Below, piece after piece: positions 1 through 64,000 of a stretch of DNA of 64,000 bases; positions within the stretch are counted from its first letter, which is position 1, and each line of letters starts with the position of its first letter. A program made the translations under genes and the position numbers. Below the pieces are notes generated by a model. That model saw nothing but the letters and a program-made list of their open reading frames with translations. It did no database searches and was not told the DNA's origin. The stretch is taken from contig NZ_LPVV01000004.1 of NCBI RefSeq assembly GCF_002362255.1, positions 1 to 64,000 of the forward strand, in the 5' to 3' direction. This DNA is from Microbacterium sp. SZ1. GTDB lineage: Bacteria; Actinomycetota; Actinomycetes; Actinomycetales; Microbacteriaceae.

Positions 1-42
1 GCGCGCGGGGCGGGCAGGCGCGGCGCGCGGCGCGCCGGGGCG

Positions 43-741
43 TCAGACCTGTACGACGTGGGGCGGCGGAGGCGGGGGCAGCTCCCGCCGGGGCACGCCG
101 TGCGCCTCGCGGTGCAGACGCTCCATGCGGCTGTCGAGCTCGGCGGCGGCCTCCGCGGCATCCGTCAGACTCTCGACCAGGTGCGAGGGCACCTGGTTCG
201 AGAACTTGTAGTAGATCTTGTGCTCGAGGCTGGCCCAGAAGTCCATGGCGATGGTGCGGAACTGCACCTCGACCGGCACCGAGAGCGCGCCGGTCGAGAG
301 GAACACCGGCACCTCGATGATCGCGTGCAGGCTCTTGTATCCGTTGTCCTTGGGCTGAGCGATGTAGTCCTTGACCGTGCGGACTGTCACGTCGTCCTGG
401 GCGGTGAGCAGGTCGAACAGGCGGTACACGTCGGCGACGAAGCTGCAGGTCACGCGCACCCCGGCGATGTCGGTGATCTCCGCCCTGATGCGCTCGAAGT
501 CGGGCTCCTCGATGCCCTTGCGGGCGATCTTCTCGACGATGCTGTCGGGCGTCTTCAAACGGCTCTTGACGTGCTCGATCGGGTTGTACGAGTGGTGGTG
601 CGTGAACTCGTCGCGGAGGATGCCGATCTTCGTCTCGACCTCCCGCATCCCGAACTCGTACTCCCGCAGGAAGCGCTGGAATTCGTCGCGGAGCTCCCGA
701 GTCTGCTGAATCGCGTCGTCGGTGACCTGGAGGGACGTCAT
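43..741 (-). CDS. Small alarmone synthetase, RelA/SpoT (p)ppGpp synthetase domain
   Basis: Predicted 232-aa GTP pyrophosphokinase of the small alarmone synthetase type, making (p)ppGpp from GTP/GDP and ATP. The RelA/SpoT synthetase signature is visible: an SRLKTPDSIVEK stretch, ITDIAGVRVTCSF, DYIAQPKDNGYKSLH and VEVQFRTIAMDFWASLEHKIYYK. There is no HD hydrolase, TGS or ACT domain, so it is a stand-alone synthetase, not full-length Rel. The open frame continues upstream to 1110, but similarity begins only after the ATG at 741 and the upstream part overlaps the opposite-strand gene at 863. The C-terminus is proline-rich (a run of P before the stop). Transcribed divergently from the NTF2-like gene. 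Confidence 0.88.
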   Translation of the reverse strand: MTSLQVTDDAIQQTRELRDEFQRFLREYEFGMREVETKIGILRDEFTHHHSYNPIEHVKSRLKTPDSIVEKIARKGIEEPDFERIRAEITDIAGVRVTCSFVADVYRLFDLLTAQDDVTVRTVKDYIAQPKDNGYKSLHAIIEVPVFLSTGALSVPVEVQFRTIAMDFWASLEHKIYYKFSNQVPSHLVESLTDAAEAAAELDSRMERLHREAHGVPRRELPPPPPPHVVQV

Positions 742-862
742 GGCTCCGACGTTACGCGTTCGTGATCGGAATGGGCTGTGGATCTTCCATGGCGCGTGTC
801 GCGCAGACGTGACCCGTCGCGCACCCTTGACCCCGTCGCGAGGCCGGTCTAGAACGGAGCAC

Positions 863-1222
863 ATGACGAGCGCAGGCGAGAAGTGGACAGAGGCGTACAT
901 CGAGGCGTGGCGGTCGAACGATCCCGAGCAGATCGGCGCGCTCTTCGCCGTCGACGCGCGGTATCTGACCAGTCCGGACGCGGAGCCGCGGGTCGGGCGA
1001 GAGGCGATCGTGGCCGGCTGGCTCGACGACCTCGACGATCCGGGCACCTGGTCGTTCGAGTGGTGGATCGTCCGGGAGGATGCCGACTTCGTCGCCGTCG
1101 AAGGCCGCACGAAGTATCCCTCGGAGCGCGACTACCTCAACCTCTGGATCGTGCGATTGGATGCCGAGGGCAGGGCGACCGAGTTCACGGAGTGGTTCAT
1201 GCCGCGTTCGCACGAGGACTGA
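863..1222 (+). CDS. NTF2-like / SnoaL-fold protein
   Basis: 119-aa protein of the nuclear-transport-factor-2-like fold. It has the usual N-terminal pattern, with an amphipathic helix around WTEAYIEAWRSNDPEQIGALF, then DARYLTSP, GREAIVAGW and a central beta region with several Trp (WSFEWWIVRED). Family members are small cone-shaped enzymes or ligand-binding proteins; the substrate cannot be told from sequence. The ATG at 863 follows GGAGCAC, a usable ribosome binding site. Longer in-frame starts (722) overlap the divergent alarmone synthetase and are not needed for the fold. Confidence 0.72.
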   Translation: MTSAGEKWTEAYIEAWRSNDPEQIGALFAVDARYLTSPDAEPRVGREAIVAGWLDDLDDPGTWSFEWWIVREDADFVAVEGRTKYPSERDYLNLWIVRLDAEGRATEFTEWFMPRSHED

Positions 1223-1268
1223 TCACGCGACGGGGACTGATCACGCGATCACGCGACGGGGACTGATC
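1219..1268. repeat. Short direct repeat overlapping a stop codon
   Basis: The block GACTGATCACGCGACGGG is repeated, slightly degenerate, two to three times beginning at the stop codon of the NTF2-like gene. A GATCACGC sub-unit recurs three times within 50 bases. Probably slippage or a remnant of a small intergenic repeat; no function is suggested. Confidence 0.6.
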
Positions 1269-1333
1269 GCGCCACGGGCGTGAGGATTCCGTTAGGGCGG
1301 CACGACGTGCCGTAGGGATTCCGTGAGGATGGC

Positions 1334-3445
1334 GTGAGCGAAGCGTCAGCGGGCGTAGAGTCGCCCGACGTGTCAGATGAATCACGCGAGACCACGGACG
1401 CTCCTCCGCTCGCCAAACGCATCCTCATCGGCGAACCGCTGACGAGTCAGCAGGTCGACGATCAGCTGCTGCCCAAGAAGATGGCGCTGCCGATCTTCGC
1501 GTCGGATGCGCTGAGCTCGGTGGCCTACGCGCCGCAGGAACTCGTGATGATCCTGCTCATCGGCGGTCTGACCTTCCTCTCCTTCACGCCGCTCGTCGCG
1601 ACCGCCGTCGTCGTGCTGCTCATCGTCGTGGTCCTCAGCTACCGGCAGCTCATCAAGGCGTACCCGTCGGGCGGAGGGGACTACGAGGTCGCGTCGAAGA
1701 ACCTCGGCGAGATCCCGGGCGTCGTCGTCGCGGCCGCCCTGCTGGTCGACTATGTCCTCACGGTCGCCGTGTCGGTCTCATCGGGCGTCGACAACATCAT
1801 CTCCGCCGTTCCGGGTCTCGACCCGCTCCGCGTCGAGCTCGCCGTCGGCTTCGTGATTCTCATCATCATCGTGAACCTGCGCGGGGTGCGCGAGGCCTCG
1901 CTCGTGTTCGCGATCCCCACCTACGTGTTCATCGGCTCGGTCGGCTTCATGATCGTGACCGGGCTGATCCGCACGGTCCTCGGCGATGCGCCCGTGGCGT
2001 CGAGCGCCGAGTTCGCCGTGCACTCCGAGGACCTCGGCCAGGCCGCGGTCATCCTCCTGATCCTGCGCGCGTTCTCGAGCGGATGCTCCGCTCTCACCGG
2101 CGTCGAGGCCGTGTCGAACGGCGTCCCGGCCTTCCGCACCCCGAAGATCCGCAACGCGCAGACCACTCTCGTGCTCATGGGGTCGATCGCGGCGTGCCTG
2201 TTCGCCGGGCTCACCGCGCTCGCGCTGATCGCCGGCGTGCACTACGCCGAGAACCCCTGCGACCTCGTCGGCTTCGACTGCTCGAACCCGCAGCCGAGCC
2301 TGATGGCGCAGATCGCCTCGGCGACGTTCGGCGGCGGCAGCATCCTGTTCTTCATCATCCAGGCGGCGACCGCCTGCGTGCTGCTGCTCGCGGCCAACAC
2401 CGCGTTCAACGGCTTCCCGCTGCTCGGGTCGGTGCTCGCGCGCGACGGCTACGCGCCGAAGTCGCTGAACACCCGCGGCGATCGGCTCGTGTTCTCGAAC
2501 GGCATGATCGTGCTCGGCATCGCCGCGATCGCCGTGCTCGTGGTGTTCCAGGCGCGGCTGACGACCCTCATCCAGCTGTACATCATCGGCGTGTTCGTGT
2601 CGTTCTCGCTCGGGCAGATCGGCATGGTCCGGCACTGGCGGCGCGTGCTGCGCGGGCCCGTGGAGAGCTCGAAGGATGCCGGAGTCGACGGCGCCTCGGC
2701 ATCCGATCGCCGCTCGGCGAAGGTCGGACTCGTCATCAACTCCGCGGGCGCGACGCTGACGGTGCTCGTGCTCGTGATCGTGACGATCACGAAGTTCACG
2801 CACGGCGCTTACCTCGTGTTCTTCGCGATCCCGATCCTGGCGTTCCTCATGATGGGCGTGAAGCGGTACTACCGCGACGTGGAGCACGAGATCGCGATCG
2901 ATGACACGACGAAGTTCGGGGCGACCGGCGACCTCGCGATCGTGCTGGTCAACCGCCTGCAGAAGCCCGTCGCGAAGGCCGTCGACTACGCGGTGGCCGC
3001 GAAGCACGACAAGACCATCGGACTGCACGTCGCCGTGGCATCCGACGACGTCGCCGAGCTGCAGCGCGAATGGCGCGACCACCTCGTGCCGATCCCGCTC
3101 GTGATCGTCGAGTCGCCCTACCGCGCCTTCGCGCAGCCGGTGGCGCAGTTCATCAAGCAGTACCGCGCGAAGCACGGCGCCTCGGTCGTGACCGTGTACC
3201 TGCCGCAGTACATCGTCGGGCACTGGTGGGAGACGTTCCTGCACAACCGCCGTGCCCGCCGCATGGCCAACCAGCTGATGCTCGTGCACGGGGTGACGAT
3301 CACGCTCGTGCCGTGGCTGCTCGACTCGTCGGAGCTCATCTACGGACGCCGGTCACGCCCGCTTCCCGGACAGGAGCGCGCCGGTCGCCCCGTCGTCGTG
3401 AGCGGGCGTCGCGCGCACCGGCCGGAGGGCCCGCCCGAGGCGTGA
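1334..3445 (+). CDS. kimA: KimA-type high-affinity potassium importer (APC superfamily)
   Basis: 703-aa APC-superfamily permease closely resembling Bacillus subtilis KimA (YdaO), a proton-coupled K+ importer. Recognisable family stretches are LPIFASDALSSVAYAPQE, VVLSYRQLIKAYPSGGGDYE, LLVDYVLTVAVSVSSG, RAFSSGCSALTGVEAVSNG and NTRGDRLVFSNG. About twelve hydrophobic segments precede a cytosolic C-terminal domain (from about residue 520) that looks UspA-like, ending in an Arg/Pro-rich tail. The GTG at 1334 has a GAGGA four bases upstream; a second GTG at 1370 is possible. KdpD/KdpE-like regulators lie 2 kb downstream, which supports a role in potassium homeostasis. Confidence 0.8.
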   Translation: MSEASAGVESPDVSDESRETTDAPPLAKRILIGEPLTSQQVDDQLLPKKMALPIFASDALSSVAYAPQELVMILLIGGLTFLSFTPLVATAVVVLLIVVVLSYRQLIKAYPSGGGDYEVASKNLGEIPGVVVAAALLVDYVLTVAVSVSSGVDNIISAVPGLDPLRVELAVGFVILIIIVNLRGVREASLVFAIPTYVFIGSVGFMIVTGLIRTVLGDAPVASSAEFAVHSEDLGQAAVILLILRAFSSGCSALTGVEAVSNGVPAFRTPKIRNAQTTLVLMGSIAACLFAGLTALALIAGVHYAENPCDLVGFDCSNPQPSLMAQIASATFGGGSILFFIIQAATACVLLLAANTAFNGFPLLGSVLARDGYAPKSLNTRGDRLVFSNGMIVLGIAAIAVLVVFQARLTTLIQLYIIGVFVSFSLGQIGMVRHWRRVLRGPVESSKDAGVDGASASDRRSAKVGLVINSAGATLTVLVLVIVTITKFTHGAYLVFFAIPILAFLMMGVKRYYRDVEHEIAIDDTTKFGATGDLAIVLVNRLQKPVAKAVDYAVAAKHDKTIGLHVAVASDDVAELQREWRDHLVPIPLVIVESPYRAFAQPVAQFIKQYRAKHGASVVTVYLPQYIVGHWWETFLHNRRARRMANQLMLVHGVTITLVPWLLDSSELIYGRRSRPLPGQERAGRPVVVSGRRAHRPEGPPEA

Positions 3446-3474
3446 GCGTGCGGGGCGCCGGGGCCTCGCGCGCC

Positions 3475-3552
3475 GAGACCCACCGCCCCCGGCGAAGCCC
3501 ACCTTCCGCGACGTCGTTCGCGGTGGGTCTGGACGCGCGCGGTGGGTCTGGG
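3475..3552. repeat. Intergenic palindromic element with iterated arm
   Basis: A left arm AGACCCACCGC is followed by a degenerate second left arm (AAGCCCACC), a short spacer, then two inverted right arms GCGGTGGGTCT about 20 bases apart. The element fills the gap between kimA and the acetyltransferase gene. The same layout of repeated arms around a spacer, with other sequences, recurs at 8.8, 23.2, 42.9 and 48.7 kb. It could also act as a transcription terminator for kimA. Confidence 0.6.
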
Positions 3553-3596
3553 CGCCGGGACCCCGCGCGCAGCACCCGCGTGCCTAGGCTGAGGGC

Positions 3597-4178
3597 ATGA
3601 GCACGCCCGACGTCTGGCCCGTCCGCACCGAGCGACTGCAGGTGCGTCCGATGACCGAAGCCGACGTCGACGCGATGTGGGAGTGGCGGCGCCTGCCCGA
3701 GGTGAACCGCTGGTTGGGACTCGCGCCCGACACGATCGCGGCGTTCCGCGAGCGCTATCGCGACCCCGACCGGCTCGCGGCCATGTACCTGATCGAGCTC
3801 CTCCCGGGAGACGACAGCGACCCCCGACCGATCGGCGACGTGATGATCAGGATCGGCGACGGGTGGGCGCAGCTCGAGGTCGCCGATCAGGCGAAGGGCG
3901 TCGAGGCCGAGCTCGGCTGGGTGCTCGATCCGGCGTACACGGGTCGGGGCTATGCGACCGAGGCGATCCGCGCCGTGATCGACACCTGCTTCGGACCGCT
4001 CGGACTGCGACGCGTGCACGCCGGATGCTTCGCCGACAACGAGCCGTCGTGGCGCCTCATGGAGCGGCTCGGCATGCGGCGCGAGGAGTTCAGTCGCAAG
4101 ACGGCCCTGCACCGGTCGGGCGAATGGCTCGACGGCCTGAACTACGGCATCCTCGCGGAGGAGTGGGCGGCGCGCTGA
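3597..4178 (+). CDS. GNAT-family N-acetyltransferase (RimJ/RimL-like)
   Basis: 193-aa acetyl-CoA-dependent acetyltransferase. The N-terminus (TERLQVRPMTEADVDAMWEW) and the acetyl-CoA pyrophosphate loop GRGYATEA followed by the helix IRAVIDTCFGPLG and the strand RRVHAGCFADNEPSWRLMERLGM are typical of RimJ/RimL-type GNAT proteins that modify alpha-amino groups or small molecules. The acceptor is unknown. ATG at 3597 follows GAGGGC. Single-gene unit, convergent with the permease gene at 4188. Confidence 0.82.
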   Translation: MSTPDVWPVRTERLQVRPMTEADVDAMWEWRRLPEVNRWLGLAPDTIAAFRERYRDPDRLAAMYLIELLPGDDSDPRPIGDVMIRIGDGWAQLEVADQAKGVEAELGWVLDPAYTGRGYATEAIRAVIDTCFGPLGLRRVHAGCFADNEPSWRLMERLGMRREEFSRKTALHRSGEWLDGLNYGILAEEWAAR

Positions 4179-4187
4179 GCGCCGGAC

Positions 4188-5366
4188 TCAGCCGGCGACG
4201 AGCGCGAGCACGAGAGTCGCGACCACCACGGTCGGCACGGCCACGGCCGCGCCCCACAGCATCAGGGTGCGCCAACGGATCTCGACGCCGAGCGACACGA
4301 CGCGGTGGTGCCACAGCAGTGTGGCGAGCGACGCCCACGGCGTGATGAGCGGCCCGAGGTTGACGCCGATCAACAGCGCCATGAGCGCGACGGGATCGGA
4401 TGCCGCGGGTTCGAGGATCAGGTACGCGGGCAGGTTGTTGACGCCGTTGGCGGCGAGCGCTCCGGCTGAGGCGAGTCCGAGCAGTCGACCAACACCATGT
4501 CCGTCGGTCGCGAGGGCGGAGAGGACGTCGAGGATGCCGTTCGCGTGCGCCGTCTCCACCAGCACGAACAGGGCGGTCGCGAGCCCGATCGCCTGCCACG
4601 GCACGAGCGACAGACGCAGCACGTGGCGCCGACGCACCGCGAACAGCACGACGAGCAGCACCGCGGCGACCGTCGCCGGGATCCACACGTCGTGCGTGAG
4701 CGCCAGCAGCGGCATGAGGAGCATCAGGATGCCGGCGGCTCCCCAGAACAGCACCCGGTCGGACGGGGCTGCGGCCGACGGCATCCGATACCCGCCGAAC
4801 AGCGTGCGGCGGTGCACGATCGTGAGCAGGGCGACCGGCCCGACGATGCCGACGAGCGTCGGCGCCCAGCTGAGCGCGAGGAAGGATGCCGGTGACTCAC
4901 CGATCGCCGGAGCCGCGAGCAGGTTCGTGAGGTTCGAGACGGGCAACGCGAGGGATGCCGTGTTCGCGAGCCACACGGTCGCGAGGGCGAAGGGCAGCGG
5001 CGAGACGCCGATGCTCTGCGCCAGCACGACGACCACCGGCGTCACGATGACCGCGGTCGTGTCGAGCGACAGGAACACCGTGCTCACGACCGCGAGCAGC
5101 ACGACCGAGGCCCAGAGGGCGACGACGCGTCCGCGTCCCGCGCGGGCGAGGCGCTGCGCGACGACGTCGAACACCGCGGCATCGCGCGCCAGTTCGGCGA
5201 CGATCGTGATCGCCACGACGAACCCGAGGACGGGTGTGATGCGGGCGCCGAGAGCCCCGGCATCCGATGCGGGCAGGATGCCGGTGACGAGGCAGATCAG
5301 CGCGACCGCGACGAGCACCAGGACGATGATGGTGCCCGGTCCCAGCCGGCGTCGTGTCGCGCTCAC
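4188..5366 (-). CDS. ArsB/NhaD-SLC13 superfamily permease
   Basis: 392-aa integral membrane protein with about ten to eleven hydrophobic segments. It is of the ion-transporter superfamily that holds ArsB arsenite pumps, NhaD antiporters and SLC13 carboxylate carriers. The hallmark repeated re-entrant motifs are visible as LDTTAVIVTPVVV with LANTASLALPVSNLTNLL in the first half and NGVNNLPAYL with IGVNLGPLITPWAS in the second. No ars genes lie nearby, so arsenite is only one possibility. GTG start at 5366. Sits between kimA and the kdpD-like gene, on the opposite strand to both. Confidence 0.8.
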   Translation of the reverse strand: MSATRRRLGPGTIIVLVLVAVALICLVTGILPASDAGALGARITPVLGFVVAITIVAELARDAAVFDVVAQRLARAGRGRVVALWASVVLLAVVSTVFLSLDTTAVIVTPVVVVLAQSIGVSPLPFALATVWLANTASLALPVSNLTNLLAAPAIGESPASFLALSWAPTLVGIVGPVALLTIVHRRTLFGGYRMPSAAAPSDRVLFWGAAGILMLLMPLLALTHDVWIPATVAAVLLVVLFAVRRRHVLRLSLVPWQAIGLATALFVLVETAHANGILDVLSALATDGHGVGRLLGLASAGALAANGVNNLPAYLILEPAASDPVALMALLIGVNLGPLITPWASLATLLWHHRVVSLGVEIRWRTLMLWGAAVAVPTVVVATLVLALVAG

Positions 5367-5542
5367 TTCGTGAGTGTACGGCCGGGAACGGCGGATGGCG
5401 TCGTGCGGCCGTGCACTCCGGGTGCCGATGCCGCCGCGGCCGACGGCCGGAGTCTAGGATTCAAGGGCGGGACCGGGGATTCCTCGGGGAGGCGCGCGCA
5501 CGCACGACCGAGCCCGATCCGCGCCGATGACCGGGAGGGCGA

Positions 5543-8059
5543 ATGGCGGCATCCGGCACGCGCGGCAGGCTCCGCGTCCTGCTCGGCGCAGCCCCGGGGG
5601 TGGGCAAGACGTTCGAGATGCTCGCCGAGGGGCGACGGATGCTCGATGAGGGCCGCGACGTCGTGATCGCGCTCGTCGAGACCCACGAGCGCGCTGCGAC
5701 GAGGGCGCTGACCTCCGGCATCCCCGAGGTCCCCCGCCGCACCGCCCTGCACCGCGGGATGCCGGTGTCGGAGATGGATGTGGATGCGGTGCTCGCGCGG
5801 CATCCCGAGATCGCGCTCGTCGACGAGCTCGCCCACACGAACGCGCCGGAGTCGACGAACGCGAAGCGGTGGCAGGACGTCGAGGCGCTCCTGGATGCCG
5901 GGATCGACGTCGTCACGACCCTGAACGTGCAGCACATAGAGTCGCTGGGCGCCGTCGTGAAGAAGATCACCGGCGTCGCGCAGCAGGAGACCGTGCCGGA
6001 TGCCGTGGTGCGGGCGGCGGACGAGATCGAGGTCGTCGATCTCGCCCCGGAGTCGCTGCGCGACCGTCTCTCCGCCGGCCTGGTCTACCCGGCCGAGCGG
6101 GTCGACGCCGCACTGTCGAATTACTTCCGCCTCGGAAACCTCACGGCGCTCCGCGAACTCGCACTGCTGTGGCTCGCCGACGAGGTCGACTCGGCGCTGC
6201 GCAGCTACCGCGCCGATCAGGGGATCGAGGGCACCTGGCAGGCGCGGGAGCGCGTGGTCGTGGCGCTCACCGGCGGCCCCGAGGGCGAGACGCTGCTGCG
6301 GCGGGGAGCGCGGATCGCCGCCCGCGCCGCCGGCGGCGAACTGCTCGCGGTGCACGTCGCCGCGCAGGACGGACTGCGTGACGCGACGCCGGGCGCGCTC
6401 TCGGCGCAGCGCTCGCTCGTCGAGTCGCTCGGCGGGACGTTCCACCAGATGGTCGGCGACGACATCCCCGGCACCCTCGTCGAATTCGCGCAGAGCGTCG
6501 ACGCGACGCAGCTCGTGATCGGCGTCAGCCGACGGGGCCGCATCGCCGCCGCGCTGACCGGACCGGGTATCGGCGCCGAGGTGATCCGCCGCTCCGGCGA
6601 CATCGACGTGCACATCGTCACCCACGCCGCGGCCGGCAACCGGGTGCGCCTTCCGCGCATCACCGGCGGCGCGCTGGGCTGGCGCCGACAGGTGCTCGGA
6701 TTCGCCGTCGCCCTCATCGTCGGTCCCCTTCTGTCATGGGTGATGTTCACGCTCCGCAGCCCCGAGTCGATCACGGCCGAGGTGCTCGCCTATCAGCTGC
6801 TCGTCGTGGTCGTGGCGCTCGTGGGCGGCCTTGGGCCGGCCGTCTTCGCCGCTGTGCTCTCGGGCATCACCCTCGATCTGCTCTTCGTCGCGCCGCTGTT
6901 CACCATCACGATCGCGCACCCGCTGCACGTGCTCGCCCTGGCGCTGTACGTGCTGATCGCCGTGCTCGTCAGCATCATCGTCGACCAGGCCGCCCGACGT
7001 GCCCGCACCGCGCAGCGCGCCGCCGCCGAAGCCGAGCTGCTCGCCGCGGTCGCGGGCAACGTGCTGCGCGGCGACAACGCCGTGCTCGCCCTCGTCAGCC
7101 GCACGCGCGAGGCGTTCGGGCTCGCGGGCGTGCGGCTCCTGACGCCCGACGGCGAGGTGCTCGCGAGCGACGGCGAACCGGTACCCGACGGCCGCGTCAC
7201 CCGCGTCGAGGTGCGCGGTGCATCGCCCGCGGTCCTCGAGCTCAGCGGAGACCCCCTCGATACCCCGGCCCGGCGACTGCTCGACGCGATCGTCGCGCAG
7301 CTCGCGGCGGCGATCGAGCACACCGACCTGCGGGCGACCGCGCGGGAGGCCGTGGCCCTCGCCGAGACCGATCAGGTGCGCACGGCGCTGCTGTCGGCGG
7401 TGAGCCACGACCTGCGGCGCCCGCTCGCCTCGGCCGTCGCCGCGATCGGCGGGCTCCGCGGGGCGCACGCGCTGTCGGCATCCGATCGCGAGGAGCTGCT
7501 GGCGACGGCCGACGAGAGTCTCGCGACGCTGTCGACCCTGGTCACCGATCTGCTCGACGTGAGCCGGGTGCAGGCGGGTGTGCTGGCGGTGTCGGCGCTG
7601 CCGATCGACGTGGCGGGACCCGTGCTCGCGGCGCTCGACGAGCTCGGCCTCGGTCCGAGCGACGTCGAACTGGCACTCGACTCGGAGCTTCCCCCGGTGA
7701 CCGCCGACCCCGTGCTGCTGCAGCGCGTGCTCGTGAACGTGATCGCGAACGCGCGCCGCCATGCGCCGGACGGCAGCCGCGTGCTCGTGTCGACGAGCGC
7801 CATCGACGACCGAGCCGAGATCCGGGTCATCGACCGCGGCGCCGGCATTCCGGCCGAGAAACGGGATGCGATCTTCCAGCCGTTCCAACGCCTCGGCGAC
7901 ACCGACAACACCACCGGACTCGGCCTCGGGCTCGCCCTGTCGCGCGGATTCGCCGAGGGCATGGGCGGTAGCCTGACACCGGAGGACACCCCGGGCGGTG
8001 GACTCACGATGGTGATCTCGCTGCCGCTCGTCGGCGCCGACACGGAGGGCACGGAGTGA
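5543..8059 (+). CDS. kdpD: KdpD-like sensor histidine kinase
   Basis: 838-aa membrane sensor kinase with the complete KdpD architecture. Residues 1-210 are the KdpD nucleotide-binding domain with Walker A GAAPGVGKT (15-23) and VDELAHTNAP. A UspA-like domain covers about 235-360, four membrane segments (DUF4118) about 385-490, a short GAF-like linker region follows, then HisKA with SHDLRRPLAS (phospho-acceptor His about 622) and a HATPase domain with NARRHAPDG and DRGAGIPAEKRDAIFQPF. KdpD senses potassium limitation and turgor. No kdpFABC operon is present in the window. Overlaps the response-regulator gene by 4 bases (GTGA). Confidence 0.92.
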   Translation: MAASGTRGRLRVLLGAAPGVGKTFEMLAEGRRMLDEGRDVVIALVETHERAATRALTSGIPEVPRRTALHRGMPVSEMDVDAVLARHPEIALVDELAHTNAPESTNAKRWQDVEALLDAGIDVVTTLNVQHIESLGAVVKKITGVAQQETVPDAVVRAADEIEVVDLAPESLRDRLSAGLVYPAERVDAALSNYFRLGNLTALRELALLWLADEVDSALRSYRADQGIEGTWQARERVVVALTGGPEGETLLRRGARIAARAAGGELLAVHVAAQDGLRDATPGALSAQRSLVESLGGTFHQMVGDDIPGTLVEFAQSVDATQLVIGVSRRGRIAAALTGPGIGAEVIRRSGDIDVHIVTHAAAGNRVRLPRITGGALGWRRQVLGFAVALIVGPLLSWVMFTLRSPESITAEVLAYQLLVVVVALVGGLGPAVFAAVLSGITLDLLFVAPLFTITIAHPLHVLALALYVLIAVLVSIIVDQAARRARTAQRAAAEAELLAAVAGNVLRGDNAVLALVSRTREAFGLAGVRLLTPDGEVLASDGEPVPDGRVTRVEVRGASPAVLELSGDPLDTPARRLLDAIVAQLAAAIEHTDLRATAREAVALAETDQVRTALLSAVSHDLRRPLASAVAAIGGLRGAHALSASDREELLATADESLATLSTLVTDLLDVSRVQAGVLAVSALPIDVAGPVLAALDELGLGPSDVELALDSELPPVTADPVLLQRVLVNVIANARRHAPDGSRVLVSTSAIDDRAEIRVIDRGAGIPAEKRDAIFQPFQRLGDTDNTTGLGLGLALSRGFAEGMGGSLTPEDTPGGGLTMVISLPLVGADTEGTE

Positions 8060-8724
8060 AGCTGCTCATCGCCGACGACGACCCGCAGATGGTGCGGGCG
8101 CTGCGCATCACACTGGCTGCGCACGGCTACGAGGTGGTGGTCGCGTCCGACGGCGCCGCGGCGGTGGCGACGGCCGCGCAGGCGCACCCCGACCTGATCA
8201 TGCTCGACCTCGGGATGCCGCAGCTCGACGGCATCGAGGTCATCCAGGCCCTGCGGGGGTGGACGAGCGTGCCCATCATCGTCGTCTCCGGACGCACCGG
8301 CTCAGCCGACAAGGTCGAGGCACTGGATGCCGGCGCCGACGACTTCGTCACCAAGCCGTTCCAGGTCGACGAGCTCCTCGCGCGTCTCCGCGCGCTGTCA
8401 CGGCGAGCGGCGCCGGCCGGGGAGTCCACCGTCGGATTCGGGGACGTGGTCGTCGACCTCGCCACGAAGACGGTCACGCGCTCGGGTGCGCGCGTGCACC
8501 TCACACCGACCGAATGGCGGATGCTGGAGCACCTCGCCCGGCACCCCGGCGCCCTCGTCACCCGGCAGGACCTGCTCAAGGAGATCTGGGGCAGCGAGCA
8601 GGTCGCCGACTCAGGGTACCTGCGGCTGTACATGTCGCAGCTGCGCAAGAAGCTCGAGCGCGAGCCCGGGTCGCCCGAGCACCTGCTGACCGAGTCGGGG
8701 ATGGGCTACCGGCTCGTGCTCTGA
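8056..8724 (+). CDS. kdpE: KdpE-like response regulator (OmpR/PhoB class)
   Basis: 222-aa two-component regulator. The receiver domain has the acidic pair DDD at 7-9, phospho-Asp 51 in LIMLDLGMP and Lys in TKPF. The C-terminal winged helix is typical of OmpR/PhoB (LTPTEWRMLEHLARHPG ... GYLRLYMSQLRKKLE). It starts with GTG inside the stop of the kinase gene, so translation of the pair is coupled. By family knowledge it would drive high-affinity potassium uptake genes; the only potassium transporter candidate nearby is the kimA-like gene upstream. Confidence 0.92.
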   Translation: MKLLIADDDPQMVRALRITLAAHGYEVVVASDGAAAVATAAQAHPDLIMLDLGMPQLDGIEVIQALRGWTSVPIIVVSGRTGSADKVEALDAGADDFVTKPFQVDELLARLRALSRRAAPAGESTVGFGDVVVDLATKTVTRSGARVHLTPTEWRMLEHLARHPGALVTRQDLLKEIWGSEQVADSGYLRLYMSQLRKKLEREPGSPEHLLTESGMGYRLVL

Positions 8725-8752
8725 GCGGGTCTCGCGTCGCTGCGGCTGCGCC

Positions 8753-8870
8753 TTCTGCGGCTGCAACTTCTGCGGCCTCAACCTTTTGCGGCCTCAACTT
8801 CGGCGGCCTCAACTTCTGCGGCCTTGGGCAACTTCTGCGGCCATGAAGCGGCGCGGAGGCCGCAGAAAGT
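8753..8870. repeat. 15-bp tandem arms plus inverted right arm
   Basis: Four to five degenerate copies of AACTTCTGCGGCCTC run in tandem after the kdpE stop. The last intact one (8831-8842) pairs with GGCCGCAGAAAGT at 8858-8870, giving a stem of about 12 bp with one bulge. It lies between two convergent genes, so it can serve as a bidirectional terminator. The iterated left arm is not explained by that role. Confidence 0.65.
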
Positions 8871-8936
8871 GACTCTGGCCGTGAAAGTTCCTGCGCCGCG
8901 GTCGGCGGAGGCAGGGGCAGCGGACGCCTGCGCGAG

Positions 8937-9734
8937 TCAGACGGAGACGGATGCCGCGCGGCGGCGCCGCAGGACCCCGACGACCCCGGCGACGACCAGC
9001 GCCACGGCGACGACGATCCCGGCGATCGCGGTGACCGTGCTGTCGGGTTCGCCGGTGAGGCGCCCGACCGCGAGCCAGGAGAGCCCCCAGGCGGTGGCGA
9101 GCGCCGGGGCGATCCGCTTCAGCACGAGCGCGCTCGCGACGCCGATCACGAGCACGACGGCGAGCACGGCGACGGCCCAGACCTCGGCCTGCTCCGCCCA
9201 GTCGGCGGGAGCGATCTGCGTGAGCCAGGCCGCGGTGTTCGCGACGGTCGCGATCGTGACCCAGCCGAAGTGCAGCCCGTTGGCGCCGTCGACGACGATC
9301 CGCTCGGGCCAGGTGCGGGGGCTGCGCCGGTTGAGCAGCACCATGACGCGGGCGAGCGCCGCGAGGAGCAGCGCGATGACGAGAACCGTCAGAGGAAGGG
9401 TGAGGAACTGCGCCGTCACGAGCCACAGGCCGTTGAGCACCATGGTCGCCGCGATCCACCAGCCGGTCTCGCGCTGACGCTCGTTGTCACGCTGCGCTGG
9501 GAGAGCCTGCCACACCGTGTAGGCGATGAGCCCGAGGTAGATGAGCGACCAGATCGAGAACGCCGGTCCGGCGGGGGCGAGATACGACCCGGATGCCGAG
9601 AGCGCACCGTCCTGCAGCTCGTCGACGGACGTGCCTCCGACGGCACCCGACCCGACGGTTGCGGCGATCAGCATGAACACGGCTGCGGCGATGGTTGCGG
9701 CCTGACGGACGACGTCCTTCGAGCGGGATTCCAT
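8937..9734 (-). CDS. TspO/MBR-related (tryptophan-rich sensory) membrane protein
   Basis: 265-aa membrane protein with about eight hydrophobic segments. The segment PAGPAFSIWSLIYLGLIAYT followed by a WWIAATMVLNGLWLV stretch resembles the first helices of the tryptophan-rich sensory protein family (TspO/translocator protein), which binds tetrapyrroles and lipids. It is longer than classical five-helix TspO (about 160 aa), so it belongs to the extended actinobacterial relatives whose ligand is unknown. ATG at 9734. Convergent with kdpE. Confidence 0.65.
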   Translation of the reverse strand: MESRSKDVVRQAATIAAAVFMLIAATVGSGAVGGTSVDELQDGALSASGSYLAPAGPAFSIWSLIYLGLIAYTVWQALPAQRDNERQRETGWWIAATMVLNGLWLVTAQFLTLPLTVLVIALLLAALARVMVLLNRRSPRTWPERIVVDGANGLHFGWVTIATVANTAAWLTQIAPADWAEQAEVWAVAVLAVVLVIGVASALVLKRIAPALATAWGLSWLAVGRLTGEPDSTVTAIAGIVVAVALVVAGVVGVLRRRRAASVSV

Positions 9735-9841
9735 GCTGGCACGGTACGCGCCTGGGCGGCGGCCGCCCAGACCCTTGACTCTCGCTTGGCTAACGTCTAG
9801 CCTGGCTAGCTAAATGCGGGTGTGAAAGCCGACGCATGCTC

Positions 9842-9914
9842 TGCAGGAGATCGCTCGCAACGAAGGACGCGCACGCGGCATCCGTCCTTCGTTACAAGAG
9901 ATCTCCTTTGTTAC
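9842..9914. repeat. Palindromic element, AGGAGATC...CGAAGGA family, copy 1
   Basis: About 73 bp: the left half has CTGCAGGAGATC then AACGAAGGACG; the right half mirrors it as CGTCCTTCGTT then GAGATCTCCTTTG. Two further copies of the same family are at 24050-24120 and 36177-36247. The inner arms (CGAAGGA / TCCTTCG) and outer arms (GGAGATC / GATCTCC) are conserved while the loop and inter-arm spacers vary. This is what a folded or mobile palindromic unit would show. Confidence 0.75.
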
Positions 9915-9923
9915 GGGTGGGCC

Positions 9924-10013
9924 CCCGCGGCGCGGGTGAGGCCCGCGGCGTGGGTGAGGCCCGCGGCGTGGGTGAGGGCCGCGGCGTGCGTGAGGCCCGC
10001 CGCGCGGGCGAGG
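9924..10013. repeat. 18-bp tandem repeat, five units
   Basis: Five contiguous 18-bp units with consensus CCCGCGGCGTGGGTGAGG, diverging at a few positions each. They fill the space between a palindromic element and the end of the TetR gene. The gap 9735-10043 contains only this array, the palindromic element before it and possibly a promoter for the opposite-strand gene at 9734. Confidence 0.85.
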
Positions 10014-10043
10014 GCCGCCGGGCAGACCGCATTACGGAGCCGG

Positions 10044-10625
10044 TCAGCGGACGGCGGCGTCGATCAGCACCTCAGCGGCATCCCGAGCCTGCGCCGCCAC
10101 GGATGACTCACCGGAGATCGCGGCCGTGCTCTGCGCGCCCTCCGCCAGGATCGACAGCTGCGCAGCGAGGGAGGCGGGCGCCCCGGCATCCGTCACCAGT
10201 CCCGTCATGTAGCGCTGGAACGACGCCTTATGCTCGCGCACGAGCTCTGCGACCTCGGGGTTCGTGCCGCCGAGCTCTCCGAAGGCGTTGATGAACGCGC
10301 AGCCGCGGAAGTCGTCGGTGCAGAACCAGTCCTCGAGGTAGCCGTAGACGGCGAGCAATCGGTCGCGCGGCGCGCTCCCGGCATCCGCCACTGCGCCCGT
10401 GAGTCCCGACTCCCACTCTCCGTGCTTTCGAGCGAGGACGGCCGTGACGATGTCGGCCTTGGCCGGGAAGAGGGAGTAGAGGCGGCGCAGCGACACGCCG
10501 GACGCCGCGCGCAATTCGTCCATGCCCACGGCCGCGTATCCCTTGCGGTAGTAGAGCTCCTCCGCGGCGGAGAGGATGCGCTCACGAGCCTCTTCTTCGG
10601 TCATGTCCAAGAGTTTACTTGACAT
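10044..10625 (-). CDS. TetR-family transcriptional repressor
   Basis: 193-aa TetR-type regulator with an N-terminal helix-turn-helix (RILSAAEELYYRKGYAAVGMDELRAASGVSLRRLYSLFPAKADIV, given here as the family pattern across residues 15-60) and an all-helical ligand-binding C-terminal domain. It is divergent from an alpha/beta hydrolase gene. The 75-bp gap carries two near-identical palindromes, one touching this gene's start codon, which is the usual layout for autoregulation plus control of the neighbour. Start ATG at 10625; an internal ATG at 10604 is also possible. Confidence 0.88.
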   Translation of the reverse strand: MSSKLLDMTEEEARERILSAAEELYYRKGYAAVGMDELRAASGVSLRRLYSLFPAKADIVTAVLARKHGEWESGLTGAVADAGSAPRDRLLAVYGYLEDWFCTDDFRGCAFINAFGELGGTNPEVAELVREHKASFQRYMTGLVTDAGAPASLAAQLSILAEGAQSTAAISGESSVAAQARDAAEVLIDAAVR

Positions 10626-11543
<918 letters not shown>

Positions 11544-11558
11544 CCCCCGCTATACCCA

Positions 11559-11652
11559 GGTCGTTGAGCGAGGGGCCCAGCGCCCAGACGGAACGCGGTG
11601 AGCGTCACACGACGCTCACCGCGTTTAGTCTTGCGCCGCTCGCTCAACGACC
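11559..11652. repeat. Nested palindromic element GGTCGTTGAGCGAG
   Basis: Outer arms GGTCGTTGAGCGAG and CTCGCTCAACGACC enclose an inner near-perfect hairpin AACGCGGTGAGCGTC / GACGCTCACCGCGTT at about 11592-11625. It lies directly after the hydrolase stop and could terminate transcription. From general knowledge, GGTCGTTGAGCGAG-like palindromes are frequent between genes in Microbacteriaceae genomes. Confidence 0.75.
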
Positions 11653-11673
11653 CGCGGCGGCCCGAGCACCGTT

Positions 11674-11730
11674 CAGTTGGCACCTGATGCGGGAATCTCG
11701 CGGGAATTGCGGCATGAGGTGCCAAGTGAG
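11674..11730. repeat. Palindromic element, TTGGCACCT family, copy 1
   Basis: Arms CAGTTGGCACCTGATGC and GGCATGAGGTGCCAAGTG flank a central inverted GGGAATCTCGCGGGAATT. The same family recurs at 39893-39948, 39987-40044 and, with an iterated left arm, at 42870-42994. Located between the hydrolase repeat and the end of the siderophore operon, non-coding. Confidence 0.8.
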
Positions 11731-11797
11731 CGTGGCGGACGCCGACGATCCGGGCGCGGGCCGCGGCCGCGGGCCGCGGGCGCGGACCCGCGGGGCG

Positions 11798-12754
11798 TCA
11801 GCCGCGCATGGCGACGCCGCGACGCCAGTAGCCCATGAAGGCCACCTGCCCGCGGTCGATCCCGAGGTCCTTCACCAGGTGCCGGCGCAGCGTGGTGACC
11901 ACGCCGCTCTCCCCGGCGATCCAGAAATAGCGCTCGGGCGGAGCATTCGCCACCGCGATGTCCTCCCCGAGTCCGGAGTAGTCGGGCGTCTCCCACAGCA
12001 GGTCTTCGGATTCGATGTCGGTCACGTCGACGTCGTCACCGGCATCCGCGTCTCCGAGGTATTCGAGCACCGCCGGGATCAGCTGCAGCCCGTGGGCCTG
12101 CTCGCCCGTGCGGGGCAGCCACCGCACCTCGACGCCCGCCGGCGCCGCGATCGGAAGCACGTCGTCCGCCGAGGGCACCTCGATGAACGCGCACCCACGC
12201 AGGTCGCGCGGGGCGTCTTCGAGGATACGCGCGATCGCCGGCGCCGCTGTCTCGTCGCCGGCCAGCACGACGGATGCCGCGGTGCCCGGCTCGAACTCCG
12301 CTCCCCCGTGGGCGGAGGCGGGGATGCCGCGGCGCGGCCCCACGATGAAAAGCTCCTGCCCGACGGCCGCCGCGTCGGCCCAGCGAGAAGCGGGGCCGGA
12401 GAGCCCGGGTGCGAGATGCAGCACGAAGTCGACGTCGAGCTCGGTGCCGGCGTCCGTCACCCGCAGCTCTCGCACCGAGTAAGTGCGCATCGAACCGCGC
12501 TCGTCCTCGGGCACGGCGAGGTACGACGCCCACCAGTTGTCGGTCTCGCGGTCGAGGTCGGGCAGGATGCCGGAAGCCGGAGGGAAGACGATCTTGATGC
12601 GCGAGTCGAACACGTCGCCGGGGGTGCCGAACTCGAACAGCTCGTCGCCGCCGAACGTGACGCGCACGAAGTTCGGCGAGACGCGGGCGACCGCGCGCAC
12701 CTCGGCGCGCGCCAGCACGTAGGTGGGGCGCTCGGTGGTGGTCTCAGCGGACAT
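11798..12754 (-). CDS. Siderophore-interacting FAD-dependent ferric reductase
   Basis: 318-aa siderophore-interacting protein (SIP/ViuB family), which reduces ferric siderophores in the cytosol to release iron. The FAD-binding domain shows MRTYSVRELR and the family acidic strand VDFVLHLAPGLSGPASRWA, followed by VGPRRGIP; the NAD(P)H domain has VVLAGDETAAPAIARIL and the C-terminal FWIAGESGVVTTLRRHLV with GYWRRG. Last gene of the iron-uptake operon; its ATG at 12754 overlaps the end of the ABC ATPase gene by 11 bases. A second hairpin-like repeat follows downstream. Confidence 0.93.
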   Translation of the reverse strand: MSAETTTERPTYVLARAEVRAVARVSPNFVRVTFGGDELFEFGTPGDVFDSRIKIVFPPASGILPDLDRETDNWWASYLAVPEDERGSMRTYSVRELRVTDAGTELDVDFVLHLAPGLSGPASRWADAAAVGQELFIVGPRRGIPASAHGGAEFEPGTAASVVLAGDETAAPAIARILEDAPRDLRGCAFIEVPSADDVLPIAAPAGVEVRWLPRTGEQAHGLQLIPAVLEYLGDADAGDDVDVTDIESEDLLWETPDYSGLGEDIAVANAPPERYFWIAGESGVVTTLRRHLVKDLGIDRGQVAFMGYWRRGVAMRG

Positions 12755-13544
12755 GGTGCCTCCCGATCGGGGTGACCATCGGCTTTCCTGATACCGGGTC
12801 TGTGGTGATCTGATTCGCGAGGCCGAAGACCTCTGCGACGTGCTCGGCCGTGACGACCTCCTGCGGCGTGCCCGTCACGTGCACGCGTCCGTCCTTCATC
12901 GCCACGAGCTCGTCGGAGTACCGCGCCGCGAGGTTCAGGTCGTGCAGCACCATGACGATCGTCGTGCCGCGCGAGACGCTGAGGTCGGTGAGCAGATCGA
13001 GCACCTCGACCTGGTGCGCGACGTCGAGGAACGTGGTCGGCTCGTCGAGCAGCAGGATGTCGGTCTCCTGCGCGAGGGCCATCGCGATCCACACGCGCTG
13101 ACGCTGCCCGCCGGAGAGCTCGTCGACGCTGCGGTCGGCGAGGTCGGCGGTTCCGGTCACCTCGAGCGCGTCGGCGACCACCTCGTAGTCATGGGTGCTC
13201 CACCGCGACAGCATCTTCTGATGCGGATGCCGGCCGCGACCCACCAGGTCGGCCACCGCGATGCCCTCCGGCGCCGTCGGCGACTGCGGGAGCAGACCGA
13301 GGATGCGCGCGACCTCCTTCGTGGGTCGCGTGTGCACCGAGGTGCCGTCGAGCACGATCTGCCCCTCCGAGGGCGAGAGCAGCCGGGCGAGCGAGCGGAG
13401 CAGCGTCGACTTGCCGCATCCGTTCGCTCCGACGATCGTCGTGATCCTGCCCGGCGCGATCTGCAGGTCGAGCCCGTCGATGACCGTGCGGTCGCCGTAG
13501 GAGAGGGTGACGGACTCCGCCGCCAGGGTGTGCGCTTCGGTCAC
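12744..13544 (-). CDS. Iron-siderophore ABC transporter ATP-binding protein
   Basis: 266-aa FepC/FhuC-type ATPase. Walker A GANGCGKSTL, Q-loop LLPQSP, signature SVDELSGGQRQRVWIA, Walker B DILLLDEPTTFLD and H-loop MVLHDLN are intact. GTG start at 13544 inside the stop of the preceding permease (GTGA overlap). An upstream in-frame extension to 14027 is only antisense to, or overlapping, the permease gene. Powers siderophore import through the two FecCD permeases. Confidence 0.95.
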   Translation of the reverse strand: MTEAHTLAAESVTLSYGDRTVIDGLDLQIAPGRITTIVGANGCGKSTLLRSLARLLSPSEGQIVLDGTSVHTRPTKEVARILGLLPQSPTAPEGIAVADLVGRGRHPHQKMLSRWSTHDYEVVADALEVTGTADLADRSVDELSGGQRQRVWIAMALAQETDILLLDEPTTFLDVAHQVEVLDLLTDLSVSRGTTIVMVLHDLNLAARYSDELVAMKDGRVHVTGTPQEVVTAEHVAEVFGLANQITTDPVSGKPMVTPIGRHHVR

Positions 13545-14611
13545 AGAGAGCCTCCCGAGCGGTTGGTGCGGACGAGCAGGTAGATGAGGTACGGGGCGCC
13601 GAGCACGCCGGTGATGACGCCGACCGGGTAGCGCTCGCCGAACGCGAACTGGCCGAGCAGGTCGCTGCCGAGCACCAGCACTGCTCCGACGAACGCGCTG
13701 GGCACGAGCAGGTTCGCGCCGGGGCCGGTGATGCGGGCGGCGATCGGGCCGGCCATGAACGCGACGAACGCGATGGGCCCGGTAGCGGCGGTGGCGAACG
13801 CGAGCAGGGCCACGGCGCCGAGGATGCAGAGCACGCGCGTCGTGTTCACCCGCACGCCGAGCCCGGACGCCGAGTCGTCGCCGAGCTGCATCGCGCCGAG
13901 CGCACGGCCCTGGGCCAGCAGCAGCGGCACGATCACGATCGCCGCGATCGCGAGGGGGGCGACGCGCTCCCAGGAGGCGCTGTTGAGGCTGCCGGTGAGC
14001 CACTGCATCGCGGTCTGGATGTCCCACGATGCGGCCCGCGACAGCACGTACGAGATGACGCTCTGCAGCATGAGCGAGACGCCGATGCCGATGAGGATCA
14101 GCCGCGTTCCGGCGAATCCGCCGCGGATCGACAGCAGGTAGATGGCTCCGGCCGTGAGCAGCGCTCCGCCGAGTGCCATGAGCGAGACGAGCGGACCGTC
14201 GAGCGACAGCACGATGATGCCGATCACGGCGGCCGCGCCCGCGCCGTTCGAGATGCCGATGATGTCGGGGGAGGCGAGCGGATTGCGCAGCAGCGTCTGG
14301 AACGAGACGCCGGCCATGCCGAACGCGATGCCGGCGAGGATCGCCAGTACCGCCCGGGGCAGACGAAGCTCCCCGACCGTGAACGAGGCCCCGGGCACGG
14401 TCTCACCGAGGATGACGCGCACCACGGCGTCGAGCGGATAGAACGTGTTGCCGACCATGAGTGCGACCGTGAACAGCGCGAGCAGCAGGACGCCGAGCAC
14501 GATCGTCGCGACCCCGTGCCGGCGGTGGCGTGCGCGGCGGCCTGCGATGATCGCGGCGACGCGGTCGTGCGTCGAGGTCTGCGTGGGAGCGGTGCGGTCC
14601 ATGGTGCTCAC
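13541..14611 (-). CDS. FecCD-family siderophore permease 2
   Basis: 356-aa membrane permease of the BtuC/FecCD type with about ten helices. Diagnostic parts are LRLPRAVLAILAGIAFGMAG, FQTLLRNPLASPDIIGISNGAG and the ATPase-contact region near GDDSASGLGVRV. Further on is TGPIAFVAFMAGPIAARI. GTG at 14611 overlaps the stop of permease 1 by four bases; an ATG three codons later is an alternative. Forms a heterodimer with the upstream permease in related systems. Confidence 0.94.
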   Translation of the reverse strand: MSTMDRTAPTQTSTHDRVAAIIAGRRARHRRHGVATIVLGVLLLALFTVALMVGNTFYPLDAVVRVILGETVPGASFTVGELRLPRAVLAILAGIAFGMAGVSFQTLLRNPLASPDIIGISNGAGAAAVIGIIVLSLDGPLVSLMALGGALLTAGAIYLLSIRGGFAGTRLILIGIGVSLMLQSVISYVLSRAASWDIQTAMQWLTGSLNSASWERVAPLAIAAIVIVPLLLAQGRALGAMQLGDDSASGLGVRVNTTRVLCILGAVALLAFATAATGPIAFVAFMAGPIAARITGPGANLLVPSAFVGAVLVLGSDLLGQFAFGERYPVGVITGVLGAPYLIYLLVRTNRSGGSL

Positions 14612-15651
14612 AGCTCACGCACCTTCTGGCGACGCACGATCCAGATGAAGAACGGCGCCCCGATGACCGCGGTGATGATGCCCACCTGGATCTCCTCCGA
14701 CGACGGCGAGATGACTCGGCCCACGATGTCGCTCGCGAGCAGGAGCGCGGAACCGGCCACCGCCGAGAACGGCAGCAGCCAGCGGTGGTCGGTGCCGATC
14801 AGCATCCGGCATACGTGGGGGATGACGAGCCCGATGAATCCGATCGGACCGGCGATCGCGGTCGCCGCGCCGGCGAGGATGACGGCGCCGAGGGCCGACA
14901 CGAGCCGCGTGCGGAAGACGTGCTCGCCGAGTCCCTTGGCCATGTCGTCGCCGAGTGCCAGCGAGTTCATACCGCGCGCGCTCGCGATGCAGATCAGTGC
15001 ACCGAGTGCGAGGACGGGTGCCGTCAGCGCGATGCGCGGCCACTCGGCACCGCCGACTCCGCCGATCTGCCACGACTGGAAGGCCTGCAGCAGGTCGACG
15101 CGCGGCAGCATGACGGCGCTGATGAGAGAGGCGAAGGCGGCCGACGTCGCGGCACCGGCGAGGGCGAGCTTGAGCGGGGTCGCCCCGCCGCGGCCGAGCG
15201 AGCCCACCGTGTACACGAACGCGGCCGCCAGCGCGGCGCCCGTGATCGCGAGCGCCATCTGTCCGTACGGGTTGGTCAGGCCGAGGAACGCGAGCCCCAG
15301 CACGACGGCGAAGGAGGCGCCGTTGGAGACCCCCAGGATGCCGGGGTCGGCGACGGGATTCCGGGTGACCGCCTGCATGGTCGCCCCCGAGAGCGCGAGG
15401 GCTGCTCCGACGAGAAGGGCGAGCACCGTGCGCGGGATGCGCTTGACGACGGCCGCCTCGGCGATCGTGTCGGCGTGTCCCGAGAACGCTGCGCCGATGT
15501 CGTCGAGCGTGACGGCTGCCACCCCGAAGCTGACTGACAGCGCGCACAGCACGAGTAGCACCCCCGCGCCCACGAGAAGCCAGAGGGTACGCACCCACGC
15601 CGGGCGTCGCAGGTCTGCGATGCCCGGCGCGGGAGCGGTGACAGCGGTCAC
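14608..15651 (-). CDS. FecCD-family siderophore permease 1
   Basis: 347-aa FecCD-type permease with the same motifs as its partner: RIPRTVLALLVGAALALSGA, MQAVTRNPVADPGILGVSNG, ALGDDMAKGLGEHV and IAGPIGFIGLVIPHVCRML. The two proteins are distant paralogues, as is usual for siderophore importers with a heterodimeric channel. GTG start at 15651, 25 bases after the binding-protein stop; four-base overlap with permease 2. Confidence 0.94.
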   Translation of the reverse strand: MTAVTAPAPGIADLRRPAWVRTLWLLVGAGVLLVLCALSVSFGVAAVTLDDIGAAFSGHADTIAEAAVVKRIPRTVLALLVGAALALSGATMQAVTRNPVADPGILGVSNGASFAVVLGLAFLGLTNPYGQMALAITGAALAAAFVYTVGSLGRGGATPLKLALAGAATSAAFASLISAVMLPRVDLLQAFQSWQIGGVGGAEWPRIALTAPVLALGALICIASARGMNSLALGDDMAKGLGEHVFRTRLVSALGAVILAGAATAIAGPIGFIGLVIPHVCRMLIGTDHRWLLPFSAVAGSALLLASDIVGRVISPSSEEIQVGIITAVIGAPFFIWIVRRQKVREL

Positions 15652-15676
15652 GGGTCAGAGCGGGTGGTGCCGGCGA

Positions 15677-16702
15677 TCACTGCGCGAGCGGCGCAGCCAT
15701 GGCCTCGAAGTACTTGTCGATGCCCCACGGGATGGAGAGCGGCGTCGGGTTCGCCGATGCGGCGAGCGGGGTGGAGTCCGGAAGCACGGCCACGCGGCCC
15801 TCGGCGATCGCGGGGATCTTCGAGAGGAGCGGGTCGCCCTGCAGCAGGGCGAGCGTCGAGTCGTCGCCGTAGGTGATGATGAGATCGACGTCGTCGAACT
15901 TCGCCGCGTCCTCGGCGCTGACCTGCAGGTAGAACTGGTCGGTGTCGGCATCGGCCTCGAGCAGCGAGGAGAGCGGCATCCCGAGCTCGTTCAGGTAACC
16001 GACGCGCGGGTCGATCGGGGTGTAGTACCCGATCTGGCTGAGGTCGGTCGGGTCGACGAAGAAGAACATCGCCTTCTTGTCCTTGAGGTCGCCCTGAGCC
16101 TCGAGGGCCGTTGTCGCCTCGGAGTTCAGCTCTTCGACGAGCGCCTCGCCCTCGTCTTCGAGGCCGAGGGCCTTCGAGTTCATCTCGATCATCTCGTCGA
16201 CGGTCGTGCCCCAGGGGATGTCGGGGTACGCGACGACGGGAGCGATCTTGGAGAGGGTGTCGTACTCCTCCTGCGTCAGCGCGGAGTACGAGGCGAGGAT
16301 GACGTCGGGCTGCGTGTCGGCGACGGCCTCGAAGTCGATGCCGTCGGACTCGTCGAACAGCACCGGGGTCTCGCCGCCGAGCTCGTCGAGCTTCTCCTCG
16401 ACCCACGGCAGGATGCCGTTGTCGTCGTCGTCGCCCCACGTGGCCTTGCTCATGCCGACCGGCACGATGCCGAGGGCCAGCGGCACCTCGTGGTTCGCCC
16501 AGGCCACCGTCGCCACGCGCTCGGGCTTCTCGGTGATCGTGGTCTCGCCGTAGACGTGCTCGATCGTGACCGGGAAGGCGCCGTCGTCGGCCGGGTTGCT
16601 CCCGGCGGAGTCGGAGTCGCCACCGGACGGGGTGGAGCAGGCGGCGAGGCCCACGGCGAGCGCCGCGGCGACACCGGCGGCGAGGAGACGGGAGGTGCGC
16701 AC
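15677..16702 (-). CDS. Siderophore-binding lipoprotein (ABC substrate-binding)
   Basis: 341-aa FepB/FecB-type periplasmic-binding lipoprotein: signal peptide with lipobox VGLAACS, then a Ser/Gly/Asp linker and the binding-protein fold with PERVATVAWANHEVPLALGI and DVILASYSALTQEEYDTLSKIAPVVAY. GTG at 16702 is preceded by GAAGGGAA at good distance; an ATG at 16740 would add an unlikely hydrophilic lead. First gene of the operon. Captures ferric siderophore outside the membrane for the two permeases. Confidence 0.92.
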   Translation of the reverse strand: MRTSRLLAAGVAAALAVGLAACSTPSGGDSDSAGSNPADDGAFPVTIEHVYGETTITEKPERVATVAWANHEVPLALGIVPVGMSKATWGDDDDNGILPWVEEKLDELGGETPVLFDESDGIDFEAVADTQPDVILASYSALTQEEYDTLSKIAPVVAYPDIPWGTTVDEMIEMNSKALGLEDEGEALVEELNSEATTALEAQGDLKDKKAMFFFVDPTDLSQIGYYTPIDPRVGYLNELGMPLSSLLEADADTDQFYLQVSAEDAAKFDDVDLIITYGDDSTLALLQGDPLLSKIPAIAEGRVAVLPDSTPLAASANPTPLSIPWGIDKYFEAMAAPLAQ

Positions 16703-16757
16703 GGGCGTTCCCTTCGGTTGGAGATGGAGGGTACGGCGCACGGAGGGGCGCCAGGGC

Positions 16758-16790
16758 TTTGGTAAGCCTGGCCTAATCTAACAGAAAGTA
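16758..16790 (-). promoter_or_regulatory. Possible iron-regulator (DtxR/IdeR-like) box
   Basis: On the minus strand TTAGATTAGGCCAGGCTTAC lies about 55 bases before the binding-protein start. It shares the TTAG.TTAGGC half with the actinobacterial DtxR/IdeR consensus but its second half matches poorly. Its place upstream of a siderophore-uptake operon is the main support. Confidence 0.4.
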
Positions 16791-16830
16791 AGGCGACCCT
16801 CATCTCGGGCCGAGGCGCGAGGGATGCAGA

Positions 16831-16864
16831 AAGCCGGTCGGATCCGTGAGGATCCGACCGGCTT
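16831..16864 (-). terminator. Strong hairpin terminator after the cold-shock gene
   Basis: Perfect 15-bp stem AAGCCGGTCGGATCC / GGATCCGACCGGCTT with a four-base loop, 19 bases after the cold-shock gene stop. There is no long T run, as is common in high-GC actinobacteria. Confidence 0.85.
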
Positions 16865-16882
16865 CAGGAAGTCAGCGCGTGC

Positions 16883-17086
16883 TCAGAGAGCGCGGATGTT
16901 CGCCGCCTGCATGCCCTTGGGGCCACGCTCAGCGTCGAATTCGACCTTCTGGTTCTCGCGGAGCTCCTTGAAACCGGAGCCGGCGATAGCCGAGTAGTGA
17001 GCGAAGAGGTCTTCCGAACCGTCATCAGGAGCGATGAAGCCGAAGCCCTTCTCCGCGTTGAACCATTTCACAGTGCCAGTGGCCAT
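16883..17086 (-). CDS. cspA: Cold-shock protein, CspA family
   Basis: 67-aa single cold-shock domain with both RNA-binding motifs: [12 protein letters not shown] (RNP1) and DLFAHYSAI (RNP2). Length and sequence fit the actinobacterial CspA class ([10 protein letters not shown] start). It binds single-stranded RNA/DNA and acts as an RNA chaperone. The 75-bp upstream region is AT-richer than the surroundings, consistent with a long leader. A perfect hairpin terminator lies downstream. Confidence 0.97.
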
Positions 17087-17161
17087 GTGTTTTCTACTTT
17101 CTGTTGATACGGCCGCTGAAGCGACCTGTGCCGCCCCGGATCATCCGGCGCGCACACTCCG

Positions 17162-20053
17162 TCAACGTATCACGGCGGGCTGACGAACGGTCGGGGCGTT
17201 CTCGCGGTGGAGCACGGCGGCCTCGGTGCGACTCGCCACCCCGAGCTTGCGGAGGACGGCCGACACGTGCACGCTCACCGTCTTGACGCTGATGAACAGG
17301 CGCTCGGCGATCTGGCGGTTGCTGAGCCCTTCGGTGATGAGTTCGAGCACCTGGAGCTCGCGCGCGGTGAGCGCCTCGGTGTCGCCGGACTCGATGCTCC
17401 GACCCTGTGGGCCGTCGGCCACGCGGAGCCCGGCGGCTCGTGCGAACTCGGCGACCGCGTGCTCGAGAGGCACGTGTCCGAGATCTTCGGCCGTGCGCCC
17501 GGCGGCGTCGAGGACGGATGCCGCGGTCGTTCGGTCTCCGATGTCGACGAGCATCCGGGCGAGTTCGAGACGGGTCATGACACGCACGGTCACCGGCACG
17601 TCGTCGCCGTCGGCGAGATCGACGGCGGCCTGAAGCGCGGGGAGCGAGGGATCGAGGAACGCCGAGAGGATGCCCCACCAGGCGTCGTCGAGGAGTTGCT
17701 CGGGCTGGCTGAGCCAGGCGTCACGCACCTCGAACACCGCGTCGTCGACCGCTTCTCCGGTCGCCCGGAGCTCGGCGATGAGCCACCCCGCCTCGAGCAT
17801 CAGGCGACGCTCGTGCAGCAGTCGCGGGCCGTCGTCGCGCAGCATCGCTCGTACCTCGTCGAGCGCAGTCCGCAGGTCTCCCCCGGCCTCGGCGACCGAG
17901 AGGCGCATCATGATCTCGTCGTACCAGATCTGCCGCTCGTCGACCCCGGCCTCCGCGAACACGGGATGCCACTCACGGACGATCTCGGCGGCCTCGACAT
18001 GGCGGCCGCGCCACGAGAGCACGCGCACCCGCGTCATGGTGGAGTAGGCGTGGAAGATGCGCAGCGTCGCCTGCGCGAGCTCGCGCGCCAGCATCCCCTC
18101 GACACGCTCGATCTCACCCATCTCCAGCAGCGGCACCGCCATGTTCTGCGTCATGATCGCCCCCGTGGTGCGCTCGACGCCGTACTCTCGGGCTCGCTCC
18201 ATTCCCTCCTCGGCGACGCGCACCGCGTCGTGGTAGCGCCCGAGCAGACCCAGCAGGTCGGAGTAATTGACGCGGTACCTCAGCTCCGCGTTCGTCGTGT
18301 TCGCGCGGGCCAGCGCCAGTGCGTACTGCTCGTGCGCTTCGGCGACCCTGCCCAGATGAGCGAGGGAGGCGCCACGGATGTTCGCCGCGATCGACGTCTC
18401 CTCAGCCGACCCCACCGCCTTTCCCCGCCCCTCCGCCTCGGTCGCGATCTCGATCGCTTCGTCGAGACGCCCCGCGACCATGTACCGGCTGCCGAGCTGA
18501 TTGAGGATCGAGGCATGCAGTCGGTCGTCGCTGACGCGCCCGTCGAGCACGGCGAGCGAGTCCTGCAGCAGCGGCACCGCCCCGTTCCGCCCGAGGTTCA
18601 TCGTGTAGTACGCCTTGTCTCGGAGCAGCCGCGCGTGCGTGCGCGGGTCGACGGTCGCGGGGTCGACCTCCGACAGGGCGAGGTTGACCACGCTGAGCGC
18701 GCGCTCCCCATCGCCGGCGTTGCGCAGCACCGAGCCCAGCGATCGCAGGAACTCCAGGCGCGGGACGCCGACGAGCACCTCGGCGTCGGGCACCTGTGCC
18801 CAGAGGTCGAGGACGAGCTCACCGAACCGCGCGGCACTCGCGAACGCGAACCGCGCCTTGGCATCGCTCATCGCCGTCATGGCCGCCGCCAGTGCCCGCC
18901 GTGGGTCCTGCGCGAGCTGCCAGTGGTACGCGAGAGCCGCTGTCTCGCCGCTCTCCGCGCCGGCACCCTGCTGCTCCATGAGCTCGGCGTACGAGCGGTG
19001 CAGTCGGGCGCGCTCTCCGGGGAGCAGGTCGTCGTGCACGGCCTCGCGCAGCAGCGCATGACGGAAGCGGTACTCGTCGTCCACGACGACCAGGATGCCG
19101 CTCTGCGTCGCCTCCCGGATCGCGTCGTCGAGCCTCCCGTCGGCGAGGCCGGCGAGCGCGGCGATGGTCGGATGACTCAGCGCGCGATCGGCACCCGAGG
19201 CCACCTGCACCACGCGCCGTGCCTCGTCGCCGAGACGGTCGAACCGGGCGAGCAGCAGGTCGCGCAGGGTGCCGGGAAGCGGACCGGCCGAGCATCCCGC
19301 GATCTCCTCGATGAAGAACGGCACCCCCTCCGCCCGCGACTGGATGCGCTCGATCGCGGTGTCGCTCAGCGGCCGACCCGTGATCGCCTCGGCGAGCTCG
19401 CGCGCCGCATCGGTGCCGAGGCGGTCGACCTGCACGCGGTCGAGCAGACGCGCCCGCGTCGACTCGCCGATGAAGGAGCTCACCGCATCGCCGCGACGGA
19501 CGTCGTCGCTGCGGCACGACAGCAGCAGCATGATGCGTCCGCGCGACAGGGTGCGCAGCAGGAAGGCGAGGATCGCGAGCGTCGAGTCGTCGGCCCAGTG
19601 CAGGTCTTCGACGATCAGCACCTGCGGGTTGCGCTCGGCCGCGACCTCGATGAGCGCGGCGATCGCATCGCGCACCCTGTCGGGGCTCGTCTGACTGCGC
19701 TCAGTGGGGGTCAGCTCGGGCAGCAGCATCCCGAGCGCCTCGGCCCCGACGCCCAGCTGCGCGCGAACGCTCTCGGCGCCCAGCTGCGACACGATCGAGC
19801 GCAGGATGCCGACGAGCGGCCCGAACGGCGTGCGCGACGCCCCGAGGTCGAGGCACCATCCGACGTGCACGTCGGCGCGGTTCGCGACGTCGGCGGCGAA
19901 CTCGCGCAGTAGACGCGACTTGCCGATGCCCGCTTCGCCCTCGACGAGCAGCGCCACCGGTGTGCCCTCGAGCGAGCGTTCGAATGCCGCGCGCACGACC
20001 TGCGATTCGGCCTCGCGGCCGACCATCGCGGTGCTCGGAGCAGCGGGGGGCAT
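17162..20053 (-). CDS. LuxR-family regulator with AAA ATPase domain (MalT/LAL type)
   Basis: 963-aa large ATP-binding LuxR-type activator. N-terminal AAA/STAND domain with Walker A EGEAGIGKSRLL (about residues 37-48) and Walker B VLIVEDLHWADDST, a long helical tetratricopeptide-like middle, and a C-terminal LuxR helix-turn-helix (LTARELQVLELITEGLSNRQIAERLF). Such proteins integrate an unknown signal through the ATPase and activate target genes. Start chosen at the ATG 20053, just before the conserved MVGREAE; the frame is open to 20158. A small gene on the same strand precedes it. Confidence 0.9.
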   Translation of the reverse strand: MPPAAPSTAMVGREAESQVVRAAFERSLEGTPVALLVEGEAGIGKSRLLREFAADVANRADVHVGWCLDLGASRTPFGPLVGILRSIVSQLGAESVRAQLGVGAEALGMLLPELTPTERSQTSPDRVRDAIAALIEVAAERNPQVLIVEDLHWADDSTLAILAFLLRTLSRGRIMLLLSCRSDDVRRGDAVSSFIGESTRARLLDRVQVDRLGTDAARELAEAITGRPLSDTAIERIQSRAEGVPFFIEEIAGCSAGPLPGTLRDLLLARFDRLGDEARRVVQVASGADRALSHPTIAALAGLADGRLDDAIREATQSGILVVVDDEYRFRHALLREAVHDDLLPGERARLHRSYAELMEQQGAGAESGETAALAYHWQLAQDPRRALAAAMTAMSDAKARFAFASAARFGELVLDLWAQVPDAEVLVGVPRLEFLRSLGSVLRNAGDGERALSVVNLALSEVDPATVDPRTHARLLRDKAYYTMNLGRNGAVPLLQDSLAVLDGRVSDDRLHASILNQLGSRYMVAGRLDEAIEIATEAEGRGKAVGSAEETSIAANIRGASLAHLGRVAEAHEQYALALARANTTNAELRYRVNYSDLLGLLGRYHDAVRVAEEGMERAREYGVERTTGAIMTQNMAVPLLEMGEIERVEGMLARELAQATLRIFHAYSTMTRVRVLSWRGRHVEAAEIVREWHPVFAEAGVDERQIWYDEIMMRLSVAEAGGDLRTALDEVRAMLRDDGPRLLHERRLMLEAGWLIAELRATGEAVDDAVFEVRDAWLSQPEQLLDDAWWGILSAFLDPSLPALQAAVDLADGDDVPVTVRVMTRLELARMLVDIGDRTTAASVLDAAGRTAEDLGHVPLEHAVAEFARAAGLRVADGPQGRSIESGDTEALTARELQVLELITEGLSNRQIAERLFISVKTVSVHVSAVLRKLGVASRTEAAVLHRENAPTVRQPAVIR

Positions 20054-20121
20054 GGACTCATCGTGCCACTCCCCTCCGACATCCGGCAGGGCCGCTGCCG
20101 TCGGCAGAGGATCGGTCGCAG

Positions 20122-20364
20122 TCACCGCGCGGGGGCGGTTTCGCAGGGCGTCGCGCAACGGCCGGCGACAGCATCCCGCGCGCCCTCGCGAGATGCGGCG
20201 GAGCCGCGCAGCATCCGCCCCATCAACCGCCGCAGCGGGCCCGCAGGCCGGGGGACGATCTGATCGGCGTGCTCCGCGAGGAACCGGCGGCGCTCGGCGG
20301 CGCGCTCCAGCTCCCGCCGGTCGAACTCGGTGACCTGGTAGCTGAGGTAGGGGTGCTCGAACAT
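20122..20364 (-). CDS. Small basic hypothetical protein
   Basis: 80-aa protein that starts MFEHPYLSYQVTEFDRRELE and is rich in Arg and Glu, predicted mostly helical. No domain recognised. It ends 68 bases before the start of the LuxR-family gene on the same strand, so they may be co-transcribed. The clean start, the AGGAG-like site upstream (GAGATGTC complement) and codon bias support a real gene. Confidence 0.6.
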   Translation of the reverse strand: MFEHPYLSYQVTEFDRRELERAAERRRFLAEHADQIVPRPAGPLRRLMGRMLRGSAASREGARDAVAGRCATPCETAPAR

Positions 20365-20483
20365 GACATCTCCTCGGTTGGGATGTCCCTACACTCCGCT
20401 CTGAGGCGACCCTCCGGCATCGGGAGGATGCCCTATCTTCGCGGCATCCGATCCCTACACGGCTGGCCCTGCCGCGCGTACGC

Positions 20484-20525
20484 GACGAGGCCCGGAGGCA
20501 GCATCCGCTGCCTCCGGGCCTCGTC
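20484..20525 (-). terminator. Perfect 18-bp hairpin terminator
   Basis: GACGAGGCCCGGAGGCAG pairs perfectly with CTGCCTCCGGGCCTCGTC across a six-base loop, 16 bases after the stop of the SRPBCC gene on the minus strand. It separates that gene from the downstream LuxR-family unit. Confidence 0.9.
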
Positions 20526-20540
20526 AGGAGAACGCGTGTG

Positions 20541-20996
20541 TCAGGCGTCCACGTCGCCGCGCCAGGCGCCGGTCTCGGCTCCGCGCTTCTCGATGAACTC
20601 CTTGAAGTTCTTGAGGTCCTTCTTCACGGCGTGCGACCCGGCGCCGACGAGAGAACCGACCTTCTCGAGCAGGCCCTCCGGCTCCCAGTCGATCTGCACG
20701 GTGACGCGCGTCGTCAGGTCCTCCAGCTTGTGGAACGTCACGACGCCGGCGTGCTCGGTGTCGCCGCCCGTGCTCTTCCACGCGACGCGCTCGTCGGGGT
20801 GCTGCTCGGTGATCTCGGCGTCGAACTCGCGCGTCGCGCCGCCGACGTTCACCTTCCAGCGATTGTGCGTGTCGTCGATCTGCACGATCGACTCGACCTC
20901 GTCGAGGAACTCCGGGAAGCTCTCGAACTGGGTCCACTGGTTGTAGGCGACGTCGACGGGGACGTGAACGTCGATGGTCTCGATGATCTGCGCCAT
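20541..20996 (-). CDS. SRPBCC-family protein (polyketide cyclase/dehydrase-like)
   Basis: 151-aa START/SRPBCC fold protein. The N-terminus (ETIDVHVPVDVAYNQWTQFE, FPEFLDEV) and the following strands are typical of the polyketide cyclase/lipid transport branch found widely in actinobacteria. The ligand is unknown. ATG at 20996 and a strong terminator just downstream show a monocistronic gene. Confidence 0.85.
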   Translation of the reverse strand: MAQIIETIDVHVPVDVAYNQWTQFESFPEFLDEVESIVQIDDTHNRWKVNVGGATREFDAEITEQHPDERVAWKSTGGDTEHAGVVTFHKLEDLTTRVTVQIDWEPEGLLEKVGSLVGAGSHAVKKDLKNFKEFIEKRGAETGAWRGDVDA

Positions 20997-21137
20997 GTGA
21001 TGCTCCTCACTGATTCGACTTGTGTTCCGTTGCTCTATTCGACGCCCCCGAGCGTTCGGATGCGAAGGGGTTGACAGGGTACGGGGCGAGAGCGCAAGGG
21101 GGCCGGATGCCGTTGCCGCCGCGAGTAGCGTTGCAGC

Positions 21138-22172
21138 ATGCGCATCCCCGCCGCGATCCGCGCCTCGAAGCGCTCCCCGTTGCTGCAGGTGGTCAAGTCC
21201 GCCGCTGCGACGATCGCGGCCTGGCTGCTCGCGGGGTGGGTCGTGCCGGGACAGCTGCCGGTGTTCGCCGCCATCGCGGCCCTGCTCGTCGTGCAGCCGA
21301 GCATCAACCAGTCGCTGTCGAAGGCGCTCGAACGCAGCATCGGAGTGATCGTCGGGGTCGTGATCGCCGTCGCCCTCGGTCTGCTGCTGGGCTCCCCCAG
21401 CTGGATCGTGCTGCTCGCGATCGTGGTCGCCATGCTCGTCGCGTGGGTCTTCCGCGCGACGCCGGGCACCGGCAACCAGGTCGCGATCTCGGCGATGCTC
21501 GTGCTGGCACTCGGATCGACCCCTGACTACGCTCTCGCGCGGATCTTCGAGACCCTCATCGGGGTGGCCATCGGCATCGTCGTGAACGCCCTCATCGTCC
21601 CGCCGGTGCTCGTCGCCCCCGCGAAGCGCGACCTCGGACTGCTCGGCGGAGAACTCGCCGCGAGCCTGGACCGCCTCGCCGATGCGCTCCCTCAGCCGCA
21701 GTCAGCCGCACAGCTGCAGGAACTCATGCTCGAGGTGCGGCTGCTGCGGCCGATGCGCGACGCCGCGGAGGCGTCGATCGCCGCAGGCGAGGAGTCGCTG
21801 ACCCTCAACCCGCGCCGTTCGACGCACCGGGTCGACCTCGCCGAGATGCGGGCTCTGCTCGACAAGCTCACACCGATCGTCACGCAGACCATCGGCATGA
21901 CGCGCGCGTACTTCGACCACTACGACGACTCGATCGGCGAGGAGCCCGCTGTGGCTGCGATCGCCGACCAGCTGCGGCGCGCAGGACACGACGTGCGCCT
22001 CGCGGTGCAGATCGCCGACGTCGCGCGGGAACCAGAGGCCCTCACTTCGACGATTCCCGCGCTCACGGCGCCCCTCGTCATCCGTCCACCGTCGTCGGCG
22101 CACTGGATCCTCATCGGCTCGCTGATGGAGGACCTGCGCCGCATCCGCGGAGAGCTCGTCGACGAGGACTGA
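21138..22172 (+). CDS. FUSC-family (aromatic acid exporter-like) membrane protein
   Basis: 344-aa protein with an N-terminal block of six hydrophobic segments (residues about 15-165) and a cytosolic helical C-terminal part, the layout of half-length FUSC/ArAE proteins. The sequence LPVFAAIAALLVVQPSINQSL with a following glycine-rich helix is typical. Relatives export aromatic carboxylates or have unknown function. ATG at 21138; single-gene unit. Confidence 0.78.
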   Translation: MRIPAAIRASKRSPLLQVVKSAAATIAAWLLAGWVVPGQLPVFAAIAALLVVQPSINQSLSKALERSIGVIVGVVIAVALGLLLGSPSWIVLLAIVVAMLVAWVFRATPGTGNQVAISAMLVLALGSTPDYALARIFETLIGVAIGIVVNALIVPPVLVAPAKRDLGLLGGELAASLDRLADALPQPQSAAQLQELMLEVRLLRPMRDAAEASIAAGEESLTLNPRRSTHRVDLAEMRALLDKLTPIVTQTIGMTRAYFDHYDDSIGEEPAVAAIADQLRRAGHDVRLAVQIADVAREPEALTSTIPALTAPLVIRPPSSAHWILIGSLMEDLRRIRGELVDED

Positions 22173-22179
22173 GCGCGGA

Positions 22180-22371
22180 TCAGTCCCGCTCGGCCTCGAT
22201 GTCGCTGCTGTGCCGACCGTCGTCATCGCCGTCAGACGGAAGCTCTCGCGGCGGGTCGCTCTTGTTGTCCTCGGTGCCGAGGTTGTCGTTCTCCTCCGCG
22301 CCGGGCGACGGCTCGGAGCTGATGTCGGTGCGGTCGGTGTCGATGCCGTCGGTGTCGTTCTCGGTGCCCAT
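22180..22371 (-). CDS. Small acidic hypothetical protein
   Basis: 63-aa, strongly acidic and Ser/Gly-rich (many Asp/Glu, EPSPGAEENDNLGTEDN), probably disordered. Its stop lies 7 bases from the stop of the convergent FUSC gene. No family recognised. ATG at 22371 is preceded by a purine-rich GAGAGGA, in support of translation. Confidence 0.55.
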   Translation of the reverse strand: MGTENDTDGIDTDRTDISSEPSPGAEENDNLGTEDNKSDPPRELPSDGDDDGRHSSDIEAERD

Positions 22372-22483
22372 GTTCGGTCCTCTCGGTCGGGTCGATGTTC
22401 AGTGCGACATTATCGGGGCCGCCGCAAGGGGGCAGCGGTCTTGACAAGCCCCGCTGCGCGGCCTCGCGCCCTACCCTGGGAGC

Positions 22484-23152
22484 ATGTCGGAGATGACCGT
22501 CGACGCCGCCCTCGCCGAACTCGCGGCGCTCGAAGACCCGAAGATGCGCGCCGCGAACGAGAAGCGCGGCGACGACCACGGCATGAACCTCAGCCGTCTG
22601 CGCGCCCTCGCGAAGCGCATCAAGACCGATCACGCGCTCGCGCGCGAGCTGTGGGCCACCGGAGACACGGGCTCCCGGCTGCTCGCCCTGCTGCTCTGCA
22701 CCCCGAAGGCCTTCAGCGCCGACGAGCTCGACGCGATGCTGCGCGAGACCCGGGCGCCCAAGGTGAACGACTGGTTCGTCAACTACGTCGCCAAGAAGAC
22801 GCCCTTCGCCGAGGAGATGCGGGAGCGCTGGTTCGACGACGCCGACCCGACGGTGGCCGCGGCGGCCTGGGCGCTCACGACCGTGCGAGTGCAGAAGGAT
22901 GCCGCAGGGCTGGACCTGCCGCACCTGCTGGACCTCATCGAGCGGGATCTCGCCGGCGCCGCACCTCGCCTGCAGTGGTCGATGAACGAGACGCTCGCGA
23001 ACATCGGCATCTTCCATCCGGAGCTCCGGGCCCGGGCGCGAGACATCGGCGTACGGCTGCAGGTGCTCGCCGACTACCCGACCGCGCCCGGATGCACGTC
23101 GCCGTTCGCACCCATCTGGATCGACGAGATCGTCCGGCGGCGCGAGGGCTGA
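22484..23152 (+). CDS. DNA alkylation repair protein, AlkD-like HEAT fold
   Basis: 222-aa protein of the AlkC/AlkD HEAT-like repeat family of DNA glycosylases. Features are EKRGDDHGMNLSRLRALAKRI, followed by LWATGDTGSRLLALLL, ADELDAMLRETRAPKVNDW and WFDDADPTVAAAAWALTTV. Related proteins excise positively charged alkylated bases without flipping. In this branch some members lack glycosylase activity, so the activity is inferred only. ATG at 22484. Confidence 0.8.
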   Translation: MSEMTVDAALAELAALEDPKMRAANEKRGDDHGMNLSRLRALAKRIKTDHALARELWATGDTGSRLLALLLCTPKAFSADELDAMLRETRAPKVNDWFVNYVAKKTPFAEEMRERWFDDADPTVAAAAWALTTVRVQKDAAGLDLPHLLDLIERDLAGAAPRLQWSMNETLANIGIFHPELRARARDIGVRLQVLADYPTAPGCTSPFAPIWIDEIVRRREG

Positions 23153-23167
23153 GCATCCTCGCGCGCC

Positions 23168-23299
23168 GAGCCACCCCCTTCTGCGCGAGCCACCCCCTTC
23201 TGCGCGAGCCACCCCCTCCTGGAACGTCCGCAAAGGGGTGGGCGGGATCGAAAGGGGTGGGTCGGCGCGAAGACGTCGGGCGAAAGGGGGCCGGTCGGC
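23168..23299. repeat. 19-bp tandem arms plus inverted arms
   Basis: Three tandem 19-bp units GAGCCACCCCCTTCTGCGC (the last degenerate), a spacer, then three inverted arms AAAGGGGTGGG / AAAGGGGTGGGTCGGCGCG / AAAGGGGGCCGGTCGGCGCG. It lies between the AlkD-like and deoD genes. Same overall design as the elements at 3.5, 8.8, 42.9 and 48.7 kb but with unrelated sequence. Confidence 0.75.
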
Positions 23300-23316
23300 G
23301 CGAATACGCTGGGCTG

Positions 23317-24030
23317 ATGAGCACGCACATCGCCGCAGAGCCCGGTCAGATCGCCCCCGTCGTCCTCTTTCCCGGCGACCCGCTGCGGGCGAAGTGGATC
23401 GCCGAGACCTTCCTCGACGACGCCGAGCTCTACTCGGAGACCCGCGGGATGCTGGGATACACCGGTACCTGGGAGGGACACCGCGTCTCGGTGCAGGGGT
23501 CGGGCATGGGGCAGCCGTCGATGGCGATCTACGCGAACGAGCTGTTCGACTCCTACGGCGTCGAGACCATCGTTCGCGTCGGCTCGTGCGGAGCCCTGAC
23601 CGAGAAGCTCGCGGTGCGCGACATCGTCATCGCGAACGGCGCGTGCACCGACTCCGGGATCAACCGGGTGCGGTTCCACGGCCTCGACTACGCGCCCGTC
23701 GCCGACTTCGGCCTGCTGCGCGCGGCGGTCGAGGCGAGCGAGTCCGAGCCGATCGACTCCGCCGTGCACGTCGGCCTGCTCTTCTCGAGCGACCAGTTCT
23801 ACAGCACCCGCCCTGAGCTCACGGAGCCCTTCGTGAAGCACGGGGTGCTCGGCGTCGAGATGGAGGCCGCCGGCCTGTACACGCTCGCCGCGTACTACGA
23901 GCGCCGCGCTCTCGCGATCTGCACGGTCTCCGACCACATCGTGACGGGCGAGGAGACCACCGCTCAGGAGCGGGAGCAGACATTCGGCGACATGATCCGC
24001 ATCGCGCTGCGCGCCGCGACCTCGGCCTGA
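23317..24030 (+). CDS. deoD: Purine-nucleoside phosphorylase, DeoD type
   Basis: 237-aa hexameric-type purine nucleoside phosphorylase, cleaving purine (deoxy)nucleosides with phosphate. Family motifs are visible: VLFPGDPLRAKWIAETFL, GMGQPSMAIYANELF, VRVGSCGAL, GVEMEAAGLYTLAA and the catalytic region TVSDHIVTGEETTAQERE. ATG at 23317 directly follows a repeat region. Works in purine salvage. Confidence 0.95.
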   Translation: MSTHIAAEPGQIAPVVLFPGDPLRAKWIAETFLDDAELYSETRGMLGYTGTWEGHRVSVQGSGMGQPSMAIYANELFDSYGVETIVRVGSCGALTEKLAVRDIVIANGACTDSGINRVRFHGLDYAPVADFGLLRAAVEASESEPIDSAVHVGLLFSSDQFYSTRPELTEPFVKHGVLGVEMEAAGLYTLAAYYERRALAICTVSDHIVTGEETTAQEREQTFGDMIRIALRAATSA

Positions 24031-24049
24031 GGCCGCGCCTCTCGGACTT

Positions 24050-24120
24050 CGCAGGAGATCTCTCAACGAAGGACGGATGCCGGCATCCTGTCCTTCGTTG
24101 CGTGAGATCTCCTTCGCAAC
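24050..24120. repeat. Palindromic element, AGGAGATC...CGAAGGA family, copy 2
   Basis: CGCAGGAGATCTC then AACGAAGGACG, mirrored by TGTCCTTCGTT then GAGATCTCCTTCGCAAC. It lies between deoD and the helicase gene. The outer arms of this copy match each other better than in the other two (9842-9914 and 36177-36247). Confidence 0.8.
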
Positions 24121-24163
24121 GGTCGAAGAGAACGCACCGGCCGCGGGATGAAAGGATCGGAGG

Positions 24164-26671
24164 ATGCTCCTCGACCCGACGACCCTGACCGACGGCTCCG
24201 ACGCGGATGCCGTCTACACGGCGTTCGTCGACTGGGTCGAGTCGACGGGCATCAGCCTCTACCCCGCGCAGGACGAGGCGCTGATCGAGATCGTCTCGGG
24301 CAACAACCTGATCCTCTCGACGCCCACCGGCACCGGCAAGTCGCTCGTCGCGGTCGGCGCGCACTACGCCGCCCTCGTCACCGGTCGCCGCTCCTTCTAC
24401 ACCGCCCCCATCAAGGCGCTGGTGAGCGAGAAGTTCTTCGCGCTCGTCGACGTGTTCGGCGCCGCCAACGTCGGCATGATCACCGGTGACTCGTCGGTGA
24501 ACCCTGATGCTCCGATCATCTGCTGCACGGCCGAGATCCTTGCGAACCTCGCGCTGCGGCAGGGACCGGATGCCGCGGTGCAGCAGGTCGTCATGGATGA
24601 ATTCCACTTCTACGCCGACCCCGACCGCGGGTGGGCGTGGCAGGTTCCGCTGCTCGAGCTGCCGCAGGCGCAGTTCATCCTCATGTCGGCGACCCTCGGC
24701 GATGTCACGCAGCTCGCGTCCGACCTCACCCGGCGGACCGGCCGCGAGACGGCATCCGTCACCGGCGTCGAGCGACCGGTGCCCCTGCACTTCTTCTACG
24801 AGACGACGCCGATCCACGAGACCATCGACGACCTGCTGAACACCGGGCAGGCGCCGATCTACGTCGTGCACTTCTCGCAGGCGGCGGCGATGGAGCGCGC
24901 GCAGGCCCTGTCGAGCACGAAGGTCGCCAGTCGCGAGCAGCGCGACGAGATCGCCGCGCTCATCGGCGGATTCCGCTTCACCACCGCGTTCGGCAAGACG
25001 CTCTCGCGCTTCCTCCGGGCGGGCATCGGCGTGCACCACGCGGGGATGCTGCCGAAGTACCGTCGCCTCGTCGAACAGCTCGCGCAGCGCGGCCTGCTGC
25101 GCGTGATCTGCGGCACCGACACCCTCGGCGTCGGCATCAACGTGCCGATCCGCACAGTGCTGCTCACGGCGCTGACGAAGTTCGACGGCAGCAGGATGCG
25201 ACAGCTCAACGCGCGGGAGTTCCACCAGATCGCCGGGCGCGCCGGTCGCGCAGGATACGACACCGCCGGTACGGTCGTCGCCCAGGCCCCGGAGCACGAG
25301 ACCGAGAACATCGCCGCGATCAAGAAGGCCGGCGACGACCCGAAGAAGAAGCGCAAGATCATCCGCAAGAAGGCCCCAGACGGATTCGTGTCATGGGGCG
25401 AGCCGTCGTTCCGCAAACTGATCGACGCGGAGCCCGAGACGCTGACCTCGCATATGCAGATCACCAGCGCCATGATGCTCAACGTGATCGCCCGCGGCGG
25501 CGACGTGTTCGCGAATATGCGCGCGCTGGTATACGACAATCACGAACCGCGGAAGAGGCAGCGGGAGCTCGCCCGGCGCGCGATCGGCATCTACCGCACA
25601 CTCCTCGAGTCCGGGGTCGTGGAGCGGACGGACGCCGGCGACATCCGCCTCACCGTCGACCTGCAGCCGAACTTCGCGCTCAACCAGCCGCTGTCGCCGT
25701 TCGCCCTCGCGGCGTTCGAGCTGCTCGACCCTGACCCCGCCGCGGGCACCGGCACCGGCTCGTACGCACTCGACATGATCTCGATCGTCGAGGCGACCCT
25801 CGACGATCCGCGGGCGGTGCTGAGCCAGCAGGAGTTCCTCGCCCGCGGCGAAGCCGTCGCCGCGATGAAGCGCGAGGGCATCGAGTACGAAGAGCGCATG
25901 GAACTGCTCGAAGAGGTGACGTACCCGAAGCCGCTGGAGGAGCTGCTGACGGCCGCGTTCGAGACGTACAGCGCGGCGCAGCCGTGGATCCGCGATTTCG
26001 AACTGAATCCGAAGTCCGTGGTACGCGACATGTATGAGCGAGCCATGTCGTTCGGGGAATACGTCGCCGAGTACAAGATCGCCCGATCCGAGGGCGTCGT
26101 GCTGCGCTACCTCTCCGACGCCTACCGCGCCGCTTCGCAGACCATCCCCGAAGAGCTCAAGGACGAGGATCTGCGCGACCTCATCGAATGGCTCGGCGAG
26201 CTCGTCCGCCAGGTCGACTCGAGCCTGCTCGACGAGTGGGAGGAGCTCGTGGCCGGCGTCCCGCAGGACCACGACGACGAGCCGATCGTGCCGCCCGCGC
26301 CCAAGCGCCTCACCGCGAACGTCCGCGCCTTCCGCATCCTCGTGCGCAACGAGCTGTTCCGCCGGGTGCAGCTCGCCGCGCGGGAGGACGTCGCGGCGCT
26401 CGCCGAGCTCGACCCGTCGTTCGGCGCCGACGCGTGGTCCGATGCGCTGGACGCGTACTTCACCGAGCACGACGAGATCCTCACCGGACCGAACGCCCGC
26501 AGCTCGCAGCTGGTCCTCCTCACCGAGGGCGCGACCGAATGGACCGTGCGTCAGATCATCGACGATCCCGCCGGCGATCACGACTGGGGCATCTCGGCCA
26601 CTGTCGACCTCGCGGCCTCCGACGAGGAGGGTGCCGCGGTGATCACCGTGACGACCGTAGACAGGCTGTAG
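24164..26671 (+). CDS. Ski2-like DEAD/DEAH-box helicase with DUF3516 domain
   Basis: 835-aa superfamily 2 helicase. Motif I STPTGTGKSLVA, motif II VMDEFHFYAD (DEFH form), motif III LMSATLGD, and the helicase-C motifs GVHHAGMLPKYRRLVEQL, GTDTLGVGINVPIRTVL and FHQIAGRAGRAGYD. The last motifs place it in the Ski2-like group. The C-terminal 350 residues match the actinobacterial DUF3516 extension. Probable role in RNA or DNA metabolism; the substrate is unknown. ATG at 24164 after GGATCGGAGG. Confidence 0.92.
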   Translation: MLLDPTTLTDGSDADAVYTAFVDWVESTGISLYPAQDEALIEIVSGNNLILSTPTGTGKSLVAVGAHYAALVTGRRSFYTAPIKALVSEKFFALVDVFGAANVGMITGDSSVNPDAPIICCTAEILANLALRQGPDAAVQQVVMDEFHFYADPDRGWAWQVPLLELPQAQFILMSATLGDVTQLASDLTRRTGRETASVTGVERPVPLHFFYETTPIHETIDDLLNTGQAPIYVVHFSQAAAMERAQALSSTKVASREQRDEIAALIGGFRFTTAFGKTLSRFLRAGIGVHHAGMLPKYRRLVEQLAQRGLLRVICGTDTLGVGINVPIRTVLLTALTKFDGSRMRQLNAREFHQIAGRAGRAGYDTAGTVVAQAPEHETENIAAIKKAGDDPKKKRKIIRKKAPDGFVSWGEPSFRKLIDAEPETLTSHMQITSAMMLNVIARGGDVFANMRALVYDNHEPRKRQRELARRAIGIYRTLLESGVVERTDAGDIRLTVDLQPNFALNQPLSPFALAAFELLDPDPAAGTGTGSYALDMISIVEATLDDPRAVLSQQEFLARGEAVAAMKREGIEYEERMELLEEVTYPKPLEELLTAAFETYSAAQPWIRDFELNPKSVVRDMYERAMSFGEYVAEYKIARSEGVVLRYLSDAYRAASQTIPEELKDEDLRDLIEWLGELVRQVDSSLLDEWEELVAGVPQDHDDEPIVPPAPKRLTANVRAFRILVRNELFRRVQLAAREDVAALAELDPSFGADAWSDALDAYFTEHDEILTGPNARSSQLVLLTEGATEWTVRQIIDDPAGDHDWGISATVDLAASDEEGAAVITVTTVDRL

Positions 26672-26695
26672 TCCCCCCGCCGGGGTGACGACCGG

Positions 26696-27994
26696 TCAGC
26701 CGAAGGACTCGACGCCGCCCCATCCGCCGACCCAGGCCTCGACCCGCGGATCGGCTCGCAGCGCATGGATGCCGTCGGCCGGCATCCGAACGGTCTCGAA
26801 CCCCTCTTCCGTTCCCCAGCGCGTCGCGCGCCGCGTCGCGCGACGGGAGCGCAGAGACCCGAGCGACGAGCCGTCCTCGGCGAGGAGCTCGACCGACCCG
26901 ATCCGCCCCGCCCCGAGGCGCGTGACGAGATCCACGATCCACGCGGCCTTCAGGACGACGACGGGGCGAGGCATCTCCCAGACGACCCGGGCGTCGACGT
27001 CACCCGCCGAGACAAGCACGCGGGGGTCGTCGGCGAGCTCAGCCGGCACGTCGTCCAGGAGCAGCCGCGCACGAGGGAAGGCCGCGAACACGGAGTCCGC
27101 GGCGATGAACAGCGCCGCGGCCGAGTGCTCCCCCGGCAGTCGAACCGCGAGATCCGCGGCTTCGGACCACAGCGCGCGCGGCGAGGAGCCGGGCACCGGG
27201 ATCGACGACTGCAGCCGGAGCGTCTGGGCGTTGGCGCGCTCCATCCCCGAGCCATCGCGGTCAGCCCACTCCGGGCCGTCGTGCCAGGCCACGGCATCCG
27301 GCACGTGCGCGAGCACCGCGCCAGCCTGCCACATGCGGTGCGCCCACTCCCAGTCCTCGCCGCCGTACGTCGTGAACGTCTCGTCGAATCCGCCGACCTC
27401 GTCGAACAGCCGCCGCGAACAGCCCATGACCGCGCCGATCACGAACCGGTACGAGCGGTCGTCGGCGTCGAGCAGGTCGCGGCTCCGCGCGTACTCCTCG
27501 GCCAGCCACGCGGGTTCGGCCAGCTCTCCTCCCGCAGCGGCTTCCACCACAGGCACGTCCGGCGAGATGCCCGTGAAGTCGGCGTGACGGCGCCGCCCCA
27601 CCACGACCGCCTCCGTCAGCAGAGCGGGCAGGCGGGTGAGCGCACGCACGTATCCGGGTTCCGGCGCGGTATCGGCATCGAGGAAGCACAGCACCTCCCC
27701 GTTGCTCGCCCGAACGCCGAGATTGCGCACGGCGGCGAGCCGGAAGCCGCGATCCTCCTGCCGCACGAGGACCACGCCCTCGGGCACGTCGATCTCACCG
27801 GGCGAGCCGTCGTCCGCCACGACGATCTCGAGGAGCTCGCGCGGATAGTCCTGCGCGGCGAGCGCATGCAGGGTGCGAGCGAGCTCACGGGGCTGGTCGT
27901 AGTGCGCGACGATGACCGAGACGCGCGGCAGTGGATCGGGCACGACGCCGTCCACTGCATCCCACCCGTTGCCCACGACGTACGGAGTCGTCAC
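26696..27994 (-). CDS. Glycosyltransferase family 2 with C-terminal extension
   Basis: 432-aa GT-A glycosyltransferase. N-terminal VSVIVAHYDQPRELARTL, VVADDGSPG, LCFLDADTAPEPGYV (DXD) and later ETFTTYGGEDWEWAHRMWQAGA identify a family 2 enzyme with the ED acceptor-site motif. The last 170 residues form an extra domain I do not recognise. GTG at 27994 overlaps the preceding glycosyltransferase stop by 4 bases. Third gene of the leftward half of a divergent glycan cluster. Confidence 0.86.
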   Translation of the reverse strand: MTTPYVVGNGWDAVDGVVPDPLPRVSVIVAHYDQPRELARTLHALAAQDYPRELLEIVVADDGSPGEIDVPEGVVLVRQEDRGFRLAAVRNLGVRASNGEVLCFLDADTAPEPGYVRALTRLPALLTEAVVVGRRRHADFTGISPDVPVVEAAAGGELAEPAWLAEEYARSRDLLDADDRSYRFVIGAVMGCSRRLFDEVGGFDETFTTYGGEDWEWAHRMWQAGAVLAHVPDAVAWHDGPEWADRDGSGMERANAQTLRLQSSIPVPGSSPRALWSEAADLAVRLPGEHSAAALFIAADSVFAAFPRARLLLDDVPAELADDPRVLVSAGDVDARVVWEMPRPVVVLKAAWIVDLVTRLGAGRIGSVELLAEDGSSLGSLRSRRATRRATRWGTEEGFETVRMPADGIHALRADPRVEAWVGGWGGVESFG

Positions 27995-28962
27995 GATCCC
28001 AGCCCATCCCACAGGCGCAGGTACGCGTCCGCGGCATCCGCCCGCGAGTGCGGCAGCCGAGCGAGTCCGTGCCAGGTCGTGTCGGGATCAGCCGCCGCCC
28101 CGCGCAGAGCGTCGGCGAGGCCGGTTTCGTCGACCGCGTCAAGGGTTCCCGGGCGCAGAGCGGCCATCTCGTCGATGTAGCGGTTGCGCACGGCCACCGG
28201 ACGCCGCCCCCATCCGATCCACGAGGCCAGGGAACCGGATGCCGAGATGTGCCGATGCGCGATCACCGGCACCGTCACCGCCCGCCCGCGACGGGCGATC
28301 TCGTCGTCGTCCAGCCACCCGGTGACCTCGACGTCGACACCGAGGCCGGCGGCGCGCCGGACGAAGGTCTCGAGCTCGCTCGCGTGCCCGTCGGAAGCGC
28401 GCCCCAGCACGGTGAGCCTCCGGATGCCGGCCGCGGCCGCGGCATCCGCCGCCTCGTCATGTCCCTTCCCCGGGTAGAAGTAGCCGAGGACGCCGACCGA
28501 TCCGTCGGGACGCGGCCGCTCGGCATCCCTCCCGAGTTCGACGGGCAACGGGATGGCGGATGCCGGCCCCGTCCACACGTCCTCCTCGCGGAGCAGCGCC
28601 AGCTCGTGCTCGCTGTTCACGACGACCGCCTGGGCGGCAGCCGCGACGAGAGCGTACGCGGCCCGACGCCGCGGACGGTTCTGCTCGCCGTCGGATTCCT
28701 GCGGCACGTCATGCAGGGTGACGCTCAGACGCAACCGGGTCGTGAGATCGGCGAACGTCCGCGAGGCCTCCTCGGGGGAGTCGCCCCAGAGCCGGTCGGT
28801 GAAGTGCGCGTGCACGGCGGTGCCGTCGGGCACGTGCGCGAGTCCGGCCGGATCGACCGTCCGCACATCTGCGAGGGTGCCGATCGCGGACGCCATGTCG
28901 CGGGCGTAGACGGCGACGCCGTGCTCGCCGGGGTGGACGAGCAGCAGAGGCGCGCGGCTCAT
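27991..28962 (-). CDS. Glycosyltransferase-like protein of the glycan cluster
   Basis: 323-aa protein with a GT-B-like layout: N-terminal HPGEHGVAVYARDMASAI, a central VVVNSEHELALLRE, and VGVLGYFYPGKGHDEAADAAA with a Gly-rich loop in front of the presumed donor-sugar site; C-terminal HISASGSLASWIGWGRRPVA. Most likely a family 4-type transferase lacking the usual EPFGL motif, so substrate and activity are uncertain. ATG at 28962; both ends overlap the neighbouring genes by four bases. Confidence 0.65.
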   Translation of the reverse strand: MSRAPLLLVHPGEHGVAVYARDMASAIGTLADVRTVDPAGLAHVPDGTAVHAHFTDRLWGDSPEEASRTFADLTTRLRLSVTLHDVPQESDGEQNRPRRRAAYALVAAAAQAVVVNSEHELALLREEDVWTGPASAIPLPVELGRDAERPRPDGSVGVLGYFYPGKGHDEAADAAAAAGIRRLTVLGRASDGHASELETFVRRAAGLGVDVEVTGWLDDDEIARRGRAVTVPVIAHRHISASGSLASWIGWGRRPVAVRNRYIDEMAALRPGTLDAVDETGLADALRGAAADPDTTWHGLARLPHSRADAADAYLRLWDGLGS

Positions 28963-29886
28963 GCGGCGCGCCAGACCGCGAGCAAAGGCGCGAGTCGGTC
29001 GACCGCCGCCGCGACGAACTCAGGGTGGGCGGCGTACCAGGCGGTGTGCGCCTCGCGCACCTCCGCGTCGTCGAGCGCCTCCCCCTCGACGAGCCACTCC
29101 GCCCGCGGCTCGTCGGGCAGATCCCATGCCTCGACGACCTCGGGGGCGAGCGGAGCCCGCACGGCGTCGAGCAGCGGCCGCCCTGGATCGACGTGCCCGT
29201 CGGTGTCGCCCAGCGCGTCGAGCACCCGCGCTCCGAGCGGGAGCCAGACCGCGTTCCCCGGGTGGTTCACGGTGCGCGCGTGATCGGCGGTGACCGTGTC
29301 GAAGAGGTCGGACACCCGGACGTCGGCGGTCGCTTCGCGGGTGCGGAGGATGTCGATCGAGGATCGACCGATCGCGCGCACCGCCTCCGGCGAGATCGAC
29401 GAGGACACCGGGATGCCGGCGGCCACCGCGAGGGTGCGGATGTCGTGATAGGCCACGACGGGCGGTTCCTCCTCGACGCCGGGGACCCGGATCGCCGCCT
29501 GGAACGGATGCAGTCCCGCGAACCGCACGGGAGGCACCGTGAGCACCCTCGCCGACGTCGCCGCGGTGACCTGCCGTGTGCCGAGAGGGAGGTCGTGATA
29601 GTCGTCGCGGACCGGCTGCGTGACGACGGTGTGCGCTGCGGGAGCGAGCTCGTGCAGACGTCGAGCGTCCTCCTCGGTCATCTCGTGCACCGGGGGGACG
29701 CGGATGAAGCGTCGCTGCGGGGTGTCCATCACGAGCCGCAGTGATTCGGCCTGGCAGTTGCCCAGCACGACGCCGAAACTCTCGGGGAGCGGGGCGAGAC
29801 CGTAGAACTCCCCGTAGTGCCGACGGCGTCCTAGCATCGCCGCCCCGGCGGGCGCAACGGTCGTGACGTCAGGGGAAGGGTGGTTC

Positions 29887-29888
<2 letters not shown>
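28959..29888 (-). CDS. WcbI-family polysaccharide biosynthesis protein
   Basis: 309-aa protein with the WcbI signature GNCQAESLRLVM near residue 45, which in the family forms the catalytic region of a presumed acyl/acetyltransferase or esterase acting on capsule sugars. Other matching parts are HTVVTQPVRDDYH and the conserved FAGLHPF. The predicted ATG at 29888 has AGGAGG 14 bases upstream, unusually far; ATG 29837 is another option. First gene of the leftward unit. Its start overlaps the in-frame ATG of the opposite gene at 29887. Confidence 0.78.
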
Positions 29889-31106
<1,218 letters not shown>

Positions 31107-31110
<4 letters not shown>

Positions 31111-32264
31111 GCGCGGGACAGCGGTTGCGGGTGCTGGTTGTCGCGCCCGAACGGCACGCGCTCCGCCAGCCGCACGCCGGCGGCCTCGAGGCGGTCGTGT
31201 GGAACCGGGTGCGATGGCTGCGGAGCCGCGGGCACCACGTCGATCTGTGCGCTGCCGAGGGGTCGGACTTCCTCGACTCCTCCGCTGATCTGCGTCTGCC
31301 GCGCCCCCGCTGGCATCACGCGCGCGACGTGTCGGACACCGAGAACCCCGCAGGACACCGCCGGCGAATGTCGGATGCTTTCGCCCGCGTCCGCGCACGC
31401 CTCACCGACCCGCTCGATCGCGTCGACGTCGTCGACAACCACAGCCTCCACGGCGATCCGATCCTGTGGAGCAGGGACGTGGGCGTGCCGGTCGTGACCA
31501 CCCTGCACACACCGCCGCTCCCCGACATGGTGCACGCCTCACGCTCGCTTCCGCCGTCGGCACCGCACCGCTTCCTCGCGGTGAGCCAGTTCACGGCTCG
31601 CGCGTGGTCGGCGGAAGGGGTCGACGCGTTCGTCTTCCCGAACGGGGTCGACAGCGCCCAGTGGCAGCGAGGGCAGGGCGGCGACCACTGGGTCTGGTTC
31701 GGCCGCATCGTCCCCGAGAAGGCCCCGCACCTCGCGATCCGCGCGGCCCGTCTGGCCGGCGCCCGGATCCGGATCGCCGGTCGCATCGGCGACGCGGAGT
31801 ACTTCGCGCGCGAGGTCGAACCGCTCCTCGGCGACGGAGTGGAGTACGTCGGTCCGCTGCGTCAGCCCGAGCTGTGCGCCCTCGTCGGCACCTCGTCGGT
31901 CGCGCTCGTGACCCCTGTGTGGTCTGAGCCCTTCGGACTGGTGCTGGCCGAGGCGCTGATGACGGGCACTCCCGTCGTCGCGTTCGACGAGGGCGGCGCG
32001 AGCGAGGTGCTGGCCGGTCTGCCCGGATGCTCCGTCGTCGCGCCCGGAGACGTCGCCGCGCTCGCGCAGGCAGCCGTCGCGCTCGCCCGCGGCTCGTCAT
32101 CGAGTGAGCTTCGCGATCGGGTGCGGGCTGCCGCGACCGCCCGTCATTCGCTCGCGCGCCGTCACCGCGAGGTCGAACGCGTGCTGGCCGTGGCGGCGCA
32201 GAGTCCTTCCGTGATCGCCGAGGAGATCCGGCCCGTCGAAGAAGTGGAGGCGGTCGGCGCATGA
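31107..32264 (+). CDS. Glycosyltransferase family 4
   Basis: 385-aa GT-B transferase with complete family 4 motifs: HAGGLEAVVWNRVRWLRSRG (acceptor side), VTTLHTPPLPD, FLAVSQFTARAW, WFGRIVPEKAPHLAIRAARLA and the donor-binding VTPVWSEPFGLVLAEALMTG followed by PVVAFDEGGASEVL. GTG start within the stop of the previous gene and ATGA overlap with the next. The sugar donor and acceptor are unknown. Confidence 0.9.
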
Positions 32265-33274
32265 TCGGCTGGTACGTGCATCATCACGGGTGGGGACACG
32301 TGACGCGGATGCGGGCGATCCGCCGCCATCTCGGCGAGGAGGTCACCGTCTTCTCGTCCCTCCCCGCACCCGAAGCCCTCGACGAGGGAACGACATGGGT
32401 CCGCCTGCCTGAGGATGCCGACCCCGTGGTCGGATCCGACGGCCTGAGCCGCGAGGCGCACGAGCTCGGCGACGTCACGGCGGGCGGCGCCCTGCACTGG
32501 GCTCCCATCGGACACCCCGGCCATCAGGAGCGCCTCGCGATCATCGCCGACTGGATCGCCAGAAACCCGGTGTCGGTGTTCGTCGTCGACGTCAGCGTCG
32601 AGGTCACCGCGTTCGTCCGGCTGCTCGGTGTGCCGACGGTCGTGTTCGCGCAACCCGGCGACCGCACCGATTCCCCGCACCGCCTCGGCTACGACGTCGC
32701 GGATCGGATCGTGGCGCCGTGGGCGCCCGGCACGATCGACGCGGCGGAGCTGGCGAGCCGGGTCGATCGGGTGCGTCATGTCGGAGCGATCTCGCGGTAC
32801 GACGGACGAGACCGAGACGGAATCGCGGATGACACGGCGCGGCGAGTGCTCTTCCTCAGCCGCACACTCGATCAGCCGGAGCTCGCGGCGACGGCCGACC
32901 TGCTGGCGGCGCGGGGCTGGGTCGTCGAGACGGCGGGCGCTCGGGGCGACGACCGGGTCGACGACGTCTGGCCGATGCTGTGCCGGGCGACCGTGGTGGT
33001 GAGCGCAGCCGGCCAGAACGGCGTGGCCGACCTCGCGGCCGTCGGAGCCCGTGCCGTCGTCCTCCCGCAGGACCGGCCCTTCGGCGAGCAGGAGCACACC
33101 GGGCGGGTGCTGCAGTCCGACGGCTACGCGTGGACGGGTCCGGCCGATTCGACGCCGGCGCAGATCGTCGAACTCGTCGAGCGGGCCGCCGCCTCGACAC
33201 CGGACTGGACGGGCTGGGGCGTCGCGGGCGCCGCCGCGCGCGCCGCCAGGGCGATCGAGGAGGTCGCGTCATGA
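32261..33274 (+). CDS. GT28/MurG-like glycosyltransferase
   Basis: 337-aa protein beginning MIGWYVHHHGWGHVTRMRAI, the HHHGWGH motif of MurG/UDP-glycosyltransferase-like proteins, with the GT-B C-terminal half RVLFLSRTLDQPELAAT and VVSAAGQNGVADLAAVGARA, PQDRPFGEQEHTGR. Some members of this group act on cell-wall or secondary-metabolite glycans. Overlaps both neighbours by 4 bases (ATGA), so it is translated with them. Confidence 0.8.
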   Translation: MIGWYVHHHGWGHVTRMRAIRRHLGEEVTVFSSLPAPEALDEGTTWVRLPEDADPVVGSDGLSREAHELGDVTAGGALHWAPIGHPGHQERLAIIADWIARNPVSVFVVDVSVEVTAFVRLLGVPTVVFAQPGDRTDSPHRLGYDVADRIVAPWAPGTIDAAELASRVDRVRHVGAISRYDGRDRDGIADDTARRVLFLSRTLDQPELAATADLLAARGWVVETAGARGDDRVDDVWPMLCRATVVVSAAGQNGVADLAAVGARAVVLPQDRPFGEQEHTGRVLQSDGYAWTGPADSTPAQIVELVERAAASTPDWTGWGVAGAAARAARAIEEVAS

Positions 33275-34095
33275 CGGCGCGCATCGCCGTGATCACCCCG
33301 GCATCGGAGAACCGGCTCGCCCACCTGCACCGCCAGCGCCGGTTTCTCCGCGAGGTCTCGACACCGGAGCACGAGGTCGTGCGCATCGAGGCCTGGCTCG
33401 ATGAATCCGAGCCGCCCGCGTTCGACGGCGCCGTGCACGTGCACCTGCCCCCGGGGCGCGACGGCATGCGGGTCGGGGCTGCGCGCAACGCCGCCGCCGA
33501 GGTGGCGCTCGCCGGCGGCGCCGACCTGCTCGTCTTCCTCGACGTCGACTGCCTGCCGGGGCCCGACCTCATCGACCGATACGTCGCCGCTTCGCTCACG
33601 CATCCCGATGGCCTGCTCTGCGGCCCCGTGACCTACCTGGAGAGCGTGCAGCGCCCGTCATCGCCCGACGAGCTCGGCGCTGCGACCAGACCTCACCCGG
33701 TGCGCCCGAACCCGGCGAGCGGGGCTCTCGAGACCGCCGGCTTCGCCGACTACGACCTGTTCTGGTCGCTGTCCTTCGCCGTGACGCCCGCCACCTGGGG
33801 GCGTCTCGGCGGGTTCGACGAGCGGTACGAGGGCTACGGCGCGGAGGACACGGACCTCGGACGTCGCGCGCGGTCGCTCGGCATCCCGCTCCACTGGGTC
33901 GGCGGAGCGCACGCGTACCACCAGTGGCACCCAGCCGGCGCTCCGCCGTGGCGTCACCTCGACGACATCCTGCGGAACGGCGCGCTGTTCGCCGAGCGCT
34001 GGGGCGAGTGGCCGATGGGCGGCTGGATCGAGGAGTTCGTCGCCGCGGGCGCCGTCGAGGAGTACGCGGGCGGGTACCGCCGCACGACGGTCTGA
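33271..34095 (+). CDS. Glycosyltransferase family 2
   Basis: 274-aa family 2 glycosyltransferase: IAVITPASENRLAHLHRQRR, AARNAAAEVALAGGADLLVFLDVDCLPG (DXD), and ERYEGYGAEDTDLGRRARS with a downstream Trp-rich HQWHP. The ED motif (GAEDTD) binds the acceptor. Last gene of the rightward four-gene operon. Its stop lies inside an 11-bp tandem repeat. Together with the leftward genes it would build a surface glycan whose composition cannot be derived from sequence. Confidence 0.88.
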   Translation: MTARIAVITPASENRLAHLHRQRRFLREVSTPEHEVVRIEAWLDESEPPAFDGAVHVHLPPGRDGMRVGAARNAAAEVALAGGADLLVFLDVDCLPGPDLIDRYVAASLTHPDGLLCGPVTYLESVQRPSSPDELGAATRPHPVRPNPASGALETAGFADYDLFWSLSFAVTPATWGRLGGFDERYEGYGAEDTDLGRRARSLGIPLHWVGGAHAYHQWHPAGAPPWRHLDDILRNGALFAERWGEWPMGGWIEEFVAAGAVEEYAGGYRRTTV

Positions 34096-34129
34096 CGACG
34101 GTCTGACGACGGTCTGACGACGGTCTCAC
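34086..34129. repeat. 11-bp tandem repeat over a stop codon
   Basis: Four tandem units GACGGTCTGAC (the last GACGGTCTCAC). Because the unit contains TGA, the first unit supplies the stop codon of the glycosyltransferase gene and the others follow out of frame. The last unit reaches the 3' end of the convergent acyltransferase gene. Confidence 0.9.
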
Positions 34130-35196
34130 GAATGGGATCTCGGGCTGTCCGGCTCGCGGCGGCCTGACGAAGGCAGACGAAGGGATCGGACGCGGTCGAC
34201 GAGCAGCAGCGGGTCGAACAGCATCCCGAGCCCGGACCGCACGAGCAGTGCGTGCAGCGCGAGGCAGATCCCGACGACGGCGGCGGTGATCACGACGGGA
34301 CCGACCGCCTCGACGACCGGGTTCGGCCGCCACCCCGCGGCCCGGACGCCAGCGTCGATGAGCGCGAGCGGGATCATGTGCAGCACGTAGATCGGCAGGG
34401 TTCGTCGGCCGATCCAGCGCAGCGGACGGGCGAGCGGCGCCGCACTCCGGTCGACGAGGGCGCAGGCCGTCACCCCGAGCGCCACCGCCACGATCGCGAG
34501 CACCGGCCACACCCCCGGCCACTGTCGCATGCCCAGCACCCCGACGACCGCCGCCAGCGCCACGTACAGCGCCCCCAGCGCCAGCAGGCGCACAGGACCG
34601 GATGCCGAGGCGAACCGCTCGACCGCATCGCGAAGTCGCACCCCGGCGAGGAAGAAGAACAGGTTCTGCGCGACCTGCCAGAGGTTGCCGAGATCGGGGA
34701 TGAGTCCGGCCGCGGCCACCGCCGACACCGCGAAAGCCACCGTCAGCACCGCCGCGGTCGGCACGTCGCGGGTGAGCCGCGCCACGGCGAGGTAGGCGGC
34801 GAGCGCCAGTAGATACCAGAGGTTCGTCGGGCTGATGGTGAGCTGCGCGAGCAGCTCCCATCCGTTCGTCGCTCTCGCCGTGTCGAAGTCGGGGGTGAGC
34901 GCGAGCACGGCTGTCTGGATGAGCACCCAGATCACGTACACCGCGAGCAGCCGGCCCGCCCGGCGCCGCCACGACCCGTCGGCGGCCAGCACGGCCCGCC
35001 CCGCGAACATCCCGGAGATGAGGAAGAACAGCGGCATGCGCAGCGGCAGCAGCTGAGCGTTCACCGTCGCCCACACGTCGGTCACGGCGCCGGCCCCCGG
35101 CATACCCACCGCGTGCTTGGTGACGACGTGCCACAGCACGACGAGGATGATGCACACGCCCTTCGCGACGTCCGGCCAGCCGACCCGTGCGCTCAC
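34126..35196 (-). CDS. Acyltransferase-3-fold membrane protein of the van-like operon
   Basis: 356-aa membrane protein with about ten hydrophobic segments and the family signs WPDVAKGVCIILVVLWHVV at the N-terminus (the conserved His of acyltransferase 3 proteins) and PLFFLISGMFAGRAV. In VanT serine/alanine racemases of VanC/VanG types a membrane domain of this fold is fused to the racemase domain. Here it is a separate gene that overlaps the ligase gene by four bases (GTGA). It may act with the racemase as a split VanT, or modify cell-wall polymers. Confidence 0.75.
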   Translation of the reverse strand: MSARVGWPDVAKGVCIILVVLWHVVTKHAVGMPGAGAVTDVWATVNAQLLPLRMPLFFLISGMFAGRAVLAADGSWRRRAGRLLAVYVIWVLIQTAVLALTPDFDTARATNGWELLAQLTISPTNLWYLLALAAYLAVARLTRDVPTAAVLTVAFAVSAVAAAGLIPDLGNLWQVAQNLFFFLAGVRLRDAVERFASASGPVRLLALGALYVALAAVVGVLGMRQWPGVWPVLAIVAVALGVTACALVDRSAAPLARPLRWIGRRTLPIYVLHMIPLALIDAGVRAAGWRPNPVVEAVGPVVITAAVVGICLALHALLVRSGLGMLFDPLLLVDRVRSLRLPSSGRREPDSPRSHS

Positions 35197-36149
35197 CGCC
35201 CCGGCACCTCGGCGGCGCGCACGAGGCGCTCCACCAGGTCGGGGTAGGCCACGTCGGCGGCGGCGAACATGCGTGGGACCTGGGATGCCGCGGTGAGGCC
35301 TGGCATCGTGTTGACCTCGTTCAGCACCGGCCCGTCGGCGGTGAGGAAGAAGTCCATGCGCGCGACGCCCGCGCACCCGAGAGCGTCGAACATCGTCAGC
35401 GCCGCCCGCGTCAGACTCGTGTGCTCCGCGGTCGTGAGCGCAGCGGGCACCGTGAACCGCGCCGTGCCGTCGTACTTCGTCGCGGTGTCGAAGAGCCCCT
35501 CCGTCTCGATCTCGAGCGGCGGCGCCGCCCACCGCACACCGCCCGCCTCACGGATCACGGCGACGTCGATCTCGCGCCCCCGCACGACCTCCTCGACGAG
35601 CACCCTCCGGTCGTAGCGCGCCGCCTCGCCCAGCGCCGTCGCGAGCTCTCCCTCCTCGCGCACGAGCCCGACCCCGTAGCTCGATCCGCTCGACACGGGC
35701 TTCACCACGACGGGACCCTCGAACTCGGCATCCCCCAGCGCGGCGGCGTCGACCACTCGGCCGCGCGCGATCCGGAGACCGGCAGCCTGCGCGACCAGCT
35801 TCGTCGCCCATTTGTCCATGCCGATGGCCCCCGCGCGCAAGCCGGAGCCGACCACCCGCACGCCCGCGAGGGCGCACAGCGCGGCGAGCGCTCCGTCCTC
35901 GCCGAGCGGACCGTGCACCGCGGGGAACACCACGTCAGCGGCACCGAGCAGCGGCAGCGCGGCGGCCAGCGAGCCCGCGGCATCCGCCCCCTCCGCAAGC
36001 CCGGGCACCTGCCACACCCCCTCCGGCGAGATCGTCACCTCGGTCACCGCGTGCCCACGCGACCGCAGCGCCTCCGCGACCGCCGCCGCCGAGGCGAGCG
36101 ACACCGCGTGCTCGGCGTTCTGTCCCCCTCCGATCACGAGCACCCTCAT
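35193..36149 (-). CDS. D-Ala-D-X ligase (Ddl/Van family)
   Basis: 318-aa ATP-grasp ligase that joins D-Ala to a second residue for peptidoglycan precursors. Seen are MRVLVIGGGQNAEHAVSLAS, FPAVHGPLGEDGALAAL, VVVKPVSSGSSYGVGLV (ATP-grasp), the omega-loop region ATKYDGTARFTVPAAL and the metal-binding GVARMDFFLTADG with LNEVNTMPGLT. The KY in the omega loop occurs in D-Ala:D-Ala and VanC/G-type ligases, whereas VanA has a different loop, so the second substrate (D-Ala or D-Ser) cannot be fixed here. ATG 36149 overlaps the racemase stop by 4 bases. Confidence 0.85.
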   Translation of the reverse strand: MRVLVIGGGQNAEHAVSLASAAAVAEALRSRGHAVTEVTISPEGVWQVPGLAEGADAAGSLAAALPLLGAADVVFPAVHGPLGEDGALAALCALAGVRVVGSGLRAGAIGMDKWATKLVAQAAGLRIARGRVVDAAALGDAEFEGPVVVKPVSSGSSYGVGLVREEGELATALGEAARYDRRVLVEEVVRGREIDVAVIREAGGVRWAAPPLEIETEGLFDTATKYDGTARFTVPAALTTAEHTSLTRAALTMFDALGCAGVARMDFFLTADGPVLNEVNTMPGLTAASQVPRMFAAADVAYPDLVERLVRAAEVPGR

Positions 36150-37372
36150 GCGAGCCCCTCCTGCTCGCGCGCGCACTGCAGGAGATCACGCGTTTCGAAG
36201 GAGGAGAAGCCCGTATCCGTCCTTCGATACGCGAGATCTCCTGCAATACCGCGCCGCACCCGCGTCCCCACCCCCGTGATGATGGTGTGCGGGATCGTCC
36301 CCGCCCACCGCGCCCACTCCTGCACACTCGGCACGGCTCCGCCCTCCGGCCCGAACACCACCGCGGTCGCACCGCGCGGAACGCGACGATCACCCGTGTC
36401 GACGACGATCTGGTCCATCGACACCCGCCCGACGAGCGGACAGCGGATGCCGTCGATCGCGACCGCCGCACCAGGCGACAGCTCACGCGGGATGCCGTCG
36501 GCGTACCCGACCCCGATCACCGCGAGGTGCGTCCGCCGCTCCGTCACGAACGCGCCGCCGTACCCGACCGAGGTGCCCGCCGCGACGATGCTGCTGTGCA
36601 CGACGGATGCCGTGAGCCGCGCCGCTCCGTGCAGCTCGACGGTCGCCGACGGGTCGATGCCGACGAGCCCCGCACCCACGCGCACCAGGTCGAAGTGCGT
36701 GGCCGGATCGGTGAGCGCCCCTGAAGTCGCGGCGAGATGCACGAGCAGCGGCCCGAACCCTGCGCGCAGCACCGCGTCGCGACCGTGGCGGAGACGCAGC
36801 ACCGCCGCAGCATTCGCCGCGGGATCGGCCTCGTCGGCGCGCGGCAGATGCCCCATCACTCCCACGACCAGGATGCGGTCGCTCGCCGCCCGGGCCACGC
36901 GCAGCAGCTCGGCCCAGTCCGCGAGCGGCACCCCGCCGCGGGTCATGCCGGTGTCCAGGTGCAGATGCACGCTCAGCAGCGGTGCGCCCGGCACCGCATC
37001 CGCCACGAGCTGGCGGAGCTCGTCGACCGACCCGACGGCGATGTCGATCCGGTCGGCGGCGGCCTGCGCGGCATCCACTCCCGACGGGTTCAGCCACGCG
37101 AGGATCGGCGCCTCGATCCCGGCCGCGCGCAGAGCGCTGCCCTCTGCGGCATCCGTCACCCCCAGCCACTCGGCCCCTGCGGCGAGCGCGGCCCTCGCGA
37201 CGGTGAGCGCGCCCAGGCCGTAGCCGTCGGCCTTCACGACGGCCATGATGCGAGCGTCGGTCGAGGCGCGGATCCGCGCGACGTTCGCCGCGACCGCGGC
37301 GGGGATCGTCTCGAGCGTCGGGGCGTGCAGCCTCGACAGCGTCAGGCGCGCGACCGGCGCCGTGAGGGTCAT
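36146..37372 (-). CDS. Alanine (or serine) racemase, PLP fold type III
   Basis: 408-aa alanine racemase family enzyme. Catalytic Lys 47 in MAVVKADGYGLG binds PLP, and VGYADGIPRE carries the catalytic Tyr region. In VanT-type enzymes this activity supplies D-Ser; the housekeeping Alr makes D-Ala. The protein would end near GVGTRVRRGI, as in relatives, but about 30 more residues follow, encoded by a palindromic repeat inserted at 36177-36247. ATG at 37372; overlaps the carboxypeptidase and ligase genes by 4 bases each. Confidence 0.9.
   Translation of the reverse strand: MTLTAPVARLTLSRLHAPTLETIPAAVAANVARIRASTDARIMAVVKADGYGLGALTVARAALAAGAEWLGVTDAAEGSALRAAGIEAPILAWLNPSGVDAAQAAADRIDIAVGSVDELRQLVADAVPGAPLLSVHLHLDTGMTRGGVPLADWAELLRVARAASDRILVVGVMGHLPRADEADPAANAAAVLRLRHGRDAVLRAGFGPLLVHLAATSGALTDPATHFDLVRVGAGLVGIDPSATVELHGAARLTASVVHSSIVAAGTSVGYGGAFVTERRTHLAVIGVGYADGIPRELSPGAAVAIDGIRCPLVGRVSMDQIVVDTGDRRVPRGATAVVFGPEGGAVPSVQEWARWAGTIPHTIITGVGTRVRRGIAGDLAYRRTDTGFSSFETRDLLQCAREQEGLA
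36177..36247. repeat. Palindromic element copy 3, inside the racemase coding end
   Basis: TGCAGGAGATC ... TTCGAAGGAGG mirrored by CGTCCTTCGAT ... GAGATCTCCTGCA, same family as 9842-9914 and 24050-24120. All of its bases are within the racemase reading frame; the encoded peptide includes FETRDLLQC, and the copy at 9842-9914 encodes a very similar FVTRDLLC in one frame. Confidence 0.85.
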
Positions 37373-37971
37373 CGCTGCACCCGCGGGTCGGCCGTCGGGT
37401 CCGCGTACATGAGCGGGCAGCCGTTGGCGACGGCGCCCGGTCGCAGCTCGAAGTGCCAGCGCTCATTGGCGTAGATCTGGCAGAGGCCGAACTCGTCGCC
37501 GTGCTGCGACAGCCAGTCCTGCGCGGCCACAGGGCCAAGGTCGACGGCATCCCCCGACACGTGCTCGGAGTTCTCCGGCGTGGCCACCCAGCGCGCGGCC
37601 TCCTCCTCGGAGCCGTACTGCGCGACGGCATCCTCGCGCAGCTGCTGCTGGTACGCGGCCGACCGCCATCCGCTGTTGACGTGCATGGTCACGCCGTCGC
37701 GCTCGGCGGCCGTCGCCGCCGCGCGCACCGCCGTCAGCAGCTCGGCGTCGAGGTTCGACACGGCAGGCACATCGTCGAACACCGAGACGGCTCCCTCTTC
37801 GCGGATCAGTCCGTCGGCCTCGGTCACGGGTCCGGAGAGGAGCGGGGTGGATGCCGCGGCCAGCGACTGCTGACCGATCAGCACGGCCGACCCGGCGATC
37901 ACGGCGGCCAGCACCACGGCGCCGATCACCGTCACCAGCCGGCGCCGTCTGAGAGCGAGGGAAGTGTTCAT
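37369..37971 (-). CDS. M15B-family D,D-carboxypeptidase (VanY/VanXY-like), membrane anchored
   Basis: 200-aa zinc peptidase with an N-terminal membrane anchor (RLVTVIGAVVLAAVIAGSAV, residues about 12-31) and the M15B/M15C zinc signature SEHVSGDAVD with the downstream ERWHFEL. Such enzymes remove the terminal D-Ala from D-Ala-D-Ala-ending precursors; this is the role of VanY or VanXY in glycopeptide-type resistance. First gene of the leftward van-like operon; the next gene starts inside its stop (ATGA). Upstream lies the intergenic promoter region shared with the divergent two-component pair. Confidence 0.85.
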   Translation of the reverse strand: MNTSLALRRRRLVTVIGAVVLAAVIAGSAVLIGQQSLAAASTPLLSGPVTEADGLIREEGAVSVFDDVPAVSNLDAELLTAVRAAATAAERDGVTMHVNSGWRSAAYQQQLREDAVAQYGSEEEAARWVATPENSEHVSGDAVDLGPVAAQDWLSQHGDEFGLCQIYANERWHFELRPGAVANGCPLMYADPTADPRVQR

Positions 37972-38005
37972 GGCACTCAGTCAACGAGCGCCGCTGTTGC
38001 GAGGT

Positions 38006-38025
38006 CGTATGCGGATTTGCATACG
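38006..38025. promoter_or_regulatory. Inverted repeat in the van-like divergent promoter
   Basis: CGTATGC and GCATACG, separated by GGATTT, form a perfect 20-bp interrupted palindrome midway between the carboxypeptidase start (37971) and the regulator start (38075). Good candidate operator for the VanR-like regulator. Confidence 0.5.
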
Positions 38026-38074
38026 CTCGCGATATGTCGGGGTGCGTAAGCTCTCAGCACATGGGAGTCCTGTC

Positions 38075-38764
38075 GTGCGCGTGCTGATCGTCGAGGACGA
38101 GCCGTACCTCGCGGAGGCCGTGCGCGACGGACTCCGCCTCGAGGCGATCGCCGCCGACATCGCCGGGGACGGCGACACCGCGCTCGAACTGCTCGGCATC
38201 AACAGCTACGACCTCGCCGTGCTCGACCGCGACATCCCCGGCCCCTCCGGCGACGACGTGGCCCGCTCGATCGTGGCGTCGGGCAGCGGCATCCCCATCC
38301 TCATGCTCACGGCCGCCGACCGCCTCGACGACAAGGCGACCGGGTTCGAGATCGGCGCCGACGACTACCTCACCAAGCCGTTCGAGCTGCGCGAGCTCGT
38401 GCTGCGGCTGCGTGCCCTCGACAGGCGTCGACAGCGCGCGCGGCCGCCGGTGCTCGAGATCGCAGGTCTCCGGCTCGACCCTTTCCGCCGCGAGGTCTAT
38501 CGCGACGGACGCTACGTCGCCCTCACCCGCAAGCAGTTCGCCGTGCTCGAGGTGCTGGTCGATGCGGCCGGCGGAGTCGTCAGCGCCGAGGAGCTGCTCG
38601 AGCGCGCGTGGGACGAGAACGCCGACCCGTTCACGAACGCCGTGCGCATCACGGTGTCGTCGCTGCGCAAGCGCCTCGGCGAGCCGGGACTCATCGCCAC
38701 CGTGCCCGGAGTCGGGTACCGGATCGACGCGGAGGGACGCGCGGATGCCGGCGCCGAGGCGTAG
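38075..38764 (+). CDS. VanR-like response regulator (OmpR class)
   Basis: 229-aa receiver plus winged-helix regulator: acidic EDE at 7-9, phospho-Asp 51 in VLDRDIPGPSG, Lys in TKPFELRE, and a C-terminal DNA-binding domain (RKQFAVLEVLVDAAGG ... TVSSLRKRLG). GTG at 38075 gives the expected MRVLIVEDEP start; the open frame upstream is spurious. It overlaps the kinase gene by 20 bases and is divergent from the D-Ala-D-X ligase operon, which it probably controls. Confidence 0.88.
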   Translation: MRVLIVEDEPYLAEAVRDGLRLEAIAADIAGDGDTALELLGINSYDLAVLDRDIPGPSGDDVARSIVASGSGIPILMLTAADRLDDKATGFEIGADDYLTKPFELRELVLRLRALDRRRQRARPPVLEIAGLRLDPFRREVYRDGRYVALTRKQFAVLEVLVDAAGGVVSAEELLERAWDENADPFTNAVRITVSSLRKRLGEPGLIATVPGVGYRIDAEGRADAGAEA

Positions 38765-39881
38765 ACGGCGCGGCATCAGCGCCCGCTGGAAGCTGACGCT
38801 CAGCTACGCGGGAGTGGTCGTCGTGGCGGGTGTGCTGCTGCTGACGGCCGTGGCGCTGTGGCTGCTGCGATACGTGCCCGACACCAACCTCTTCACGCAG
38901 CTCGGTCAATGGGTGCCGAACCGCTCCGACCTCATCCGCGCGTTCATCCCCGCCGCGGTCGTGGTGATGCTCGTGCTGCTCGCGATCGGCATCGGCGGGG
39001 GCTGGCTGCTCGCCGGCCGGATGCTGGCGCCGCTCGACCGCATCGGCCGCGCCGCCGAGCTCGCCGCGCAGGGGTCGCTCTCGCACCGCGTCGATCTGGA
39101 GGGGCCGCGCGACGAGTTCCGCGACCTCGCCGACGTGTTCGACGCGATGCTCGAACAGCTCGAGGCGCACGTGGCCGAGCAGCAGCGGTTCGCGGCCAAC
39201 GCGTCGCACGAGCTGCGGACCCCGCTCGCCATCTCGCAGACCATGCTCGAGGTCGCGCGCGACGACCCGCATCGCGACGTCGACGGCCTCATCACCCGCC
39301 TGCAGGAGGTGAACACGCGCGCGATCGAGCTGACCGAAGCGCTGCTGCTGCTCAGTCGCGCTGAGCGCCGGGTGTTCACGCGCGAGCCGGTCGACCTGTC
39401 GCTGCTGGCCGAGGAGTCGGTCGAGACGCTGCTGCCGCTCGCCGAGCGCCGCGGCGTGACGATCGACGAGGGCGGCGACACCGCGAACGTCCTCGGCTCC
39501 CCCGCCCTGCTGCAGCAGCTGATCACGAACCTCGTGCACAACGCGATCGTGCACAACCTGCCGACCGACGGCACTGTCGTCGTGCGCACACACGTGCTGC
39601 CGGAGGCCGTCGCGCTGGTCGTCGAGAACACTGGCGGGGTGCTCGCGCCGCACGTCGTCTCGACCTTGGCCGAGCCGTTCCAGCGCGGGTCGGAGCGCAC
39701 GCGAGGCGAGGCCCGTTCCGGGGATCACGTCGGAGTCGGACTGGGGCTCGCGATCGTGCACCGCATCGCCCAGGCCCACGACGGGAGCCTCGTGCTGACC
39801 CCGCGCCAGGGCGGCGGGTTGAACGTGACGGTGTGGCTGCCGCATCCGTATCCTCCGTCGCGGCCGGCACCCGGCGCCTGA
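38745..39881 (+). CDS. VanS-like sensor histidine kinase
   Basis: 378-aa kinase: two membrane segments (about residues 18-40 and 65-90) around a short extracytoplasmic loop, HAMP region ending LADVFDAMLEQLEAHV, HisKA with ASHELRTPLAIS (His 155), and HATPase with NLVHNAIVHN and GVGLGLAIVHRI. The loop is too short for a large sensor domain, as in VanS proteins that sense cell-wall stress or antibiotic. Start ATG at 38745 inside the regulator gene. Confidence 0.88.
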   Translation: MPAPRRRRRGISARWKLTLSYAGVVVVAGVLLLTAVALWLLRYVPDTNLFTQLGQWVPNRSDLIRAFIPAAVVVMLVLLAIGIGGGWLLAGRMLAPLDRIGRAAELAAQGSLSHRVDLEGPRDEFRDLADVFDAMLEQLEAHVAEQQRFAANASHELRTPLAISQTMLEVARDDPHRDVDGLITRLQEVNTRAIELTEALLLLSRAERRVFTREPVDLSLLAEESVETLLPLAERRGVTIDEGGDTANVLGSPALLQQLITNLVHNAIVHNLPTDGTVVVRTHVLPEAVALVVENTGGVLAPHVVSTLAEPFQRGSERTRGEARSGDHVGVGLGLAIVHRIAQAHDGSLVLTPRQGGGLNVTVWLPHPYPPSRPAPGA

Positions 39882-39892
39882 CGCCCCGCGCT

Positions 39893-39948
39893 CAGTTGGC
39901 ACCTGCTGCCGCAATTCCCGGAGGATTCCGGCAGCAGGCGCCAACTCA
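39893..39948. repeat. Palindromic element, TTGGCACCT family, copy 2
   Basis: CTCAGTTGGCACCTGCTGCC, then a central inverted GCAATTCCC / GGAGGATTCC, then GGCAGCAGGCGCCAACT. Starts 12 bases after the vanS-like stop. A sister copy follows 40 bases later. Confidence 0.85.
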
Positions 39949-39986
39949 AGCGGGAGGATGCCGCGGACAGGCGATCACGCCCCGCG

Positions 39987-40044
39987 CTCAGTTGGCACCT
40001 GTTGCCGCGTTTCCCGGAGGATTCCGGCAAGAGGTGCCAACTGA
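39987..40044. repeat. Palindromic element, TTGGCACCT family, copy 3
   Basis: CTCAGTTGGCACCTGTTGCC ... GGCAAGAGGTGCCAACTGAA, same family as the adjacent copy and as those at 11674-11730 and 42870-42994. The gap 39882-40063 contains only these two elements. Confidence 0.85.
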
Positions 40045-40063
40045 ACCGGAGGGATGCGGCGCG

Positions 40064-40720
40064 TCAGGCGACCTGCGACCCCCGCAGCGCCGCGATCTCG
40101 CGACCGTAGGTGCGCGCGTCGGACTCGGCGTTCTCCTTGAGCTCGCGGGCCGTGTCGGCGAAGGCGTCGAGCGCAGGGTTCACGCCCACGAGAGTGAACG
40201 GACGCTGCACGACGCGTAGGTCGAGGCCCCAGACGTCCTCGAGCACGCGGCACAGCCATCCGGTGGAGTGGTCCCAGCCCTCCTTGGGGGTGCCGGGTGC
40301 GTAGTTGCCGCCGAGCACCGTCACAAGGGTGGCCGGCTTGCCGCGCAGCGCGGTGCCCTGCGGGTCGATGCGCGGGTCGGTGTAGGCCAGGTCGAACCAG
40401 GTCTTGAAGTGCTGCGAGACGCCGTAGTTGTAGAGCGGCACGGCGAAGAGCAGCGCGTCGGCCCCGATGAGCTCGTCCGCGAAGGTCGTGGCGAGGGCGC
40501 GGGCCTCGTTCTGCGCCGGAGTGCGCTGCGCCTCGTCGACGAAGCCGCCGGTCACGGCATCGGCCCACGCGGTCGCGGGCACGGGGTCGGCAGCGAGGTC
40601 CCGGCGGGTCACGGTGGAGTCGGGGTGGGATGCCGTCCACTCGGCCTCGACGAGGTCGGCGAGCGATCGGCTGGCGGACGACGCGGGAAGGATGCTGGCA
40701 TCCAGGCGGAACAGGGACAT
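40064..40720 (-). CDS. FMN-dependent NADH:quinone oxidoreductase / azoreductase
   Basis: 218-aa flavodoxin-fold reductase of the AzoR type. Seen are SIL-type N-terminus (FRLDASILPASSASRSLADL), FAVPLYNYGVSQHFKTWFD (FMN-binding loop) and LVTVLGGNYAPGT. Typical members reduce quinones and azo dyes, protecting against electrophiles. Divergent from an HxlR regulator that starts 78 bases away, a common pairing in which the regulator responds to electrophilic or quinone stress. ATG at 40720. Confidence 0.85.
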   Translation of the reverse strand: MSLFRLDASILPASSASRSLADLVEAEWTASHPDSTVTRRDLAADPVPATAWADAVTGGFVDEAQRTPAQNEARALATTFADELIGADALLFAVPLYNYGVSQHFKTWFDLAYTDPRIDPQGTALRGKPATLVTVLGGNYAPGTPKEGWDHSTGWLCRVLEDVWGLDLRVVQRPFTLVGVNPALDAFADTARELKENAESDARTYGREIAALRGSQVA

Positions 40721-40741
40721 GTGTGGCCTTTCGTTTTTCGT

Positions 40742-40766
40742 AGTCGCTCTGTTTTTCTTAGCGACT
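40742..40766. promoter_or_regulatory. Inverted repeat between azoreductase and hxlR genes
   Basis: AGTCGCT (40742-40748) and AGCGACT (40760-40766) with an 11-base T-rich spacer. Likely binding site of the divergent HxlR-type regulator, covering the shared promoter region. Confidence 0.6.
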
Positions 40767-40797
40767 CGCGTTAACGTAGCACAGGTAGAATGAGGTC

Positions 40798-41136
40798 GTG
40801 TCCGAGACAGCTCACGAGATCCAGCGGTGCGACGCCGCCGTGACCCTCGCGTTCAGCGTGCTCGGCAAACGGTGGAACGGCATGATCGTGTCGACCCTCG
40901 GCGGGGGACCGTCGACCTTCGTCGCCCTGCGCCGCGCCGTCGCCGGGATCAGCGACACCGTGCTGTCCGATCGCCTCGGCGAACTGGCCGACGCCGGACT
41001 CGTCGAGCGGTCGGTCGACGCCGGCCCGCCCGTCACGGTCTCCTACGCGCTCACCGACGGCGGACGCGGATTGCTCCCGATCCTCGACCAGCTCGGCGAG
41101 TGGGCCTCCGCGAACCTCGCGGTGCGGGCGCACTAA
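40798..41136 (+). CDS. HxlR-family winged-helix regulator
   Basis: 112-aa MarR/HxlR-type regulator. It has a single Cys near the N-terminus (IQRCDAAVTLAFSVLGKRW), the helix-turn-helix ISDTVLSDRLGELADAGLVE and the wing YALTDGG. Family members of this type often sense quinones, aldehydes or oxidation through that Cys. GTG at 40798. Divergent from the azoreductase gene, the probable target. Confidence 0.88.
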   Translation: MSETAHEIQRCDAAVTLAFSVLGKRWNGMIVSTLGGGPSTFVALRRAVAGISDTVLSDRLGELADAGLVERSVDAGPPVTVSYALTDGGRGLLPILDQLGEWASANLAVRAH

Positions 41137-41285
41137 CCCCCGGCATCCGGCGCCTGCGGCATCCGACCGACGTCGCATCCGACCGACGTCTCATCCGGCT
41201 GGACGCAGCCCGTCCGGCAGTCCGCAGACTGCCGGATCACCAGCCATCCGGGAAATAGTCAGCCACCCGAACGGGCGACCCGCCG

Positions 41286-42803
41286 TCACCAGGGACTGGG
41301 CTCGTAGTCCTTCAGGAACACGCCCTGGATGTCTTCGCCGGCCTCGCCGCGCACGATCGGGTCGTACACGCGGGCGGCGCCGTCGACGAGGTCGAGCGGA
41401 GCGTGGAAGCCTTCCTCCGCCAGGCGCACCTTCGTGTAGTGCGGCCGCTCGTCGGTGATCCAGCCGGTGTCGACGGCGGTCATGAGGATGCCGTCGGTCT
41501 CGAGCATCTCCCCCGCGCTCGTGCGCGTGAGCATGTTGAGCGCGGCCTTCGCCATGTTCGTGTGCGGGTGACCGGGCCCCTTGTACCGGCGGGAGAACTG
41601 CCCCTCCATCGCCGACACGTTCACGACGTACTTGCGACGCGCAGGCGACGCCGCCATCGATGCGCGCAGCCGGCTGATGAGCAGGAACGGCGCGGTCGTG
41701 TTGGCGAGCTGCACCTCGAGCATCTCGAGCGGATCGACCTGATCGACCGACTGCACCCAGCTGTTCACGCGGTTCACGTCGGGCACGAGTCCGCCGGCGT
41801 CGATCGCCGTGCCGTCGGCGTGCTTCTCGAGCGACGACGAGCCGGGTGCCATGGCGAGACGTGCGAGGTCCTCGGCCGTGAGCGCCTGGCCGCCCTGCTC
41901 GGCGACGGTGCCGCCGAGCGCCGCCACCGACAACAGCGGATGCGCGTCGACCGACGCCTGCAGCGCCTGGGGATGCGGGTCGGCGGTGTGCCCGAAGGTC
42001 TCCATCTCGGGCAGCGGACCGTCGGGAAGCGGCTGCAGCTCGGCATCCGCCAGCAGCGAGTACGCACCCGGCGAGCGCCGCACGGTCTGCGCGGCGTTGT
42101 TGATGAGGATGTCGAGGGGTCCTTGCGCGGCGACCGAGTCGGCGAGTCCGATCACCTGGGCGGGGTCGCGCAGGTCGATGCCGACGACGCGCAGGCGGTG
42201 CAGCCAGTCGGCGGCATCCGGCAGCGCGGAGAAGCGCCGCACGGCATCGCGCGGGAAACGCGTCGTGATGGTGGTGTGGGCGCCGTCGCGCAGCAGTCGC
42301 AGCGCGATGTGCATGCCGATCTTGGCGCGACCGCCCGTGAGCAGCGCGCGCCTGCCGGTCAGGTCGGTGCGGGCGTTGCGCTTGCCGTGGCTGAAGCGGG
42401 CGCAGTCGGGGCAGAGCTGGTGGTAGAACGCGTCGACCACCGTGTACGGCTGCTTGCAGATGTAGCAGTTGCGCGGCTTGAGCAGCTCGCCCGCGATCGG
42501 GGCGTCGACGACGCTCGAGGCGAGGTCGTTGCCGCGGGTCTCGTCGTCGATGCGGTCGGGCGCGCCGGTCGCGGTGCGGGCCACGACGGCCTTGTCGGCC
42601 TCGGCGATCGCGTCGCGGATCTGCTTGCGACGTACGCGCTTGACGTCTTTGAACATCGCGGCGGTCGCCTGGCGCACGGCGATGAAGTCGGGATGCTCGT
42701 TGTCGATCGTGTGCAGCTCGCGGAGCACGCGCAACGTCGTGGCGAGGTCTGCGGGGTCGATGCCGGGGCCGAGGTCGGGTGAGTCGTCGGGGGCATCGGT
42801 CAT
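41286..42803 (-). CDS. SDR oxidoreductase with N-terminal zinc-ribbon
   Basis: 505-aa protein. The first 130 residues are helical and carry a four-cysteine zinc-ribbon-like motif (CYICKQPYTVVDAFYHQLCPDC). The rest is a short-chain dehydrogenase domain with GGRAKIGMHIALRLL (nucleotide binding), NNAAQT and a catalytic-type region around VVNVSAMEGQFS, where the usual Tyr-x-x-x-Lys seems shifted (YKGPGHPHTNMAKAAL, with Asn and Lys). The zinc-ribbon extension is not typical of SDRs. ATG at 42803; the longer frame to 42926 lies in a repeat array. Confidence 0.85.
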   Translation of the reverse strand: MTDAPDDSPDLGPGIDPADLATTLRVLRELHTIDNEHPDFIAVRQATAAMFKDVKRVRRKQIRDAIAEADKAVVARTATGAPDRIDDETRGNDLASSVVDAPIAGELLKPRNCYICKQPYTVVDAFYHQLCPDCARFSHGKRNARTDLTGRRALLTGGRAKIGMHIALRLLRDGAHTTITTRFPRDAVRRFSALPDAADWLHRLRVVGIDLRDPAQVIGLADSVAAQGPLDILINNAAQTVRRSPGAYSLLADAELQPLPDGPLPEMETFGHTADPHPQALQASVDAHPLLSVAALGGTVAEQGGQALTAEDLARLAMAPGSSSLEKHADGTAIDAGGLVPDVNRVNSWVQSVDQVDPLEMLEVQLANTTAPFLLISRLRASMAASPARRKYVVNVSAMEGQFSRRYKGPGHPHTNMAKAALNMLTRTSAGEMLETDGILMTAVDTGWITDERPHYTKVRLAEEGFHAPLDLVDGAARVYDPIVRGEAGEDIQGVFLKDYEPSPW

Positions 42804-42869
42804 TGTGCCGATTTTACGCGAGTGACCTGGGCGTCGGCCGCCGACACGTTCGCCTGGCGCCCCTGACCC

Positions 42870-42994
42870 GCTCGATTGGCACCCCTGCCCCGCTCGGTTG
42901 GCACCCCTGCCCCGCTCGGTTGGCACCTCTGCCCCGCTCGGTTGGCACCTCCTGCGGGAATCGGCGCGGAATTCCCATCACAGGTGCCAAGCGA
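42870..42994. repeat. Tandem half-elements plus full palindrome, TTGGCACCT family, copy 4
   Basis: Three 22-bp units GCTCGGTTGGCACCCCTGCC (plus CC) at 42870, 42892 and 42914, preceded by a decayed unit near 42849, then a full element starting at 42936 and ending in the right arm AGGTGCCAAGCGA. The array looks like expansion of the left arm only. Confidence 0.85.
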
Positions 42995-43065
42995 ACGACG
43001 AGACGAGGAAGCCGAACACACGGCGCCCTCGAGCCGACGTCCGACCCCCGGCGTATGGTCGGATC

Positions 43066-44130
43066 ATGAGCAGCCACGTCGCATCCCCCGGAGTCGTCCC
43101 GTCCTACCTGCTCGCGCGCCTGGCCGAGTCGGGCCGCTACCCGCGCGCGGCCGCCGCCGCCCGGCAGACCCTCACCGCCGGCCGCCCTCCGTTCCGTGCC
43201 CGCATCGACCTGTCGATCGACGAGAACGGCGACCTCGTGGCGCAGCTCTCCGACGCCCCGAACCGCACGATCAGCGACGCCGGCAACACGCAGAACCTCC
43301 CCGGCGCGGTCGTCCGAAGCGAAGACGAGCCACCGGTCGACGACCCCTCCGTGAACGAGGCCTACGACGGGCTCGGCGCCACGTTCGAGCTGCTGCTCGC
43401 GGCGTTCTCCCGCAACTCCCTCGACGACGCCGGCGCTCCACTCGAAGCCACCGTCCACTACGGGGTCGACTACGACAACGCGTTCTGGGACGGTCAGCGC
43501 ATGGTGTTCGGCGACGGCGACGGCGAGGTGTTCACCGGGTTCACCCGATCGACCACCGTGATCGGTCACGAGCTCGCCCATGGCGTCGTGCAGTTCACTG
43601 CGAACCTCGAATACCAGGGGCAGCCGGGCGCACTGAACGAATCGATCGCCGACGTGTTCGGCGTGCTGACCGAGCAGTACCTCCTCGGCCAGACGGCCGA
43701 CCAGGCGACGTGGCTCGTCGGCGCCGAGATCTTCACGGATGCCGTCGAGGGCGTTGCACTCCGATCGATGATCGCCCCCGGCACGGCCTACGACGACGAC
43801 GAGCTCGGCAAGGACCCGCAGCCCGACCACATGAGCGGCTTCGTGCGCACGACGGAAGACAACGGCGGCGTGCACATCAACTCCGGCATCCCCAATCGAG
43901 CTTTCGCGGTCTTCGCGAAAGACCTGGGCGGCAACGCCTGGGAGACCGCCGGCACAGTCTGGTACCGCGCTCTCACCGGCGGCCTGTCGAGCACCGCGGA
44001 CTTCACCGAGTTCGCCGATGCGACGGTCGCCGCGGCCGCCGGGATCGACGAGGCGACCGAGGCTGCCGCTCGACGGGCGTGGACGACCGTGGGAGTCTAT
44101 GGAGATGAGCGAGTCCCCTCGACAGACTGA
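43066..44130 (+). CDS. M4-family metalloprotease (protealysin-like)
   Basis: 354-aa thermolysin-family protease with HELAH at 168-172, the third zinc ligand Glu 192 in NESIAD and the acid/His region GGVHINSGIPN (His 270). There is a short N-terminal part, as in protealysin (no long pre-pro region or signal peptide visible), so secretion route is unknown. ATG at 43066. The following gene encodes a likely emfourin inhibitor and overlaps the stop. M4/emfourin pairs are known in the protealysin family. Confidence 0.92.
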   Translation: MSSHVASPGVVPSYLLARLAESGRYPRAAAAARQTLTAGRPPFRARIDLSIDENGDLVAQLSDAPNRTISDAGNTQNLPGAVVRSEDEPPVDDPSVNEAYDGLGATFELLLAAFSRNSLDDAGAPLEATVHYGVDYDNAFWDGQRMVFGDGDGEVFTGFTRSTTVIGHELAHGVVQFTANLEYQGQPGALNESIADVFGVLTEQYLLGQTADQATWLVGAEIFTDAVEGVALRSMIAPGTAYDDDELGKDPQPDHMSGFVRTTEDNGGVHINSGIPNRAFAVFAKDLGGNAWETAGTVWYRALTGGLSSTADFTEFADATVAAAAGIDEATEAAARRAWTTVGVYGDERVPSTD

Positions 44131-44410
44131 CGGTCCCGTCGTCATCGCGGTGGTGCGCACCGGCGGAATCGCCGGCATCCGCCGTCAGTGGACGGTCGAA
44201 CCCGAGCCCGACGAGGCGCCCCGGTGGATCACCATGGTCGAGCGCCTGCCCTGGGACGACGACGCGGATGCCGGGCGCGGCGCCGATCGCTTCGTCTGGC
44301 TGATCCGCGTGCGGACCCCGTCGGAGCGCCGCGAACGAGAACTCCCCGACTCGGCTCTCGACGGCCCCTGGCGCGAGCTGGTCGACGCCGTGCGTGCGGC
44401 ATCCTCCTGA
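44105..44410 (+). CDS. Emfourin-like M4 protease inhibitor
   Basis: 101-aa protein that fits the emfourin (protealysin inhibitor) family: beta-rich VVIAVVRTGGIAGIRRQWTVE, a central DRFVWLIRVRTP and a C-terminal WRELVDAV helix. It starts 26 bases before the protease stop (ATG at 44105 or 44099). The overlap suggests that both proteins are made at similar levels, so that the cytosolic protease can be held in check. Confidence 0.75.
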   Translation: MSESPRQTDGPVVIAVVRTGGIAGIRRQWTVEPEPDEAPRWITMVERLPWDDDADAGRGADRFVWLIRVRTPSERRERELPDSALDGPWRELVDAVRAASS

Positions 44411-44422
44411 TTCGTCGACCCC

Positions 44423-45478
44423 TCAGTCGGCGGCGTCGCTCGCGCCGATGCTGACCCTCGTGCGCGGCAGCGCTTCGGGGTGCTCGCGCTGCAGCCAGGT
44501 CATCAGCTGCTCTCGCACCTCGCACCGCAGGTCCCACTGGTCGGATGAGTCCTTCGACGACATGACGAAGCGCACGGTCACGTACCCTCCCTGTGAGTCG
44601 GTCACCAGCGCGCTCGACGAGCGGCCGTCCCATGCCGGAGAAGCCTCGATGATCCGCTGGAACTCGGCACGCACCTCCGCCATCGGCACGCGCCAATCGA
44701 GGTCCATGTACACCGTGCCGAGAATCGCATCGGACTTCCGTGTCCAGGTCTCGATCGGCGTGGTCGTGAAGTAGCTGCACGGGACGACCAGCCGTCGCTC
44801 GTCCCAGATGTAGACGACCACGTAGGAGAGGTTGATCTCTCCGATCCGCCCCCACTCTCCCTCGACCACGACGACGTCTCCGACCCGGATCGCGTCGGTG
44901 AAGGCCACCTGCACACCGGCGATGAGATTGCCGAGGATCGACTGCGCCGCCAGGCCCGCGATGATGCTGACGATCCCGGCCGACGCGAGGAGACTCGTGC
45001 CCACCGCGCGCATCTCGGGGAACGTGGCCAGCACCGTACCCAGTGCCAGCACTGCGATGGCCACGAGGAGCAGGCGATGGATCACGAGCAGCTGCGTACG
45101 GCGGCGGCGCGCGTCAGGTCCGACGAGGTGGGTCTCCTCGCGAGCCATGAGCCTCTCGAAACCGAAGGACACCAGGGCTCCGAGCAACCAGGACCCCGCG
45201 AGGATCGTCGCGATGAGGAACATCCGCGAGAGCGACGGCCACCACTGCGCCGTCGCCGGCTCTGATACCGCGCAGGCGATCCAGACGGCCACCACCGCCG
45301 TCGTCGCGAGCAGCGCGTTGCGCGAGCGGCGAGCGATGTCGCGTACCCAGGCGACCTTGCGACTGATCAGCGCCATGGCGAGTGCCATCAGTCCGATGGC
45401 GGCCGCTGCAGCGACGAGCGCGATGCCGATCGCTGCGACGGTGCCGATCCAGGATTCCCATACGATTCCGGCCATCAC
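44423..45478 (-). CDS. Mechanosensitive ion channel, MscS family
   Basis: 351-aa MscS-type channel. There are four predicted membrane segments, with the pore helix SIIAGLAAQSILGNLIAG followed by VQVAFTDAIRVGDVVVV and the beta-domain EGEWGRIGEINLSYVVVY. Cytosolic vestibule at the C-terminus. Opens under membrane tension to release solutes on hypo-osmotic shock. Alternative start codons in the first 10 residues do not affect the domain. Convergent with the emfourin gene (12-base gap). Confidence 0.92.
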   Translation of the reverse strand: MMAGIVWESWIGTVAAIGIALVAAAAAIGLMALAMALISRKVAWVRDIARRSRNALLATTAVVAVWIACAVSEPATAQWWPSLSRMFLIATILAGSWLLGALVSFGFERLMAREETHLVGPDARRRRTQLLVIHRLLLVAIAVLALGTVLATFPEMRAVGTSLLASAGIVSIIAGLAAQSILGNLIAGVQVAFTDAIRVGDVVVVEGEWGRIGEINLSYVVVYIWDERRLVVPCSYFTTTPIETWTRKSDAILGTVYMDLDWRVPMAEVRAEFQRIIEASPAWDGRSSSALVTDSQGGYVTVRFVMSSKDSSDQWDLRCEVREQLMTWLQREHPEALPRTRVSIGASDAAD

Positions 45479-45594
45479 CCCACCCTAGGTGCGGTGCTCT
45501 GACCGGGGGCTGGACGTCGCGTGACGAGCTCCCGGCGACCTATCTCCGATGACGATCCGTGCACCACGCCGGCCGGCGGAGTCAGAATGGTCGC

Positions 45595-45828
45595 ATGGGA
45601 CTGTTCCAGCAACGACCTGAAGAGGAAGAGAAGCAGTGGGCGCTGCCGTCCGAGCCGCTCGAGCGCGGTGCTTCCGACGTGCTCGACACGGCACCTGAGC
45701 TCGACCCGCTGTCGATCGGCATCGGCGCCGAGACCGGCGGGAGCGTGAGCTCGATCGTCTTCCCGGTCGCGCCCCCGGTGCCGTCGACCGAGGCGACCGG
45801 GAACCGCGAGCCCGACCCCGAGGACTGA
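45595..45828 (+). CDS. Small hypothetical protein
   Basis: 77-aa acidic protein, MGLFQQRPEEEEKQWALPSE start and proline-rich tail; no known domain. It lies between the MscS and RNase H genes. A GTCAGAATGGTCGC stretch precedes the ATG at 45595, with no strong Shine-Dalgarno. Similar small proteins are found in this family of organisms, but I cannot confirm conservation from here. Confidence 0.55.
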   Translation: MGLFQQRPEEEEKQWALPSEPLERGASDVLDTAPELDPLSIGIGAETGGSVSSIVFPVAPPVPSTEATGNREPDPED

Positions 45829-45968
45829 CCGCTCGGACTGTCGCTCCGCTCGGCCTTCTGCTCCTCCCTCGGCCCGATGCGACGAGAACGGCCGAGGCAG
45901 GCGCGAAAGCCCGAGCCGGGTGCGGTGCACGGGCGGGGAGTGTCGCCCGCCGCGGCTACGGTGGAGGG

Positions 45969-46805
45969 ATGACGATCACCGCCGCGGCAGACGGTTCCGC
46001 CCTGGGCAACCCGGGTCCCAACGGATGGGCCTGGTACATCGACGACTCGAACTGGGCCGCCGGCGGATCCCCGCACGGCACCAACAACCAGGGCGAGCTT
46101 CAAGCGGTGCTCGAGCTGCTTCGCGCGACGGCGGGCACGAACGAGAAGCTCCTCATCGAGTGTGACAGCCGCTACGTGATCGACTCGGTGACCAAGTGGA
46201 TGCCGGGGTGGAAGCGCAAGGGCTGGCGCAAGTCCGACGGAGGTCCGGTGCTCAATCGCGAGCTGCTCGAGGGCATCGACGAGGCCATCCGCGGGCGTGA
46301 TGTCGAGTTCTCGTGGGTCAAGGGCCACGCCGGACACCCGCTCAACGAGGCCGCCGACGAGCGGGCGAACGCCGCCGCGAAGGCCTACCAGCAGAAGCAG
46401 GAGCCGCGCCGCGGTCCGGGTTTCACGATGGCGACGGATGCCGGGGCCGCCGTCGCGGCATCCGCACCGATCGCTGCGAATGCCGGCGGCTGGTCGCCCT
46501 CCGACGACGATGTGGCCTGGGCGGATGCCGTGGAAGCCGACGCCGCACGGGTCGCCTCCGACGACTCGGCCGGTCCCACCGTCGCCGCCGCTGCGGCATC
46601 CGCTCCGTCTCCCGCCGCCGCGGCGTCGCTCGCCGAGCCGCTGTGGGCGGAGGCCCCCGACCTGTTCGACGGCTTCGACGACGAACCGAGCTCCGACCCG
46701 ATCGAGCTGCGCGTGCAGCTGTCGGGGGAAGAGCACGCGCGTCTCGCCGACCGCGCCGACGCGCAGGGCGTCTCGCTCGAAGAGGCTCTCCGCCGCCTCA
46801 TCTGA
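45969..46805 (+). CDS. rnhA: Ribonuclease HI with long C-terminal extension
   Basis: 278-aa protein. Residues 1-140 are RNase HI, with catalytic acids Asp 8 (AADGSALGNPGPNG), Glu 43 (NNQGELQAVL), Asp 66 (IECDSRYVIDS) and the C-terminal WVKGHAGHPLNEAADERAN. The remaining 140 residues are Ala-rich and lack a recognised fold, except a final ribbon-helix-helix-like part (ELRVQLSGEEHARLADRADA). Degrades RNA in RNA/DNA hybrids. ATG at 45969. Confidence 0.88.
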   Translation: MTITAAADGSALGNPGPNGWAWYIDDSNWAAGGSPHGTNNQGELQAVLELLRATAGTNEKLLIECDSRYVIDSVTKWMPGWKRKGWRKSDGGPVLNRELLEGIDEAIRGRDVEFSWVKGHAGHPLNEAADERANAAAKAYQQKQEPRRGPGFTMATDAGAAVAASAPIAANAGGWSPSDDDVAWADAVEADAARVASDDSAGPTVAAAAASAPSPAAAASLAEPLWAEAPDLFDGFDDEPSSDPIELRVQLSGEEHARLADRADAQGVSLEEALRRLI

Positions 46806-46841
46806 GCCGGGCCGCAGACGGCCGCGGCGTAGACTCGCGCC

Positions 46842-47231
46842 ATGTCGACATCTGCGCGCACGATCGGCCGCCTCTTCCTCGGATCCTCGCTCGTCTTCGC
46901 GGGCGTCTCGCACCTGACGTTCGCGCGGGACGAGTTCCAGGCGCAGGTGCCGGAGTCACTGCCGCTCGATCCGGACACGACCGTGCTCGCCTCGGGCGTC
47001 GTCGAGATCGGACTCGGCACCGCGCTACTGTTCGCCCACGGACAGCGGCGACTGGTCGGCGTGATCGCGGCGCTGTTCTTCATCGCCGTCTTTCCCGGCA
47101 ACGTCGCCCAGTGGATGCACCACCGCGACGGCTTCGGCCTCGACACCGAGATCAAGCGGTTCGCGCGTCTCTTCTTCCAGCCGGTTCTCGTGCTGCTCGC
47201 GCTCTGGTCGACGCGCGAGCCACGGCGCTGA
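46842..47231 (+). CDS. DoxX-family membrane protein
   Basis: 129-aa, four hydrophobic segments, in the DoxX-like family: RLFLGSSLVFAGVSHLTF and ALFFIAVFPGNVAQWMHHRD are typical. The role in the family is unclear (redox membrane proteins). ATG at 46842, 36 bases after the RNase H stop, so possibly co-transcribed. Confidence 0.8.
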   Translation: MSTSARTIGRLFLGSSLVFAGVSHLTFARDEFQAQVPESLPLDPDTTVLASGVVEIGLGTALLFAHGQRRLVGVIAALFFIAVFPGNVAQWMHHRDGFGLDTEIKRFARLFFQPVLVLLALWSTREPRR

Positions 47232-47288
47232 CACCGTCGCACCGCCCGGCTCGCGAGAGCCGGGCGGTGCGACTGCGGCGAGGCGAGC

Positions 47289-48266
47289 TCAGACCGTGAG
47301 CAGCTCCCGCTCCAGTCGGTCGTACGACGCCTCCATGCCGTCGGCCATGCCGGTGGCGAGGATCATGTCGCGCGTCTCCTTGTCGGGGTACTCGATGAAG
47401 AGCGTGATGAGGGTCGCGCCGTCCTCTTCGTAGAGGTTGAGGTCGTTCAGCGTCTCGACCGGCATCCCGATCATCCGCTCCGTCTGCACCGACCGGCGCG
47501 GGGCGTCGATCACGAGCGCCTCGCCCTCGAAGCCGAACGGCTCGCCCTCGGTGTCGCCGACCGGAGCCCACGAGTTCCGGTACTTCTGGCCGACCTCCGT
47601 CGCGACGACGCACTCGGTCATCTCCCACCCGTCGGGTCCGAGCAGCCACTTCTTCATGAGCTCGGGATCGTTGTGCGCCCGCCACACGAGCTCGCGGGGT
47701 CCGTTCACGAGCCGAGTGATGCGCACGTGCGTGTCGTCGAGGATGTCGACGACAGTCCCCTTGCCCTGCGCGTAGTCGCGGAGATCCTGCAGCACCGCGT
47801 CGAGCTGGCTCATCGCCATGCGGATGCCCTCGACCTGACCCATCTCGACGACCTGCTCGAGCGCCTCGACGGAGTCGAAGTGGCTCGTCGTGACCATGCG
47901 GGTGCCCTCGGCGATGGACTCGAACGCGAACGACATGCGCTGCGCGGGAAAGCCGTCGAGCGGCGTGCCGTCGGCATCCGCGAACGAGTCGAGCACCTCG
48001 AAACCGCGCGGCTCGTCGATCGACAGGAACTCCCAGGAGCCCGAGGATGTCTCGCCGCGCGGGCCGTTCATCGTGTAGTTCGCGCGTCCGCCGACCGTGT
48101 GGTCCCAGGCGGTGAACGTCGCCGGCCATCCGGGAGGGCCCCAGAAGCGCTCGAGCTGGCGCGGATCGCTGTACGCGCTCCAGACCCGCTCGATCGGGGC
48201 CGCGAAGTCCGCGACGACGGTCATGGTGAGGGTGTCGGCATCCGTGGTGATGTCGGTGACAGGCAT
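47289..48266 (-). CDS. Two-domain SRPBCC (AHSA1-like) protein
   Basis: 325-aa protein with two consecutive Aha1-like SRPBCC domains: the first begins VTDITTDADTLTMTVVADFA, with PIERVWSAYSDPRQLERFWG, and the second around DDTHVRITRLVNGPRELVWRAHNDPELMKKWLLG. Both halves have the WGPPGW / DGWEM-like strand. Such domains bind small hydrophobic ligands. ATG at 48266 is two bases from the ArsR-type regulator stop, forming a regulator-SRPBCC operon common in actinobacteria. Confidence 0.85.
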   Translation of the reverse strand: MPVTDITTDADTLTMTVVADFAAPIERVWSAYSDPRQLERFWGPPGWPATFTAWDHTVGGRANYTMNGPRGETSSGSWEFLSIDEPRGFEVLDSFADADGTPLDGFPAQRMSFAFESIAEGTRMVTTSHFDSVEALEQVVEMGQVEGIRMAMSQLDAVLQDLRDYAQGKGTVVDILDDTHVRITRLVNGPRELVWRAHNDPELMKKWLLGPDGWEMTECVVATEVGQKYRNSWAPVGDTEGEPFGFEGEALVIDAPRRSVQTERMIGMPVETLNDLNLYEEDGATLITLFIEYPDKETRDMILATGMADGMEASYDRLERELLTV

Positions 48267-48268
48267 GA

Positions 48269-48667
48269 TCAGTCTCCTTCTTCGGTTCGTGAGGTGCTGC
48301 TGGTGTCGGTGGCGTCGGATGCGGTCGGGCGCGAAGGCTCGGCCAGCAGGTCGTCGAGTCGGGCGATGCGCGACCGCCACAGCTCTTCGTATCGGGCGAG
48401 GAGCGCCCTGGCGCGGGCGATCATCTCGGGGTTCGCGCGGACGAGCCGCTCGCGTCCCTCGGCGCGCTTGACGATGAGATTCGCCGCTTCGAGCACGGAC
48501 ACGTGCTTCTGCACCGCGGCGAACGACATCTCGTATTCGGAGGCGAGGGTCGAGACGGACTGCTCCCGCTCGATCGTCCGACGCAGGATGTCGCGTCGGG
48601 TCGACGTCGCCAATGCGTGGAACACACGGTCGACCTCCGCTTCGCTCAGTTCTCGTTGTGCAACCAT
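48269..48667 (-). CDS. ArsR-family regulator (SRPBCC-linked type)
   Basis: 132-aa winged-helix regulator of the ArsR fold: FHALATSTRRDILRRTIEREQSVSTLA and the recognition helix SFAAVQKHVSVLEAANLIVK. No clustered Cys/His for metal binding in the HTH, so it is not a metal sensor of the SmtB type. The upstream palindrome that covers its start codon is a likely autoregulation site. Precedes the SRPBCC gene in the same operon. It lies just left of the metal island. Confidence 0.88.
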   Translation of the reverse strand: MVAQRELSEAEVDRVFHALATSTRRDILRRTIEREQSVSTLASEYEMSFAAVQKHVSVLEAANLIVKRAEGRERLVRANPEMIARARALLARYEELWRSRIARLDDLLAEPSRPTASDATDTSSTSRTEEGD

Positions 48668-48674
48668 TTGGTTG
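48661..48674 (-). promoter_or_regulatory. Operator overlapping the ArsR-type start codon
   Basis: CAACCATTTGGTTG, an inverted repeat whose minus-strand form contains the ATG of the regulator gene. Position and symmetry fit an autoregulatory operator. Confidence 0.55.
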
Positions 48675-48724
48675 TACGTTAGACCCGGCGGAAGCGGGTG
48701 TCAAGAGGCGGTCTGTGACTTGCG

Positions 48725-48794
48725 GCTTTAGATCGGACTAGATGCTTTACATCGGACTACCCGAGGCTGAGCCGGACTGAGTCCGATCTAAAGC
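48725..48794. repeat. Double left arm plus inverted right arm at the island edge
   Basis: GCTTTAGATCGGACTA at 48725 and GCTTTACATCGGACTA at 48744 are direct repeats; AGTCCGATCTAAAGC at 48780-48794 is the exact inverse of the first. It lies in the 459-bp gap 48668-49126, between the last core gene and the first island gene. The gap otherwise holds only a GAAACCC-type inverted repeat (about 48955-48985), and the module palindrome at 49059. Confidence 0.85.
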
Positions 48795-49058
48795 AGAGTG
48801 CTGGGGGCCGCCTCCCTTCGGAGTGGCAATGAAGCCAGCTGCGGTCGCGAGGAAAGTCAGATCGTCAGGCCGACTCATGCAGGACGACGGTCAAAACGCG
48901 CGCACATCCAGACCCCGAATACGGATGGTTGGCGGTCGGCAGAACCTGCGCCGAAACCCATACACCACCCGTTTCGGCGCCCTAACGTTTCGGCAGGGGG
49001 TTACGGCGGGGCGACGCTCGGCGTGTCGCACTTCCCCAGCACCACCACGGGTGCCCGG

Positions 49059-49078
49059 CCGCAAACGATCGTTTTCGG
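49059..49078 (+). repeat. Module-boundary palindrome, copy 1
   Basis: CCGCAAACGATCGTTTTCGG: perfect 12-bp core AAACGATCGTTT with CCG/CGG arms. It is enclosed by GTGCCCGG at 49051-49058 and CCGGGCAC at 49086-49093. Other copies are at 53258, 60239 and 60386, all in the same orientation. Confidence 0.85.
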
Positions 49079-49126
49079 TGGTAGCCCGGGCACGACATCA
49101 ACAGCGAAGTCGAGGATGATTGAGTC

Positions 49127-49438
49127 GTGGAGATTGAGCTGCTTTATATCGCCGGTTGCCCCAGCTGGGTTGAGGCTGGCCGTCGTGTTTCTGAGGCGCT
49201 ACGAGAAACAGGCCACGACGAATCGGAGGTTCACTACCGACTCATCCGGACGGAGGAGGACGCGGGCGCAGTCTCGTTCGCGGGCTCCCCCACGATCACC
49301 CTGGATGGAAACGATCTCTTTCCGGGGTCGGGGCGAAGCAATGACCTCGCCTGCCGTATTTACAGCACCCCTGCTGGGCTGGCCGGGATGCCAACGGTTG
49401 AACAGATTCGAGAGGCGCTCTCCGCTCATGGCGACTGA
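49127..49438 (+). CDS. Thioredoxin-like small protein of metal-resistance operons
   Basis: 103-aa, starting MEIELLYIAGCPSWVEAGRR; a single Cys in the CPSW position of a thioredoxin-like fold and a C-terminal CRIYSTPAGLAGMPTVEQI. Similar proteins occur next to mercury and other metal-resistance genes in actinobacteria. The second Cys of a CxxC motif is missing, so simple disulfide exchange is unlikely. GTG at 49127; overlaps the next gene by 11 bases. Confidence 0.65.
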   Translation: MEIELLYIAGCPSWVEAGRRVSEALRETGHDESEVHYRLIRTEEDAGAVSFAGSPTITLDGNDLFPGSGRSNDLACRIYSTPAGLAGMPTVEQIREALSAHGD

Positions 49439-49580
49439 CGAGGACGTTGCGTGCACGTGCTGCGGGCGACATCTGCCACGCAAGAAGCTGCACGCACTCG
49501 GAGACGATCGCGCTTTCATCTGTCGACGATGCGGCTGGTGGGTGGCTCTGCGCCTACATCGCGACCGCCCGCCTGCCTAA
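49428..49580 (+). CDS. 50-aa zinc-ribbon protein
   Basis: Short protein with paired CxxC (CTCCGRH and ICRRCGWW), a likely zinc ribbon. ATG at 49428 lies inside the preceding gene, in another frame, and the two appear translationally coupled. Too short to be in usual gene predictions; codon use and the intact Cys pairs support it. Function unknown, possibly metal binding. Confidence 0.6.
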   Translation: MATDEDVACTCCGRHLPRKKLHALGDDRAFICRRCGWWVALRLHRDRPPA

Positions 49581-49666
49581 GCGTGAACTCACTCAACGGC
49601 TGCCCACGGCGATCGCGCCGATGTAGAGGGCGAGTTGATGGGTGTCCCACCACCGCACAACGGATC

Positions 49667-50200
49667 TCACTCGGTGCTCTCATCCCCGGCGCGGATCATG
49701 AAAACTGCTCCGGTGATCGCTGCGGCGAAGATTACGATGTCGGCGATGTTGCCGATGAACCAGTTTCCGTAGGCGAGGAAGTCCACGACGTGACCACGGG
49801 CGAATCCGGGGTCCCGGAAAAGGCGGTCGCCTGCGTGTGAGGCGGAAGCGCCGCCGAGCGCGCCGATGACGATCGCCCATCTCACGCGTTGCACTCGGAA
49901 CGCGAACACGATCGCTGTGACCGTGGCGGCGACAGCGAGCAGCGCGAACACCCAGGTGAAGCCTTCCCCGAAGGAGAATGCCGCTCCGGGGTTATAGGCG
50001 AGCTGCAAACCCAGCAGGTCACCGATCAGCGGGATGCGCTCACGGTCGGTGAGGGTCGCTTCGGCCCACACCTTGGTTCCCTGATCGATCAGCACGACGA
50101 CCACGGCGATCAAGAGCGCTCCACCAGTGAGCTGCCGCCGCCGGGTCGACGACAGCTTGCGCGCAGCGGGCGGATGAGCCTCTGACTGGGAGGAGGTCAT
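49667..50200 (-). CDS. lspA: Signal peptidase II-like protein in the cadmium operon
   Basis: 177-aa LspA-family membrane aspartyl protease. Four hydrophobic segments, LIDQGTKVWAE, LQLAYNPGAAFSFGEG and the catalytic Asp pair in GHVVDFLAY and NIADIVIF are present. The usual GNxxDR stretch reads SHAGDR. LspA processes lipoproteins; copies embedded in cadmium/zinc resistance operons are known in actinobacteria and Gram-negative Tn elements. ATG at 50200 overlaps the cadD stop by 4 bases; last gene of the operon. Confidence 0.88.
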   Translation of the reverse strand: MTSSQSEAHPPAARKLSSTRRRQLTGGALLIAVVVVLIDQGTKVWAEATLTDRERIPLIGDLLGLQLAYNPGAAFSFGEGFTWVFALLAVAATVTAIVFAFRVQRVRWAIVIGALGGASASHAGDRLFRDPGFARGHVVDFLAYGNWFIGNIADIVIFAAAITGAVFMIRAGDESTE

Positions 50201-50805
50201 GCGAGCACCTCGATCAGACGGACGATGACCCCAGATTCGATCAGGATGAACAGGCCCAGGCCGATGAACACGGCCGGTACGAGCCAGTGCTCGACGCGCT
50301 CCAGCCCCTCGGTAACAGCCTTGTTGGTGCCGATCAGCCGGCCGGCCGCGCACCAGACCGCGACGAGGATCAGGAATACGACGATCATGATCGCGACGTC
50401 GCTGGGGGCGCTGGTGCGGAAGATCGGCGTGTAGAGGGAGATGTTGTCGGCCCCGTTGGCGATCGTGATCCCTGCGACGCCCCATAGTCCGACCGCGGTG
50501 ATCTTGGAGTCGTCATCATCGTCATCGCTGTTACGGCGCAGGCCGCGAATGAGCGTCCAGATGCCGATGCCGAGCGGGATCAGACCCAGGAAACCGACCC
50601 ATTCGTCCGGAACGATGGTGAGACCGAGAGCGGCGATCACGCTGATCACGACGAGGGTGATGAACCCGAGATACTGGCCCGCGACGATCTGCCACGGCCG
50701 GGGCTTCCCTCGACTGGAAGCCAGGAACAGCACGGTGAGCACGACAATGTCGTCGATGTTGGTTGCCGCGAACAGGCCGATCGCTGAACCGATAGTTGCG
50801 AGCAT
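50197..50805 (-). CDS. cadD: CadD-family cadmium resistance transporter
   Basis: 202-aa membrane protein with six predicted segments and the family motif LFAATNIDDIVVLTVLFLA (Asn-Ile-Asp-Asp), an aspartate-rich loop (SDDDDDDSK) and a second GADNISLYTPIF motif. CadD proteins confer cadmium resistance by transport. The start overlaps the stop of the P-type ATPase gene by one base. Part of cmtR-cadA-cadD-lspA. Confidence 0.9.
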   Translation of the reverse strand: MLATIGSAIGLFAATNIDDIVVLTVLFLASSRGKPRPWQIVAGQYLGFITLVVISVIAALGLTIVPDEWVGFLGLIPLGIGIWTLIRGLRRNSDDDDDDSKITAVGLWGVAGITIANGADNISLYTPIFRTSAPSDVAIMIVVFLILVAVWCAAGRLIGTNKAVTEGLERVEHWLVPAVFIGLGLFILIESGVIVRLIEVLA

Positions 50806-52730
50806 CAGCTTTCCAGTCGTGGCGTGCGGGTGCGTGCGGCGCGCAGACCGTTGAGGATCACGATGACCTCCGCGACCTCGTGGACCAGGACGACGGCCGC
50901 GAGCCCCAGGACGCCGAAGAGCGCGAGCGGGAGCAGTGCAGTGATGATCAGCAGCGACAGGATGATGTTCTGGTTGATGATCCGTCGACCGCGGCGGGCG
51001 TGATCGAACGCTCGCGGGATGAGGCGCAGATCATGGCCGGTGAAGGCCACGTCGGCGGATTCGATTGCCGCGTCGGAGCCGGTGGCGCCCATCGCGATAC
51101 CGATGTCTGCGCCAGCGAGGGCCGGTGCGTCGTTGATTCCGTCGCCGATCATCGCGACCGGCCCCGCCTTTGACAGCTCGCCGATCGCGGTTGCCTTATC
51201 CTCGGGACGCAGTTCCGCGCGCACGTTGCTGATCCCGGCCCGCGCGGCCAGTGCACGAGCGGTGCGGGCGTTGTCTCCGGTGAGCATCGTCACGCCGACG
51301 CCTTGGTTGGTGAGCGTCCGGACTACCTCGGGGACTTCAGGGCGCAGTTCGTCGCGGACGCCGATCGCGGCGACGGGGGTTCCATCGCGGTGGACGATCA
51401 CGACGGTCATGCCCTGCTCCTCCAACTCCGCGACCTGCTTCCCGAGGTCGCCCGCGTCCAGCCAGCGAGGACTGCCGACGGTGATTCTCGATCCGCCGAC
51501 AGTGCCGTCGATGCCGTGCCCGGCCTGCTCGGTCACATCTGCAGCTGCCGGTGTGCCCGGGGCCGCGGCGGTGATCGCAGAGGCAAGGGGATGCGTGCTG
51601 TGCTGCTCCAGTGCGGCCGCCCAGGCCAGCGCCTGTGTCTCGGTCACGCCGTTCGCAGTGAGCACCGCGGTGACCGCAGGTTCGTTGCGGGTGAGGGTGC
51701 CGGTCTTGTCGACCGCGACGTGGCGGACCGTGCCGAAGCGCTCGAAGACGGCGCCGGACTTGATGATCACGCCGAACTTGCTTGCTGCGCCGATCGCGGC
51801 GACGACCGTCAGCGGCACCGAGATCGCCAGCGCACACGGAGAAGCGGCGACCAGCACGACAAGCGCGCGGGTGATCCACACCTCTGGATCGCCCAGCAGC
51901 GACCCGATGATCGCGACGAGCGCTGCGAGGATCAGAACGCCGGGTACGAGCGGGCGGGCGATCCTGTCCGCGAGACGTGCACGCTCGCCCTTCTCGGTCT
52001 GCGCCTTCTCGACCAGCTCCACGATCGTGGTGAGCGAGTTGTCGGTGCCCGCAGCGGTCGTTTCGACCTCCAGCGCGCCGGCGCTGTTGATCGCACCGGC
52101 CGACACCGCATCGCCGGGCTCGACCTCGACGGGGATCGACTCCCCGGTGATCGCCGAGGTGTCCAGGCTGGAGCGGCCAGAACGGACGATCCCGTCGGTT
52201 GCGATCCGCTCGCCGGGACGGACCACCATGACCTGGCCGACCGTCAGCTCTCTCGCGGGCACCTGCGCAGAGACGCCGTTCTGCAGCACGGTCGCTGTCT
52301 CCGGCACGAGCTTCAGCAGCGCCCTCAGCCCGCCCCGGGCACGGTCCATCGCCTTGTCCTCGAGCGCCTCAGCAATCGAGTACAAGAACGCCAGAGCCGC
52401 AGCCTCCTCCACGTAGCCGAGGATGACCGCGCCGATCGCGCTGATCGTCATCAGCAGCCCGATACCGAGCTTGCCCTTGAACAGTTTCCGGATCGCGCCG
52501 GGCGTGAACGTCGACGCACCGAGGAGCAGACCGGCCCAGAACAACACCAGCGCCGGGATCTCGAGGCCGGACCATTCAAGGATCAGACCGGCCAGGAATG
52601 CGACACCGGAGAAGACCGGCACCATAATCCCACGGTCCCTCCACCAGGGCCGCACAACCTCTTCGGTCTCATCCTCCGCCGCAGTGGCAGGCTGGGCAGG
52701 CTCGTGCTCGCAGCCACACGCCGCGCTCAC
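50805..52730 (-). CDS. cadA: Heavy-metal P1B-type ATPase, Cd/Zn/Pb class
   Basis: 641-aa P-type ATPase. Seen are TGES in the actuator, SPC motif in VLVAASPCALAISVPL, phosphorylation site DKTGTLT, HP motif in HSTHPLA, TGDN and the final GDGINDAPALAGADIGIAMG. The SPC motif is the CPx-class signature of Cd2+/Zn2+/Pb2+ exporters. The N-terminus has a short Cys/His cluster (CGCEHEP) but no full heavy-metal-associated domain. GTG at 52730, overlapping cmtR by 4 bases. Confidence 0.92.
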   Translation of the reverse strand: MSAACGCEHEPAQPATAAEDETEEVVRPWWRDRGIMVPVFSGVAFLAGLILEWSGLEIPALVLFWAGLLLGASTFTPGAIRKLFKGKLGIGLLMTISAIGAVILGYVEEAAALAFLYSIAEALEDKAMDRARGGLRALLKLVPETATVLQNGVSAQVPARELTVGQVMVVRPGERIATDGIVRSGRSSLDTSAITGESIPVEVEPGDAVSAGAINSAGALEVETTAAGTDNSLTTIVELVEKAQTEKGERARLADRIARPLVPGVLILAALVAIIGSLLGDPEVWITRALVVLVAASPCALAISVPLTVVAAIGAASKFGVIIKSGAVFERFGTVRHVAVDKTGTLTRNEPAVTAVLTANGVTETQALAWAAALEQHSTHPLASAITAAAPGTPAAADVTEQAGHGIDGTVGGSRITVGSPRWLDAGDLGKQVAELEEQGMTVVIVHRDGTPVAAIGVRDELRPEVPEVVRTLTNQGVGVTMLTGDNARTARALAARAGISNVRAELRPEDKATAIGELSKAGPVAMIGDGINDAPALAGADIGIAMGATGSDAAIESADVAFTGHDLRLIPRAFDHARRGRRIINQNIILSLLIITALLPLALFGVLGLAAVVLVHEVAEVIVILNGLRAARTRTPRLES

Positions 52731-53086
52731 GCGTCCGCCCCCGTCCCACAGCAGCCAGCCACCGTGCACGCAGAGTCCACGCACGGCGCGTGCTCATCGA
52801 CCGCCAGCGTCACGTCCACGAGCGCGACGAGCGCAGCCGTAAGATGCGGGTCGGCGATCTCGTAACGAGTCTGGCGACCCTCCGGCTCGGCAACGACAAT
52901 CCCGCAGTCACGCAGGCAGGTGAGATGGTTCGACACGTTCGAACGCGTCAGCTCCAGCTCACGAGAGAGCACAGCCGGGTAGCTCGGTCCACCGAGCAGA
53001 GACATTAGGATTCGGGAACGCGTGGGATCGGCCATGGCCCGGCCGAGCCGGTTCATGACATCGAGGCGTGAGGAAATAGTCAGCAC
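52727..53086 (-). CDS. cmtR: CmtR-like ArsR-family metal sensor
   Basis: 119-aa ArsR-fold repressor. The HTH region ELTRSNVSNHLTCLRDCGIV contains the two Cys of the CmtR metal site (Cys-x-x-x-Cys in the recognition helix), and a Cys-rich C-terminus (CVDSACTVAGCC) offers further ligands. Mycobacterial CmtR senses Cd2+/Pb2+ and releases DNA. First gene of the cadmium operon; GTG at 53086 with an operator-like repeat directly upstream, consistent with a leaderless transcript. Confidence 0.88.
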   Translation of the reverse strand: MLTISSRLDVMNRLGRAMADPTRSRILMSLLGGPSYPAVLSRELELTRSNVSNHLTCLRDCGIVVAEPEGRQTRYEIADPHLTAALVALVDVTLAVDEHAPCVDSACTVAGCCGTGADA

Positions 53087-53087
53087 A

Positions 53088-53104
53088 CACTGAACTATAC
53101 AGTG
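53088..53104 (-). promoter_or_regulatory. cmtR promoter/operator
   Basis: CACTGAACTATACAGTG: CACTG/CAGTG arms around a seven-base centre, one base before the cmtR start codon. On the minus strand it contains TATAGT, a plausible -10 box about seven bases before the start codon. Likely site of CmtR autoregulation. Confidence 0.55.
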
Positions 53105-53257
53105 ATTGATGACCTATTGGAACGGCTTCACCCCAGGCGACATCTCTGGGGCCTGGGTGTAAGTACATCCGGCTCACACCCCACCGAATACGCCTACCGA
53201 AACCCGCTTACGGCGCACGTTTCTGGCATTCGATCTGGTGTGCCTTCACTCACCGCG

Positions 53258-53277
53258 CCGCAAACGATCGTTTTCGG
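53258..53277 (+). repeat. Module-boundary palindrome, copy 2
   Basis: CCGCAAACGATCGTTTTCGG, identical to copy 1. It lies in the 321-bp gene-free gap 53087-53407 between the cadmium and copper modules. The rest of this gap shows no gene to me; a TTACGGCG word upstream of the core recurs before copies 1 and 3. Confidence 0.85.
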
Positions 53278-53407
53278 CAGCTCTCGCGTAAGGCTGAGGC
53301 GTAAGGTTGCCTGGTCGACCCGGACCCTGTCGACGGCGGTGATCCGGTCCGCTCGTCATGAGCGCGGTAGCCGGTCCACTCGTCGCAAGGGTGGTGCCGA
53401 CGCCCCA

Positions 53408-53926
53408 CTAATCGTCGAGACGGTCGAGAATCTCATTCATCTGGTCGATCTCTTCCTGCTGTGACGAGATGATCTGCTCACAGAGATCTTGGATCTCCGG
53501 GTCGCTGATGTCTGATTGCTCACACACCAGAATCGCTCGAGAGTGATGCGGGATCATGGAACGGAGGAACTGGTCGTTACCGACGAACGCTTCCGAGCGT
53601 CCCATGAAGAAGGCGACAAGGAAAAGCGCGGCGAAACCTACGAGCAAGCTGATGTTCGCGGCCTTGTTCGGGAACATCTTCCACATGACGATGACCATGA
53701 TGATGCCCATGGGGAAGACCATCATCAGTGCCATGTAGAGGTTGCTGATGTTGAGGAAGAGATCGTCCAGGACGTTGATCATCGCAAACGTGAGGAAGTA
53801 CATCACAACGAAGCTGAGCGATAGCGAGACGGCGAGCTTAAGGTAGCTCGACATCCCGCCCTGATTCTTCCCCTGGGAGTGGCCGGCCGGCGGGCGTGAA
53901 CCGTTGTCGGCGTGCTGGCTTGTCAT
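53408..53926 (-). CDS. DUF305-family membrane protein
   Basis: 172-aa membrane protein: N-terminal cytosolic tail, three hydrophobic segments, then the DUF305 C-terminal part RSMIPHHSRAILVCEQSDI. HH and the Cys/Met-rich surroundings are typical of copper-associated members of the family. ATG at 53926 overlaps the stop of the copper-storage protein gene by 4 bases, so the two are one operon. Confidence 0.8.
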   Translation of the reverse strand: MTSQHADNGSRPPAGHSQGKNQGGMSSYLKLAVSLSLSFVVMYFLTFAMINVLDDLFLNISNLYMALMMVFPMGIIMVIVMWKMFPNKAANISLLVGFAALFLVAFFMGRSEAFVGNDQFLRSMIPHHSRAILVCEQSDISDPEIQDLCEQIISSQQEEIDQMNEILDRLDD

Positions 53927-54324
53927 AGCGACTCCAGCAGTGCAACGCACGCCTGTTCGCAGCGTCGGCATGCCTCAGCGCAGATCGTGCAGTGTTCGTG
54001 CATGGTGTGCTGTTCACATTCGTTAGCACAGCTCAGGCACGCCGCTCGGCAAGCTTCGAGCGCGGCACGGGTGACGCTGGCGTCGTGCCCGGTGCGACGG
54101 GAGAGGATCCGGGCGGTGGTTATGCAAAGGTCTGCACAGTCCTGGTTCGCGCGAATGCACTTGATTAGGTCAGCAACCATGTCCTCGCTGAGGCAAGCGT
54201 CGGCACATGCGGTGCAGGCTTGCGCGCACGCGAGACACGCGTCGATGCAGTCGACGAGCTTCTTCTGATCAATTCCGCCCAGATCTTTCGGATACGTGCT
54301 GAGCATTTCTTCGGTGACGGTCAT
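53923..54324 (-). CDS. Cys-rich four-helix-bundle copper-storage protein (Csp-like)
   Basis: 133-aa protein with 18 cysteines in CxxC/CxxxC spacing (CIDACLACAQACTACADAC, ECEQHTMHEHCTICAEAC). The spacing fits Csp3-type four-helix bundles that store many Cu(I) ions in the cytosol. No signal peptide. ATG at 54324 follows AAAGGAG. Divergent from csoR with a second CsoR-like operator before it, so its expression should follow copper. Confidence 0.9.
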   Translation of the reverse strand: MTVTEEMLSTYPKDLGGIDQKKLVDCIDACLACAQACTACADACLSEDMVADLIKCIRANQDCADLCITTARILSRRTGHDASVTRAALEACRAACLSCANECEQHTMHEHCTICAEACRRCEQACVALLESL

Positions 54325-54387
54325 GAGAGAACTCCTTTCGTGAGCCACGAAAGTACGCTCGCATCGCCCGCGCACTGAGGCCCTTGA

Positions 54388-54404
54388 ATACCCCGCTGGG
54401 GTCT
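54388..54404. promoter_or_regulatory. Second, imperfect CsoR-type operator
   Basis: ATACCCCGCTGGGGTCT, half matching the csoR operator (ATACCCC..GGGGT). It lies about 60 bases before the copper-storage gene, on whose strand it would act as operator. Confidence 0.6.
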
Positions 54405-54513
54405 GGTAACCCGGTATTGATAAGCCGCCGCGCTGCGCAGATCAGCCTGTGAGCTGAACAGAGTCGGCGACCACGTTCGCCTAGCGGGAATAGAAGCGAA
54501 AACATTGAGTTAC

Positions 54514-54530
54514 ATACCCCCAGGGGGTAT
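54514..54530. promoter_or_regulatory. CsoR operator upstream of csoR
   Basis: ATACCCCCAGGGGGTAT, a perfect 17-bp palindrome ten bases before the csoR start. GTATACCCC.GGGGTATAC-type palindromes are the known CsoR sites. Confidence 0.85.
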
Positions 54531-54539
54531 GCTCGAGGC

Positions 54540-54821
54540 ATGAACGGGTACGACGGAAGCAAGGACGACCTGCGCAAGCGGTTGAATCGCGTCGAAGGCC
54601 AGGTGCGGGGGATCTCCCGGATGGTTGATGAGGACAAGTACTGCATCGACATCCTTACGCAGGTCTCTGCGGCGACGAAGGCCCTGGAGACGGTGGCGTT
54701 GTCGTTGCTGAGCGATCATCTGAGTCACTGCGTCGCTCAGGCAAGTGCTGAGGGTGGCGACTTCGCAGCGGAGAAGGTTCGTGAGGCCAACGAAGCCATC
54801 GCCCGCCTGGTTCGTTCATGA
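54540..54821 (+). CDS. csoR: CsoR-family copper-sensing repressor
   Basis: 93-aa all-helical CsoR/RcnR-family repressor. The conserved Arg/Lys N-terminus (DDLRKRLNRVEGQVRGISRM), Cys in DKYCIDILTQ and the His/Cys pair in LSDHLSHCVAQ give the Cys-His-Cys copper(I) site. A perfect palindromic operator lies upstream. It controls the copper module in both directions. ATG at 54540. Confidence 0.94.
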   Translation: MNGYDGSKDDLRKRLNRVEGQVRGISRMVDEDKYCIDILTQVSAATKALETVALSLLSDHLSHCVAQASAEGGDFAAEKVREANEAIARLVRS

Positions 54822-54851
54822 CCACACGTCTGTTTAGTAAAGGAGAACACC

Positions 54852-55175
54852 ATGACTGATCGCATCGAGCTGAGACTGACGGATGCGAACGCTGGTTGCG
54901 CATGCTGCGCTGCCCCATCGAACACAGAGACAGCCGTCCACGACGATTCTGCGGTCACATCGGAGGTGCTCGTCGACGGGATGACATGCTCGCATTGCGC
55001 ATCGAGCGTCAGTGAGGAGCTGGGCGCTGTCGACGGTGTCGAGTCCGTCACCGTGGATCTCAACGCGGGTGGCACCTCCCGGGTGACCATCCGCAGCACC
55101 GCCCCGGTTGACCCCGCCGCTGTGAAGGCTGCGGTGGAGGAGGCCGGCTACGCTCTCGCGACCAGCCAGCCCTGA
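54852..55175 (+). CDS. copZ: CopZ-like copper chaperone with heavy-metal-associated domain
   Basis: 107-aa: an N-terminal extension with CACC (residues about 17-20), then a single HMA domain with the metal site VDGMTCSHCASSVSEEL. Presumably delivers Cu(I) to the CopB-type ATPase and CsoR. ATG at 54852 after AAAGGAGAACACC. The extra Cys-rich N-terminus is not part of the typical 68-residue CopZ. Confidence 0.9.
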   Translation: MTDRIELRLTDANAGCACCAAPSNTETAVHDDSAVTSEVLVDGMTCSHCASSVSEELGAVDGVESVTVDLNAGGTSRVTIRSTAPVDPAAVKAAVEEAGYALATSQP

Positions 55176-55230
55176 GTTGCATCTTTCGGCGTCCGGCTTA
55201 CCCCGGGCGCACCTGAGCAAGGAGTCTCCG

Positions 55231-57369
55231 ATGAGCCAGCACGACGAACACACCGATCACACCGCGCACCGCAACCACACGGCGGCGGTAACGACGGAGC
55301 ACGACCATGGGGCGATGAGCCACGATCACGCTGCACCGCACGAAGACACCGGGCACGGCGGCCACGAAGATCACGCCGGTCACGGCGGGCATGGCGGCCA
55401 CGGGGATCATGTGGGGCAGTTCCGGCGCCTGTTCTGGATCATGCTGCTCCTCGCCGTGCCGGTGGTCGGATTCTCGACGATGTTCTCGATGATCCTGGGG
55501 TACCCGCTGCCGGACGCGGCGTGGGTCGCGTGGGTGTCACCGGCTCTCGGAACGGTGATGTACGTGTGGGGCGGTGCCCCGTTCCTGACCGGTGCGGTCG
55601 GTGAACTTCGTGCCCGCAAACCGGGGATGATGCTGCTGATCGCCCTCGCGATCACCGTGGCGTTCCTCGCCTCCTGGGGGGCGAGCATCGGGCTGCTGCA
55701 CCACGAGCTGGATTTCTGGTGGGAGCTGGCGCTGCTGATCGTGATCATGCTGCTCGGCCACTGGATCGAGATGCGTTCCCTCGCCCAGACGACGTCGGCG
55801 TTGGATTCCCTCGCCGCATTGCTGCCCGACGAGGCGGAGAAGGTCGACGGAGACACCACTGTCACCGTCGCACCGGCTGATCTGCAGGTCGGAGACGTGG
55901 TGGTGGTGCGTCCGGGCGGGCGGGTCCCCGCGGATGGGCGGATCGTGCAGGGTTCGGCCAGCATGGACGAGTCGATGATCACCGGAGAGTCTCGGCCGGT
56001 GCGCCGCAGCGATGGTGACCCGGTAATCGCTGGAACCGTAGCCACCGATTCCGGGGTGCGGGTAGAGATCACCGCCATTGGTGAAGACACCGCACTCGCG
56101 GGCATCCAGAAACTGGTCACGGAGGCGCAGAGTTCATCGTCGCGGGCGCAACGACTCGCGGATAAGGCAGCGGGGTGGCTGTTCTGGTTCGCGCTCGGCG
56201 CTGCCGCGATCACCGCGATTGTGTGGACTCTCGTCGGCCAGCCCGAGGCAGCCGTGATCCGCACCATCACCGTGCTGGTCATCGCCTGCCCGCACGCGCT
56301 GGGTCTCGCGATCCCACTGGTCGTGTCGATAGCGACCGAACGCGCCGCCCGTGGAGGTGTGCTGATCAAGGATCGTCTCGCCCTGGAGAGCATGCGCACC
56401 GTCGACACGATCCTGTTCGACAAGACCGGCACGCTCACCAAGGGCACCCCCGCCGTGACCGCGATCGATCCCGTCACAGGGGCCGACGCCGATCAGCTGC
56501 TCGCGTGGGCGGCGGCCGCGGAAGCGGACTCCGAGCACCCCCTCGCCCGTGCGATCGTCAACGCAGCGAAAGAGAAGAACCTCACCGTTCCGCGATCGAC
56601 CGATTTTGAATCCTCCCCCGCCGTGGGGGTGCGTGCCCGTGTCGACGGACACGTCGTGCAGGTCGGCGGCCCGTACATGCTCGAGCAAGAACACGCCGTT
56701 GAGCTGCCGGTTGCCGACGAGTGGCGCGGTGAGGGTGCGATCATCCTCCACGTGCTCGTTGACGGTCAGGTGACGGGCGCGCTGCGCCTGGCGGATGAGA
56801 TCCGGTCCGAGTCGCGTCACGCGGTCGATGCGCTCCACGAACGGGGCGTGCAGGTGGTGATGATCACCGGTGACGCCGATGCGGTCGCCGCGTCCGTCGC
56901 CGGCGAGCTGGGTATCGACCGGTACTTCGCCGGGGTCCGGCCGGAGGACAAGGCCTCCAAGGTGAAAGAACTGCAACACGAAGGCCGCAAGGTCGCGATG
57001 GTCGGTGACGGCGTGAACGACGCCCCCGCCCTCGCCCAGGCGGACGTGGGGATTGCGATCGGTGCCGGAACGGACGTCGCGATTGCCTCAGCGGGTGTCA
57101 TCCTCGCCAGCGACGACCCTCGATCGGTGATCTCCGTGATTGAGCTGTCGCGGGCGAGTTACCGGAAGATGAAACAGAACCTCTGGTGGGCCGCCGGGTA
57201 CAACCTGCTCTCCGTCCCCCTCGCGGCCGGTGTGCTCGCCCCCGTCGGATTCGTGTTGCCGATGTCCGTCGGTGCGGTGCTGATGTCACTGTCCACGATC
57301 GTTGTCGCGCTGAATGCGCAGTTGCTGCGACGGCTGAACCTCAGCCCGGACGCCGTCGTCGACAAGTAG
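55231..57369 (+). CDS. copB: CopB-type copper-exporting P-type ATPase
   Basis: 712-aa P1B ATPase with a His-rich N-terminal region (about 65 residues, many HxH and GGH repeats) and the CPH motif in VIACPHALGLAIPL (353-355), which identifies the CopB (P1B-3) class; phosphorylation site Asp 397 in DKTGTLTKG, TGES in MITGESRP and GDGVNDAPALAQADVGIAIG. CopB ATPases export copper or silver. ATG at 55231 after GCAAGGAG. Confidence 0.95.
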   Translation: MSQHDEHTDHTAHRNHTAAVTTEHDHGAMSHDHAAPHEDTGHGGHEDHAGHGGHGGHGDHVGQFRRLFWIMLLLAVPVVGFSTMFSMILGYPLPDAAWVAWVSPALGTVMYVWGGAPFLTGAVGELRARKPGMMLLIALAITVAFLASWGASIGLLHHELDFWWELALLIVIMLLGHWIEMRSLAQTTSALDSLAALLPDEAEKVDGDTTVTVAPADLQVGDVVVVRPGGRVPADGRIVQGSASMDESMITGESRPVRRSDGDPVIAGTVATDSGVRVEITAIGEDTALAGIQKLVTEAQSSSSRAQRLADKAAGWLFWFALGAAAITAIVWTLVGQPEAAVIRTITVLVIACPHALGLAIPLVVSIATERAARGGVLIKDRLALESMRTVDTILFDKTGTLTKGTPAVTAIDPVTGADADQLLAWAAAAEADSEHPLARAIVNAAKEKNLTVPRSTDFESSPAVGVRARVDGHVVQVGGPYMLEQEHAVELPVADEWRGEGAIILHVLVDGQVTGALRLADEIRSESRHAVDALHERGVQVVMITGDADAVAASVAGELGIDRYFAGVRPEDKASKVKELQHEGRKVAMVGDGVNDAPALAQADVGIAIGAGTDVAIASAGVILASDDPRSVISVIELSRASYRKMKQNLWWAAGYNLLSVPLAAGVLAPVGFVLPMSVGAVLMSLSTIVVALNAQLLRRLNLSPDAVVDK

Positions 57370-57417
57370 GCGTCAGGGGCGGCGGCGACGTACCCTGGAA
57401 GAAAGGGAGGTGGGACA

Positions 57418-57858
57418 GTGTTGATGACGATCGCACGGCGCGTGCAAGACCAGCGCACCCTCACCCGCACCCTCCTGACCGTCGTCGCCGTCGCCTTTTC
57501 CGTGATCTTCGGGCTTCTGGCGATGCACTCGATGAACACGCACACCATGCCCTCCGGGCACAGTGAGACCATCGCCGTCGCACCCGCGCATGCCGACGCT
57601 CACCCCGCGCACGCCTCAGGCGACGCCGCAGCGGTGGTCGAGGCGGGGTGCGCCACGTGTTCTGACGATCACGGCATGGCGTGGATGGCCTGCGTTCTCG
57701 CGCTCCTCATTGTCGTCGTGCTGCTCGCCCGGCCGTCCGCCTGGTGGCGAGCCGTCGCGCACTCCCTGGGAACGCCCGTGTCCCGCCTACACCTCCGGGA
57801 TGCGCTGCATCCGCTGCGGCCTCCGTCTCTCACCGTTCTCTGCATCAGTCGCACGTGA
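57418..57858 (+). CDS. DUF6153-like membrane protein
   Basis: 146-aa protein with two hydrophobic segments (residues about 17-38 and 88-108) and a His/Met-rich external loop (MHSMNTHTMPSGH, AHADAHPAHASGD), the pattern of DUF6153-type proteins near copper genes. GTG at 57418 is preceded by GGGAGG; ATG at 57424 is possible. Probably part of the csoR operon. Confidence 0.65.
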   Translation: MLMTIARRVQDQRTLTRTLLTVVAVAFSVIFGLLAMHSMNTHTMPSGHSETIAVAPAHADAHPAHASGDAAAVVEAGCATCSDDHGMAWMACVLALLIVVVLLARPSAWWRAVAHSLGTPVSRLHLRDALHPLRPPSLTVLCISRT

Positions 57859-57943
57859 TGGCAGGCGCGCCCGCCTTCTGCGGGTAACGCCCTTGCCCAG
57901 CCTCTCTCGCTGGGCACCCTCATCGACTTTTGGAGAACCCATC

Positions 57944-58540
57944 ATGAAGACCCGTTTTGCGGCGACCGCCGCACTCACCCTCGCCGCAGTGCTTGGACTC
58001 GCCGGCTGCGCCGGTAACACCTCGGGCGGCGGCGACATGCCCGGTATGAACCACGAAAGCAGCAGCTCCGCCCCGGCCTCCGCGGACGCCAATGACGCCG
58101 ACATCATGTTCGCCAGCATGATGAAGGAGCACCACGCCCAGGCCATCGACATGTCCGACATGCTTCTCAGCAAGGAGGGCGTCGACGAACGTGTCGTCGC
58201 CCTTGCGGAAGAGATCAAGGCCGCGCAGGAGCCCGAAATCCAGAAGATGGACCAGTGGCTCGAAGAGTGGGGCGCTGACACTTCCGACATGGAGGGAATG
58301 GATCACGGCGGCGGCATGATGTCCGAAGAGGACATGCAGGCTCTCGAGGACGCCACCGGTGCGGACGCCAGCCGCCTGTTCCTCGAGCAGATGATTCAGC
58401 ACCACGAGGGTGCCGTCGAGATGGCCCAAGAAGAGGTCGACAACGGCCAGAACAGCGACGCGATCGCTCTGGCCGAGACGATCATCGAGGCGCAGACCAC
58501 GGAGATCGCCACGATGAAAGACCTCCTCGACACACTCTGA
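57944..58540 (+). CDS. DUF305 lipoprotein
   Basis: 198-aa lipoprotein, lipobox LGLAGCAG (Cys 22), then Met/His-rich MPGMNHE and two DUF305 halves with MMKEHHAQAIDMSDML and MIQHHEGAVEMAQEEV. The repeated HH and Met pattern is typical of copper-associated DUF305 proteins. ATG at 57944 with GGAG upstream. Supports extracellular copper binding. Confidence 0.85.
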   Translation: MKTRFAATAALTLAAVLGLAGCAGNTSGGGDMPGMNHESSSSAPASADANDADIMFASMMKEHHAQAIDMSDMLLSKEGVDERVVALAEEIKAAQEPEIQKMDQWLEEWGADTSDMEGMDHGGGMMSEEDMQALEDATGADASRLFLEQMIQHHEGAVEMAQEEVDNGQNSDAIALAETIIEAQTTEIATMKDLLDTL

Positions 58541-58683
58541 TCTACCTTCGGGGGTGCGGCGCTCGCCCGCACCCCCGAACTGGCCTTCTCGCAGTAACCC
58601 ACGCCACCGCGCTGGTGCCATGTCGCGACTCTCATTCGCGTACCGCTCGCGCACCTGCATGCATTTCTTCACGTCGGAGTCTC

Positions 58684-59529
58684 ATGAACCGCCACTCGCC
58701 CCTACCCGCTTTCGCGATCGCTCTCGCAGCCGTCGCCCTCACCGGCTGCGCCGTGCCGCAGGCCTCCGGCACCAACGCGGTCCCCCCCGTTATCCAACAC
58801 ATTCACGGTGTTGCCGCTGACCCCCGCGGTGAGGACCTCTTCATAGCCACCCACGGAGGACTCTTCACCCTCACGCCCGAGGGTGCGATCACCGGCCCCA
58901 TCGGAGGCCACGACTTCGACGCGATGGGCTTCACCGTCCTCGACGACGCCCTCTTCGCATCCGGTCACCCGGGCACACAGACACCCGCAGAGCTCGGCTC
59001 CCCGAACCTAGGTGTCATTCGTAGTGACGACTTCGGCGAATCGTGGTCACCGATCGCCCTCACTGGCAGTACGGACTTCCATGTCCTCACCGCCGGACCA
59101 GACGGCACTCTCTACGGGATCGCCTCCGATGGCGTCGATCTGCTCATCAGCACTGACGACGGTCTCGAATGGACCCGCGGCGCAACACTTGCCGCGGCAG
59201 ACCTCGCCGCCACCGGCGACGGTCTCTACGCCGCCGCGGAAGAAGGACTGCTCCTCAGCACCGACAACGGCGCCACCTTCACCCCCGTCGCCGACGCCCC
59301 GCTGCTCTACACACTCGACGCCAAACCCAATGGCTCGCTCGCAGGAGTCGGAACCGATGGCGCCCTCTGGTCACAGAACACCGAAGGAACATGGCAACGC
59401 CTCGACGCGCTTCAAGGGGCCGCTCAGGCCTTCACCGCGATCGATGACGAACGCTTCATCGTTGTCGACGACCGCGGCATCGTCCAGATCACAGCCGACG
59501 ACACAACCATCCTCGCCCCCGCCCGGTAG
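58684..59529 (+). CDS. Lipoprotein, F510_1955-type glycosylhydrolase-like beta-propeller
   Basis: 281-aa lipoprotein with lipobox ALTGCAV (Cys 22). The rest is made of beta-propeller-like repeats (GVAADPRGEDLFIATHGGLF, VIRSDDFGESW, LLISTDDGLEWTRG, LLLSTDNGATF), with Asp-box motifs like those of sialidases. Members of this family occur near copper and other metal resistance genes and their substrate is unknown. ATG at 58684; the longer GTG start at 58615 has no signal peptide. Confidence 0.75.
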   Translation: MNRHSPLPAFAIALAAVALTGCAVPQASGTNAVPPVIQHIHGVAADPRGEDLFIATHGGLFTLTPEGAITGPIGGHDFDAMGFTVLDDALFASGHPGTQTPAELGSPNLGVIRSDDFGESWSPIALTGSTDFHVLTAGPDGTLYGIASDGVDLLISTDDGLEWTRGATLAAADLAATGDGLYAAAEEGLLLSTDNGATFTPVADAPLLYTLDAKPNGSLAGVGTDGALWSQNTEGTWQRLDALQGAAQAFTAIDDERFIVVDDRGIVQITADDTTILAPAR

Positions 59530-59556
59530 AGAACGCCACCACCAGAACGGCCACCC

Positions 59557-59673
59557 ATGGTCCCCCGCCGCAATCCCTTCCGACGCATATCCGCCTTCAT
59601 CGCGTGCGCCACAGTCCTCGCCCTGCTTCTCGCCCTTGCGAGCTTCTACCTCATCGGAGCCATATTCAGATGA
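59557..59673 (+). CDS. 38-aa membrane peptide
   Basis: Basic N-terminus MVPRRNPFRRISAFIAC followed by one membrane helix (TVLALLLALASFYLIGAIF). It ends ATGA with the next gene, a sign of a real operon member. No function known. Confidence 0.55.
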   Translation: MVPRRNPFRRISAFIACATVLALLLALASFYLIGAIFR

Positions 59674-59963
59674 CCCGCCACCTGCACCCAGCTCGGCACC
59701 GTCCACGAGCACACGTTCCCACGCGCACCAGCCACATGTCCCCACAGCGGCGTCACGATCGCCTCGTACGTATCGGGGCCTTCCTTCTCCTGGCCGCCGT
59801 CGCACTGATCGCAACTCATCTCCTCATCGACACAACCGTTCCAGACCAACGGTCACTCTGGGCATACACGCTCGGAAGCTACGAAACAGCGTTCATCCTC
59901 GCGATCGTCGGACTGGCGCTCGTGCTGCGTGAACCCCCGGGAGGCGCGGATGAATCTCAATGA
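59670..59963 (+). CDS. 97-aa membrane protein of the copper module
   Basis: Two hydrophobic segments (about residues 34-52 and 66-86), with a basic His/Arg-rich N-terminus. Starts inside the stop of the 38-aa peptide and overlaps the next gene by 14 bases. A later ATG (59736) would keep both membrane segments. Confidence 0.6.
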   Translation: MTRHLHPARHRPRAHVPTRTSHMSPQRRHDRLVRIGAFLLLAAVALIATHLLIDTTVPDQRSLWAYTLGSYETAFILAIVGLALVLREPPGGADESQ

Positions 59964-60204
59964 CTACTGGACCAACGCCTTTTGGTCCGTCATCCCCACG
60001 ATCGCCGTCGTCGCAGCATTCTGGTTCGTCCTGCGGTCCATCATCAGAGCCGACCGCAACGAACGAAAAGCACACGCCAAGATCGAGCAGCAACTCCGCG
60101 CGGAACGAAACCATCCTCGCCAACTCGCATCGGCGGACGACGAGCGAGACCCGCTACCTGAACGCCGGAAACGTCTGCCGAAAGCAGATACCGGCGAACG
60201 TTAA
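59950..60204 (+). CDS. 84-aa membrane protein of the copper module
   Basis: One N-terminal membrane segment (AFWSVIPTIAVVAAFWFVLRSII) and a long basic, charged C-terminal tail with heptad-like Glu/Lys/Arg. ATG at 59950 preceded by GGGAGG. Resembles lysyl- or lipoprotein-like small proteins that end copper modules; no function can be assigned. Confidence 0.6.
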   Translation: MNLNDYWTNAFWSVIPTIAVVAAFWFVLRSIIRADRNERKAHAKIEQQLRAERNHPRQLASADDERDPLPERRKRLPKADTGER

Positions 60205-60238
60205 CGGCGGGCGCACGATGACGGGCGACGCGAACTCG

Positions 60239-60258
60239 CCGGAAACGATCGTTTTCGG
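60239..60258 (+). repeat. Module-boundary palindrome, copy 3
   Basis: CCGGAAACGATCGTTTTCGG, one base different from copies 1 and 2, with CGCCG/CGGCG arms. It lies 35 bases after the last copper gene, in the 324-bp gap 60205-60528, together with the fourth copy. The gap shows no other gene. Confidence 0.85.
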
Positions 60259-60385
60259 CGGGTCGTCTGCTGCACGCTCCCTCCTGCTGTGCTCACTCGC
60301 GTCTTCAGCGGGAGATTTTGGAAAGCGGAGATGGGTCCGAGGCCTCGCTTGCGGCACCACCAGTAGAACCGAATGCGAAACCACG

Positions 60386-60408
60386 CCGCAAACGATCGTG
60401 TACGGCGG
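60386..60408 (+). repeat. Module-boundary palindrome, copy 4 (degenerate)
   Basis: CCGCAAACGATCGTGTACGG keeps the ACGATCGT core and the CCG arms but has lost part of the right-hand TTT. Confidence 0.7.
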
Positions 60409-60528
60409 GCGGCACCGAACCGTGAGGTTGCTCAACATTTTCTTGCGAGAGGCGAGGGGAAGTCTGCAATGTCGGACATATGAGGGATCGTGGTGACTAT
60501 GAGCTGACCAGGATCGTGAGGGAACGCT

Positions 60529-60855
60529 ATGACCGGTAACGACGAGCCCGAAGGGCATTCGTCCCCCGATCGCGTTCCTACTCTCATCGCGTGGGCAACG
60601 GATCAGGCCTGGCTGGCCGAGGCAGACCGCGATCGCGCCGAGGAACGTTTCGACCGGCTCGCTGGAGACCGCGAACTCGCGACCGCACTCCAGGCCAGCG
60701 GATACCGTGGCCGGAACTACGATCTGTTCGCGAATGAGATCGCGAAGTACGGGTGGGCTGTCATCCGCGGGTGGATCTACAAAGGGCAGATTCGTGGCGA
60801 GGTGAAGCGAAAAGGCTTCGGCGCACTGGAGCCTGAGCCCGCCCGGGCTCGATGA
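60529..60855 (+). CDS. First half of a split sigma-factor-like pair
   Basis: 108-aa protein, acidic N-terminus, then GYRGRNYDLFANEIAKYGWA and VIRGWIYKGQIRGEVKRKG, which resembles the early helices of sigma-70 region 2 in large actinobacterial sigma proteins. Ends ATGA with the next gene. Likely co-translated with the second half; might form a bipartite sigma factor. Confidence 0.55.
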   Translation: MTGNDEPEGHSSPDRVPTLIAWATDQAWLAEADRDRAEERFDRLAGDRELATALQASGYRGRNYDLFANEIAKYGWAVIRGWIYKGQIRGEVKRKGFGALEPEPARAR

Positions 60856-61337
60856 TCGAAGAGGCCGAGAGCCTGGCGGATGAGACGATCGTGCTCGCCC
60901 TCACCGCGTTCCGAGACAAGGTGCTCGTCCCGGGCAAGTGGGACCCCGCCAAGGGAGCTTCCCTGCGCACGTTCTTCGTGGGCCAGTGCCTTCTGCAGTT
61001 CAGCAACGTCTACAAGCGTTGGCGTCGAGAAGAGCTGCGTTCATATGCGGAGCCGCAGGCTCCGCCGCCCGCAGCGGCCTGGGCCGACGACTTCGAGGAG
61101 GGTCCGTCGACGTCGGCTGCTCCCGACGCGAGCGAGGCGGCGCACATCAAGGACGAGCTGCGTCGTGCATTCGGGAGCATCAAGGACGAGCGTGTCCGCT
61201 CAGCCTTTTATCTGAACGTGACGCATGGCTTCACGCACGCGGAGATCGGCGAGAAGCTTGGCATGACCGCGAAAGCGGTGGAGTCGGCGATCGCGCGCGC
61301 ACGTCAGCAAGTACGACAGAACCGGGAGTCCGCATGA
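60852..61337 (+). CDS. ECF-type sigma-factor-like protein (second half of pair)
   Basis: 161-aa protein with region 2-like SLRTFFVGQCLLQFSNVYKR(WRRE) near residue 35 and a clear region 4 helix-turn-helix at the end (THAEIGEKLGMTAKAVESAI). ECF sigma factors direct RNA polymerase to special promoters. It overlaps the previous and next genes by ATGA, forming a three-gene unit. Confidence 0.72.
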   Translation: MIEEAESLADETIVLALTAFRDKVLVPGKWDPAKGASLRTFFVGQCLLQFSNVYKRWRREELRSYAEPQAPPPAAAWADDFEEGPSTSAAPDASEAAHIKDELRRAFGSIKDERVRSAFYLNVTHGFTHAEIGEKLGMTAKAVESAIARARQQVRQNRESA

Positions 61338-61498
61338 GCAGTGAATTTCGAGGCAAGATCGAGCGCTCGTCCTTCGGGACCCAGAACGCGAAGGCGGCAC
61401 GCCGAACCGTTTCCGCCAACAAAGCGCAGTCGCTCGTCTCGCGATCGATGACGGGCAAGACTCAATCGAAGCAGTTGAGAGGCCGCGAGGGGAAGTGA
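61334..61498 (+). CDS. 54-aa basic hypothetical protein
   Basis: Starts in the stop of the sigma-like gene (ATGA). Lys/Arg/Ser/Gln-rich (KAARRTVSANKAQSLVS), with no recognised fold. Could be a small partner of the sigma-like pair. Confidence 0.55.
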   Translation: MSSEFRGKIERSSFGTQNAKAARRTVSANKAQSLVSRSMTGKTQSKQLRGREGK

Positions 61499-61542
61499 CC
61501 AGCGGCGGACATATACCGAGATGTCGGGATCACAACGGAAAA

Positions 61543-61570
61543 GAGCCGCCCCGCGGTAACGGGACGGCTC
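61543..61570 (+). terminator. Hairpin terminator after the sigma-like unit
   Basis: GAGCCGCCCCG pairs with CGGGACGGCTC (one mismatch) across a six-base loop, 45 bases after the last gene of the unit. Confidence 0.7.
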
Positions 61571-61687
61571 ACAAGCCCTGAGAAGGTCAGGTCTCATCCA
61601 GAGCACTGACTGTACCGGAGTTGGCAGCCGCAGACTAGCGGCGCTCCATCTCATGGCACCCCGGCACCAATCAGTGAAGGAGTTCCC

Positions 61688-61894
61688 ATGGGAACCGTTC
61701 GTCGCTCTGCATCCACCGGTCGTTTCGTCTCCAAGGCCGCTGCGGCCCGCTGGCCCGGAAAGACCACCACCGAACGTGTCGGTTCCGGCACGAGCAACTC
61801 GACCACGGTGCACCGCTCCGCGTCGTCGGGCCGGTTCGTCACCGAATCGACCGCCAACCGCAACCCGGGCGGCACGATCAGCCAGCGCGTCTAA
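61688..61894 (+). CDS. 68-aa protein with internal duplication
   Basis: Two consecutive copies of a 27-residue unit: RRSASTGRFVSKAAAARWPG and HRSASSGRFVTESTANRNPG, each followed by a TT/TI...RV end. Basic and likely nucleic-acid associated. ATG at 61688 with GAAGGAG upstream. Similar short proteins are found on actinobacterial plasmids and phages, as far as I recall. Confidence 0.65.
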   Translation: MGTVRRSASTGRFVSKAAAARWPGKTTTERVGSGTSNSTTVHRSASSGRFVTESTANRNPGGTISQRV

Positions 61895-61902
61895 TCGAAC
61901 CT

Positions 61903-61934
61903 GAGGGCCTGCACGTGCACACGTGCAGGCCCTC
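61903..61934 (+). terminator. Perfect hairpin terminator
   Basis: GAGGGCCTGCACGT and ACGTGCAGGCCCTC pair perfectly (14 bp) around a 4-base loop, eight bases after the stop of the 68-aa protein gene. Confidence 0.9.
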
Positions 61935-61975
61935 GTTGTGTAAGTCGAGGGCCTCCAGAACCCCGTCGGTGGCGG

Positions 61976-62170
61976 TCAGTAGTTCACCTTGTCGATGACG
62001 AGGTTCCCGTCGAGCATCTCGTGCGGGACGGGTCCTGCACTGGGGGAGCGGGATGGTCAGTCTCACGAGGTCGGGGTCCGCAACGGTCTCCGCGGACGCC
62101 AAGGCGTGAGCGCCCGGGACGGCAACGCCGACCGGCATCTCAATGTCTGCCGCAGCGCCGGAGCCGGCAA
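61976..62170 (-). pseudogene. Truncated 3' end of a gene at the possible transposon junction
   Basis: On the minus strand a plausible protein end runs NIAGSGAAADIEMPVGVAVP, then (after a frameshift near 62040) AGPVPHEMLDGNLVIDKVNY and a TGA at 61976. The upstream end breaks off about where a TGTTCACC repeat (62171) begins. The family is not recognised. Remaining bases up to 62472 hold the putative transposon end and no gene that I can support. Confidence 0.4.
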
Positions 62171-62396
62171 TGTTCACCGGAAGCCGGCGGCGAGTACTGT
62201 TCACCCGAAGGCTAGTGGGGGAGCTTTCCCCTCGTTCGTTCAAGTCTGGCCTTGCGTTGCCTAGACCTTGCGACGGAAGCCGGTGGAGTCCCGAGTGACA
62301 TCGGGCGACCAACGATGCGGTTCTCGCTTCACGTCGGGCCACTCGAGATCAGATCGAACGATATCCGGTCCGCGCCGGTGTGTCGGAAGCCCGTCG
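62171..62396. repeat. Candidate transposon-end repeats upstream of tnsA
   Basis: TGTTCACCGGAAG at 62171-62183 and TGTTCACCCGAAG at 62198-62210 are direct repeats 27 bp apart; related GGAAGCC words occur at about 62275 (CGACGGAAGCCGG) and 62381 (TGTCGGAAGCCCG). The TGT beginning and the repeated short words, placed before tnsA, resemble the TnsB-binding repeats at Tn7-type ends. Not proven. Confidence 0.45.
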
Positions 62397-62472
62397 AAGC
62401 CGACCGGGCTGATCCTGGGCGCAGGCGACGAAGATGTGCCTACCGGCAATCCGCCTCCCTCCGGGAGTGATG

Positions 62473-63294
62473 ATGAAGCCAGCTGAGATCGCACGGATGA
62501 TCGCTCGTCGACGGTTCTCGAAAGAGTCGGAGCTGCACTGGGTGCCGCGTGATCATCGTTCGGAGACTGGCTATGCGAACAACACCTCGTTCGCACCGGT
62601 CGACCGAAGTCTCGGCCGTTTGGATTGGTCTGTCATCGACCCCATGAAGGTTCGAGTATCGAAGGGCGCCAGCCACTTCTTCACAGGATCTGAGTACTTC
62701 TGGAGTCGCACCCGCAGCCACGTGTGGTGTGAGTCTCAGTTCGAGCGCGACGAGTTGATGTGGCTCGATTATGGCGGACAGGCCGAAAGGGTGTGGTCGC
62801 AGCCGTTTGGCGTGGTGTTCGGCGTCCGCTCGCCGATGGCCGGTCATTGGCATGTGCCGGATTTCCTGTTGCAGATGTCGGACGGCTCTTATGCCGTTCG
62901 GGACGTGAGGCCAGAGGAACTCATCGACGAGTATGCGCAACTGCAGTTCGATGAGACGGCGCGAGTGTCGGCAACGCTCGGCTGGCAATATCAGGTGCTT
63001 TCCGGCCACAGCCTTCATGCGACCCGCGTGGTCGAATGGTTGTCGGCGTCGCGTCATGACCGCTGCAGGCCGCCTGCTGCCGTCAAGGACCGGATCCTCG
63101 AGGCGGCAACTCTCGGCAAGACTCGCCGGGAGTTATGCGAGCTGGCATCACCAGATTGCCCACCTCTTGCTTGCGCTTGGATTGACAACCTCGCCTGGCG
63201 CAGGCTGCTCGAGCTCGATCTGTCGGCGGTCTTCAACAGCAACACGCTACTGACTACCGCCCATCGGGAGAGAACGGACGCGATCGGTGTCTGA
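62473..63294 (+). CDS. tnsA: TnsA-like transposase endonuclease subunit
   Basis: 273-aa protein of the TnsA N-terminal endonuclease family (Tn7-type). Seen are the acidic residue region VWCESQFERDELMWLDYGG, the SQPF element, and the PD-(D/E)xK-like site in HVPDFLLQMSDGSYAVRDVR, in which the last part is DVR rather than the usual EVK. Start at 62473 has GGGAG at good spacing; 62470 is also an ATG. Overlaps tnsB by 8 bases. Cuts the 5' end of the transposon in Tn7. Confidence 0.85.
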   Translation: MKPAEIARMIARRRFSKESELHWVPRDHRSETGYANNTSFAPVDRSLGRLDWSVIDPMKVRVSKGASHFFTGSEYFWSRTRSHVWCESQFERDELMWLDYGGQAERVWSQPFGVVFGVRSPMAGHWHVPDFLLQMSDGSYAVRDVRPEELIDEYAQLQFDETARVSATLGWQYQVLSGHSLHATRVVEWLSASRHDRCRPPAAVKDRILEAATLGKTRRELCELASPDCPPLACAWIDNLAWRRLLELDLSAVFNSNTLLTTAHRERTDAIGV

Positions 63295-64000
63295 CGAGAA
63301 GAAGCTGAAGCTCGGAGACACTTTCGACATTGACGGCGAGAGCTGGGTCTGGGTCCACATCATCCCTGGCCTAGAGGTGAAGCTCCGATCTGAGAGCGCA
63401 CCCGATCGACACCTGATCATGTCCGTAGACGAGTTCCTGCTCCAGGCCGGAACAGCCCAACGGGATCGCATCGTATCTCTTCGGCCGGACGGGGATGCAT
63501 GGCCGACCGACGTATGCGATATGGAAGCCCATCTCCTTGAGGCGTTCACTGGCAAGCCGATGGATCCGTTGGCCTCCGCTCCTCGGGCACAATATGACCC
63601 TGCACTGACAACTCAGAACGCACGTGTTGACGCGAAGCTGCTCGAGCTAAAAGGCACTTCACTTGGGCGAGCGCGCAGCACCTTTCACCTCCTGTGGAAG
63701 ACGTACCAGCAAGGCGGTGCAGCCGGACTGAATGCCCGCATGCATCGCAAGGGCGAGCAGCGACTCGCCATCAGCCGGGCAGATCCACGGCTGGTGACGA
63801 TCATCGATCGATTCCTCGATCGTCAGACGGACAAGTCGACGAGCAGCAAACGCCGGTGCGCTGTCTTGGTGAGGCGAGCGCTCGAGACCACCTACCCCGG
63901 CGATCCTTTATGTGAGATCAAGGCTCGCACCCTCCAGGGCTACATCAACGAGCGGGCTGCCGGCCGTTACAGCTTCGACAAAGCGACCACCCGGCGAAAC
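63287..64000 (+). CDS. tnsB: TnsB/TniA-like DDE transposase, N-terminal part (runs off the window)
   Basis: GTG at 63287 opens a frame that stays open to the last base (238 codons). The start VSDEKKLKLGDTFDIDGESW, a HTH-like GTSLGRARSTFHLLWKTYQQ with GGAAGLNAR, and a second DNA-binding part (DRFLDRQTDKSTSSKRRCAV) match the N-terminal domains of Mu/Tn7-type transposases. The catalytic DDE core lies outside the window. Partner of TnsA. Confidence 0.85.
   Translation, partial: MSDEKKLKLGDTFDIDGESWVWVHIIPGLEVKLRSESAPDRHLIMSVDEFLLQAGTAQRDRIVSLRPDGDAWPTDVCDMEAHLLEAFTGKPMDPLASAPRAQYDPALTTQNARVDAKLLELKGTSLGRARSTFHLLWKTYQQGGAAGLNARMHRKGEQRLAISRADPRLVTIIDRFLDRQTDKSTSSKRRCAVLVRRALETTYPGDPLCEIKARTLQGYINERAAGRYSFDKATTRRN

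Follow-up and report, generated by a model that had tools for sequence, protein, structure and literature searches.

Why does a palindromic repeat run through the reading frame of an alanine racemase gene, at the very point where that gene overlaps its neighbor? The joint lies in Microbacterium sp. SZ1 (genome G000; other G numbers denote genomes of relatives), within a window of 64,000 nucleotides, the whole stretch of DNA that was analyzed. Its features are:

34126-35196, minus strand: membrane acyltransferase gene, after the ligase gene (Pfam PF01757)
35193-36149, minus strand: D-alanine--D-alanine ligase family gene (Pfam PF07478 and PF01820)
36146-36149, minus strand: ATGA, the racemase stop and ligase start overlapping (from the sequence)
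36149-36175, minus strand: 27-nt segment after the element, with a Shine-Dalgarno (SD)-like AGGAGG at 36157-36162 before the ligase start
36176-36246: 71-bp palindrome inside the racemase ORF, with 27 potential arm pairs and a 15-nt loop (covariance model, 80 bits)
36146-37372, minus strand: alanine racemase (alr) ORF of 408 aa, running through the palindrome (Pfam PF01168 and PF00842)
37369-37971, minus strand: VanY-type carboxypeptidase gene, adjoining the racemase gene (Pfam PF02557)

The racemase frame stays open across the palindrome, and its C-terminal end reads ...GVGTRVRRGIA followed by GDLAYRRTDTGFSSFETRDLLQCAREQEGLA and the stop. The tail adds 31 residues after ...RRGIA, about 22 of them encoded by the 71-bp element, which bears out the proposal of a preliminary description that the palindrome lies inside the racemase frame and supplies most of the tail. 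Because the Pfam Ala_racemase_C match stops at residue 374, the palindrome falls outside the racemase domain. We favor, at a probability of roughly two in three, a reading in which the repeat entered the racemase–ligase joint, selection kept the frame and the overlap, the palindrome is what is recognized or spread, and the peptide is a by-product.

Among NCBIfam models, the racemase scores above the cut-off of TIGR00492 and under those of the VanT models; the ligase is above cut-off for both NF002528 and TIGR01205. The genes at 34126-39881 form a glycopeptide-resistance-like cluster of a VanR-O/VanS-O-like pair, a VanY-type carboxypeptidase, the racemase, the acyltransferase and the D-Ala ligase type gene. 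The two-component pair is divergent to the cluster, and its best NCBIfam models, VanR-O and VanS-O, are both matched below their cut-offs. The separate racemase and membrane acyltransferase genes are perhaps a two-part VanT-like arrangement.

The repeat family and its spread

A covariance model was trained on 15 rows, 12 copies from G000 and three orthologous racemase copies. The 80 bits of the window's racemase copy correspond to E 1.4e-16 on the whole genome, and because this copy is among the training rows, the independent evidence for a repeat family comes from blastn, in which the racemase stretch found its best other genome position at E 2.6e-12. The model gives 28 matches in G000 (both strands counted, E <=0.1), with at least 13 positions among the matches listed. 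A chance palindrome was set aside, since the repeat family is found genome-wide. We also set aside a known Rfam family, as Rfam 15 at gathering score returned no match across the 64-kb window. Among the papers listed from open-licence PMC text, none came up as describing the family.

Two further copies in the window occupy spacers:

9841-9911, intergenic: spacer copy (covariance model), with a copy also at the matching G180 position
24049-24117, intergenic: spacer copy of 69 bp (covariance model), whose G180 counterpart is an unrelated palindrome with 26-bp perfect arms

All three window copies had been described as readable as similar peptides. This holds for the 9.84-kb copy, which gives SFVTRDLLC on the plus strand, but not for the 24.05-kb copy end to end, because a 2-bp deletion (hence 69 bp) breaks its frame part way. 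A short tandem GC-rich repeat at 9915-10005 of the window adjoins the 9.84-kb copy and is missing at the matching G180 position.

The family extends well beyond one genome. All 12 genomes of a first set match the covariance model at E <=0.1, G128 by a single match near the limit. Across Microbacterium, 145 of 295 genomes match at E <=1e-4 and 150 are without a match; in a sample of the bacterial family, 18 of 249 genomes match at 1e-5, from 8 of 85 genera, four of the 18 belonging to the window's own genus. We read the genomic context of 139 copies from 14 genomes, a sample rather than all copies, with gene calls from a purpose-made ORF caller. Copy length is 71 bp in 118 of the 139 and 69, 70 or 72 bp in the remainder. 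Arm identity among the 71-bp copies (n = 118) is 0.789 within genomes vs 0.714 between them (0 of 1000 permutations), and the element has short terminal inverted repeats, as in MITEs. Local clusters also occur: six copies stand in a row at a spacing of about 100-107 bp in G282 (L189:1931-2518), and three lie inside about 0.5 kb in G000 (C4:111764-112295).

Filled and empty gene joints

For the racemase we compared 30 loci of the genus, the best 30 of 288 matching genomes. The repeat occupies the joint in four (G000, G180, G287 and G196), always in frame. In all 26 repeat-free loci of the 30, the tail is missing: the racemase ends a few residues past its domain, with the stop codon and the ligase start sharing bases (ATGA or GTGA). 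Racemases at the named loci L059-L098 except L063 also end just past the domain, in 39 of 39 cases, though some Actinomadura loci have no ligase start immediately behind the racemase end. The tail of L058 (Microbacterium sp. 1.5R) is identical to that of G287, and the tail of L063 (sp. GCS4) to that of G196. In the racemase tree the four carriers form one group, requiring one change, with weak support (80/41). The racemase tails of the carriers measure 93, 144, 165 and 93 nt, every one open and a multiple of three; the stretches after the element measure 27, 78, 99 and 27 nt, and every carrier retains the overlap with the ligase start. The extra tail length of G287 contains short in-frame repeats (RGQAA). 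Most simply, one copy of the dispersed Microbacterium family would have inserted at the racemase–ligase joint once, in the common ancestor of the four species.

The flanks of the element hint at how it entered. The 21 nt before the ligase start (36149-36169 in G000) and the end of the racemase where the element begins (36242-36262) are alike at 12 of 21 positions, a likeness reached by one of 231 SD-bearing starts. The corresponding values of 15/21 in G180 and 13/21 in G196 are each reached by none of the 231, and the 12/21 of G287 is weaker, being reached by five. Such a likeness of about 21 nt on both sides of the element is found at alr only. The likeness suggests, at this one site, that insertion duplicated the racemase/ligase joint together with its ribosome-binding site; the copied joint would then have become the stretch before the ligase start.

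Other genes are read through as well. Among the 139 sampled copies, 10 overlap a predicted ORF. Nine of these lie at the 3' end of the ORF or close to it, and a doubtful tenth lies at a 5' end; four of the 10 are orthologous. The 73 copies read in seven further complete genomes and a portion of G143 include five that overlap predicted ORFs. Of these ORFs, three (the rimI upstream of tsaD in G188 and in G034, plus a G188 membrane-protein gene) cross the element and terminate at an ATGA shared with the following gene; the other two (an ABC ATPase in G258 and a hydrolase in G034) stop within the element. An ORF at L014 with an apparent copy was not counted as captured, its coding score being weak and Pfam giving no match.

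A scan of the rimI–tsaD joint covered 31 loci, namely L305 and 30 taken from 192 matching genomes. The rimI tail motif was resolved in 25, and of the other six, L326 was read directly. The element is present in five of the 31 (G188, G076, G092, G181 and G034), with the overlap kept in all five. The last residues of the carriers (..EATA, ..EASA) resemble some repeat-free rimI ends. Carriers are scattered over the rimI tree, where four changes are needed and at least two are forced; 85 of 500 shuffles do equally well. Among the resolved repeat-free tails, 17 of 21 are 18-26 aa long and two reach 66 aa. Since 8 of the 25 resolved loci are without the -1 overlap, rimI coupling is not universal. 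In G181 (L336) the RimI tail is 139 residues long and contains, next to the element, short in-frame repeats of the NPAGTVAADR type. The constant feature across the read-through cases is the retained overlap with the next gene. The preliminary reading of the repeat as a captured racemase C-terminus proved right, because no repeat-free relative in the comparison had the tail and the element does occur in further genes, namely rimI in five genomes and the membrane-protein gene of G188.

Is the repeat, then, a non-autonomous, MITE-like mobile element whose transposase lies elsewhere, its in-gene copies being the survivors that kept the frame? Like the MITEs Correia, RUP, BOX and SPRITE, it is a short inverted-repeat element without a gene of its own, and the higher arm identity within genomes (0.789 vs 0.714) delineates genome-specific subfamilies. 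Its patchy presence at rimI and the sign of a duplicated joint at alr fit as well. Unlike in those MITEs, however, a target duplication is suggested at one site only, and a near-fixed length is odd for decaying insertions. The compared positions of G000 and G180, where aligned blocks are mostly ~90% alike, also differ over the whole spacer rather than by a clean insertion. Copies at 9.84 kb and C4:220143 are common to both genomes; at the G180 copy at 1,682,206, G000 has an unrelated palindrome with 19-bp perfect arms, and at C4:207501 the G180 spacer is different and carries 16-bp arms far apart. We regard this mobile-element account as tenable, if short of even odds.

The search for a mobilizing enzyme bears on the same question. 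REP palindromes are dispersed, extragenic sequences at gene 3' ends, and in this the repeat, with 128 of 139 copies in spacers, resembles the REP palindromes that accompany RAYT. It differs from them in its four motifs of fixed spacing, its origin-side distribution and the lack of a Y1 transposase. Y1 (RAYT) transposase, PF01797, was found neither in the window's own genome (0/1) nor in 18 others (12 copy-rich and six without a match), and controls were positive in 5 of 14. A REP with RAYT was set aside, the Y1 transposase being missing from all 19 genomes tested, and the same result counts against a MITE-like element.

Peptide, palindrome and hairpin

We compared codon positions across the four racemases. 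"Third positions" hold 0.64-0.84 of the differences in the enzyme (last 300 codons, six pairs) and 0.30-0.47 in the 22 element codons (six pairs), a contrast with Fisher p of 0.002-0.045 in which the pairs are not independent and the tail is only 22 codons. In every pair the tail diverges somewhat more slowly than the third positions of the enzyme. Invariant columns among the racemase copies number 37 of 54 in the arms vs 3 of 15 in the loop. Arm pairing in the four copies is 84.3%, vs 34-47% for slid partners, and three pairs have changed on both sides; with four sequences, 121 of 500 shuffles match the 84.3%, so pairing shows no excess over shuffles. What has been kept is therefore the open frame and the arms, with no sign of amino-acid constraint on the peptide.

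The reading phase points the same way. Phase 1 is used in alr and phase 2 in the rimI of G034; the other four rimI carriers and the membrane-protein pair of G188 use phase 0. A selected peptide was set aside, as three phases are used and tail differences are spread over codon positions.

The preliminary description had likened the repeat to the peptide elements of Rickettsia. There, palindromic elements reportedly encode a conserved peptide, and nearly half of the 44 copies of R. conorii lie in ORFs (PMC10969869). What stands of the comparison is in-frame capture: the Microbacterium repeat too is palindromic and able to sit in frame in protein-coding genes, as in alr, rimI and one further gene. 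The rest does not carry over. The Rickettsia elements are about 150 bp long, whereas the repeat here is 71 bp, mostly intergenic (10 of 139 copies in ORFs), used in three phases and free of third-position bias or any other sign of a conserved peptide; its read-through copies also lie at 3' gene ends that the following gene overlaps. A Rickettsia-type element could owe its place in proteins either to a selected peptide or to a conserved frame that lets it enter them. Open frames are common in the family: of 62 non-racemase copies, 37 are open in the frame that the racemase uses and 39-55 in each of the remaining five. We counted this on the side of a peptide element, but the three phases, the tail differences over all codon positions and the 128 of 139 intergenic copies make that explanation very improbable and, we conclude, unneeded. 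Under the reading we favor, the added peptide would be a tolerated by-product outside the folded enzyme. Selection would keep the frame and the overlap so that ribosomes ending the racemase go on to start the ligase, as the overlap and the SD-like sequence suggest; read-through of the repeat apparently keeps the translation of two overlapping genes linked, rather than adding something useful to the protein.

The positions of the copies raise the possibility of a role in RNA. The 139 copies comprise 57 in convergent spacers, 66 in co-directional and 5 in divergent ones, 10 overlapping ORFs and 1 unplaced; of the co-directional copies, 48 are closer to the stop of the upstream gene. Against a spacer baseline from one 400-kb sample of G180, in which 58 of 206 spacers are divergent, the copies show a shortage in divergent spacers (p ~1e-12) and an excess in convergent ones (p ~1e-13), orthologous copies among them not being independent. 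This arrangement would suit a bidirectional 3'-end RNA hairpin, a terminator or message stabilizer, with the alr copy forming a hairpin within one message. So would the two G000/G180 positions at which the repeat in one genome faces an unrelated palindrome in the other, its perfect arms measuring 26 or 19 bp. Yet TTTT occurs within 15 nt of either end in none of the 139 copies, and an ordinary intrinsic terminator was set aside for want of a U-run next to the hairpin. A terminator within the coupled operon would moreover cut off the ligase, and a hairpin neither needs outer motifs to match inner ones nor explains the origin-side distribution. We consider the hairpin explanation possible but doubtful.

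Motifs, origin-side distribution and meaning

Each element carries four NNAGGAG motifs, two per arm and 19 bp apart in the arm. The bases before AGGAG vary by genome: mostly TGC and CGA in G000, CGA in G180, TGA in G186, and GGG in G188 and G143. Outer and inner motifs share the base before AGGA at a frequency of 0.76 in the same copy, 0.68 in different copies of one genome and 0.35 between genomes. The within-genome agreement (0.68 vs 0.35) was reached by none of 1000 permutations, related genomes not being independent. Because arm pairing explains left-right agreement alone, the outer-inner agreement is left over. In our reading, either the copies of a genome are recognized by a single putative trans-acting protein or they descend from a master copy specific to that genome. 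A protein recognizing the element is likely. Recognition of the four motifs by such a putative trans-acting protein would cause the palindrome to be kept or spread, and the protein would either move the element or use it as a chromosomal site.

Copies are also unevenly placed along the chromosome. We located dnaA in nine complete genomes (G180, G282, G186, G250, G166, G188, G258, G034 and G114; lengths rounded) and merged copies within 3 kb into one locus; G180 and G282 contributed best-scoring copies only, and the other seven genomes are complete at E <=1e-5. On this basis, the origin half holds 76 of the 83 loci, 63 of which are in the quarter nearest the origin, and the last 40% of the chromosome holds none. 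For the seven genomes with complete lists the corresponding counts, out of 60 loci, are 54, 44 and 0. In G000, the contigs C2 and C4, which end in two parts of dnaA, hold 11 of the 13 listed copies.

Sampling of G180 gave a similar picture together with a control. The 400 kb around its origin contain eight strong matches and one weak match; the 400 kb at the far end contain just two, with E about 0.04. Counts of other intergenic palindromes in G180 are 31 for the origin side vs 19 for the far end, in 41 vs 52 kb of spacer. Four of the seven strong origin palindromes are this element, and without it the strong ones number 3 vs 1; the control therefore speaks less for a general origin bias. A weaker general bias of palindromes to the origin exists beside the element's own. 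The origin sample (G180:1720000-2119999, L225-L244) also contains small palindrome families, with two copies of the TCGAATCGCTTGACT type, three of the CCGAGACCCACC type and four of the AGAGGGGCGGATGC type; none of these types occurs in the G180 far-end sample.

Might the repeat be a binding cassette for a putative protein that organizes the origin half of the chromosome? The parS sites and the ram sites of RacA are palindromic and concentrated near oriC, and the repeat resembles these origin-domain site families in both respects. It differs from them in being much longer and composite. Such a cassette is favored by the fixed spacing and concerted change of the four motifs, by the placement of 76 of 83 loci on the origin side with 0 in the last 40% (54/60 and 0/60 in the complete-list genomes), and by the nine matches at the G180 origin, where the far end has none below E 0.04. 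But the loci of related species are not independent, other G180 intergenic palindromes are also somewhat commoner near the origin (31 vs 19), and 150 of 295 genomes of the genus have no match at E 1e-4. We judge a binding cassette unlikely. A fuller version, more speculative still, would make the element a four-site cassette for a putative, fast-changing DNA-binding protein of the Microbacteriaceae that marks the origin half; element and protein would co-evolve, and copies would be installed at gene ends, even at coupled operon joints, with the frame kept open.

Our best reading remains a self-spreading or recognized palindrome that coupled gene joints tolerate. Three things seem new: the repeat family as such, its recurring read-through at overlapping joints, and its concerted motifs with their origin-side bias. 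The empty and filled sites in related species amount to a natural experiment in which a repeat entered a coupled operon without breaking it, and they illustrate a route to a C-terminal protein tail without visible selection on the peptide. If one protein underlies both the concerted motifs and the origin-side distribution, the repeat would be a pointer to an undescribed chromosome-scale recognition system in Actinobacteria.
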